The notes beneath the pieces are model-generated. The model was given only the letters and a program-made list of their open reading frames with translations. It was not told where the DNA came from and ran no database searches. Positions 1 through 38,332 of a DNA stretch of 38,332 bases are shown here, piece by piece; the first letter of the stretch is position 1, and each line of letters opens with the position of its first letter. The translations under genes and the position numbers were made by a program. This stretch comes from an uncultured Clostridia bacterium. GTDB taxonomy: Bacteria > Bacillota > Clostridia > Oscillospirales > Ruminococcaceae. The stretch spans positions 1-38,332 of the forward strand of contig CALXBD010000090.1 of NCBI GenBank assembly GCA_944386445.1, given 5' to 3'.

Positions 1-206
1 ACCACCAGGTCAAAATCCTGGTACTCGTCACCGAGAAATCCGCGAAGCTCGTCCTGGGACTTTTTCCATTCCCGCAGGATGTAGGCCAGCGTCTTGGGCA
101 GCCATACCTTGCGGATACTGGAGTCCATCTTGGGCTTTTTCAGGATCACTCTGGTGCTGGTGTTGGGAAACAGCGGCGTAAAGATGTGGTATGATTCCCA
201 GAGGAT
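1..206 (-). pseudogene. Tyrosine recombinase (phage/transposon integrase) fragment, N-terminal part missing
   Basis: Reading the minus strand from about 206 to 1 gives an open frame that runs off the window. It contains the stretches VILKKPKMDSSIRKVWLPK and TLAYILREWKKSQDE. This K-P-K-x-x-S-S-x-R-x-V-x-LP pattern is typical of the beta-strand part of the catalytic domain of integrases in Clostridia mobile elements. The conserved HxxR and catalytic Tyr would lie beyond the left edge and cannot be assessed. Upstream, towards 300, the frame has no start codon and no recognisable recombinase sequence before it meets a stop. The N-terminal arm and core-binding domain are therefore absent and the gene is broken at about 190-220. 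Its neighbour is another truncated gene on the opposite strand. This is either a genuine element remnant or an assembly junction. Confidence 0.6.
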
Positions 207-694
207 CTCATCAAATGGAGGACGAATTCCCCCGGCGGTACGGCATTTTGGGCGTCCCGGTAGGCAATATCGAAGTGACGGATCCCGAGCTGCAGGTGGT
301 TATTACCGACGACGAAATCGGCAGGCCTGTGCTGACCCTCCACCATTACGGAAAAGGAAAATGCTACTTCCTGAATACCTGGGCATATCCCGGCGCTTCC
401 GACATGGATGAAGGTCCCGGCAGCATTATGGATTCCGCCGGCATGATCGGGTGTATCTACAGAACAATCGCCAATCAGAACCGGGGATATGTTTATATCA
501 CCGACGACGAAAAGGCTCCAGGGGAGGCTTGCAAATACATTGCGTTCAGTTACTTCCCGGATGCAGGGAAAATTTGCCTGCTGAATATTGACTTTGAACA
601 GGAAAAGACCTTCTGGCTGCATCAATTCGCCTTGCGGGAAAAAATCACACTGGGTCCCGGCGAGTTCCGGATGATCCCCACCGTTAAGCTGTAA
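191..694 (+). pseudogene. C-terminal fragment of an unrecognised, possibly carbohydrate-active protein
   Basis: The open frame encodes up to 167 residues. From about residue 12 (near 225) it has coherent protein character, with stretches such as VLTLHHYGKGKCYFLNTWAY and YVYITDD and a beta-rich, aromatic-rich composition. This resembles a C-terminal domain of large uncharacterised glycosidase-like proteins, but I cannot name the family. There is no good ribosome binding site before the ATG at 191; a weak GAGG lies 10 nt before an ATG at 215. The first residues are antisense to the integrase fragment, and the frame is closed by a stop just upstream, at about 180. It is most likely the 3' end of a larger gene that lost its 5' part at the junction near 200. 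A terminator follows directly. Confidence 0.5.
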
Positions 695-701
695 GTTCTC
701 A

Positions 702-732
702 AGCGCTCCGACCAGGGGCGCTTTTTATTTTT
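702..732 (+). terminator. Intrinsic terminator after the truncated gene
   Basis: The stem AGCGCTCC (702-709) pairs with GGGGCGCT (715-722), with one G-T pair, around a five-base loop. A T-rich tract follows. It starts 8 bases after the stop codon of the fragment at 191-694, so the 3' end of that gene is intact even though its 5' end is lost. Confidence 0.85.
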
Positions 733-758
733 AAAAAACGAGGAAAATTTTAGTTTTA

Positions 759-769
759 TGTGCTATAAT
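759..769 (+). promoter_or_regulatory. Extended -10 promoter for the DUF4886 gene
   Basis: The bases TGTGCTATAAT form a perfect -10 hexamer (764-769) preceded by the TRTG -16 element known from Gram-positive sigma-A promoters. There is no convincing -35 at 17 bp, as is common for extended -10 promoters. The start codon lies 39 bases downstream. The same 11-mer recurs before the next gene (1617-1627). Confidence 0.75.
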
Positions 770-807
770 GTTCTTGAAAAAATCCATACCTAAAGGAGGA
801 ACCTGTT

Positions 808-1539
808 ATGAATCCTGTAAAAGTCCTTGCCGTTGGCAACAGCTTTTCCGAAAACGTCGCCAGCTGTCTTCCGCAAATTGCCGAAGCCGGTAACCGCCCT
901 CTCATTTTGGGCCGGCTTTATATCGGCGGCTGCTCTCTGGAGCGACATTGGCAAAATGTCCTCTCCGGAGCAAAGGACTACTTGTATAATCACACCGGCC
1001 GGGAACAAATCCCCACTTCCATCGGCGATGCCTTTAAAATGGAAGACTGGGATTTTGTCACCTTCCAGCAGGCCAGCCATTTCAGCGGCATGCCGGAAAC
1101 CTATCATCCTTTTTTGGAAAACCTTTCTGCCTACGCAAAGGTAATGTCTCCCCGGGCAAAACAGGTCATTCACGAAACCTGGGCTTACGCTAAAGACAGT
1201 ACCCATCCCGGCTTTGCAAATTACCACAACAGCCAAGAGGAAATGTACCGGCGACTCAGAGACGCCTACCATATGGCGGCGGGCACGATTGGCGCGGCAG
1301 CGTTTCTTCCCGCCGGTGACGCTTGGCAGCTGGCCCGGGCAACCGAAATTGGAGATACTCTCTGCGCTGACGGCTTCCACGGCAACGCAAAAGGCTGTTA
1401 CCTTAGTGCGGCGGTCTGGTACGAGGTCCTTTTGGGAGGCGATATCCGCGAAAATACTTTTTGCCCCAACGGTGTGACCGAAAAAGAACTGAAAATTTTA
1501 CAGGATTGCGCCCATCAGGCAGCAGCGCAAAGTATGTAA
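808..1539 (+). CDS. SGNH-type hydrolase, DUF4886 family
   Basis: The 243-residue protein begins with a beta-strand followed by GNSFSE (residues 10-15), which places a candidate nucleophile Ser at position 12, as in block I of SGNH/GDSL esterases. LYIGGCSLERHW follows, then the FQQASHFSG segment, and near the C-terminus DGFHGNAKG supplies an Asp...His pair like block V. This matches the DUF4886 family, whose members are often found near carbohydrate or surface-polymer genes; the substrate is unknown. There is no signal peptide, so it is probably cytoplasmic. The start is fixed by AAAGGAGGA about 8 nt upstream. It has its own extended -10 promoter and no operon partner. Confidence 0.85.
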   Translation: MNPVKVLAVGNSFSENVASCLPQIAEAGNRPLILGRLYIGGCSLERHWQNVLSGAKDYLYNHTGREQIPTSIGDAFKMEDWDFVTFQQASHFSGMPETYHPFLENLSAYAKVMSPRAKQVIHETWAYAKDSTHPGFANYHNSQEEMYRRLRDAYHMAAGTIGAAAFLPAGDAWQLARATEIGDTLCADGFHGNAKGCYLSAAVWYEVLLGGDIRENTFCPNGVTEKELKILQDCAHQAAAQSM

Positions 1540-1616
1540 AATTTTAATGATATACCCTTTGTACCCATAGAATCATATTAAAGTTTACAAAAGACCGCTA
1601 TATTTTGTCCGCCGCT

Positions 1617-1627
1617 TGTGCTATAAT
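1617..1627 (+). promoter_or_regulatory. Extended -10 promoter for the CPBP protease gene
   Basis: TGTGCTATAAT, with the -10 hexamer at 1622-1627, is identical to the 11-mer before the preceding gene. No good -35 is visible at the standard spacing. The ATG of the downstream gene lies 56 bases away behind an AGGAGGGG ribosome binding site. Confidence 0.75.
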
Positions 1628-1682
1628 ACCAACAATACAGGATTTTGTAGTTTAAAATCCTGTCAGCATCAGGAGGGGTATC

Positions 1683-2732
1683 ATGAACAACTGGCGTACA
1701 GATTTCCAGAACTCGCCTTCCAATGGCCATATCTATGTGAACGGGTTCGGCTTTGTCAACACCGACCCTCGTCTCCAAGAAGGCCGTGGGATCCGGAAAA
1801 ATGCTTCCGTTACCGGATTGGTCTTGGTATTGATTCTGGTACTGTCTTTTTTCGGACCTTACATAGCTGCAGTCCTTATTAATGAGTTTTTGCAGTTTAT
1901 GCCTGCAATCAGCGACTATACTTTTAATCTGACTTTGATCGAAATGCGGGAACTCCTCAGTTATACTGCTTCTATGGGGATTCCATTGGTTCTGGCAGCA
2001 TTGGTCCTGCGTCCTCATCGCGGCAGTGCTTCCCCGTATCAGATGCCGTCAGATTGGGCTTTATTTACGTATTATATGGTGTTTGCCCTTGCGGCTACTG
2101 TCCTGCTAAGCTTGATGACAGATGGCATGGAACGCATTCTGGCTGACTTTCATGTTTTGGAATTAACGCCGGACTATTTGCTTCCTGCTGCTCCTGCGGC
2201 ATTGGTTCTATATCTGATCCGCTTGTCTGTGCTGCCGGCTTTGCTGGAAGAACTGCTGTTCCGGGGTGTCCTGCTGCGGTCCTTTAGGCAATTCGGCGAT
2301 GCTTTTGCTTTAGTCGCTTCATCGGTGTCTTTTGGGTTGATCCATTATACCATGAGCAAAGACATCAATGGGTTTATTCTGGGAATGATTTTAGGATACT
2401 GTGTAATCCGAACCGGCTCCGTCTTTACCGCTATTTGCGGCCGTTTTTTAACCTTGTTGCTGCCGCTGACCCTGCGGATGGTACAGCATATCGCCGGAGG
2501 TGCTACTTACCGTATCGTACTGTATGTGCTTTACATCTTCATTTTAGCAATTGCTGTTGGTGTGTTTGTTTTGGTCTGCAGGCGGGAAAGCAACGCTTTT
2601 ATCCTCAGCAAAGGGAATACCGACATTCCAATCTCCCTGAAATTACGGGGATTCTTTCTGAACATTTCCATGATCTTGGCAGCAATCCTCTGGATCCTGC
2701 AGATTTTCCGCCATATCCATATCATTGGCTGA
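1683..2732 (+). CDS. CPBP-family intramembrane glutamic protease-like protein
   Basis: The 349-residue protein has a soluble N-terminus of about 40 residues and roughly eight hydrophobic segments. The family signature is visible: motif 1 EELLFRG (Glu189, Glu190, Arg194) and motif 2 FGLIHY (His221). Active CPBP/Abi proteases normally also carry a third motif with His or Asn in the next helix. Here the corresponding stretch reads ICGRFLTLL (around residues 251-259), with no His or Asn, so activity is uncertain. Family members include Rce1-like enzymes and bacteriocin-immunity proteins; the target cannot be told. AGGAGGGG sits just before the start. tadA follows after 15 bases, so the two are probably co-transcribed. 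Confidence 0.85.
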   Translation: MNNWRTDFQNSPSNGHIYVNGFGFVNTDPRLQEGRGIRKNASVTGLVLVLILVLSFFGPYIAAVLINEFLQFMPAISDYTFNLTLIEMRELLSYTASMGIPLVLAALVLRPHRGSASPYQMPSDWALFTYYMVFALAATVLLSLMTDGMERILADFHVLELTPDYLLPAAPAALVLYLIRLSVLPALLEELLFRGVLLRSFRQFGDAFALVASSVSFGLIHYTMSKDINGFILGMILGYCVIRTGSVFTAICGRFLTLLLPLTLRMVQHIAGGATYRIVLYVLYIFILAIAVGVFVLVCRRESNAFILSKGNTDIPISLKLRGFFLNISMILAAILWILQIFRHIHIIG

Positions 2733-2747
2733 CAAGGAGGAATTATC

Positions 2748-3209
2748 CTGGCAACGCGAGCAGAAGATGAAGCGTTTATGCAGCTGGCACTAGAGCAGGC
2801 CCGGATTGCCGCCTCTTTGGGGGAGACTCCCATCGGAGCAGTGGTGGTCTGGGAAGGAGAAGTGGTTTCCGCTGCCTACAATCGGCGGGAGCTGGATCGG
2901 ATCGCCACAGCTCACGCGGAGCTGCTGGCTATTGAAGCAGCCTGCCGAAAGCTTGGAGGCTGGAGGCTGCATAAGGCGACCCTTTATGTCACATTGGAGC
3001 CATGTCCCATGTGCGCGGGGGCGATTATCAACGCCCGGGTGAAGCGGGTGGTTTACGGGGCATCTGACCGGAAAGCCGGCTGCTGTGGGTCTGTGCTGGA
3101 TCTGTTTCGGGAACCGTTTAACCATCATCCGGAAGTGACCGGCGGTGTTCTGGCGGAGGAATCCGCGGCATTACTGACCTCCTTTTTTAAAAAGCTGCGA
3201 AAAATTTAA
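2748..3209 (+). CDS. tadA: tRNA-specific adenosine deaminase TadA, probable CUG start
   Basis: TadA deaminates adenosine 34 of tRNA-Arg(ACG) to inosine. The zinc site of the cytidine deaminase fold is intact: HAELLAIE supplies His and the catalytic Glu, and PCPMCAGAI supplies the two Cys. The first ATG (2778) lacks a ribosome binding site and would remove the expected N-terminal residues. AAGGAGG at 2734-2740 points instead to the in-frame CTG at 2748, seven bases away. That start gives 153 residues, the usual family length, beginning M-A-T-R-A-E-D-E-A-F-M. No ATG, GTG or TTG lies at that place, so initiation at CTG, or a base error, is implied. It is followed by a two-way terminator. Confidence 0.9.
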   Translation: MATRAEDEAFMQLALEQARIAASLGETPIGAVVVWEGEVVSAAYNRRELDRIATAHAELLAIEAACRKLGGWRLHKATLYVTLEPCPMCAGAIINARVKRVVYGASDRKAGCCGSVLDLFREPFNHHPEVTGGVLAEESAALLTSFFKKLRKI

Positions 3210-3214
3210 CGACA

Positions 3215-3250
3215 AAAGCCCTGCCGACAATTTCCCGGCAGGGCTTTTTA
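3215..3250. terminator. Bidirectional terminator between tadA and the HAD gene
   Basis: A perfect 13-bp stem, AAAAGCCCTGCCG (3215-3227) with CGGCAGGGCTTTT (3237-3249), has A-runs on one side and T-runs on the other. It can therefore end transcription from both convergent genes. It begins six bases after the tadA stop and reaches to the HAD stop. Confidence 0.9.
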
Positions 3251-4060
3251 CTATTTGTATGCGCCGATAAACCGTCCCACTGCAGCGATATCCGGTTCTG
3301 AAAGGACCCCATTGGCCGCGGCTTTCAGTTCTGGAACCGCATTCGATACGGCATAGCTTTCATCTGCTGCCGCAAACATGGCAAGATCATTGAGGTTATC
3401 GCCAAAGCAAACTGTCTTTATCCCGCCATAATGCGCCTGCAGCCAGGCAATCCCTGCAGCCTTGGAAGCAGCCTTATCATAAATCTCCACATACCAGGTA
3501 TCAGGCTGATAAGTATCCCGATAACGATGAAAAACCAGTCCTTTTATTTCGCAAAGCGCTTTGGCCAATACTTCCGTACGCTTGCCTGAATCGATGATGC
3601 AGAAAAATACCGGCGTTACATCCGATTCGGGGCATCCCTGCACAAAGGTCTTCAGCGGCTTATCCTTCCGCATATCATAAAACATCTGCTGACTCAGGTT
3701 TTCCAGCTGATCGTAGTAGACATACAGGTGATTGCCCTTGACTGTATAGAGAAATCCTCCCATTCCCAGAGTGTCCAGTACATTCCGCACCGCCGTTTCT
3801 GTACTTGATCCCAAAGGACAGAGCTTTACATATTCCTGACGGGAAAAATCATAAATTCCGGCCCCATTCATAACAATGGCCGGCAATGCCCCGTGAATCG
3901 GCTCCAGGATTTTCTCTACGGTGGCAGGTGTCCGGGCTGTTGCAACGGCAAACCCATCCCCTCTGGCAATTGCCGCATTGATCCCTGCAGCGCTTTCTGG
4001 GGGAATGGTTAATTTGCTGTCAATGAGCGTCCCGTCCAGGTCCGAAATAAACAGGATCAA
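3251..4060 (-). CDS. Cof-type HAD-IIB phosphatase, TTG start coupled to cimA
   Basis: With the start chosen here the protein has 269 residues and begins M-I-L-F-I-S-D-L-D-G-T. DLDGTLIDS is HAD motif I with the Asp nucleophile, and FGDNLNDLAMF near the C-terminus is the motif IV loop of Cof/HAD-IIB sugar-phosphate phosphatases. The substrate is unknown. A longer frame starts at 4087, but the TTG at 4060-4058 sits at the normal distance from a GGGAGGGG ribosome binding site and puts motif I at the N-terminus, as in the family. This TTG overlaps the TGA of cimA (TTGA), the classic arrangement for translational coupling. Confidence 0.85.
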   Translation of the reverse strand: MILFISDLDGTLIDSKLTIPPESAAGINAAIARGDGFAVATARTPATVEKILEPIHGALPAIVMNGAGIYDFSRQEYVKLCPLGSSTETAVRNVLDTLGMGGFLYTVKGNHLYVYYDQLENLSQQMFYDMRKDKPLKTFVQGCPESDVTPVFFCIIDSGKRTEVLAKALCEIKGLVFHRYRDTYQPDTWYVEIYDKAASKAAGIAWLQAHYGGIKTVCFGDNLNDLAMFAAADESYAVSNAVPELKAAANGVLSEPDIAAVGRFIGAYK

Positions 4061-5631
4061 AATTTCCCCTCCCGACTGTCCAGCCACAGTTTATACTCAA
4101 TGGCATCTACGCAGGCCTGCAGGCTGGCGTTGATAATATCCCGGGAAACGCCTACAGTAGACCACACTTCTCTGCCGTCAGTGGTTTCCACCAGAACCCG
4201 CACTTTAGCCGCAGTAGCGTCTTTAGGCTCAATAACACGGACTTTATAGTCTGTCAGCCGGGTCCGCTCCAGGGAAGGATAAAACTTGCCTACTGCCTTG
4301 CGCAAAGCACGGTCCAGTGCATGAACTGGACCTTCTCCTTCCCCGCCGCCGATTTCACAGGTGTCCCCAACCTGAATTTTCACAATGGCGGAAGAGCCGT
4401 TGGTCCGTTGGTCTTCTACCGTCTGTTCCCCGATGGTTCGCGAATACAGAACTTTAAAAAACGGACGGAAGTTTTCCTGCTGACGCAGGGCCATCAGCTG
4501 CAGACTGGCGGCGGCATACTCATATTGGTATCCCAAAAACTCCCGTTCCTTAACGAGCGCTACGATTTTTGCCGCCATATCGCTGTCCTTGGCAATTTCT
4601 CCTCCCATCATCCGGGAGACTGCCGCACGGCCGGCCACTTCGGACATTAAAACATTCCGTTGATTGCCTACACTTGCCGGGTCGATATGTTCAAAGGAAG
4701 CGGGTATTTTCATCACGCCGTCAATATGCATTCCGCCTTTGTGTGAAAAGGCGCTGCTTCCTACGTAAGGCATGCCGGCATCTGGTACAACATTGGCAAT
4801 CTCGCCTAACGCGCGGGCATATTGGGTCAATTCGGCCATCCGTTCCGCCGGTATACAGTTGTATCCCAACTTCAGCTGCAAGGTTGGCATCAGGGCTGCC
4901 AGATTTGCGTTGCCGCAGCGCTCTCCAAAGCCCAAGAGTGTCCCCTGGACCTGAACCGCGCCTGCCTGGACAGCTAAAAGGCTGTTGGCAACCGCGCATC
5001 CGATGTCGTTATGGCAGTGAATCCCCAGCCGTGCGGAAGTTTTCCCCTTTATCTCCGAAACGATGTGGAAAACCTCTTCCGGCAGTGCGCCGCCATTGGT
5101 ATCGCAAAGCACGATCCATTGCGCGCCTGCGGTTTCGGCTGTCCGTATAACTGCTTCCGCATATTCTGCATCCTGTTTCCAGCCATCGAAAAAATGCTCC
5201 GCGTCAAAAATGACCTCCCGGCCCCGGGACGCCAAAAAGCGGATACTGTCGCCGATCATTTCCAGGTTTTCTTCCCGACTGGTACGCAGCACCTGTTCTA
5301 CATGAAAGGCAGATGCTTTTCCGAAAATTGATACAGCTTCCGTCCCCGCCTCCAAAAGGGCTGCCAGCCCGGGATCCTTTTCTGCCGTTGATCCCGGACG
5401 TCTGGTCGATCCAAACGCCGTCAGTCTCGTCTGCTTCAGAGACAGCCCTGCTGCCTCCCGAAAAAATTCCCGGTCTTTGGGGTTTGAAAAAGGATTTCCC
5501 GCTTCCACATATGGAATTCCCAGTTCATCCAACAATTCTAAAATATGCAGCTTGTCACCTACCGAGAAACTGATTCCCTGGCCTTGGGCACCATCCCGCA
5601 GCGTAGAATCAAATATCGTCAGCCGCTCCAT
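4057..5631 (-). CDS. cimA: (R)-citramalate synthase, CimA type
   Basis: The 524-residue protein condenses pyruvate and acetyl-CoA to citramalate, the threonine-independent route to 2-oxobutyrate for isoleucine. FDSTLRDGAQ is the HMG-CoA-lyase-like signature with the substrate-binding Arg-Asp. GIHCHNDIGCAVANS carries the metal-binding His-x-His, and GFGERCGNANL follows. The last 150 or so residues match the LeuA-type allosteric dimer domain, where isoleucine feedback normally acts. I read it as the CimA rather than the LeuA subfamily from DGAQGQGISFS and overall length. The second Met of the frame (5631) is preferred over 5655 because AAAGGAAG lies 8 nt before it. Confidence 0.87.
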   Translation of the reverse strand: MERLTIFDSTLRDGAQGQGISFSVGDKLHILELLDELGIPYVEAGNPFSNPKDREFFREAAGLSLKQTRLTAFGSTRRPGSTAEKDPGLAALLEAGTEAVSIFGKASAFHVEQVLRTSREENLEMIGDSIRFLASRGREVIFDAEHFFDGWKQDAEYAEAVIRTAETAGAQWIVLCDTNGGALPEEVFHIVSEIKGKTSARLGIHCHNDIGCAVANSLLAVQAGAVQVQGTLLGFGERCGNANLAALMPTLQLKLGYNCIPAERMAELTQYARALGEIANVVPDAGMPYVGSSAFSHKGGMHIDGVMKIPASFEHIDPASVGNQRNVLMSEVAGRAAVSRMMGGEIAKDSDMAAKIVALVKEREFLGYQYEYAAASLQLMALRQQENFRPFFKVLYSRTIGEQTVEDQRTNGSSAIVKIQVGDTCEIGGGEGEGPVHALDRALRKAVGKFYPSLERTRLTDYKVRVIEPKDATAAKVRVLVETTDGREVWSTVGVSRDIINASLQACVDAIEYKLWLDSREGKF

Positions 5632-5660
5632 TGGAGACACTTCCTTTCTCTCCATTACAA

Positions 5661-5691
5661 AACAGGGACGCCCTGAGGCGTCCCTGTTTTT
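5661..5691 (-). terminator. Hairpin terminator between the P-loop gene and cimA
   Basis: A perfect 12-bp stem, AACAGGGACGCC (5661-5672) with GGCGTCCCTGTT (5677-5688), has a 4-base loop. On the minus strand it is followed by only four T, so termination may be partial and could let some transcripts continue into cimA. Confidence 0.65.
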
Positions 5692-5707
5692 AGCCCGAAG
5701 TCATTTC

Positions 5708-6118
5708 TCAGCCAATAAATGCCTGAACGGACTCCGGAAGCTCCTCTTTGTCAGCAGAAATCGTGAAAACGATATTGACTTCCCGGTCGCCGACAGCGGT
5801 ATTCAACTTGTTAAGGAAATTCCCCAGCTTGTCATAATCCCGGCCGCCGATCCGCAATGTCGAGTCAATAAACATATCCGTAATATCAAAGTTTCCAGCC
5901 AGAACGCCAGTCAGGAATCCATAGAATTCCTCGTAGCCTTCGATGTTGTCCTTGGAAGTCTCCATCAGACGGACAGAGGAAGGAATGTCATAGGTGAGGT
6001 GCGGGACCTTTTCGATGCAAACGACATTGCCGCTGGAGACCTTCTCCGCTGCTTCGACCATATCCACCAGGATTTTGGTTTTGCCGGTGCCTTTTTTCCC
6101 TACGATCAATTTAATCAT
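5708..6118 (-). CDS. Small P-loop ATP-binding protein
   Basis: The protein has 136 residues from the preferred start M-I-K-L-I-V-G-K-K-G-T-G-K-T-K. GKKGTGKTK is a Walker A motif right at the N-terminus, and ITDMFIDSTLRI is a plausible Walker B. Such short ATPases are widespread in Clostridia and are often loosely annotated as twitching-motility or PilT-like, but no type IV pilus genes are near and I would not infer that role. The start at 6118 has GGAGG eight bases upstream; the Met at 6133 overlaps that binding site and is unlikely. A 6-bp hairpin (6138-6152) lies just upstream of the ribosome binding site. Confidence 0.75.
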   Translation of the reverse strand: MIKLIVGKKGTGKTKILVDMVEAAEKVSSGNVVCIEKVPHLTYDIPSSVRLMETSKDNIEGYEEFYGFLTGVLAGNFDITDMFIDSTLRIGGRDYDKLGNFLNKLNTAVGDREVNIVFTISADKEELPESVQAFIG

Positions 6119-6137
6119 ATCGCGTACCTCCATTTAT

Positions 6138-6202
6138 CGGGACGGTGTCCCGTTATTTTTATGCCAGAATCCCGCCGCTTCTCTTTTTCTCCGCGGCGGA
6201 AT
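6138..6202 (-). other. Two hairpins between pgi and the P-loop gene
   Basis: One hairpin pairs CGGGAC (6138-6143) with GTCCCG (6147-6152). A second pairs ATCCCGCCGC (6169-6178) with GCGGCGGAAT (6193-6202). Read from the minus strand, neither is followed by a U-run, so they are weak candidates for termination after pgi and could instead act in RNA processing or stability. Confidence 0.4.
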
Positions 6203-6225
6203 ACCTGTCGGAATTGATAGGTCGG

Positions 6226-7566
6226 TTATTTCGAAAGCCGAGCTTCCAAATCTGCACGGCGGTCTTCATAACCGGGCTTGCCCAGCAGGGCAAACATATT
6301 CTTTTTATAGCTTTCCACGCCGGGTTGGTCAAAGGGATTAACGCCCAGCAGATATCCGGAAATAGCGCAAGCCTTCTCAAAGAAGTAGACCATATAGCCG
6401 AATTCATATTCATTGATTTCCGGAACCTCCAGCACCACCGCGGGAACGCCGCCTTCTGTATGGGCCAGAATTGTTGCTTCCATAACCTTCCGGTTGACCT
6501 TGCTCATCTCCTGATTGGAGAGGAAGTTCAAACCATCCAGATTTTCAGCATCTTCCTCGATGAAAAAGTCCTGTTTGGGCTTCTTGATATCGATAAAGGT
6601 TTCGAACATAATCCGGGAGCCATCCTGGATAAACTGTCCCAACGAATGCAGGTCGGTAGAGAAAATCACAGAAGACGGATAAATGCCCTTATTATCTTTT
6701 CCTTCGCTTTCGCCGAAGAGCTGCTTATACCATTCTGCCATCATTGCGAAGCAGGGATCAAAGCTGGCCATGATCTCCACAGCCTTGCCCTTCTGGGACA
6801 GCGCGAAGCGAGTTGCCGCATATTGGTAGCACTCGTTTTTAGAAAGATCGCTGCAGTTATAGGCCTCCTGAGCGGCTTTTGCACCGTTCATGATTGCCTG
6901 GATATCGCACCCGGCAGCCGCGATAGGCAGCAAGCCTACTGCTGTCAGCACAGAGTACCGGCCTCCCACGTCATCGGGAACCACGAAGGTAGCGTATCCT
7001 TCCCGGTCGGCCAATTCTTTCAAAGTTCCGCGGGCCTTATCGGTGGTGCAGTAGATTCGTTCTTTTGCGCCTTCAGCACCATACTTCTTCTCCAGAAGGG
7101 CTTTAAACACCCGGAATGCCAATGCGGGCTCGGTAGTGGTACCGGATTTGGAAATCACATTGACCGCCAAATCTTTGCCTTCACAGATTGACAGCAGCTC
7201 CTGCAGATAAGAAGGGCTGACGCTGTTTCCTGCGAAATAGATATCCGGCGTGTCCTTTTTCAAGTTATTGTAAAGGGGAGATTTCAGCAGTTCGATTGCG
7301 GCGCGAGCGCCCAAATAAGAACCGCCGATACCGATTTCGATGAGAATATCAGCCTGTTTTTGAATTTTTTCAGCAGCAGCCTGGATCCGTGAAAACTCTT
7401 CCTTATCGTAGTTAGTAGGAAGTTCAATCCAGCCCAGAAAATCGCTGCCCAAACCGCTGTGATTCACCAGGGATTCGTGTGCAGCCTTGACAGCACCTGA
7501 CAGAGCGCCCACCTCGTGATCTGCGAGAAAACCTTTCAAATAAGTGCTGTTAAAATGAATTGCCAT
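6226..7566 (-). CDS. pgi: Glucose-6-phosphate isomerase
   Basis: The 446-residue protein interconverts glucose-6-phosphate and fructose-6-phosphate in glycolysis and gluconeogenesis. The length and sequence match the shorter Gram-positive Pgi form. [14 protein letters not shown] and the Ser-Gly-Thr-Thr-Thr phosphate loop ([12 protein letters not shown]) are present, as is the C-terminal stretch [18 protein letters not shown] lies about 6 nt upstream of the ATG. The gene has its own sigma-A-like promoter at 7605-7634, with an imperfect palindrome over the -10. Confidence 0.96.
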
Positions 7567-7598
7567 ACAGATTCCTCCATCTGTCCATTAATTACTAT

Positions 7599-7620
7599 GG
7601 TTCTATTGTACTACAGAACC
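7599..7620. promoter_or_regulatory. Palindrome over the pgi -10 region, possible operator
   Basis: The 22-bp sequence has perfect ends GGTTCT (7599-7604) and AGAACC (7615-7620). Nine of its eleven base-pair positions are symmetric. It covers the -10 hexamer of the pgi promoter. Position and symmetry suit a repressor operator; the regulator is not known. Confidence 0.45.
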
Positions 7621-7634
7621 ACGGAGCTTTTCAA
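7605..7634 (-). promoter_or_regulatory. Promoter for pgi
   Basis: On the minus strand, TTGAAA (7634-7629) is followed by an 18-bp spacer and TACAAT (7610-7605). The start codon is about 40 bases downstream. Confidence 0.75.
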
Positions 7635-7675
7635 CCGCTTTTTTTGATTTTTATCACAATTCCCATCTAAGCTAT

Positions 7676-8371
7676 TTAAAAGTTGGATGTAGTCAACAGC
7701 ATCCTCAGGTTTTTGATGGTAAAAGTAGGAACAACGTTTCCGGTCAGGGACTTTCCGGAAGGATTCAGCCAACAGGTATCGATACCTGCAGCAGCACCTC
7801 CGGCGATATCCGACGTCAGGGAATCCCCGACCACTAAGATCTGTCCGCGATCAGAGAGTCCGGTATGCTGAAAAACGTAATCGAAGTAAGCCTTTTGAGG
7901 TTTTGCGGCGCCTGCCTCTTCTGACACAAAGATCTTCTCTATAAACGGAGCAATTTTCGATTCCCGGAGACGTCTTTTTTGAACTCTGGTAATGCCATTT
8001 GTCGTTAAAAACAACCGTCTGCCGTCAGCAAAGAGCTGTTGGCACACCTCAAACGCATCCGGCAGCAGGAAATTTCCCTCCGAAAGGGCGTCCGGGTATT
8101 CAGCCGTACCAATTGCCCGCGCGTCTGCGGAAATTCCCAGCTTTTGAAACAATCTCTCAAAGCGTTCCGTTTCCAAGCGATCCTTGGTAATTTCGCCCCG
8201 TTCCAGCCTGCGCCAAAGCCCCTCATTGATTTCGCGGTATGTTTCCAACGTTTTTTCATCCCACGGAAATCCATGGGCGATAAAAACCTTCTTCAGTCCT
8301 TCCCGTTCCGCACGGCGAAAATCAAAAAGTGTCTCATCCGCGTCCAGAAAGTACACCGGATATTGTTTCAT
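7676..8371 (-). CDS. YjjG-family HAD pyrimidine nucleotidase
   Basis: The 231-residue HAD-IA protein has motif I FLDADETLFDF (Asp10, Asp12), motif II LTTNG, the motif III Lys in AGAAKPQKAYFDY and motif IV VVGDSLTSDIAGG. The DADETL-FDF start and the helical cap are typical of the YjjG group, which dephosphorylates non-canonical pyrimidine nucleotides and so cleans nucleotide pools. The ribosome binding site GAGGCGG overlaps the stop codon of the upstream microprotein, so the two are almost certainly one transcription unit. No terminator is evident before the pgi promoter region. Confidence 0.8.
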   Translation of the reverse strand: MKQYPVYFLDADETLFDFRRAEREGLKKVFIAHGFPWDEKTLETYREINEGLWRRLERGEITKDRLETERFERLFQKLGISADARAIGTAEYPDALSEGNFLLPDAFEVCQQLFADGRRLFLTTNGITRVQKRRLRESKIAPFIEKIFVSEEAGAAKPQKAYFDYVFQHTGLSDRGQILVVGDSLTSDIAGGAAAGIDTCWLNPSGKSLTGNVVPTFTIKNLRMLLTTSNF

Positions 8372-8380
8372 AAAACCGCC

Positions 8381-8482
8381 TCACAGAAAAGCCATGATTC
8401 CGGCGCTCAATGCGCTAAGGGCCACCAACGCTGCCAATATCAGGCAGATCAACCGAACCGTTGCTTTTTTCACAGTCCGCAT
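8381..8482 (-). CDS. 33-residue single-pass membrane microprotein
   Basis: The minus strand encodes 33 residues: a basic N-terminus (MRTVKKATVR), then a hydrophobic helix rich in Leu, Ile and Ala, ending in AGIMAFL. GAGGG stands six bases before the ATG, and a good promoter stands 37 bases upstream. The architecture (short basic head, one transmembrane helix, no tail) recalls Prli42-like and other Firmicutes membrane microproteins, but I cannot assign a family. The TGA stop lies inside the ribosome binding region of the YjjG gene, which suggests coupled expression. Confidence 0.65.
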   Translation of the reverse strand: MRTVKKATVRLICLILAALVALSALSAGIMAFL

Positions 8483-8518
8483 CAAAATCCCTCATTCCTA
8501 CAGGAGTGCTTATTTTTT

Positions 8519-8547
8519 ATTATACCTGTTTTCTCTGCTGAAATCAA
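8519..8547 (-). promoter_or_regulatory. Promoter for the microprotein-yjjG unit
   Basis: On the minus strand, TTGATT (8547-8542) is followed by a 17-bp spacer and a perfect TATAAT (8524-8519). It faces away from the ribosomal operon terminator at 8590-8626 and drives the small ORF at 8482. Confidence 0.8.
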
Positions 8548-8589
8548 CGAACGGTTTGTAAACTCCTTTCAAATCCAAAATCTTCACAT

Positions 8590-8626
8590 AAAAAGCCCCC
8601 GGACGGAGAAACTCCGCCGGGGGCTT
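8590..8626 (-). terminator. Terminator of the S10-spc-alpha superoperon
   Basis: On the minus strand, a 15-bp GC-rich stem (AAGCCCCCGGCGGAG with its partner, one G-T pair) has a three-base loop. It is followed by TTTTT and begins 10 bases after the rplQ stop codon. Confidence 0.92.
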
Positions 8627-8636
8627 CCGATACTGG

Positions 8637-8978
8637 TCAGATCAATTCAATGATTGCCATTTCCGCTGCGTCGCCGCGACGGGGGCCAATCTTGATGATT
8701 CGAGTATATCCGCCGTTTTTGTCGGCGTATTTAGGCGCAATTTCGTCAAACAGTTTCTTGGACACGCCTTCTTTGGTGACGTAGCCGAAGACCTGCCGTT
8801 TGGCATGAAGAGTATTCTCCTTGCCGAGGGTAATCATTTTCTCGGCCATTGCGCGGACTTCTTTTGCTCTGGCGACAGTGGTTTCGATCTTGCCGTTTTC
8901 CAGCAGGAAGGTCACCATTGCCCGAAGCATTGCATTTCTATGGTCAGAGGTTCTTCCCAGTTTTCTGCTGCCTGGCAT
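8637..8978 (-). CDS. rplQ: 50S ribosomal protein bL17
   Basis: The 113-residue protein begins [14 protein letters not shown], the conserved L17 N-terminus, and ends with the family's [15 protein letters not shown]17 binds 23S rRNA near the polypeptide exit. An in-frame GTG at 8987 is rejected because AAGGAG lies 8 nt before the ATG at 8978 and L17 normally starts at this Met. It is the last gene of the superoperon, 21 bases after rpoA, with the terminator directly behind. Confidence 0.97.
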
Positions 8979-8999
8979 GAAATTCACTCCTTACCTTGT

Positions 9000-9950
9000 T
9001 TATTCGTCATCGTGGGTGAGGCTGAAGCCCAAAGCTTCCAGTTTTGCCATGACCTCTTCCAACGATTTTCTGCCGAGGTTGCGGACTTTCATCATCTCTT
9101 CCTCGGACTTGCTGATCAAATCTTCTACCGTGTTGATCCCGGCGCGTTTCAGGCAGTTAAAGGACCGCACAGACAAGTCAAGCTCCTCAATGGTCATCTC
9201 CAGGACTTTTTCTTTGCCCTTGTCGTCTTTTTCAACCATGATATCGGTCGCATATACCTCATCCGACAAATCTACAAACAGATTAAGATGCTCGGTGAGA
9301 ACCTTGGCTCCGAGAGATACAGCTTCCTTTGCTGAAATTGTTCCGTCTGTCCAAACTTCGATTGTAAGCTTGTCGTAGTCGGTTATCTGCCCCACACGGG
9401 TGTTTTCAACGGTGTAGTTCACCTTCAGCACGGGGGTATAAATACTGTCAACGGGAATCGCGCCGATGACATTTTGGATCTTCTGCTTGTTGCGTTCGCT
9501 GGGGACGTAGCCGCGTCCCTTATCGATCACAATCTCCATGTACAGCTTGGCTCCCGGCCCCAATGTTGCTATATGCATGCCGGGGTCCAGGATTTCCACC
9601 TCGGAATCCACCTTGATATCGCCGGCGGTGACTTCGCACTCGCCTTCGGCCTCAATATGGATCGTCTTGGGGGCGTCGCCGTGGATCTTCGCAATAAGTC
9701 CCTTCATGTTCAGGACGATTTCGGTAACGTCTTCTTTGACACCCGGTACCGTAGAAAACTCATGTTGAACGCCATCGATCTTAATCGATGTTACTGCGAC
9801 ACCGGGAAGCGAGGAGAGAAGCACCCGCCGCAGGCTGTTGCCCAGCGTCGTGCCGTAGCCGCGCTCAAGAGGCTCCAATACAAATCTTCCGTACGTACCG
9901 TCCGACTTAATCTCTGCCGTCTCAATTACTGGCTTTTCAATCTCTATCAT
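9000..9950 (-). CDS. rpoA: RNA polymerase subunit alpha
   Basis: The 316-residue protein forms the polymerase assembly dimer and contacts upstream promoter elements and activators. The N-terminal domain carries [18 protein letters not shown]. After a linker, the C-terminal domain starts near residue 250 with [17 protein letters not shown], the UP-element-binding helix-hairpin region. AGGAGGG precedes the ATG. A 160-base gap separates it from rpsD, the largest gap in the alpha part of the operon. Confidence 0.98.
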
Positions 9951-10110
9951 TCAATACCCTCCTATTACCAGCTTTCAGCTGGCTGCGCAGTTTCGTAATC
10001 CCTGCCCATCTTGCAGGCAGGTTGCAACATGATGATCGCGTACCCTTGCCGGATTGTTTGCCCTTCGCCGATCAACCAGATGTCCGATGCCGGTTTCGGG
10101 CCGCCCAAGA

Positions 10111-10737
10111 TTACTTGGAGTACAACTCGACGATCAGGTGTTCCTCGACTTCGAGGTCGATATCATCGCGATTGGGCATACGAACGACTTTGCCGGTATA
10201 CTGTTCCCGATTGGACTCCAGCCACATAGGCACAGGACGAGAACCGCAGGCTTCATCGATAGCTTTGAATTTTTCACTTTGACGGGATTTATCGGTCAGC
10301 GTAATCTCGTCACCTTCTTTAACCAACAGGGAAGGAATATTCACTTTCTTGCCGTTGAGTTTGAAGTGGTTGTGACGGACCAGCTGTCTTGCTTCTGCGC
10401 GGGATGTTGCCCAGCCCAGACGGTAAACCACGTTATCCAGACGGCATTCCAGCAGACGCAGCAAATTTTCACCTGTCTGGCCGGGTTTCCGTTCTGCAAT
10501 ATCAAAATAATGGGCAAACTGGTTTTCCAGAACACCGTAATAACGCTTGGTGGTCTGTTTGGCCCGGAGCTGCATTCCATACTCGGAAACTTTCTTCCGG
10601 TTCTGGCCATGCTGACCGGGGGCGTAGCCTCTGGCTACAAAGGGGCAGTGCTCGGAATAGCATTTCGAGCCCTTCAGAAACAGTTTCTGTCCTTCGCGGC
10701 GGCACATTCTGCAAACCGCACCGGTATATCTTGCCAT
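10111..10737 (-). CDS. rpsD: 30S ribosomal protein uS4
   Basis: The 208-residue protein initiates 16S rRNA assembly. The N-terminal Cys residues (C-R-M-C and later C-Y-S-E-H-C) form the zinc-binding C+ version of S4. The S4 RNA-binding domain follows ([20 protein letters not shown]). In many bacteria S4 represses the alpha operon by binding its own mRNA; no leader is recognisable here. It lies between rpsK and rpoA. Confidence 0.97.
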
Positions 10738-10767
10738 TTAATTGCACCTCCTAATCATGAAACCAAA

Positions 10768-11175
10768 TTAGACACGTCTTCTCTTGGGAGGACGGCAGCC
10801 ATTGTGAGGAATGGGGGTTACGTCTTTGATCATCCGCACTTCCAAGCCAGCAGCCTGCAGGGCACGGATTGCAGCTTCACGGCCGGAGCCGGGGCCTTTA
10901 ACGAAAACCTCTACACTCTTCAGGCCGTGTTCCTTCGCGATGCCGGCAGCATGCTCAGCGGCAGTCTGGGCTGCGAAAGGAGTGGATTTCTTAGAGCCCC
11001 GGAAGCCCATTTCGCCTGCGGATGCCCAGGAAATCGCATTGCCCTGTGTGTCGGTAATGGTAACGATGGTATTGTTGAAGGTGGACTGAATATGAACGGC
11101 TCCGCGCTCAATATTTTTGCGCTCGCGGCGTTTCCGGACAACTGTTGCCTTCTTAGCGGTGTTTGCCTTAGCCAT
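10768..11175 (-). CDS. rpsK: 30S ribosomal protein uS11
   Basis: The 135-residue protein has the conserved core [19 protein letters not shown] and the C-terminal [14 protein letters not shown]11 sits on the platform near the mRNA exit. The basic N-terminus with [11 protein letters not shown] is normal for Firmicutes. It begins 15 bases after rpsM behind an AGGAGGGA site. Confidence 0.97.
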
Positions 11176-11190
11176 TGTTCAATTCCCTCC

Positions 11191-11559
11191 TTATTTCTTC
11201 TTATTCGCGATGGTTTTCTTCGGGCCTTTACGGGTACGGGCATTGGTTTTGGTCCGCTGTCCTCTGACAGGCAGGCCTTTGCGATGCCGCACACCGCGGT
11301 AGCAGCCGATTTCCACCAGGCGTTTGATGTTCAGAGCGACGTTTCTTCTCAGGTCGCCCTCAACGGTATAGTTTTTGTCGATATATTCACGGAGTTTGGT
11401 CGCGTCGTCCTCAGAGAGGTCTTTTACCCGGATGTCAGGGTTGACGCCGGTCGCCGCAAGGATGTCCTTAGCAGACTTCTGGCCGATTCCGTAGATATAG
11501 GTCAGACCGATTTCGATCCGTTTTTCGCGGGGCAGGTCTACACCAGCGATACGAGCCAT
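11191..11559 (-). CDS. rpsM: 30S ribosomal protein uS13
   Basis: The 122-residue protein starts [14 protein letters not shown], with the helix-two-turn-helix [14 protein letters not shown] and the C-terminal basic tail [14 protein letters not shown] that reaches the P site. S13 contacts the tRNA and the L5 bridge. It lies 73 bases after rpmJ. Confidence 0.97.
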
Positions 11560-11632
11560 TAACTTGCACCTCCAATACGAAACTTTCGGTTTCGCTGTCT
11601 TTAAGTGTTTTCGTGTTTTTCGTCAAGCGCGA

Positions 11633-11995
<363 letters not shown>

Positions 11996-12014
<19 letters not shown>

Positions 12015-12262
12015 GAGTTTCCCTCCTCTTCAAAAGCTGCTCGCAAGGCTGCTTTCAATTGTCTGTTTGTCTGCACTCGTTCCGGCTCCAGAACCTTTCT
12101 GGTCACTCTCAGGTGCCGCAGGTTCTTCTTTTTCGGCTTTTCCAGCAGTCTTGACCGTCCGTTTACAAGATATGCATACTTCCCGTCAAAACCCACAACC
12201 ATGAAAAATCCTTCATCCCGGCCCCGGAGGCTTTCCACCACCGTTCCGATTTTCAGTTCCAT
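11996..12262 (-). CDS. KOW-domain RNA-binding protein of the spc operon
   Basis: The 88-residue protein begins [18 protein letters not shown], a KOW-like beta-barrel start similar to archaeal/eukaryotic L14e, followed by a basic segment ([14 protein letters not shown]). A gene of this kind between map and infA is characteristic of Clostridia and thermophilic Firmicutes. It is presumed to act on rRNA or the ribosome, but no specific function is established. The gene follows map by nine bases and overlaps infA by 19 nt. Confidence 0.85.
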
Positions 12263-12271
12263 GGTGCCTCC

Positions 12272-13018
12272 TTACCGTCTCGTCAGGATGACCGGGCCGT
12301 CTCTGGTAATGGCGATGGTATGCTCAAAGTGTGCAGCCGCTTTCCCGGATTTGGTCCGAGTCGTCCACTTATCCGCATCGATCGTGACATCGTCGCCTTC
12401 CAGTGTAATCATCGGTTCGATTGCAATTGTCATTCCCTCTGCCAGTCTAGGGCCTCTGCCGGGACGCCCGAAGTTTGGAACCTCCGGATCCTCATGAAGC
12501 TGCCGGCCCACGCCATGCCCTACGAACTGCCGGACGATGCCGTATCCGTAAGGGGTCACATGGGACTGGACGGCATACGATATATCGCCGATCCGGTTCC
12601 CGACAACTGCGGCTTCGATTCCCTTATACAGGCTTTCCTCAGTAACCCGAAGCAGTTGTGCCACATCCTCAGGAATTTTGCCTACCGGGAAGGTATACGC
12701 ATTATCCCCGTGAAATCCATCGATTGACGCGCCCACATCCACGCTGACGATATCGCCTTCCTTCAGGGCGTAGCCCGAAGGAATCCCATGGATCACCACA
12801 TCGTTCACCGAAATACAGGCCGATGCCGGGAAGCCATACAGTCCTAAGAAAGACGGTTTCGCGCCGCATTTCACAATATAATTATGAATTGCGTGATCGA
12901 TCTCCTTCGTTGTAACTCCAGGCCTCATCCATTCCTCAGCAACATTTAACGCCTCAGCCGAGATCCGGCATGCTTTTTTCATCTGCTCCAGTTCGGAATG
13001 AGTTTTCAAAACGATCAT
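12272..13018 (-). CDS. map: Methionine aminopeptidase, type I
   Basis: The 248-residue enzyme removes the initiator Met from nascent proteins. The metal site is visible: SVDVGASIDG and GDNAYTF (the two Asp), GHGVGRQLHEDP (His), AIEPM (Glu) and the final HFEHTIAIT (Glu). It is the short form without an N-terminal zinc extension. It lies six bases after adk in the conserved secY-adk-map order. Confidence 0.97.
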   Translation of the reverse strand: MIVLKTHSELEQMKKACRISAEALNVAEEWMRPGVTTKEIDHAIHNYIVKCGAKPSFLGLYGFPASACISVNDVVIHGIPSGYALKEGDIVSVDVGASIDGFHGDNAYTFPVGKIPEDVAQLLRVTEESLYKGIEAAVVGNRIGDISYAVQSHVTPYGYGIVRQFVGHGVGRQLHEDPEVPNFGRPGRGPRLAEGMTIAIEPMITLEGDDVTIDADKWTTRTKSGKAAAHFEHTIAITRDGPVILTRR

Positions 13019-13024
13019 GAAAGT

Positions 13025-13663
13025 TTACGCCTCCGCGTTCACAGCTTTAAGAGTCAGTGCCGTTGTATCGGCGACTTCCTCCTGCCCTTCCACCACGAAG
13101 AGCTTACCCGTGGCGTAGTAGTAATCTTTTAAAGGTTCGGTCTGCTCGTGATACACACGCAGCCGTTCCTTGATGGTATCGGGTTGGTCATCCTTGCGCT
13201 GGACGGTTTTTCCGCCGCAGGCATCGCAGACGCCTTCCACCTTTGTAGGCTTATAGTCCACGTGGTAAGAAGCGCCGCAATTTTCGCAGACCCGGCGGCC
13301 GGACAGCCGTGCCATGATTTTTTCATCCGGCACTTCGATGTCGATGACCCGGTCGATGACAACCTTCATTTCATCCAAAGCTCTGGCCTGAGGCACAGTC
13401 CGGGGGAACCCATCCAGAATGAAGCCGTCTTTGCAGTCTTCACGGCTGATACGTTCCCGCAGAATGTTGATCACGATCTCATCGGGGACCAGCTTGCCGC
13501 CGTCCATAAACGATTTCGCTTCCAGCCCCAGGGGAGTCTGGTTTTTAATTGCTTCCCGCAAAATGTTTCCGGTGGAAATTGCAGGGATATGAAGGGTTTT
13601 GCAAATTACTTCTGCCTGAGTGCCTTTGCCCGCGCCGGGTGCGCCTAACAGGATCAGATTCAT
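13025..13663 (-). CDS. adk: Adenylate kinase, zinc-lid form
   Basis: The 212-residue enzyme equilibrates ATP, ADP and AMP. The N-terminal P-loop is GAPGAGKGTQA, the substrate signature is FILDGFPRTVPQA, and the LID domain carries CENC and CDAC, the four-Cys zinc site common in Gram-positives. It lies 34 bases after secY. Confidence 0.97.
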   Translation of the reverse strand: MNLILLGAPGAGKGTQAEVICKTLHIPAISTGNILREAIKNQTPLGLEAKSFMDGGKLVPDEIVINILRERISREDCKDGFILDGFPRTVPQARALDEMKVVIDRVIDIEVPDEKIMARLSGRRVCENCGASYHVDYKPTKVEGVCDACGGKTVQRKDDQPDTIKERLRVYHEQTEPLKDYYYATGKLFVVEGQEEVADTTALTLKAVNAEA

Positions 13664-13697
13664 ATCATTGCTCTCCTCTCGAAACGTGTATGTCCGA

Positions 13698-14993
13698 TTA
13701 CTCCAGGAAACCTTTGTGGTGACGCATCATCATTTGAGATTCCAGCTGACGCATGGTCTCCAGTGCTACGCCGACGACAATCAGGATGGACGTACCGCCC
13801 AGCGAGACATTGGCGCCGGTAATCGCCGAAAAGACGATTGGGAACACTGCGATGATACCCAGGAAGATAGCACCCACCAGCGTAATCTTGGAAATAACCC
13901 GGGCGATAAAGTCCGAAGTTGGCTTTCCAGGACGGATGCCGGGGATACCGCCATTATTCTTACGGAGATTGTTGGCAATCTCGATAGGGTTATACTGAAT
14001 CGCAACATAGAAATAGTTGAATGCGATAATCAGCAGCAGATACAGAGCCGCATAAACCCAGCTGTTGGTCTGGAAAAGCTTAAAGAAGCCATCCCAGAAG
14101 CCGCCCTCTTTGACGTTCACGAAGGAACCGATCATATTGGGGATTGACAGGAAGGACATTGCGAAGATGATTGGCATAACGCCGCTCATATTGACCTTCA
14201 CGGGGATATGGCTGTTCTGGCCGCCGTACATTTTCCGGCCCACGACCCGTTTTGCATAGGAAACGGGGATCCGGCGTTCGGCGTCGGTCATGAAGACGAT
14301 AAACGCGATCATGGCGATGAACACCAGGATGATAAAGGGAACCAAGAAATAATAGAACGGATTGCTGGAACCTAAGCTCCACCATGCTGCCAGCTGCATG
14401 AATGCAGCGGGGCCGCGGGAAATGATACCGGCAAACAGGATGATAGAGATACCGTTTCCGATTCCCTTTTCTGTGATCCGGTCACCCAACCATACGACCA
14501 CTGCGGTACCGGCGGTAAAGACGGCCACGATAATGATGGCTGCGAAAACGCCGGAGAAGCCGCTGGTGTACTCCAGTACACCGCTGGTGCGGCGCATCAC
14601 AAAGTAGAAGCCGACTGCCTGAATGATAGCCAGGGCGAACGTGGTATAGCGGGTAATTTTGTTGATGGTTTTACGGCCTTCCATACCCTCTTTTGCCAGC
14701 CGTTCCAGAGCGGGGATCGCCACTGTCAGCAGCTGAATGATAATTGAGGAGTTGATATACGGGGTAATGGACATTGCGAAAATATTCGCCTGTTCCAAGC
14801 CGCCGCCGGTCATAATATTCAGATAGCTTAGAAAATCCGCGCCGCCTGAAACCATGGACTTCAGCGCATCCGGGTTAATAAAGGGGGTTGGGATTGCGGA
14901 ACCAAGACGGAAAATAAAGATGATAAAAAGGGTATAGAGAATCTTTTTGCGGAGGTCCTCCTGTTTGAAAGCGTTTCTCCAGGTTTCAAACAC
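13698..14993 (-). CDS. secY: Preprotein translocase channel subunit SecY
   Basis: The 431-residue membrane protein has about ten transmembrane helices and forms the Sec channel. It begins MFETWRNAFKQEDLRKK. ALERLAKEGMEGRKTINKIT is the conserved cytoplasmic loop after helix 3, and YAKRVVGRKMYGGQ lies in loop C4, which contacts SecA and ribosome. The start is one base beyond the rplO stop, so translation is probably coupled. Confidence 0.97.
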   Translation of the reverse strand: MFETWRNAFKQEDLRKKILYTLFIIFIFRLGSAIPTPFINPDALKSMVSGGADFLSYLNIMTGGGLEQANIFAMSITPYINSSIIIQLLTVAIPALERLAKEGMEGRKTINKITRYTTFALAIIQAVGFYFVMRRTSGVLEYTSGFSGVFAAIIIVAVFTAGTAVVVWLGDRITEKGIGNGISIILFAGIISRGPAAFMQLAAWWSLGSSNPFYYFLVPFIILVFIAMIAFIVFMTDAERRIPVSYAKRVVGRKMYGGQNSHIPVKVNMSGVMPIIFAMSFLSIPNMIGSFVNVKEGGFWDGFFKLFQTNSWVYAALYLLLIIAFNYFYVAIQYNPIEIANNLRKNNGGIPGIRPGKPTSDFIARVISKITLVGAIFLGIIAVFPIVFSAITGANVSLGGTSILIVVGVALETMRQLESQMMMRHHKGFLE

Positions 14994-14994
14994 C

Positions 14995-15438
14995 TTACAT
15001 CACCTCGGCCTTTCCTCCTGCTGCCTCAATCTTTTCTTTCGCGGATTGGGAGAAGGCAGCTGCTTGAACGGTCAATTTTTTGGAAATTTCACCGTTGCCA
15101 AGGATCTTGATGCCATCGCACTGATCGTTGACCAGGCCGGATTCTACCAGAGCCGCCGCATCGACGACTGCGCCGTCTTCAAAAACGTCCAGATCGCTGA
15201 CGTTGACGATTGCATAGTTGGTTGCAAAACGGGCATTGTTAAAGCCGCGTTTGGGAAGACGCCGATACAGAGGCATCTGGCCGCCCTCGAAGCCCGGACG
15301 GACGCCGCCGCCGGAACGTGCATTCTGGCCTTTGTGGCCCTTGCCGGCGGTTTTGCCGTTGCCGGAGCCGTGGCCTCTGCCTACGCGGAAATGCTCTTTT
15401 TTGGAGCCTTCAACAGGAGCTAATTCGTGCAGTTTCAT
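14995..15438 (-). CDS. rplO: 50S ribosomal protein uL15
   Basis: The 147-residue protein has the Gly-rich basic N-terminal extension ([19 protein letters not shown]) that threads into 23S rRNA, and the C-terminal globular domain. It lies 19 bases after rpmD and directly before secY. Confidence 0.97.
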
Positions 15439-15457
15439 GATACTCGCACCTCCTTAC

Positions 15458-15637
15458 TTAGTTTTCGGTAACCTCGACGAGGTGGGAAATTTTAAAGATT
15501 TTGCCTCTGGTTGCGGCGTTATCAGGCTGAACCGATACGTCGCCGGCTTTTCTGAGGCCCAGAGACTCGGCAACGGCAATCTGGTCTTTCTTTTTCCCAG
15601 CAAGACCTTTTACCAGCTTTACAGTAAGATTTGCCAT
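15458..15637 (-). CDS. rpmD: 50S ribosomal protein uL30
   Basis: This 59-residue ORF reads M-A-N-L-T-V-K-L-V-K from an ATG at 15637 behind an AGGAGG site and ends in LVEVTEN. It has the family's size and the conserved first strand, followed by the two helices. It lies between rpsE and rplO. Confidence 0.95.
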   Translation of the reverse strand: MANLTVKLVKGLAGKKKDQIAVAESLGLRKAGDVSVQPDNAATRGKIFKISHLVEVTEN

Positions 15638-15649
15638 TTGTCTGCCTCC

Positions 15650-16150
15650 TTAACCAATAATTTCTTCAACGGTTTTCCCGCGGATCGCAGCGACTTCGCT
15701 GGCGTTGCGCAGAGATTTCAGACCGTTAATGGTAGCCCGTACCACGTTGCAGGGGTTGTTGGAACGCAGTGCTTTGGTACGGATATCCTTAATGCCCGCG
15801 GTTTCCACCACAGCACGGACAGGGCCGCCTGCGATAACACCAGTTCCTTCGGGGGCGGGCTTTAACAGCACGCGGCCGGCGCCGAATTCGCCGATGACCT
15901 CGTGGGGAATGCTGGTTCCCTTCAGGGAAACCTTGAACAGGTTTTTCTTAGCATCCTCGATGCCTTTGCGGATCGCGTCCGGAACCTCTCCGGATTTTCC
16001 GAGGCCGAATCCGATAATGCCATTGCCGTCGCCGACAACGACCAAAGCGGCAAATTTAAAGATACGGCCGCCCTTAACCGTTTTGGATACGCGGTTAATC
16101 GTTACGACTCTCTCCTGCAGATCCAGGGTAGAACCATCTATTCTAGCCAA
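15650..16150 (-). CDS. rpsE: 30S ribosomal protein uS5
   Basis: The 166-residue protein has the N-terminal double-stranded RNA-binding domain ([17 protein letters not shown]) and the C-terminal domain with [21 protein letters not shown]5 takes part in mRNA entry and decoding accuracy. It lies 15 bases after rplR. Confidence 0.97.
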
Positions 16151-16165
16151 ACGAATACCTCCCTC

Positions 16166-16525
16166 TTAGAACTTGAGACCGCCCTCGCGGGCCCCATTGG
16201 CCAATTCGGCAACTCTTCCGTGGAAGATGTAGCCGCCGCGGTCGAATACAACCTCGGTAATGCCCTTTGCGGCTGCATGCTCAGCAATTTTCTTGCCGAC
16301 TGCATAAGCGCCTTCCTTGTTGCCGCCGTTTCCTTCAAAGTCTTTTTCCATGGAAGAAGCGGAGGCAAGGGTTACGCCGTTGACGTCATCGATCAACTGA
16401 GCGTAGATATGCTTAGCGGAGCGGAATACATTCAGGCGGGGACGTTCCGGGGTTCCGGAGATTTTGTTGCGGACCCGGAGGTGCCGTTTCAAACGAGCCT
16501 TATTGCTATCCGGCTTTTTGATCAT
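16166..16525 (-). CDS. rplR: 50S ribosomal protein uL18
   Basis: The 119-residue 5S rRNA-binding protein has [20 protein letters not shown] at its N-terminus and ends in the family motif [20 protein letters not shown]. It lies between rplF and rpsE. Confidence 0.97.
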
Positions 16526-16547
16526 TTCTTGTCACTCCTTTGACTAC

Positions 16548-17087
16548 TTACTTCTTACCAGTTTTGCCTTCTTTACGCTGAATGACCTCATCAACGTACT
16601 TAATGCCTTTGCCCTTATAGGGTTCCGGCGGACGTTTCTCGCGGACGTTTGCCGCGAACTGGCCTACCGCCTGTTTATCGGGTCCGGAGATCACGATTTT
16701 GTTAGGGGCGGGCACGTCGATGTGGATCCCATCGATTTCCGGCACGATCACCTGGTGAGAGTAGCCCAGGTTCATGACCAGGTCTTTGCCCTGCTTTGCA
16801 GCACGATAGCCGACGCCGTTAACCTCCAGCTCTTTAGAAAAGCCGTTGGTCACGCCCAGCACCATGTTCTCGATCAGGGTGCGGGTCAATCCGTGCAGCG
16901 AACGATGCGCTTTGTCATCGCTGGAACGGGTGACTGTAATCACGCCGTTTTCCAGGGTTGCCGTCATATCTTTATGAATTTCTCTTTCCAGAGTTCCTTT
17001 AGGACCTTTCACGGTAATGTGATGGCCGTCAATTTTTACATCAACGCCGGAAGGAACCTGGATTGGTTTTCTGCCAATACGAGACAT
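16548..17087 (-). CDS. rplF: 50S ribosomal protein uL6
   Basis: The 179-residue protein begins [15 protein letters not shown] and has two copies of the L6 fold. [15 protein letters not shown] is the conserved C-terminal signature near the GTPase-associated region. It lies 12 bases after rpsH. Confidence 0.97.
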
Positions 17088-17099
17088 AGTAGTTCCTCC

Positions 17100-17498
17100 T
17101 TACCACACAAATGCCAGGACTTCGCCGCCGACATTCTCACGGCGAGCCTTTTTATCGGTCATAACTCCCTTGGATGTGGACACGATCGCCACGCCAAGGC
17201 CCTTCATAACTTTGGGCATATCCTCACAATTGGAGTAGATGCGCAGACCGGGTTTAGATACCCGGCGCAGGCCGGTAATTACGGGAGCCTTATTGGCGCC
17301 GTATTTCAGGGCCATGCGGATGATGCCCTGTTTGCCGTCTTCGATGACTGTGAAGCCTTTTACGAAGCCCTCGTCGACGAGGATCTGGGCAATGGCCTTT
17401 TTCATATTAGACGCAGGGATGTCCACCGTGTCGTGTTTCGCCGAATTCGCGTTGCGGATACGGGTGAGCATATCTGCGATGGTATCGGTGATTTGCAT
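17100..17498 (-). CDS. rpsH: 30S ribosomal protein uS8
   Basis: The 132-residue protein starts [18 protein letters not shown] and ends in GGEVLAFVW, with the signature [21 protein letters not shown]8 organises the central domain of 16S rRNA, and in E. coli it represses the spc operon. It lies 28 bases after rpsZ. Confidence 0.97.
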
Positions 17499-17526
17499 AC
17501 CGTCAACCTCCTTTACTTGGTATTGG

Positions 17527-17712
17527 TTACCAGCTGGCCTTTTTCACGCCAGGAATTTCGCCCTTATAGGCCAGCTCCCGGAAGCAGATACGGCAGATTC
17601 CGTATTTCCGCAGGTAAGCATGGGGACGGCCGCAGATTTTGCATCTGTTATAGGCACGGGTGGAAAATTTCGGCTCTCTTTGCTGTTTGAGCACCATGGA
17701 TTTTTTCGCCAT
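17527..17712 (-). CDS. rpsZ: 30S ribosomal protein uS14, zinc-binding type Z
   Basis: The 61-residue short form of S14 has two C-x-x-C pairs (CKIC and CRIC) for one zinc ion, rather than the longer zinc-free form. It assembles in the 30S head. It lies 16 bases after rplE. Confidence 0.97.
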
Positions 17713-17728
17713 TTGTTACTTTCCTCCC

Positions 17729-18268
17729 TTATTTCGCGAACGGTGCGCCGAGAAGGCTCAGAAGTTCGCGGCCTTCCTCGTCGGTTTTCGCAGTTGTGAT
17801 GAAGCTGATATCCATACCGCGGATCTTATCGATTTTATCGTACTCGATTTCCGGGAAGATCAGCTGTTCTTTCAGGCCGACCGTATAGTTGCCGCGGCCA
17901 TCAAAGGAGTTGGGATTGATTCCGCGGAAGTCCCGGACACGGGGCAGCGCCACGTTAAAGAACCGATCCATAAACTCATACATTTTATCCGCACGGAGGG
18001 TAACCTTTGCGCCGATTACCATTCCTTCACGGAGTTTAAAGTTTGCGATGGAGGTCTTTGCCACTGTCAGGATCGGTTTCTGACCGGTAATTGCAGCCAG
18101 ATCCTTCACAACAGCGTCCATCACTTTAGAATTTTCACGAGCTTCGCCGCAGCCGACGTTGATCACGATCTTTTCAAGCTTCGGGATCTGCATGACACTC
18201 TTGTAGCCGAACTTCTTCATCAGAGCCGGGGCTACGTCGCTCTTATAATAATCTTTCAGACGGGCCAT
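17729..18268 (-). CDS. rplE: 50S ribosomal protein uL5
   Basis: The 179-residue 5S rRNA-binding protein of the central protuberance starts [20 protein letters not shown]. It carries [11 protein letters not shown] and [18 protein letters not shown], both family signatures. It lies 16 bases after rplX. Confidence 0.97.
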
Positions 18269-18284
18269 GTGTTCTCCTCCTTAC

Positions 18285-18602
18285 TTAAAAAGTCTCGCCG
18301 CACTTGCACTGGCGTTCTTTAGTGCCATCCGCATTCACCTTATGATGTACGCGGGTAGGTTTGCCGCATTTGGGGCAGACGAGCATTGCCTTGCAGGCAT
18401 ACATGGGGGCTTCTGCCTTCACGATACCGCCCTGTTCGCCCATCTGGCGGGGTTTCACGTGTTTGGTTACCAGGTTGCAGCCCTCGATGATGATCTTACC
18501 CTCTTTGGGGCTGACCTCCAGGACTTTTCCCTGTTTGCCCTTATCTTTTCCGCTGATAATGACGACTTTGTCGCCGGTTTTCACATGAATCTTGTTAGCC
18601 AT
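18285..18602 (-). CDS. rplX: 50S ribosomal protein uL24 with zinc-ribbon-like tail
   Basis: The 105-residue protein has the KOW motif near the N-terminus ([20 protein letters not shown]). The C-terminal half carries C-P-K-C-G-K-P-T-R and a later C-K-C, which could bind zinc. L24 is an assembly initiator that binds the 5' region of 23S rRNA near the tunnel exit. Confidence 0.96.
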
Positions 18603-18617
18603 CTCTTCGCACCTCCA

Positions 18618-18986
18618 TCAAAGGACTTCCGGGGCGAGAGAGAGGATCTTCATGTAATCTTTTTCACGAAGCTCTCTGGCCACCGGCCCAAAAATACGGG
18701 TGCCGCGGGGGTTTTTATCCTCACGGATGATGACTGCCGCATTCTCATCGAAGCGGATATAGGTACCGTCCTCTCGGCGAAGGCCCTTCACCGAACGTAC
18801 GATTACTGCTTTGACTACATCGCCTTTTTTTACAACGCCGCCTGGTGTTGCTTTTTTGACCGAGCAAACCACGACGTCGCCAATGTTGGCGTACCGTCTT
18901 CCGGAACCGCCCAACACACGGATACACATGAGTTCTTTCGCGCCGGTATTATCGGCTACTTTCATGCGTGTTTGCATCTGTATCAC
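18618..18986 (-). CDS. rplN: 50S ribosomal protein uL14
   Basis: The 122-residue protein begins [18 protein letters not shown], the family signature, and ends in LAPEVL. L14 lies at the subunit interface and is the docking site for the silencing factor RsfS. It lies 62 bases after rpsQ. Confidence 0.97.
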
Positions 18987-19048
18987 AGTGCGTTTCCTCC
19001 TTTCGGATTCTCAAAGAAGAATCTTCCATCTGCGCTTATCGGCGCAAC

Positions 19049-19306
19049 TTATTTCGCTTTGGAAATGATCTCGGTGACTCTCCATCTCTTGTCTTTAGAC
19101 AGAGGACGGGTTTCCATCACCAGCACCTTATCGCCTTCGTTGCAGACGTTTTCTTCGTCGTGGGCTTTCAGCTTCACGGTGCGTTTCACAATTTTATTGT
19201 AAAGGGGGTGGCGGACGTTGTCCTGGATGGCGACTACTACAGTCTTATCCATCTTGCTGCTGACGACGGTGCCGACCCGTGTTTTTCTGAGGTTTCTCTC
19301 GCTCAC
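19049..19306 (-). CDS. rpsQ: 30S ribosomal protein uS17
   Basis: The 85-residue OB-fold protein has [17 protein letters not shown] at the N-terminus and [13 protein letters not shown] later, both conserved. It is a primary binder of the 16S rRNA 5' domain. It lies 18 bases after rpmC. Confidence 0.97.
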
Positions 19307-19324
19307 AGCGTTTCCTCCTTATCG

Positions 19325-19519
19325 TTATCGGGCGCTCTCCTGCTGCTGGAGCACCGTCATGATCCGGGCAATGTCCTTCTTGACCGCTTTGATCCGCATG
19401 GGGTTATCCAGCTGGTTGACAGCAAGCTGAAAGCGCAGGTTAAACAGCTCTGCTTTGGAATCATTCAGCTTTGTCTTCAACTCTTCTACAGACATTTCTC
19501 TGATTTCCTTCGTCTTCAT
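19325..19519 (-). CDS. rpmC: 50S ribosomal protein uL29
   Basis: The 64-residue two-helix protein starts [18 protein letters not shown] and has [20 protein letters not shown]29 sits by L23 at the tunnel exit. Its start overlaps the rplP stop by four bases (ATGA), implying coupled translation. Confidence 0.97.
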
Positions 19520-19947
19520 TCTTGCTCACCACCTGTCTTTTTTTCGGCAGCTACAAACTTGCACTTGATCGGCAGTTTGTTCGCGGCGAGACGCATAGCC
19601 TCTCGGGCCAGCTCTTCGGAAACGCCGCCGATTTCAAACATGACCCGGCCGGGTTTCACAACGGCCACCCAGTATTCCGGGGAACCTTTACCTTTACCCA
19701 TTCGGGTTTCAGCCGGCTGCTCGGTTACGGGCTTGTCGGGGAAAATCTTGATCCATACCTGACCGCCACGTTTAATGTAACGGGTCATTGCGATACGGGC
19801 AGCCTCGATCTGGTTGGAAGTAATCCAGCAGGGTTCGAGAGCCTGCAGGCCGTAATCGCCGTAGGTAACGGTATTACCGCGGGTTGCAGTGCCTTTCATA
19901 CGGCCTCTCTGCTGACGGCGGTATTTTACACGCTTTGGAAGCAGCAT
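19516..19947 (-). CDS. rplP: 50S ribosomal protein uL16
   Basis: The 143-residue protein starts [19 protein letters not shown] and carries [16 protein letters not shown] and [17 protein letters not shown], the loop that approaches the A site. It overlaps rpsC by one base and rpmC by four. Confidence 0.97.
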
Positions 19948-20687
19948 TATTTGTTACCTCCTTCCGGACGGGGTCTGCGGTTATTGCGGGGACGGTCTTC
20001 CCGGCGGTCGCTTCTGCGGTCGTCGCGGGGTGCCCGCGCAGATTTCTTAGTGACTTCGCCCTTCAGCACCTCGCCGGTGTAGATCCAGACTTTTACGCCG
20101 ATCTTGCCGTAAGTGGTGTTTGCTTCAGCGAAGCCGTAATCGATATCCGCACGCAGAGTCTGCAGCGGAACAGTGCCTTCTTCGTAATGCTCGGTACGGG
20201 CGATTTCAGCGCCGCCGAGACGTCCGGATACGCAGGTCTTGATGCCCTTGGCACCCAGACGCATGGTCCGGCCGATAGACTGTTTCATCGCGCGGCGGAA
20301 GGAGATACGTTTCTCCAGCTGCTGAGCGATGCTTTCGGCCACCAGCTGTGCAGACAGGTCAGGCTGCCGCACTTCCACGATATTGATGTGGACTGGTTTG
20401 CCGATCATTGCTTCCACCTGCTGGCGGAGCTTGTCGATTTTTGCGCCGCCCTGGCCGATAACCATACCGGGCTTTGCGCAGTGAATGTGGATTCTCACCT
20501 TCATGGCGTCCCGTTCGATCTCGACGCGGGGCACTCCTGCGGCTTTCAGTTCCTCTTTGATAAAATTACGGACTTTGTAATCTTCAACAAGGATGTCGCC
20601 GAAAGCTTTTTTATCTGCAAACCAGCGGGAATCCCAATCTTTAATGACACCCACACGGAGCCCGTGGGGATTAACTTTTTGGCCCAT
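19947..20687 (-). CDS. rpsC: 30S ribosomal protein uS3
   Basis: The 246-residue protein begins [20 protein letters not shown]. It has a type II KH domain ([20 protein letters not shown]) and the C-terminal domain at the mRNA entry channel. The C-terminal tail of about 30 residues is very Arg-rich ([18 protein letters not shown]), longer and more basic than in many Firmicutes. It lies 20 bases after rplV. Confidence 0.97.
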
Positions 20688-20707
20688 AGTTTACCTCCTC
20701 TTCCAGC

Positions 20708-21043
20708 TTATTCCTTTTCTTTCAAGGAAAGGGTGATGTGCGAAGTCCTCTTGAGAACTCTGGCTGCGCTGCCCTTAGCGCGGGGACGAATCCGTTTCAT
20801 TGTCGGGCCGGGGCAGACGAAGCACTCCGCCACATACAGATTGTTCACATCCATATTGAAGTTGTGATCCGCATTGGCGACGGCCGATTTCAGAAGCTTC
20901 AAAAGATATTCACTGGCAGACTTGGGGGTCTGCTCCAGGATCGCCTGGGCGACTTTCACGTCTTTCCCGCGGATCAGGTTCAGCACGATCTGAACTTTCC
21001 GGGGGGAAATCCGGACATGTCTAAGGTAAGCCTTAGCTTCCAT
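20708..21043 (-). CDS. rplV: 50S ribosomal protein uL22
   Basis: The 111-residue protein has [20 protein letters not shown] at the N-terminus. The beta-hairpin ending in [20 protein letters not shown] lines the exit tunnel, where macrolide resistance changes occur in other bacteria. It lies 21 bases after rpsS. Confidence 0.97.
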
Positions 21044-21064
21044 TGAAAAATCCTCCTTTCGGCC

Positions 21065-21346
21065 TTAGTTTCCGTTATTTGATGTTTTAGATCCGGCGTG
21101 GCCTTTAAATGTTCTGGTAGGTGCAAACTCTCCCAGTTTGTGTCCTACCATGTCCTCGGTGACGTACACCGGGACATGTTTCCGTCCGTCGTGGACGGCA
21201 AAAGTATGTCCGACGAATTCCGGGAAGATGGTGGAGGCGCGGCTCCAGGTTTTCACAACCTTCTTCTCGCCCTTCTCGTTCATTTCCGCGACTTTTTTGT
21301 AGAGTGCCGGTTGTACAAACGGCCCCTTCTTAACGCTTCTGCCCAT
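21065..21346 (-). CDS. rpsS: 30S ribosomal protein uS19
   Basis: The 93-residue protein begins [19 protein letters not shown] and contains [19 protein letters not shown] and [14 protein letters not shown]. It lies in the head with S13, 20 bases after rplB. Confidence 0.97.
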
Positions 21347-21366
21347 GATTCATCCTCCTTTCAGAA

Positions 21367-22200
21367 TTACTTCGCGTTCCGGCGTTTCACGATGAACTTA
21401 TCGGAGCGCTGGTGGTTCTTCCGGGTCTTGTAGCCCAGAGCAGGTTTGCCCCAAGGAGTAACAGGACCGGGACGGCCGATGGGAGATTTACCTTCACCAC
21501 CGCCATGAGGATGGTCGCAGGGGTTCATAACAGAACCGCGGACGGTAGGACGCCAGCCCATGTGACGTTTCCGGCCGGCCTTACCGATGGAGACGTTTTC
21601 GTGGTCGATGTTGCCAACCTGGCCGATGGTGGCCATGCAGCTGGCGGAGAAGTTCCGCAGCTCGCCGGAAGGCAGACGGACCAGAGCGTATTCGCCCTCT
21701 TTTGCCATCAGCTGGGCCATATTGCCTGCTGCGCGGACCAGCTGAGCGCCTTTATTAGGATAAAGCTCCACGTTGTGGATGAAAGTACCCACAGGGATGT
21801 TGGCCATGGGAAGCGCGTTGCCGGGTTTGATATCGGCATCGGCGCCGCTGCGGACGGTGTCGCCCACATTCAGGCCGTTAGGAGCCAGGATATAACGTTT
21901 CTCGCCGTCCTCGTACTGGAGCAGGGCAATATGAGCGGACCGGTTGGGGTCGTACTCGATGGTCTGAACGGTAGCGTTCATGCCGATTTTATCCCGCTTG
22001 AAGTCGATGACGCGGTATTTGGTACGGTTGCCGCCGCCGCGATGGCGAACGGTGATACGGCCGTAGCTGTTGCGGCCGGATTTCTTCTTCATGGGCTCGA
22101 GAAGGCTCTTCTCGGGGCCGCATTTGGAAAGGCCGGAGTAATCCGTAACCGTCATCTGCCGTCTGGCAGGGGTAGTCGGACGGAATGACTTGATAGCCAT
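21367..22200 (-). CDS. rplB: 50S ribosomal protein uL2
   Basis: The 277-residue protein carries the conserved peptidyl-transferase-proximal segment [20 protein letters not shown], including the family's key His. The N-terminus [17 protein letters not shown] is canonical. It lies 113 bases after rplW, one of the larger gaps in the operon. Confidence 0.98.
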
Positions 22201-22313
22201 AGTAATTCACTCTCCTATGTTGGTTTCGCGAGGAGCAGGGGTCGGGTGCTCCTCATACATCACCCAGGGAACCGAATTCCCCTCAGGCATTCTGCCTGAT
22301 GACCAGGGATGGC

Positions 22314-22607
22314 TTATGCCATGCCCTCGAAGAACTCGATTGTTTTGGAGTCTTCGCTCAGCTTGACGATGGCTTTTTTCCAGTCGGGTTTATAGCCTTC
22401 GTAGCGGCCCATTCTTTTAAAGCGGCCCTTCATGCTGATGGTGTTGACCTTTTCAACCTTCACGCCGAAAATCTCTTCGACGGCTTTGGCGATTTCCACT
22501 TTAGTGGAATCCTTTGCTACTTTAAAGGTATACCGTTTTTCCGGCACGCCCATCAAGGATTTCTCTGTGATAACAGGAGCAATCACAATATCGTGCGCAA
22601 GTTTCAT
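22314..22607 (-). CDS. rplW: 50S ribosomal protein uL23
   Basis: The 97-residue protein has VIAPVITEKSLMG at the N-terminus and KAVEEIFGVKVEKVNTI, the conserved core. It is the docking point for SRP and trigger factor at the tunnel exit. Its ATG overlaps the rplD stop by one base (TAATG). Confidence 0.97.
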   Translation of the reverse strand: MKLAHDIVIAPVITEKSLMGVPEKRYTFKVAKDSTKVEIAKAVEEIFGVKVEKVNTISMKGRFKRMGRYEGYKPDWKKAIVKLSEDSKTIEFFEGMA

Positions 22608-23230
22608 TATGCGTACACCTCCTCGATTTTCGCCACAGCGCCCTTAACCACGATAAACTTATTGCAGTTGAGGACATCGTAGACGTTCAGGGTGTTCACA
22701 GAAGCTGTTTTCACACCGGGGATATTTGCAAAGCTCTTCAGGACCTTCTCGTCGGCTCCATCCAGGACGACCAGAGATTTCTTCTCAGCGCCCAGTGCCT
22801 TGAGCATATCGGCCATGGTTTTGGTCTTGTAGGCATCGGTAGCGATGCTGTCCACGACGACCATGTCGCTGTCCAGGACCTTGGAAGAGAACGCGGATTT
22901 CAGAGCCAGGCGTTTGACCTTCTTATTGAGGCCAACAACATAATCCCGGGGTTTGGGTCCCAGAGCAACGCCGCCGTGGGTCCACTGGGGAGCGCGGGTA
23001 GAGCCCTGACGTGCATGGCCGGTACCTTTCTGTCTCCAGGGTTTACGGCCGCCGCCGCTGACTTCGGTGCGGGTCAGGGTAGACTGTGTGCCCTGACGCT
23101 GGTTGGCCAGGTAGGAGACCACGGCCAGGTGCATGGCGGCCTTGTTGGGCTCAACGCCGAACACGGTCTCGGAAAGCTCGATCTCAGAGACGGCTTTGCC
23201 TGCCATATCAAATACAGAAACCTTAGGCAT
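22607..23230 (-). CDS. rplD: 50S ribosomal protein uL4
   Basis: The 207-residue protein has the long tunnel loop with GGGRKPWRQKGTGHARQGS between the two halves of the globular domain. In gamma-proteobacteria L4 represses the S10 operon; this is not assumed here, although this operon has a leader terminator. It lies 17 bases after rplC. Confidence 0.97.
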   Translation of the reverse strand: MPKVSVFDMAGKAVSEIELSETVFGVEPNKAAMHLAVVSYLANQRQGTQSTLTRTEVSGGGRKPWRQKGTGHARQGSTRAPQWTHGGVALGPKPRDYVVGLNKKVKRLALKSAFSSKVLDSDMVVVDSIATDAYKTKTMADMLKALGAEKKSLVVLDGADEKVLKSFANIPGVKTASVNTLNVYDVLNCNKFIVVKGAVAKIEEVYA

Positions 23231-23247
23231 TGGTATTCCTCCTTCCC

Positions 23248-23880
23248 TTATGCCTTCTTGCTGTCGGTCAGAATCACCAGTCCGCCTTTAGGGCCGGGGA
23301 TTGCGCCTTTAACAGCAATCAGATTGTTTTCGACGTCGATTTTGACCACTTCCAGGTTCTGGACAGTGACCTGCTCAGCGCCCATGTGTCCTGCCATGCC
23401 CTTGCCCTTGAAGATACGGGACGGGTCGGAGATGGCGCCCATGGAGCCGGGCTGACGGCCGACAGGGCCGGTGCCGTGGGTATGGCGGAGGGTTTTCTGG
23501 CCGTGACGCTTGATTGCGCCCTGGTAGCCTTTACCTTTGCTGATCCCGCAGACATCGACTGCATCGCCGCAGGCGAATGCATCGGCTTTAATGATATCGC
23601 CAATGTTGTAGCTTCCGCAGTCATCGAACCGGAATTCCCGGAGGGATTTCTTAGGAGCAACATCTGCTTTGTCAAAATGGCCTTTCTGGGGCTTGTTGAC
23701 CTTGTTGGCCTTGGCGTCGCCAAAACCAAGCTGAACCGCGTCGTAGCCATCGTTCTGGACGGTCTTTTTCTGCACAACGGTGCAGGGGCCGGCTTCGACG
23801 ACGGTAACCGGAACGACTTTTCCGGACTCATCGAAAATCTGGGTCATACCGATTTTCTTACCGATGATACCTTTTTTCAT
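23248..23880 (-). CDS. rplC: 50S ribosomal protein uL3
   Basis: The 210-residue protein starts [20 protein letters not shown] and includes [15 protein letters not shown] and [17 protein letters not shown], the loop that reaches the peptidyl transferase centre. It lies 93 bases after rpsJ. Confidence 0.97.
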
Positions 23881-23973
23881 CTTTACTTTCCTCCTATAAG
23901 GCTATTGCTTGGCATTTCACCAACTTGACCTCCCGGACGCCTTGCATCCGGATCATGGGCATACTCCGCGAGA

Positions 23974-24285
23974 TTAGAGGTTAATCTCGATTTCAACGCC
24001 CGCGGGAAGCTCTAAGCCCTGCAGTGCCTCGACGGTTTTTGCGGAAGGCCGCAGAACGTCGATCAGGCGCTTGTGGGTTCTCATTTCAAACTGCTCACGG
24101 CTGTCTTTGTACTTATGAACAGCGCGGAGAATGGTCACGACCTCTTTTTCGGTAGGCAGCGGGATGGGGCCTGCAACTCTGGCACCGGTCCGCTTTGCTG
24201 TTTCCACAATTTTGCCTGCAGCGGCATCCACCAAATTGTGATCGTACCCTTTCAATCTGATTCTGAGCTTTTCTTTGACTGCCAC
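23974..24285 (-). CDS. rpsJ: 30S ribosomal protein uS10 (NusE)
   Basis: The 103-residue protein has [20 protein letters not shown] and the loop [11 protein letters not shown]. Besides its ribosomal role in the head, S10 is NusE, the NusB partner in transcription antitermination. The start is GTG (24285-24283), nine bases behind AGGAGG. It is the first gene of the superoperon and lies about 415 bases downstream of the inferred start site of the promoter at 24708-24736, behind a leader terminator. Confidence 0.97.
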
Positions 24286-24703
24286 TTGTCATCGCCTCCT
24301 CGGAAATTTTGGGGACAAGACCAAAGTCAGAACACGTTTCCGTGTGTTTCGCGTTCAGGCATCAAAAAACCGGAAAAACGGGAGTTTTTCCGGGATGTCT
24401 GAATCACACGCATACCACCGCCGCGCCTTTTGGTCAAAGCATACGGGTATGGGGCACTTGCAGCCTTAAAAGGCGCAGTTTGCCTGGAGTCACCCGCAGT
24501 TTTTTTTGCCGAAGCGCAAACGCCGGGGTATTTCCATCGTATTCATACTTTTGTCGCCCGGTTTAAAATCGGCCATACTCAGCGAAAATTCCCTGCTCTG
24601 GGAGCCTTTCCGGATTGGGTTCATCTGACAGGCGCCTGGTTTCCGGAGTTCGGAACCGGCAGCCACCTCTCGCGTCATCGCATATCTGTCGCAGTCACGC
24701 AAG
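24286..24703 (-). promoter_or_regulatory. Long structured 5' leader of the S10 operon
   Basis: This 415-nt transcribed leader contains no recognisable gene. Visible structure in transcript order: a hairpin near 24630-24656 (GGTTCCG with CGGAAACC); a 9-bp perfect stem joining 24468-24476 and 24423-24431 around an inner CATAC/GTATG hairpin (24440-24451); a terminator (24364-24393); an outer stem embracing it, 24394-24403 with 24354-24363 (nine of ten pairs) plus CACAC/GTGTG outside; and ACACG/CGTGT (24332-24345), which competes with the outer pairing. A 70-residue frame (24490-24702) starts with TTG at the presumed +1 and is not considered a gene. No T-box or known ribosomal leader was recognised. 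Confidence 0.6.
24364..24393 (-). terminator. Leader terminator (attenuator) upstream of rpsJ
   Basis: On the minus strand, CCGGAAAAAC pairs with GTTTTTCCGG over 10 perfect base pairs around a four-base loop, followed by six T. It lies 308 bases downstream of the likely start site and 79 bases before the rpsJ GTG. A transcript must read through it to reach the ribosomal genes. Confidence 0.8.
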
Positions 24704-24707
24704 GATT

Positions 24708-24736
24708 ATTATACAATGTCCGCAACCGTTTGGCAA
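24708..24736 (-). promoter_or_regulatory. Promoter of the S10 operon
   Basis: On the minus strand, TTGCCA (24736-24731) is followed by a 17-bp spacer and TATAAT (24713-24708). It begins 37 bases beyond the rlmA stop codon, and no clear terminator separates it from the aromatic operon. Confidence 0.82.
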
Positions 24737-24772
24737 GGGATTTCACAAATATTTTTATGAATTTTTTGTAAA

Positions 24773-25597
24773 TTATTTCCCTTTCCGATAAACCAAAATC
24801 TCAAAAGAAATTCCTGTCTCCAAATCCGGCAGCTCCGCCAGTTTCCGGTCGGTATCAACGCCGCTTTTATAATAGTAAGGCGTCATCGAAAACAGATTCC
24901 GGATATCCTGATTATCAGGCAGATAAATTCGGGCCTCCACCGGGATTTTTTCTTCAAAGAAAAATCCTTCCAGCTGGTAATCCTTTACCTCATTTTCATA
25001 GGGCTCGTCATAAAGCGCTTTTTTCAGCTCCCACAGGTGCAGCTGGCCGGGAATCCCCATCAGGAAGATCCCGCCGGGCTTCAGCACCCGCAGGTATTCC
25101 TCCCCACAGTAGGGGGAAAACAGGCTGACGACCCCATCGCAGCTTCCCGTCGGAATGGGCAGATGATATACACTGGCCACAGCACACCGGGCGTCCGGGC
25201 AGCGCCGGGCGCATTTTTCGGCTGCAAATTTGGAAATATCCACTGCCATGACATCCGGCTGGGTCGCCGCCAGGGCACCGGCCATAGCCTCCGTGTAATA
25301 GCCCTCTCCGCAGCCCGCGTCCAGTACCACAGGATGGCTTCTTTCTCCCAGATACCGAACGGCTGCTTCGGCCACCGCCTTTGCAAAAGGTGCGTAGTAT
25401 CCTTTTTCCAGGAAATCCCGCCGGGCATTGACCATCAGCTTGTTATCCCCGGGGACTTTGGCGTGCTTGGCATTGGGCGGGATCAGGTTTACATATCCGC
25501 TGCGGGCTTTATCAAAAGAATGTCCCTTCCCGCAGCGGAGGCTTCCTGCCTGCTCCATCAAAGGCTCGCCGCAAATGGGACAGAGAAACGGTACCAT
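24773..25597 (-). CDS. rlmA: 23S rRNA guanine-N1 methyltransferase, RlmA family
   Basis: The 274-residue protein starts M-V-P-F-L-C-P-I-C-G. The N-terminal zinc ribbon uses Cys6, Cys9, Cys22 and His26, and the SAM-binding motif VLDAGCGEGYYTE follows at about residue 90. This is the layout of RlmA(I)/RlmA(II) enzymes, which methylate G745 or G748 in helix 35 of 23S rRNA; the II type confers tylosin tolerance in its hosts. Which base is modified here cannot be told. The start at 25597 has AGGAGG six bases upstream; the longer frame to 25696 overlaps aroE and is rejected. The gap to aroE is one base, so it is the last gene of the aromatic operon. Confidence 0.82.
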   Translation of the reverse strand: MVPFLCPICGEPLMEQAGSLRCGKGHSFDKARSGYVNLIPPNAKHAKVPGDNKLMVNARRDFLEKGYYAPFAKAVAEAAVRYLGERSHPVVLDAGCGEGYYTEAMAGALAATQPDVMAVDISKFAAEKCARRCPDARCAVASVYHLPIPTGSCDGVVSLFSPYCGEEYLRVLKPGGIFLMGIPGQLHLWELKKALYDEPYENEVKDYQLEGFFFEEKIPVEARIYLPDNQDIRNLFSMTPYYYKSGVDTDRKLAELPDLETGISFEILVYRKGK

Positions 25598-25598
25598 A

Positions 25599-26441
25599 TC
25601 ACGCCTCCTGTCCCAACGCCTTTCGGACCTCTTTCCCCAGATAGGCGCCCATATCGTCCCGGTTAAAAGACTGCCCCAAAAAGATTTCAAACGCATAAAT
25701 TGCCTGGTAGATCAACATATTCAGCCCGTTGCAGCAGCGGATTCCTCTGGCGGCGCACTCCCGCAGCAGGGAGGTTTCCGCAGGCTTGTAGACGATATCA
25801 CATACAGCAGCGGAAGTTCCGTCCAAAAAGGAAAAATCGGAAAAATTGCTGTCGATGCCGCTCATTCCCAAAGGGGTGGCGTTGACAATGACGTCGCTGA
25901 CCTTCCCGCAGGAATCGGCAGACAACTGGTCAAAGGACCGGACCGTGACACGAGGATCTTCTGCCATAGCGGCGGCCTTGGCCGGAGTACGGCAGAAAAC
26001 CGTTACGGATTTAGCGCCCATTTCCAGGGCCTTTTTGCAGATAGAGAGCGCGGCGCCGCCGGCTCCCAGCAGGCTGACCCGCGCGCCCTGAAAGGAAACA
26101 CCCATCAGCCGCAGGGCGGATACGATGCCGTTGCCGTCGGTATTGAAGCCATAGAGTTTCCCGTCCGTTACCCGCACGGTATTCACGGCGCCGCAGCTGG
26201 CCGCATAGGTATCGATGCCGTCCAGGTACGGCAAGATGTGGCTCTTATGCGGAATGGTAATGTTAAACCCATCTAAATTTTCCCGGGCAAACTTTACAAA
26301 ATCTCCCAGTCCCTCCGTGTGGACCAAATGGGCGTCATAGCTACCCGGTACCCCCAGACGCTCCATCATTTTTCCCTGGATCAGCGGGGAGAGGGTATGG
26401 GCAATGGGGTCCCCAATGACGGCAAGACGCAAATCAGCCAT
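25599..26441 (-). CDS. aroE: Shikimate dehydrogenase
   Basis: The 280-residue enzyme reduces 3-dehydroshikimate to shikimate with NADPH. Substrate-binding HTLSPLIQ and the catalytic Lys in NITIPHKSHI are present. FNTDGNGIV, the nucleotide loop GAGGAALS and NATPLGM are also canonical. It overlaps aroK by eight bases and is followed by rlmA. Confidence 0.96.
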   Translation of the reverse strand: MADLRLAVIGDPIAHTLSPLIQGKMMERLGVPGSYDAHLVHTEGLGDFVKFARENLDGFNITIPHKSHILPYLDGIDTYAASCGAVNTVRVTDGKLYGFNTDGNGIVSALRLMGVSFQGARVSLLGAGGAALSICKKALEMGAKSVTVFCRTPAKAAAMAEDPRVTVRSFDQLSADSCGKVSDVIVNATPLGMSGIDSNFSDFSFLDGTSAAVCDIVYKPAETSLLRECAARGIRCCNGLNMLIYQAIYAFEIFLGQSFNRDDMGAYLGKEVRKALGQEA

Positions 26442-26940
26442 GAAAATCTCCTTTCAGTAACGCGATGATAGATTCAGCCACCTCAGCTGGAGCAGCGTGG
26501 CTGCCTGCGGTAACCTCCGCATATTGCCGGTAAAGGCCGATGCGCTGGTCGTAAAGGGCCTGCACACGGCTTAAATCCCCAGCGATCAGCGGCCGTCCAG
26601 ACAGATCCGACCCACAGATTTCCTCCACGGTCCGGTCCAGGAAAATCACCGTCCCGGAAGCGGACAAGGCTTCCATGTTCTCCTTTCGCAGGATGATCCC
26701 TCCGCCGGTAGCAATGACCTGTCCGGTTCGGGAAGCGGCTTCCCGGGCGCAGGCAGTCTCCCGCTTCCGGAAGCCTTCCTCCCCTTCCTCCGCAAAAATT
26801 TCCGGGATAGACCTTCCGGCTGCCTTTGCGATTTCCTCGTCCAGATCCGCAAAGACAAACCCCAGCCGCTCCGCCAGGATTTTCCCTACCGACGTCTTGC
26901 CGCTGCCCGGCATCCCGATCAGCACCAGATTTTCCTTCAT
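26434..26940 (-). CDS. aroK: Shikimate kinase
   Basis: The 168-residue enzyme phosphorylates shikimate at O3. The P-loop GMPGSGKTSVG, FADLDEEI (Mg and shikimate Asp residues), the Arg-containing EEGFRKRE and ATGGGIILR are all present. Its ATG lies one base beyond the pheA stop. Confidence 0.96.
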   Translation of the reverse strand: MKENLVLIGMPGSGKTSVGKILAERLGFVFADLDEEIAKAAGRSIPEIFAEEGEEGFRKRETACAREAASRTGQVIATGGGIILRKENMEALSASGTVIFLDRTVEEICGSDLSGRPLIAGDLSRVQALYDQRIGLYRQYAEVTAGSHAAPAEVAESIIALLKGDFHG

Positions 26941-26941
26941 A

Positions 26942-27781
26942 TCAGCCCTCCTCCGGACTTCCCGCCGGCCGGTGCCGGTAACAGCCCAGCACCTGCAGCG
27001 TCTGGGTATGCTCCTTCAGCTCCCGGAACAGCGGCTCCAGCTCTGTGTGAGGGCTGCCGGTAATGAAGTCGGCAAAAAAAAGATACTCCCAGTTCCGGTC
27101 GGCGATGGGCCGGGATTCGATTTTTACGAGATTCATTCCCCGCCGGCTCAAGACCTCCAAAACGCCGCATAAGCTCCCTACCACATGGGGCAGGGTAAAC
27201 GCCAAAGACACCTTGTCGCTGTCGGGCAGGTAATCCGGCTCCCGGGAAATGACGACAAACCGGGTGTAATTTTCATTCTTAAAGTTGACTCCTTCGGCTA
27301 ATACCTCCAGCCCATAGCATTGAGCTGCCCGCCGGCTGGCGATAGCCGCCAGATGAAAATCCGGACATTCCGACACCATTTTGGCGGCGGCAGCGGTGTT
27401 GTAAACCGGCCGGCAGACCCATTCCGGATGCTTTGCAAGAAACTCCGCCGACTGGGAAAGCCCCTGCTCATGGGAGATGACCTCCCGAATATCGGTCATT
27501 GTCCCTCCGGGACGGGCAAGCAGGCAATGGTTCACCCGGACGTATTGTTCCCCTACAATATAAAAGCCATACCGTCCCAGCAGGTCATATACCGCCGAAA
27601 TAGCCCCGGTGGAACTGTTTTCAATGGGCAGGACTGCCCGGTCCGCTTCCCGGTCCCGGAGCCGCTCAAAGGCGTTTCCGAAGGAGCTCGCCTGCAGAAG
27701 GGAAGCGTTTTCCCCAAAATAGCAAAGAGCGGCTTCCTCGGCGTAAGACCCCGGAACCCCGCAGTAAACAGCAGTTATCAT
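26942..27781 (-). CDS. pheA: Prephenate dehydratase
   Basis: The 279-residue enzyme converts prephenate to phenylpyruvate, the first committed step to phenylalanine. NYTRFVVI is the catalytic Thr-Arg-Phe motif and LPIENSSTGAI is part of the active site. The C-terminal ACT domain with GSLCGVLEVL and KIESRPI is the usual phenylalanine feedback site. There is no chorismate mutase domain. It overlaps the upstream acetyltransferase by four bases (ATGA). Confidence 0.96.
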   Translation of the reverse strand: MITAVYCGVPGSYAEEAALCYFGENASLLQASSFGNAFERLRDREADRAVLPIENSSTGAISAVYDLLGRYGFYIVGEQYVRVNHCLLARPGGTMTDIREVISHEQGLSQSAEFLAKHPEWVCRPVYNTAAAAKMVSECPDFHLAAIASRRAAQCYGLEVLAEGVNFKNENYTRFVVISREPDYLPDSDKVSLAFTLPHVVGSLCGVLEVLSRRGMNLVKIESRPIADRNWEYLFFADFITGSPHTELEPLFRELKEHTQTLQVLGCYRHRPAGSPEEG

Positions 27782-28332
27782 CTGTCCTCACCCTTTCCGG
27801 CCCAATATTCGTCGGCGGTCAGGGAGTAGCAGACCTCATCCAGGATCTCTCCGTTATACTGGCAGGTAGCCTTCCGGAAAACGCCCTCCCGCCGGAACCC
27901 GCACTTTTCGATGACCCGTCGGGAACGGCCGTTAAATGGGAAGTGGAAAACCGACACCATCTGAAGTTTCTCCTCCTCAAAGGCATAAGCAAGGGCTGCT
28001 TTTGCCGCCTCGGTCATCAGCCCTCTGCCCCAGTATTCCCGGGAAAGGACATAACCGAGCATTTTTACCCCAGGAACACCTGCACGCTTGCTGTCGCCAT
28101 GAAGTCCCAAAGAGCCGATCACTCTACCGTCCTCTTTGCTGACGATGGCCCACACCTCTGTGGAGCCCAGAAACATTTTATCCAGAATATCCCGGCTTTC
28201 CTCGATGCTCTCATGAGGCTTCCAGCCGGCGGCAGGGCCCACTTCCGGGTCCTTAGCGTAGTGGTAAAGGTCCTCGGCGTCCTCCTTTTGCCAATCCCTG
28301 AGAAGGAGCCGGGGCGTTTCCAGTGTCTTCAC
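27778..28332 (-). CDS. GNAT N-acetyltransferase, RimJ/RimL-like
   Basis: The 184-residue protein, from a GTG at 28332, begins M-K-T-L-E-T-P-R-L-L-L-R, the standard start of RimJ/RimL-type acetyltransferases. The acetyl-CoA motif is YWGRGLMTEAAKAAL, followed by VIEKCGFRREG. The frame could open at 28440, but AAGAAGGG lies six bases before the GTG and homologues start here. The substrate cannot be told; family members acetylate ribosomal protein N-termini or small amines. It is inserted between aroC and pheA, overlaps pheA by four bases, and follows a terminator-like hairpin. Confidence 0.83.
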   Translation of the reverse strand: MKTLETPRLLLRDWQKEDAEDLYHYAKDPEVGPAAGWKPHESIEESRDILDKMFLGSTEVWAIVSKEDGRVIGSLGLHGDSKRAGVPGVKMLGYVLSREYWGRGLMTEAAKAALAYAFEEEKLQMVSVFHFPFNGRSRRVIEKCGFRREGVFRKATCQYNGEILDEVCYSLTADEYWAGKGEDR

Positions 28333-28362
28333 ATGAAACCCTTCTTTCCTTACTATTTTAGC

Positions 28363-28378
28363 AAAAAGCCCGCCGGGC
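28363..28378 (-). terminator. Terminator-like hairpin after aroC, inside the operon
   Basis: On the minus strand, GCCC and GGGC form a short 4-bp stem followed by TTTTT. A second, perfect 8-bp stem (AGCGGCAG 28395-28402 with CTGCCGCT 28410-28417) lies just upstream, right after the aroC stop. Together they could reduce transcription into the GNAT-pheA-aroK-aroE part. Confidence 0.5.
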
Positions 28379-28423
28379 GCAGGCCGCAGCGGGAAGCGGC
28401 AGCCTAAAACTGCCGCTATAGAA

Positions 28424-29476
28424 TTACAGCAGCGCCTCACAGAGGGCCAGAGCGGCGGCGCTTTCCACTACCACCGAAGCCCGGGAGAGGATACAGGGGT
28501 CATGGCGGCCCTTGACCACCAGCTGGGCATCCTCCATGGTATCCAGGTTGACGGTTTTCTGAGGCTGGCCGATGGAGGAGGTAGGCTTGATGACTACCCG
28601 GAAGATCACCGGCATCCCGTTGGAAATCCCGCCCAAAATCCCGCCGTTCCGGTTAGTTTCGGTGACGACCTTGCCGTCTTTCATACGCATGGGGTCATTG
28701 GCCTGGCTGCCCCGCATGGAGGCCAGCGCAAAACCATCGCCGAACTCGATGCCCTTGACGGCAGGAACTGCAAATATATGTCTGGAAAGGATGCTCTCCA
28801 GGCTGGTAAGCCCCGGCTCGCCGATTCCGGCAGGCATCCCGGTGATGCCGCACTCGATGACACCTCCTACCGAATCCGCGTTCAAGCGGGCCAACTGGAT
28901 TTCCACCTTCATCTTCTCCCCGATTTCGGGCGAGAGGACCGAAAAGGATTCCGCCCACAAAGGCGCGAAGTCTTCTTCCGTGAGCTGAACCGGGTCAAAA
29001 AGCCGGTCTTTGACGTTGCCCACCTGGGCGATATGGGCGCCTACGGCAATATGGCGCTGCTTTAAAATCAGCTTGGCAACCGCTCCCGCATACACCAGCG
29101 GAGCCGTGAGCCTTCCGGAAAAATGACCGCCGCCTCGGGGGTCATTGCAGCCGTGATACCGGACGAACCCGGTGTAATCCCCGTGGGAGGGGCGGGCGAG
29201 TCCCTGGGTGGCAAAATAGTCCCCGGAACGGGTATTCTCATTGGCGATGACAGCACAGAGAGGGGTGCCGGTGGTTTTGCCCTGATAAACCCCGCTTAAG
29301 GGTTTGGGAATATCCGACTCGATGCGAGTGGTGGAAAGTCCACCTGTTTTGGCGCGGCGGCGTTCCATCTCCCGGGAAATAAAATCCTCATCCAAAAGGA
29401 TACCGGAGGGCAGGCCCTCCATCACCACGCCGACAGCCTCCCCATGGGACTCGCCGAAAATCTGGTAACTGAACAT
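28424..29476 (-). CDS. aroC: Chorismate synthase
   Basis: The 350-residue enzyme converts EPSP to chorismate with reduced FMN. GESHGEAVGVVMEGLP is the first signature, followed by RPSHGDYTGFVRYHG and RGGGHFSGRLTAPLV. It lies four bases after aroA. The protein is full length for the family. Confidence 0.97.
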   Translation of the reverse strand: MFSYQIFGESHGEAVGVVMEGLPSGILLDEDFISREMERRRAKTGGLSTTRIESDIPKPLSGVYQGKTTGTPLCAVIANENTRSGDYFATQGLARPSHGDYTGFVRYHGCNDPRGGGHFSGRLTAPLVYAGAVAKLILKQRHIAVGAHIAQVGNVKDRLFDPVQLTEEDFAPLWAESFSVLSPEIGEKMKVEIQLARLNADSVGGVIECGITGMPAGIGEPGLTSLESILSRHIFAVPAVKGIEFGDGFALASMRGSQANDPMRMKDGKVVTETNRNGGILGGISNGMPVIFRVVIKPTSSIGQPQKTVNLDTMEDAQLVVKGRHDPCILSRASVVVESAAALALCEALL

Positions 29477-29480
29477 TTTA

Positions 29481-30704
29481 TCACTCCTCTTCCCGGAGCA
29501 GGCCGCCCAGGGTTTGATAATCCTTCCAGAAATCCGGGTAGGACTTGGAAACGCACTGCGCGCCCTTCACCCGTACCGGCTTCCGGCAGATGGTTGCGGC
29601 GACGGCAGCCGCCATGGCAATCCGGTGATCGGAAAAGCTGTCCGCTTCCCCGCCCCAGAGGGTTTTGCAGCCGTCCACTTCCAGAAAATCCGGGCCGGTC
29701 CGGACAACGCCGCCCAGCTGCCGAACCAAAGCCGCCGTTGTTTCGATACGGTCGCTCTCCTTCATCCGCAGCCGTCCGGCATTGGCAAACCGAACCGTTC
29801 GGCCTTCTCTTCCGGCGGCACAGACCGCTAAAACCGGGATCAGATCCGGGATTTCTCCGGCATCCACTTCCAGATCTCCGGGCTGGGCCATGCGTTCCAG
29901 GATCGAAAGGACAGCCCGATCCCCTTGGATCGAATCGGGATTCATGCCCTGCACCTCCACCCGACTGCCCAGGAAATTGGCCCCCAGGAAAAATGCCGCC
30001 TGAGAGTAATCCCCTTCTACCGAACAGTCTGTCGCCTTAAATTTCTGTCCTCCCGGCAGCAGGAACCGGCGATACCCTTGATTTTCCGCTTTCACGCCAA
30101 AAGCCGCCATGGCGGAAAGGGTCATATCCACATACCCTTTGGACTGAAGCTCGTCGGTAATGACGATTTCCGTCGGCTGGGGCAAGAGGCTCAAGCCCAG
30201 CAGCAGCCCCGTCACAAACTGGGAGCTGATTTTCCCGCTTAAGGAGTACCTGCCGGCGGGAAGAGCGCCCTCCACTTCCAGAAAATCGCCTTTCAGCTCA
30301 TAGCGGATGCCTTTTTCCCGGAAAATCTCAAAATACGGTTCCAAAGGCCGCTCCATCAACCGCCCGTGCCCCCGGAAGCGTACTTTTTTCCCACCGCCGG
30401 CCGCCAGAGCCACCGGGATCAAGAACCGCAAGGTCGACCCGGATTCCCCACAATCGATTTCGGCATTCTCCTTCCAAATCCCGTCGCCGGAAACCGTTAC
30501 CTCCCGGCCGGAAACGGAAAACATCGCCCCCAGAACAGCTGCCCCCCGCAGGGTGGCCTCGATGTCCGCGGAAAGGCTGACATTTCCGATGCGGCTTTTT
30601 CCGTGGGTCAAAGCCGCGCAGAGCAGATACCGGTGTGCCATGCTTTTGGAGGACGGCACCGTGACCGCACCTGCCAGCTTTCCCGGCGTCAGAATCACAT
30701 CCAT
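29481..30704 (-). CDS. aroA: EPSP synthase (3-phosphoshikimate 1-carboxyvinyltransferase)
   Basis: The 407-residue enzyme joins PEP to shikimate-3-phosphate. SSKSMAHRYL, GESGSTLRFLIP, PDLIPVLAV, RMKESDRIE and FSDHRIAMA are the active-site motifs. The first motif has Met-Ala where many enzymes have other residues, and the family class was not resolved. The Met at 30704 is chosen because GGGGAG stands seven bases before it and it gives the canonical start MDVILTPGKL. The frame continues upstream to 31049, but that part is a shadow of aroB. Confidence 0.96.
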   Translation of the reverse strand: MDVILTPGKLAGAVTVPSSKSMAHRYLLCAALTHGKSRIGNVSLSADIEATLRGAAVLGAMFSVSGREVTVSGDGIWKENAEIDCGESGSTLRFLIPVALAAGGGKKVRFRGHGRLMERPLEPYFEIFREKGIRYELKGDFLEVEGALPAGRYSLSGKISSQFVTGLLLGLSLLPQPTEIVITDELQSKGYVDMTLSAMAAFGVKAENQGYRRFLLPGGQKFKATDCSVEGDYSQAAFFLGANFLGSRVEVQGMNPDSIQGDRAVLSILERMAQPGDLEVDAGEIPDLIPVLAVCAAGREGRTVRFANAGRLRMKESDRIETTAALVRQLGGVVRTGPDFLEVDGCKTLWGGEADSFSDHRIAMAAAVAATICRKPVRVKGAQCVSKSYPDFWKDYQTLGGLLREEE

Positions 30705-30708
30705 TTCA

Positions 30709-31791
30709 TTACTCCCCACAGGCCCAGCGGCTGAATTCGGCCTTGGGCATTTTATGCAGAAATCCCTTGCCGATTTCCTTGCAAAGGACGATGGTAATCT
30801 CTCCGCCGCTGCCTTTTTTGTCGTAGGCAAGAACCTGCCGCAGCGCTTGAGACGGAATCTCGCCGGCCTTTGTGGGCAGCCCGAACCGCTCAAGCAGTTC
30901 CGCCACCTGTTTTGCAGTCCCCGGACAGGTAAAGCCCTGCTCCTCGCCGATTTCCAGAATCCGCACCATTCCGCAGGAAACCGCTTCCCCATGCATATAG
31001 GTCTCATAGTTTCCCAGCTTTTCATAGGCATGTCCCAAAGTATGCCCAAGGTTTAAGAGCATCCGGTCGCCGGTATCCTGCTCATCCCGCTCCACGATGG
31101 CCCGTTTGGCGTCGCAGCAGGTGAAGATGATTTCCTCCATCCGCTCCATCAGCTCTTTTCGGCCAGCGCAGCCTGAAAGCAGGGCGAAAAGTTCCGCGTC
31201 CCCGAGGACGCCGTATTTGACCACCTCTGCCAGCCCGTCCCCGAACACCCGGTCCGGCAGGGTGCAGAGCGTATCCGGGTCAATGAGGACCGCCCGGGGC
31301 TGATAGAAGGCCCCGGCCAGGTTTTTTCCCTGTTTTAAGTCCACCGCCACCTTGCCGCCCACGGAGGAATCCACCTGGGCCAGCAGGGTGGTAGGAATCT
31401 GCACAAAAGGGATCCCTCTGAAAAGGGTGGCCGCTGCAAAGCCTGCCATATCCCCGGTCACGCCTCCGCCCAGAGCGACGATGAGGCCGCCCCGGGTCAT
31501 AGGGAAGGGTTCAGGAGACAGCATCCCGTCATAGAGGGAAACCAGTCCCTCCATATTCTTGCTTTTTTCCCCGGCCGGGAAGGTGACTGTCTTGACGCGG
31601 AATCCTGCCTCTTTCAGAGAACAGGCCACGGCTTCCCCATAAAGGGAGCCGACATTGGAATCGGTGACGATGCAGATATCCGTTCCGCTGTAAACCTTTC
31701 GAATCTCTTCCCCGCAGCGGCGAAGAATCCCTTTTTCAATGGAGATCTGATACCCGCGCCCGCCCGGCAGGGAAACCTGCAGTATGCTCAT
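30709..31791 (-). CDS. aroB: 3-Dehydroquinate synthase
   Basis: The 360-residue enzyme makes dehydroquinate from DAHP with NAD and zinc. GGGVTGDMAGFAA (NAD loop), PTTLLAQVDSSVGGKVAVD, NLGHTLGHAYE and MHGEAVSCGM (metal His residues) are present. It lies 16 bases after aroF and four bases before aroA. Confidence 0.97.
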   Translation of the reverse strand: MSILQVSLPGGRGYQISIEKGILRRCGEEIRKVYSGTDICIVTDSNVGSLYGEAVACSLKEAGFRVKTVTFPAGEKSKNMEGLVSLYDGMLSPEPFPMTRGGLIVALGGGVTGDMAGFAAATLFRGIPFVQIPTTLLAQVDSSVGGKVAVDLKQGKNLAGAFYQPRAVLIDPDTLCTLPDRVFGDGLAEVVKYGVLGDAELFALLSGCAGRKELMERMEEIIFTCCDAKRAIVERDEQDTGDRMLLNLGHTLGHAYEKLGNYETYMHGEAVSCGMVRILEIGEEQGFTCPGTAKQVAELLERFGLPTKAGEIPSQALRQVLAYDKKGSGGEITIVLCKEIGKGFLHKMPKAEFSRWACGE

Positions 31792-31807
31792 CGTATTCCT
31801 CCCGGGA

Positions 31808-32833
31808 TTACAGGGTTTTGCCGTTCAGCTCCACGAAGGGCCGGACAGTTTTTACCAACTGGTCGAAGGCTTCCGGGGTAATGGACTGTTTGCCGTCGCA
31901 GAGGGCCTTCTTAGGATTGTTGTGAACCTCGATAATCAGGCCGTCGGCTCCTACTGCCGCGGCAGCCTTGGCCATAGGCTCCACCATCCAGGCGATGCCG
32001 CAGGCATGAGACGGATCGATGATGACCGGCAGGTGGGACTGTTTTTTGAGCATGGGGACCGCAGACAGATCCAGGGTATTGCGGGTAGAAGTCTCGAAGG
32101 TCCGGATGCCGCGCTCGCAGAGGATGACGTTGGGGTTGCCGCTGGCCATGATGTACTCGGCGCTCATGAGCAGCTCTTCCAGGGTATTGGCCAGGCCCCG
32201 TTTGAGAAGGATGGGCTTGCGGCAGGTTCCCAGCTCCTTTAAAAGCTCGAAGTTCTGCATATTCCGGGCACCCACTTGGATGACGTCCACGTCCTCGAAC
32301 AGGGGCAGATGGGCGGGAGACATGATTTCGGTCACAATGGGAAGGCCGGTTTCCTTTTTGGCCACCAGCAGCAGCCGCAGGCCCTCATCATGAAGCCCCT
32401 GGAAGGCGTATGGAGAGGTACGGGGCTTGAAGGCGCCGCCGCGAAGGAGATTGGCGCCGCTGGCTTTTACCGCCTTGGCGATGGCTACGATCTGTTCCTC
32501 ACTTTCCACGGAGCAGGGGCCGGCAATGATCTGGAACTGTTTTCCGCCCACAAGCACCAGGCCCTCTGCAGCGGGGACCTCCACCACGGTATCCTCCGGA
32601 TGGAACTTCCGGTTGGCCAGCTTGTATGGCTCCTGGACGCGCTTTACGGATTCCACGATGTCGTTGGCGGCGATATCGTCCTCGTTAAGGCGGGTGGTAT
32701 CGCCCACCAGTCCGATGACGTTGCTTTGTTCGCCTACAATGGTATGGGCGTGAATATTTCCGACTGCTTCCAGGTCGGCAACCAATTTTTTGACTTCCTC
32801 GGCGTTGGTGTTTTTCTTCAATACAATAATCAT
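31808..32833 (-). CDS. aroF: DAHP synthase with N-terminal regulatory domain
   Basis: The 341-residue enzyme condenses PEP and erythrose-4-phosphate, the entry to the pathway. The first 75 or so residues (MIIVLKKNTNAEEVKKL...) form the ferredoxin-like ACT-type domain of AroA-beta synthases, the family in which Phe/Tyr feedback acts. The barrel has GPCSVESEEQ, GAFKPRTSPYAFQG and VIIDPSHACG. The start at 32833 has AAGGAG nine bases upstream; the frame to 32890 is rejected. It is preceded by a leader peptide and terminator, so expression is probably attenuated. Confidence 0.96.
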   Translation of the reverse strand: MIIVLKKNTNAEEVKKLVADLEAVGNIHAHTIVGEQSNVIGLVGDTTRLNEDDIAANDIVESVKRVQEPYKLANRKFHPEDTVVEVPAAEGLVLVGGKQFQIIAGPCSVESEEQIVAIAKAVKASGANLLRGGAFKPRTSPYAFQGLHDEGLRLLLVAKKETGLPIVTEIMSPAHLPLFEDVDVIQVGARNMQNFELLKELGTCRKPILLKRGLANTLEELLMSAEYIMASGNPNVILCERGIRTFETSTRNTLDLSAVPMLKKQSHLPVIIDPSHACGIAWMVEPMAKAAAAVGADGLIIEVHNNPKKALCDGKQSITPEAFDQLVKTVRPFVELNGKTL

Positions 32834-32925
32834 GATCACAATCTCCTTTAAATGGCGTATTATCCGGTTTTTTGATCTCCAAACCGGCACAGCGCTTTAC
32901 CGGCCCGGAAACCAAAAGCTTGACA

Positions 32926-32965
32926 AAACAAAAAGTCCGCATCTTCGTTTCCAAAGATGCGGACT
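32926..32965 (-). terminator. Attenuator terminator upstream of aroF
   Basis: On the minus strand, AGTCCGCATCTT (32965-32954) pairs perfectly with AAGATGCGGACT (32945-32934) over 12 bp with an eight-base loop. TTTTTGTTTTG follows. It lies 21 bases after the leader peptide stop and about 93 bases before the aroF ATG. Confidence 0.93.
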
Positions 32966-32986
32966 GTCTTTCCTTAAATCAGAAAA

Positions 32987-33100
32987 TCACAGCAAACACA
33001 AACTGGCCAACGAAAGATGAGTATGGGAAATCGGACCGGCGCCATAAAAATAGCTCCAGCCAAAAAAGCCCATAAATCGATTGGCACGCAGTGCTGTCAT
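32987..33100 (-). CDS. Aromatic-rich attenuator leader peptide of the aro operon
   Basis: The 37-codon ORF reads M-T-A-L-R-A-N-R-F-M-G-F-F-G-W-S-Y-F-Y-G and then 17 further residues. Residues 9-19 hold four Phe, one Trp and two Tyr, coded at 33044-33076. The chosen ATG has AAGGA eight bases upstream; an in-frame ATG at 33109 would add M-K-T, but the AAGG then abuts the start codon. It lies between a consensus promoter (start site near 33124) and a strong terminator, and its stop is about 150 bases before aroF. Position, composition and the absence of any protein-domain character make a leader peptide the best reading. It would stall ribosomes when any of the three aromatic amino acids is scarce. 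Confidence 0.82.
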   Translation of the reverse strand: MTALRANRFMGFFGWSYFYGAGPISHTHLSLASLCLL

Positions 33101-33130
33101 GGTTTTCATCCTTTCTCCGAATTTGGTTCT

Positions 33131-33159
33131 ATTTTAATACACCTTCCGGCAATTGTCAA
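33131..33159 (-). promoter_or_regulatory. Consensus sigma-A promoter of the aro operon
   Basis: On the minus strand, a perfect TTGACA (33159-33154) is followed by a 17-bp spacer and TAAAAT (33136-33131). It is the strongest promoter seen in the window. Upstream it is flanked by AT-rich sequence with TTTTG/CAAAA (33203-33214), which might be an operator, with low confidence. Confidence 0.9.
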
Positions 33160-33235
33160 GAATTTTTTAACCAATTTATCAGTTAAAAGCGGTAAATCGA
33201 TATTTTGCACAAAAATTGCGTCAAAAAGCGGCGTT

Positions 33236-34132
33236 TCAAAACCATTTATTCTTTTTGAAAAAGGCCAGACAGGCCGCCACTGCTGCCACACACAATCCGA
33301 TTACCCATAAATACCCATATTTCCACTGGAATTCCGGCATTTTCACATTCATTCCGTACCAGCCAACGATCAGCGTCAGCGGAAGGAAAAGAGTACTGAT
33401 CACAGTAAAATACTTCATGATATTATTCAGGCGGATATCCTCCTGTGCCTGATAGGATTCCCTGACCTGAGTGACATAATCCCGCAGATTGAGAATGGTA
33501 TGGAAAATCCGGTCCGCCTTGGCGATCAGCAGCTTAAAGGGCCGGCGGTTGCGTCCGGAAAGCAGCTGATTTTCGTCTTCCATCAAATCATCCAGCAGGT
33601 CGCCGAACTGCTCATAATACTGTTTAAGCACCATCAGCTGCCGGCGAAAGGAAATGATCCGTTCCACATAGTTGGTTCTGCGGGAAGTGATCAGATCATT
33701 TTCCAGCTCCAGAACCCCCTGCTCCAGCTGATCCAGAAACAGGCTGTCCCGACCCACCAGGTGATCCAGATAATCCCGCAGCAGCAGTTCCCGGCTGGTT
33801 TTTCCGCCGTCCTTCAGCCGTGGGGACACCGCTTCACGGATCAATGCCGTATTCTCGCTGAAAAAGAACAGCTTATCCCGGTCCAGCAAGATCACCAGCC
33901 GCTGCATCGACAGTTCCTTCTGCCAGGTGGTCGGGACATTCAGAATCAGACAGTCTAAATCCGGAAAACCCAGAAATTTAGAATAGCGGTTGCGGACAGG
34001 TTCCGCACAGACGCGGCTGTCAAGCCCATATTTCGAAACCGCAGCCTCCATTTCGGAAAGGGGAAAAAGCCCTACGATTTCTCCGGAGCCCTCCCCTTCC
34101 TTCAGCAATCCGTTCTCAATTCTGTAAATCAT
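33236..34132 (-). CDS. CorA-family divalent metal ion transporter
   Basis: The 298-residue protein has a large cytoplasmic N-terminal domain with long helices, then two C-terminal transmembrane helices. The family motif Gly-Met-Asn is present in GWYGMNVKMPEF after the first helix, and the protein ends in a Lys-rich tail (FFKKNKWF). Mg2+ is the usual substrate, but Co, Ni or Zn cannot be excluded. Its ATG overlaps the stop of the small ThrE-type gene by four bases (ATGA), so the three genes form one unit. No clear terminator is visible before the aro promoter region. Confidence 0.9.
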   Translation of the reverse strand: MIYRIENGLLKEGEGSGEIVGLFPLSEMEAAVSKYGLDSRVCAEPVRNRYSKFLGFPDLDCLILNVPTTWQKELSMQRLVILLDRDKLFFFSENTALIREAVSPRLKDGGKTSRELLLRDYLDHLVGRDSLFLDQLEQGVLELENDLITSRRTNYVERIISFRRQLMVLKQYYEQFGDLLDDLMEDENQLLSGRNRRPFKLLIAKADRIFHTILNLRDYVTQVRESYQAQEDIRLNNIMKYFTVISTLFLPLTLIVGWYGMNVKMPEFQWKYGYLWVIGLCVAAVAACLAFFKKNKWF

Positions 34133-34611
34133 GAACCATGCCCTCCCTGCCGTAAGAAACGTGTCAGCCGGGAAACCAATCCCAGCCTTGCTACGGACGA
34201 CACCACCACTACACCCATGGCCAAAGCCCCGGCCAGTCCCAGCGTATGAAGTCCCGTTTCCAAAAATGCCTCCGTATCACCGTTGATGCAATGCTCCATA
34301 GTATAATAAATGCCGCCGCCGGGTACCAACGGCAAAAGAGCTACCAACAGGTAACAGGTAACCGGCGCCTTGTGGACCCTGGCCATGATTTCCGCATAAA
34401 CGGCCAATGCCATGGCCGCCAAAAAAAACTGAATGGTTTCATTTTCAAGAAAAGCCGTCAGCAGATAGGTAAGCCATCCGACAGCGCCTCCCAAAGGGGC
34501 GAAAACAAGCTGCTTTCCCCGCAGGTTATAGACAAAGCAGAACCCTGCACATGCTACAAACGCATAAACACAGGGCAACACGTATTCTTTCAGGATCATT
34601 CCGGGTTCCAT
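34129..34611 (-). CDS. ThrE-type exporter, small C-terminal subunit
   Basis: The 160-residue protein has about five hydrophobic segments. GGAVGWLTYLL and LVALLPLVPGGGIYY are typical of the ThrE_2 (DUF3815) half of threonine/serine exporters. In Corynebacterium ThrE is one polypeptide; here the two halves are separate genes, a common Firmicutes arrangement. It lies 12 bases after the large subunit and overlaps corA by four bases. Confidence 0.85.
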   Translation of the reverse strand: MEPGMILKEYVLPCVYAFVACAGFCFVYNLRGKQLVFAPLGGAVGWLTYLLTAFLENETIQFFLAAMALAVYAEIMARVHKAPVTCYLLVALLPLVPGGGIYYTMEHCINGDTEAFLETGLHTLGLAGALAMGVVVVSSVARLGLVSRLTRFLRQGGHGS

Positions 34612-34623
34612 CCGAATTCCTCC

Positions 34624-35382
34624 TTACACCGGGGCCCGCAGCAGCCAGAAACTGACGCCGGTCCCCAAGGCAATGGCAGTGGCAATGAGCAGGGCTTCTG
34701 TCAGCTTCAGCATCCCGGCGATAAAATCCCCTGCCATCAAGTCCCGCATAAAGTTAGTCAGCGCCACTCCCGGCACCAGGTTCATCAAGGTGCCGATGAT
34801 AACCTTATCGGCCTGGACCGGCATTCCCAGGCGCATGGCGCCCAAAGCGATGGCGGCCACCAGTGCCGACCCGGTAACGTTTACAAAGAAAAAGTTTGCC
34901 TTCCAGTTTTCCATCAGCCTGACCAGGGGCTTCAGGGCGGCACCGCAGAATGCTGCCAGCAGGGCATCCAGACCGCTGCCGCCGAACAGCAGGGTAAACC
35001 CTGCTGAGATGACCGAAAAGGCAGCTACCTGCCAGGGAAAGCTGTAACGGCGGCCGCCTTCGATCTCTTTAAGCCGGGCGGCGAACACTTCCGGTGGAGG
35101 GGGATCTGCACAGACTTCCCGGCAGAGGGCGTTAATCTTTTCCACCTTATCCAGATCGGTACCACGCTCTAAGACCCGTTTGATCCGGGAATAGTTCTGC
35201 CCTTCCTCGTCCTGGAATCCCAGGATAATGCAGGAAGAAATCGCAAAAACCTCCGGCTTTTCCAATCCGTAAGCCTGACAGAGCCGCTGCATGGATTCCT
35301 CCACCCGATAGATTTCCGCGCCGTTTTTCAGCAAAATATATCCCGTCTGCATAACGGTATTCAAAAGCTGCTGGTAGTCCAT
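34624..35382 (-). CDS. ThrE-type exporter, N-terminal subunit
   Basis: The 252-residue protein has a soluble N-terminal region (GAEIYRVEESMQRLCQAYG, a DUF1212/ThrE hallmark), then about five transmembrane helices starting near residue 118. LMNLVPGVALTNFMRDLMAGD is the conserved substrate-path segment. With the next gene it would export threonine or serine, or related small metabolites. GGAAAGGGGG precedes the ATG, and a perfect TATAAT lies about 21 bases upstream. Confidence 0.87.
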   Translation of the reverse strand: MDYQQLLNTVMQTGYILLKNGAEIYRVEESMQRLCQAYGLEKPEVFAISSCIILGFQDEEGQNYSRIKRVLERGTDLDKVEKINALCREVCADPPPPEVFAARLKEIEGGRRYSFPWQVAAFSVISAGFTLLFGGSGLDALLAAFCGAALKPLVRLMENWKANFFFVNVTGSALVAAIALGAMRLGMPVQADKVIIGTLMNLVPGVALTNFMRDLMAGDFIAGMLKLTEALLIATAIALGTGVSFWLLRAPV

Positions 35383-35402
35383 AAAAATCCCCCTTTCCTT
35401 TC

Positions 35403-35408
35403 ATTATA
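35403..35408 (-). promoter_or_regulatory. -10 element for the ThrE-CorA operon
   Basis: On the minus strand, TATAAT (35408-35403) lies 21 bases before the start codon. No good -35 is seen at 16-18 bp, so the promoter call rests on the -10 alone. A GGCAAA/TTTGCC hairpin (35419-35433) lies just upstream and may end the araC-type transcript. Confidence 0.5.
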
Positions 35409-35485
35409 CCTCAAAAGCGCGGCAAAGGATTTGCCTTTTCCACGCATTTCTTGACGCCATTGCCGTTTTTTGCGAACTCTCCTGC

Positions 35486-36283
35486 TTACAGCCGGCGGAA
35501 GTCCGAGGGGGAAAACCCTGTATATGCTTTGAACCGCTTGGAAAAATGGTATAAATCATGGAACCCGGTTTGCTCCGCCACCTGAGCCACGCTTTCATCG
35601 GTAGCCTTCAAAAGCCGTTTTGCCTTTTCAAGTCTTGCCTCTGCCACGTACTTCAAAGGGGGCATTCCGAAATACTTTTTAAAAAAGCTGATGAAATAAT
35701 TGGGATGGAAATGGACGATGGCTGCCAGATCCTCCAAAGTGATTTCCCCGCTGAGGTGGGCGGTGATATAGGCAGTCAGCCGGGTCAGCTGATCGGCGGG
35801 GAACCCTTCTGAAAACTCCATTCCCGCGGCTGACAGGTATGCCGCCAGGATCTCCAGCAAAGCAGCCTTCCCCCGCAGCCGGGAAACCTCATCCGGTTTT
35901 TCCACACTGTCCACCAACTCCCGGAAGTTCTGGGTCAACCGATCGGGGTTCTCCGGACGGACACACAGCGGCGTCCGGATAGCGTCAAACAGCCGCACCC
36001 CACTGCTTTGAGCCGTAAAATGGCACCAATATTTGACGTAGCAGTTGTCGTTGATGGCGTAGTAGCTCTGCTTGACGCCGGCAGGCATCAGGAACAATTC
36101 CCCCGGCTGAGGATGGTAAATCTGCCCGTCTACCACCAGCTCTCCATCTCCGCTTTGTATAAAATAAAATTTATTATACTCTGGGATATAATCCCGTCCT
36201 GCCCAGTCGATCCAGCAATGAGTAAAATGCGCATCCAAAACGGAAACCGTACAGTCATCCAAAAGCTGTTCCAGGTACTGCAA
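35486..36283 (-). CDS. AraC-family transcriptional regulator
   Basis: The 265-residue protein has an N-terminal cupin-like ligand-binding domain (QPGELFLMPAGVKQSYY) and a C-terminal pair of helix-turn-helix motifs: ITLEDLAAIVHFHPNYF and SVAQVAEQTGFHDLYHFSKR, followed by the family signature FKAYTGFSPSDFR. Proteins of this build usually activate sugar-use genes. It is divergent from the fucosidase with 107 bases between them, so it probably controls that gene. The start codon is TTG (36283) behind a weak GGTGG, and the exact start is uncertain. Confidence 0.9.
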   Translation of the reverse strand: MQYLEQLLDDCTVSVLDAHFTHCWIDWAGRDYIPEYNKFYFIQSGDGELVVDGQIYHPQPGELFLMPAGVKQSYYAINDNCYVKYWCHFTAQSSGVRLFDAIRTPLCVRPENPDRLTQNFRELVDSVEKPDEVSRLRGKAALLEILAAYLSAAGMEFSEGFPADQLTRLTAYITAHLSGEITLEDLAAIVHFHPNYFISFFKKYFGMPPLKYVAEARLEKAKRLLKATDESVAQVAEQTGFHDLYHFSKRFKAYTGFSPSDFRRL

Positions 36284-36333
36284 GCTGCCACCACCCTAAT
36301 TTTTGATAAACGGACCTTAATTTTGCCTATTCC

Positions 36334-36339
36334 ATTATA
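36334..36339 (-). promoter_or_regulatory. -10 element for the AraC-type gene
   Basis: On the minus strand, a perfect TATAAT (36339-36334) lies about 50 bases before the start codon, in the shared 107-base divergent region. The fucosidase promoter on the other strand could not be placed with confidence; an activator-dependent promoter with a poor -35 would fit. Confidence 0.55.
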
Positions 36340-36390
36340 ACGCAAAAGGTCTAAAATGAAAATAAGAAAATAAAGCAGGGAGGGCGTTTT

Positions 36391-37695
36391 ATGAACGACA
36401 TCATTGAAGCGAGAACCCAGCGGACCAAATGGTTTTTGGAAAGCCGGTTCGGAATGTTTATCCATTGGGGACTGTATTCGATTCCTGCCCGGGGCGAATG
36501 GGTTCGCTCTACCGAGCAGATTCCGGAAGAAGACTATCTGCCCTTTTTTAAGGAGTTTGACCCCGTAAACTATGATCCCAAGGCCTGGGCTAAGGCGGCA
36601 AAGGAAGCCGGGATGAAATATGCGGTCCTGACCTCCAAGCATCACGACGGGTTCTGCCTGTTTGATTCCAAGCTGACGGATTTCAAGTCTACCAATACCA
36701 AATGCGGCCGGGACTTAGTGCGTGAATTCCTGGATGCCTTCCGGGCGGAGGGAATCAAGGTCGGACTTTATTATTCCCTTCTGGACTGGCATCATCCGGA
36801 TTACCCTCATTACGGAGATACCAATCACCCCATGCGGAATCATCCGGAATGCTCCAACGAAGGCCGGGATTTCAGCCGGTATGTGGAGTATCTGCACGGA
36901 CAGGTCCGGGAACTGCTGACCAATTATGGCAAGCTGGATATTATGTGGTTTGATTTCTCCTACGGGGAGATGTCCGGGGAAAAATGGGAGGCTACCAAGC
37001 TGGCCAAGATGGCTCGGGAGCTGCAGCCGTGGATCGTTTTGGACAATCGGCTGGAGGTCGGCGGAGAATCCTACGGTTCGATTACTTCGGATGCGCCCTC
37101 TATCTACGCCGGAGACTTTGCTTCGCCGGAGCAGATGATCCCGCCTGCGGGCATGACGGATATCCATGGAAATTCTATTCCCTGGGAATCCTGCATTACA
37201 TTAAACGATCACTGGGGCTACTGCGCGGCGGACCACCATTACAAACCCGCCAAACTGGTGATCCGGAGCTTAGTAGAGTGTGTCAGCAAAAACGGAAACT
37301 TGCTTTTGAATGTAGGGCCTAACGCAAAGGGAGAAATTCCGGAAGAATCTCTGGAAATCCTGAAAGAAGTGGGCCACTGGATGAAAGGCAACTCCGAATC
37401 CGTTTACGGCTGCGGAATCTCAGATTTCCCGAAACCCGAATGGGGTCGGTACACCCAGAAGGGCAACAAGGTCTATGCCCATGTGATGGAAGAGTGCATC
37501 AATGCTGTGGCTGTAGATATCGCTCCGGAGCGGATCGAAAAGGCACGGCTGCTGGCGGACGGCTCGGAGATCCGTATAGATAAACCTTGGAATGCCAAAG
37601 CGTTCCCCACCACCACCTTCTTCACCTTTGGAGGACGTTCCTTCCCGCTGCCTGACGCTGCCGACACGGTTGTGGAACTGACCCTGAAAGACTAA
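36391..37695 (+). CDS. Alpha-L-fucosidase, GH29
   Basis: The 434-residue protein has GMFIHWGLYS at residues 21-30, KHHDGFCLFDS at about 83-93, SLLDWHHPDY, and LDIMWFDFSYGE, in which Asp188 is the expected catalytic nucleophile of GH29. The C-terminal beta-sandwich is short. There is no signal peptide, so it acts inside the cell on imported fuco-oligosaccharides or aryl-fucosides; the linkage is unknown. GGGAGGGCG stands just before the ATG. The divergent AraC-type gene is the likely regulator. Confidence 0.93.
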   Translation: MNDIIEARTQRTKWFLESRFGMFIHWGLYSIPARGEWVRSTEQIPEEDYLPFFKEFDPVNYDPKAWAKAAKEAGMKYAVLTSKHHDGFCLFDSKLTDFKSTNTKCGRDLVREFLDAFRAEGIKVGLYYSLLDWHHPDYPHYGDTNHPMRNHPECSNEGRDFSRYVEYLHGQVRELLTNYGKLDIMWFDFSYGEMSGEKWEATKLAKMARELQPWIVLDNRLEVGGESYGSITSDAPSIYAGDFASPEQMIPPAGMTDIHGNSIPWESCITLNDHWGYCAADHHYKPAKLVIRSLVECVSKNGNLLLNVGPNAKGEIPEESLEILKEVGHWMKGNSESVYGCGISDFPKPEWGRYTQKGNKVYAHVMEECINAVAVDIAPERIEKARLLADGSEIRIDKPWNAKAFPTTTFFTFGGRSFPLPDAADTVVELTLKD

Positions 37696-37727
37696 AAATT
37701 CCGGATAGCCAAATGAAAAGCTTTACT

Positions 37728-38008
37728 CAATTTTTCTCGAAAAATTGCGGGGGTGAAGGGGGCAGCGCCCCTTCTCGCCTTCCGCAGAAGGCGAAATCTT
37801 TATAATAAAAGAGCGCGGGAAAGGTATGGAAAACCCACGCCTGGGGTTTTCCAAACGGCATAAGCCGTCCGTTGTTCTTATAAACGTTAAACTGCCGGAC
37901 CATCCAGTGAATGGTCCGGCAGCAGTTTTATGTGCCAGCTTTGCTTTCGCAAATACACCGCAGTGGAAGTTCAGGACGCTCCAAACCGCCATTTTGCTCC
38001 GCAAAATG
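37728..38008. repeat. Intergenic array of unrelated hairpins
   Basis: The 380-base gap after the fucosidase holds no supported gene but at least seven perfect or near-perfect hairpins: CAATTTTTC/GAAAAATTG (37728-37747), AAGGGG/CCCCTT (37756-37773), CGCCTTC/GAAGGCG (37776-37793), GGAAAACCC/GGGTTTTCC (37828-37852), ACGGC/GCCGT (37855-37868), a 12-bp CTGCCGGACCAT/ATGGTCCGGCAG (37892-37922) and CATTTTGC/GCAAAATG (37990-38008). The stems differ from one another, so this is not a CRISPR or simple direct repeat. The 12-bp stem with TTTTA shortly after may be the fucosidase terminator. The rest looks like a composite interspersed palindromic element. Confidence 0.65.
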
Positions 38009-38075
38009 CGCGGCGGCGGGACATCGCCGGGGCCTCTTTCAATTTTGTTTGCAGCTACGCTGAAGAAGTCTCCTG

Positions 38076-38332
38076 TTATTCCCCGTGGCAACAGCAGCCA
38101 TCATGATGACAATGCTCCTGATACTCCGGCTCATCCTCATCAAAATCCTGGCTCCAATCCTCTTCCCCATCAAAAGGTTTGGCAGCTTCTTCCGCAGCCA
38201 GGGCCTCCGCCCAGGCTTTCGTCCGAAGAATCCGCTCTCCGCCGTCCCCTTCCTTTGGGTCGGCCGCCATCTGGCTCAAATCTTCACAAGGACATTTCCG
38301 GCACTGGCCGCAGGTCTCAAATCCCCTGTCCT
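38076..38332 (-). CDS. Cys/His-rich acidic protein of unknown function, partial
   Basis: The minus-strand frame is open from the right edge to a stop at 38076, so the start lies outside the window. The visible 85 residues contain CGQCRKCPCED near the upstream end, a middle part rich in Ala and Glu, an acidic stretch (DWSQDFDEDEPEY) and the end HCHHDGCCCHGE. Two Cys clusters and the Cys/His tail suggest metal binding, but I do not recognise the family. An internal TTG (38279) or ATG (38270) could be taken as a start, but the Cys cluster upstream in the same frame argues that the gene is longer. Confidence 0.6.
   Translation of the reverse strand, partial: DRGFETCGQCRKCPCEDLSQMAADPKEGDGGERILRTKAWAEALAAEEAAKPFDGEEDWSQDFDEDEPEYQEHCHHDGCCCHGE

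Follow-up and report, generated by a model that had tools for sequence, protein, structure and literature searches.

A putative ribosome-mediated attenuator with an aromatic-rich leader peptide upstream of aroF in Clostridia

Among bacterial switches that act on transcription termination, the enterobacterial trp, pheA and his attenuators use a leader peptide rich in the amino acid of their own pathway and leader RNA segments that pair as 1:2, 2:3 or 3:4 alternatives. T-box riboswitches also control termination, by reading tRNA charging. Leader-peptide attenuation by His codons has been described in Firmicutes, including C. difficile and other Peptostreptococcaceae (PMC2965389, PMC9413887), and in the sections of a 2010 survey drawn on here the only leader-peptide systems beyond Proteobacteria and Actinobacteria are its bacilli His leaders and an atypical ermC (PMC2965389). 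For aroF itself, the uORFC-13-1 motif is described as an upstream ORF with one or more Phe codons beside a terminator, lying exclusively upstream of aroF and proposed to regulate termination; its section reports 24 representatives, from Acholeplasma and environmental sequences only (PMC8632094).

Here we analysed a 38,332-nt stretch of DNA (the window) from an uncultured Clostridia bacterium, in which an aromatic-rich leader ORF precedes aroF. We put at about 0.88 the probability that this locus controls the aro/pheA operon by ribosome-mediated transcription attenuation, a reading built by sequence comparison on a computed ORF, promoter match, Shine-Dalgarno motif and terminator, on recurrence, on 1:2 and 2:3 complementarity in two leader sets and on a Phe/Tyr specialisation. 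The enterobacterial trp, pheA and his systems share with it an amino-acid-rich leader, 1:2, 2:3 and 3:4 alternatives and a terminator before the first structural gene. In contrast to them, the aroF leader fronts the common pathway from DAHP synthase on, mixes Phe and Tyr codons with one Trp codon, has a segment 2 situated mostly within the ORF, past the aromatic run, with the terminator loop and 5' arm as its predicted pairing partner, and belongs to hosts of another phylum. Compared by description, it resembles uORFC-13-1 in placing a Phe-codon upstream ORF beside a terminator before aroF; the section on that motif asks for a minimum of one Phe residue and mentions neither Tyr nor Trp codons, nor an antiterminator, nor Clostridia (PMC8632094). 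The Firmicutes His leaders, as far as their sources were drawn on, work by the same leader-peptide attenuation, but their genes are of hisS type or his operons, not aroF (PMC2965389, PMC9413887). The clostridial aroF leader group was not found in Rfam or in the open literature searched, with most subscription papers outside that search. Ribosome-mediated attenuation itself is already known, and the novel features are the wide distribution and the Phe/Tyr split. If the reading is true, a leader-peptide switch at the first aromatic step in many clostridia changes the view of their aromatic supply.

The leader locus contains the following elements:

33131..33159, minus strand: sigma-70-type promoter, TTGACA-17-TAAAAT, 11/12 consensus matches
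33110..33118, minus strand: Shine-Dalgarno of the leader ORF, GGAGAAAGG, by direct reading of the sequence
32987..33100, minus strand: leader peptide ORF of 37 codons, with homologues in 7/7 genomes of the genus
33044..33076, minus strand: aromatic control codons at residues 9-19, counted on the 37-aa peptide, by codon list; aromatic class conserved in relatives
33003..33087, minus strand: predicted 1:2 hairpin of early and aromatic codons with post-aromatic codons, for example GCCAA/UUGGC, from the no-ribosome fold
32951..33006, minus strand: predicted 2:3 antiterminator, CCAG/UUGG, UGUG/CGCA, GCUGU/ACAGU and UUUUCU/AGGAAA, from the stalled-state fold
32934..32965, minus strand: 3:4 intrinsic terminator of 14 pairs with loop GAAA and a U-rich tail, with covariation in a 9-sequence alignment

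A preliminary description of this DNA had proposed the layout of ribosome-mediated attenuation before aroF, which the comparative evidence below supports well. The promoter that it named is confirmed as near-consensus, and relatives L003-L008, L012 and L014 show, by eye, TTGACA and a TA-rich -10 about 17 nt on at the same place. The codon list likewise returns the 37-residue peptide as described, with aromatic residues F9, F12, F13, W15, Y17, F18 and Y19. A second in-frame ATG at 33109 would give a 40-aa form; we prefer the start at 33100 because the ORFs of relatives, 36-38 aa long, match the length of the 37-aa form. The stop codon ends at 32987 and the terminator stem begins 21 nt on, the distance given before. 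The terminator and its U-rich tail are also present, but the stem, first called a perfect 12-bp one, is slightly longer, with one U-G among its 14 pairs. None of 200 dinucleotide shuffles of the leader RNA from 33131 to 32915 folds as well as the native sequence (z = -3.62), and the terminator accounts for much of this. A scan of the window against Rfam at the gathering score gave no T-box or other family, and the leader peptide matched no family in Pfam or NCBIfam.

The genes downstream are as follows:

31808..32833, minus strand: aroF, type Ib DAHP synthase with FXD domain (NF006421, 488.8 bits; DAHP_synth_1, DAHP_snth_FXD)
30709..31791, minus strand: aroB, 3-dehydroquinate synthase (TIGR01357, 355.7 bits, cut-off 305)
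29481..30671, minus strand: aroA, EPSP synthase (TIGR01356, 310.1 bits, over ORF residues 127-515); the start is approximate, the mechanical ORF extending to 31049
28424..29476, minus strand: aroC, chorismate synthase (NF003793, 383.5 bits; TIGR00033)
27778..28440, minus strand: GNAT-type acetyltransferase between aroC and pheA, with weak matches only, all below cut-off
26942..27781, minus strand: pheA, prephenate dehydratase (NF008865, 212.4 bits, just under the cut-off of 219)
26434..26940, minus strand: aroK, shikimate kinase (NF010553, 121.5 bits, under the cut-off of 204)
25599..26441, minus strand: aroE, shikimate dehydrogenase (TIGR00507, 209.6 bits, cut-off 200.2)
24773..25696, minus strand: 23S rRNA guanine-N1 methyltransferase-like gene (best match PRK11088, below cut-off)

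From aroF to aroE the genes overlap or are closely spaced and probably form one transcript. The GNAT-type acetyltransferase gene sits within this aro operon, and the methyltransferase-like gene follows closely behind aroE. A pattern scan of 24600-32930 found 18 terminator-like sites on both strands where shuffles give 10.9 (sd 3.3), and 6 promoter-like sites where they give 2.9 (sd 1.5); terminator-like stems on the coding strand have at most 8 pairs, and a 7-pair stem at 28385-28367, inside the GNAT gene, is directly followed by TTTTGC.

We infer translation of the ORF, ribosome stalling, read-through and the identity of the signal, and the switch would work as follows. RNA polymerase would start just 5' of the leader ORF with a ribosome trailing it. 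A shortage of charged tRNA-Phe or tRNA-Tyr would stall this ribosome in the aromatic run, and the stall would free segment 2, the codons past the run, from its 1:2 pairing with the early and aromatic codons. Segment 2 could then pair with segment 3, made up of the terminator 5' arm and loop, so that the 3:4 terminator would not form and aroF would be transcribed. Under ample supply, a ribosome at the stop codon would cover segment 2 and the terminator would form; with no translation, the 1:2 hairpin would likewise leave the terminator free.

A search with a peptide model found the leader in all seven genomes of the genus, which is Candidatus Merdivicinus by four named contigs and is placed by NCBI in Clostridia, Oscillospiraceae. 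At every leader locus of the genus, and at those of two further genera in the family (L007, L008), the leader is followed by aroF. By direct similarity the peptide has a narrow reach, covering 7 of 297 family genomes. A search of the order by peptide matched 8 of 394 genomes: the window, L017 and L019, which were used, and L018 and L020-L023, which were set aside by eye as having no evident aroF leader. Within the genus there is no excess of third-position change of the kind that would mark coding (20, 17 and 16 of 37 columns vary by codon position).

We then defined a leader by composition and place, as an ORF with an ATG start, a Shine-Dalgarno-like motif, 18-60 codons and at least 5 F, W or Y among 12 consecutive residues, no more than 360 nt from aroF. 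Three samples of aroF loci were searched, all leaning to aroF genes most like that of the window: a family sample of 30 loci from a search and 60 further places down its list, which leans to window-like aroF; a class sample of 29 search loci and 40 places hand-picked to spread families; and a phylum sample of 28 loci and 40 hand-picked distant places, whose L263 is the same place as class locus L191. Such an ORF precedes aroF at 67 of the 90 loci in the family sample and at 47 of the 69 in the class sample, compared with 0 and 2 on the reverse strand and 0-2 and 0-3 in five dinucleotide-shuffle sets; when at least 7 aromatics are asked for, the counts are 48 and 45, with 0 and 1 on the reverse strand and 0 in shuffles. 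The remaining 23 family and 22 class aroF genes have no such ORF, and in the phylum sample 16 of 68 loci carry a leader (15 among the 28 best aroF matches and one, marginal, among the 40 distant places). These comparisons indicate that the aromatic leader ORF is not due to chance and that the leader marks part of the aroF tree. The check set earlier, that relatives should carry a conserved short ORF before aroF whose aromatic codons do not drift freely, is thus passed. As to the accompanying remark that T-box or TRAP control is more usual in such a genome, the leader is not exceptional: most aroF genes in the family and class samples have one, and T-boxes precede other genes of the window's genome.

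The terminator recurs with the ORF. A strong one (-10 kcal/mol or lower, within 80 nt of the stop) follows 66 of the 68 leaders called in the family and 46 of the 48 called in the class, counts for which GTG and TTG starts were also allowed. Across 131 distinct leaders, a set that includes doubtful ones such as L136 and L237 without a strong terminator, aromatic density is frame-specific, the best 12-residue count being 7.6 versus 2.82 and 3.42 in the other frames, and both Phe codons (TTT, TTC) and both Tyr codons (TAT, TAC) are in use. When 20 class and 20 family loci with a leader were scanned against Rfam, a single tRNA was the only match.

To compare RNA pairing across leaders, each was divided into segment A (start to the last aromatic of the run), B (the rest of the ORF), S (the spacer), C (the terminator 5' arm) and D (the 3' arm), and duplex energies of cognate segments were compared with those of all non-cognate pairs by permutation. 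Of 78 family and seed leaders, 71 entered the tests (62 of these belong to the family sample), as did 46 of the 48 class leaders, and the two sets share no locus; identical peptides and leaders whose terminator was missing, misplaced or far were dropped. The 1:2 pairing stands out most. In the 71 leaders A:B has a mean energy of -29.98 kcal and a cognate excess of -9.99 (z = -20.1), versus -0.94 and -0.79 with A or B reversed, and in the 46 class leaders the excess is -9.07 (z = -15.9; reversed, -1.69). For the 2:3 pairing, B against C plus the loop has an excess of -1.71 kcal in the 71 leaders (z = -5.6), carried by the second half of B (-1.87, z = -6.1), whereas the first half is worse than random (+0.68); in the class leaders the excess is -3.83 (z = -10.8; reversed, -0.96, p = 0.002).

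The terminator loop matters for this pairing. Without it, B against C shows no cognate excess in the 71 family-set leaders and -1.17 in the 46 class leaders, and the whole ORF against the 5' arm gives a mean z of -0.01, with 4 of 72 leaders below -2. B against the loop plus D reaches -1.38 in the 71 leaders, and B against D alone -0.54 kcal in the family (p = 0.016) and -0.15 in the class (p = 0.29). A candidate antiterminator that would match CATCTTTCGTTG of the ORF to the 3' arm of the terminator was dropped, the 3' arm alone being weak and the 5' arm plus loop strong. In family and class leaders, A, S and the 5'UTR show no clear cognate excess against C or D plus loop, and B shows none against reversed arms in the 71 leaders. 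Since the reversed controls are not all null, composition explains part of the pairing excess, but not its bulk.

Folds of the leader RNA point the same way. With a ribosome placed at the last aromatic codon, the RNA that it leaves free (the stalled state) folds more stably than upstream-shuffled controls (mean z -1.39, SE 0.15, in the 71; -1.86, SE 0.23, in the 46). In 62 of the 71 leaders and 44 of the 46, more of the 5' arm plus loop is paired with upstream sequence than after shuffling. The nucleotides used in 1:2 and 2:3 overlap only slightly more than expected (0.61 versus 0.55; 0.66 versus 0.52). The pairing would also account for codons that recur near peptide ends, several of which are complementary to the terminator arm or loop, as with UAAUGAG and CUCAUUA in several class leaders (L174, L180, L148 and others) and UUUGCUG and CAGCAAA-type loops in other leaders. 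Across the family and class leader sets, these results support 1:2 and 2:3 pairings as probable alternatives to the terminator.

For the window and its genus, the fold model supports an antiterminator only weakly, and this is the weakest link of the attenuator reading. The partial competing hairpin noted earlier at 32964-32992 is confirmed as the inner half of a longer predicted hairpin, which spans the leader stop and ends in the terminator 5' arm and loop. This antiterminator, of which only the partial hairpin had been seen at first, can be drawn at 32951-33006, but shuffled sequences do as well (z = -0.37; z = -0.58, with 54 of 200 shuffles as good) and it shows no covariation in close relatives. 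In a set of eight close relatives that counts the window, clearly negative values are confined to L007 (-2.15) and L014 (-1.7); relatives L003 and L006 would pair at the same place in another register, GAUAC/GUAUC. On the 9-sequence alignment 70.6% of antiterminator cells are paired, with no pair changed on both sides and no advantage over shuffles, and fixed-column antiterminator covariation among these close sequences is not supported. Of the covarying stems that the preliminary description had proposed to look for, only the terminator was found to covary: 97.6% of its cells are paired, and in 5 of its 14 pairs both sides have changed.

Duplicated aroF genes bear on what the codons read. Second copies were taken at 40 places picked from lists (L200-L239), and by criterion the aromatic leader is absent from 31 of these 40. 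Of 48 genomes with at least two sampled aroF upstream regions, 28 carry a single distinct leader, 10 lack one altogether and the other 10 carry two; in all ten two-leader genomes one leader is Phe-rich and the other Tyr-rich. Expressed as the Tyr fraction (Y of F + Y), one member of each pair lies at or below 0.29 and the other at or above 0.56, and the mean difference is 0.669 versus 0.427 (sd 0.092) under random pairing (p = 0.006). A strong terminator accompanies 18 of these 20 leaders, L087 and L225 being without. A Tyr fraction of at least 0.75 occurs in 1 of 29 leaders from single-aroF family genomes and in 11 of 46 from double-aroF genomes, a group that includes the same two-leader pairs. 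We take the Phe/Tyr split of duplicates as the strongest sign that codon identity matters. Somewhat better than even, in our estimate, are the odds that much of the class Clostridia shares an aroF attenuator family of old origin and that, on duplication of DAHP synthase, a mixed leader split into a Phe-reading and a Tyr-reading one. E. coli has DAHP synthase isozymes specific to end products, and the split leaders would, if so, be an RNA-level counterpart. The Phe-rich and Tyr-rich duplicates are a natural experiment on specificity change in a codon-reading sensor.

Phe and Tyr are likely the signals, which fits an operon that includes pheA. The cores of the 131 distinct leaders hold 661 F, 483 Y and 45 W. 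The preliminary description had seen one peptide carrying codons for all three aromatic amino acids; the F, W and Y codons are there, but this need not mean three-way sensing, as F and Y dominate. A sensor that reads Trp as well is possible but doubtful, and we would bet clearly against it. W15 is present in the window leader and the six other leaders of the genus, and 43 of the 131 leaders combine F, Y and W in their cores; against this stand one Trp codon to six Phe/Tyr codons, and a Trp column in which the 59 leaders that fit a loose pattern show W 15 times, L 15 times and F 12 times. Trp sensing is doubtful because the trpE N-terminal domain is undetected in six of the seven genus genomes, all of which keep the Trp codon; it was found in one of seven, and in one of the four at least 90% complete, with controls at 14 of 14. 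The window's genome is 86% complete and the domain was not detected there. In addition, its trpB lies behind a T-box.

Other explanations would keep the leader and change what it does. In TnaC the nascent peptide itself stalls the ribosome, and a leader of that kind could sense a free aromatic amino acid or another ligand. Residues outside the aromatic run do recur, as in the ...FSAGYFFCKK-like ends, which might be expected of nascent-peptide stalling; several recurring post-aromatic codons are, however, explained at the RNA level, for example by the UAAUGAG/CUCAUUA match above, peptide ends vary widely, and the Phe-rich and Tyr-rich duplicates fit codon sensing, so that we give nascent-peptide stalling only a slim chance. 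Slimmer by a shade is the chance that the ORF acts mainly on the translation or stability of aroF mRNA, by coupling or reinitiation, with the hairpin secondary. That upstream ORFs can affect downstream translation is general knowledge and the sole point in its favour, nothing locus-specific adding to it, whereas in the window aroF starts about 150 nt past the leader stop, and nearly every family and class leader is followed by a strong terminator. A chance aromatic ORF between a promoter and an ordinary hairpin would be consistent with the statistically unremarkable antiterminator of the window taken alone, but conservation, shuffles and cognate tests contradict it, and we regard it as next to impossible. 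Codon-reading attenuation therefore remains our preferred account of the locus.

T-boxes were looked for around the same genes. T-box RF00230 is absent from the aroF leader locus in the window by Rfam scan and has 11 matches elsewhere in that genome, 5 of them over the cut-off. On other contigs (L114, L116, L117), T-boxes precede pheS, an iorA-like gene and trpB; alongside the undetected trpE domain, these hint at indole or indolepyruvate salvage for Trp. At leaderless family and seed aroF loci there was no T-box in the 20 scanned of 22, L030 and L054 lying outside the scan. Among the 20 scanned of the 40 distant phylum aroF loci, three have T-boxes before aroF, at 400-655 of L284 (plus strand), 321-589 of L285 (minus strand) and 356-604 of L288 (plus strand), each on the strand of its aroF gene.
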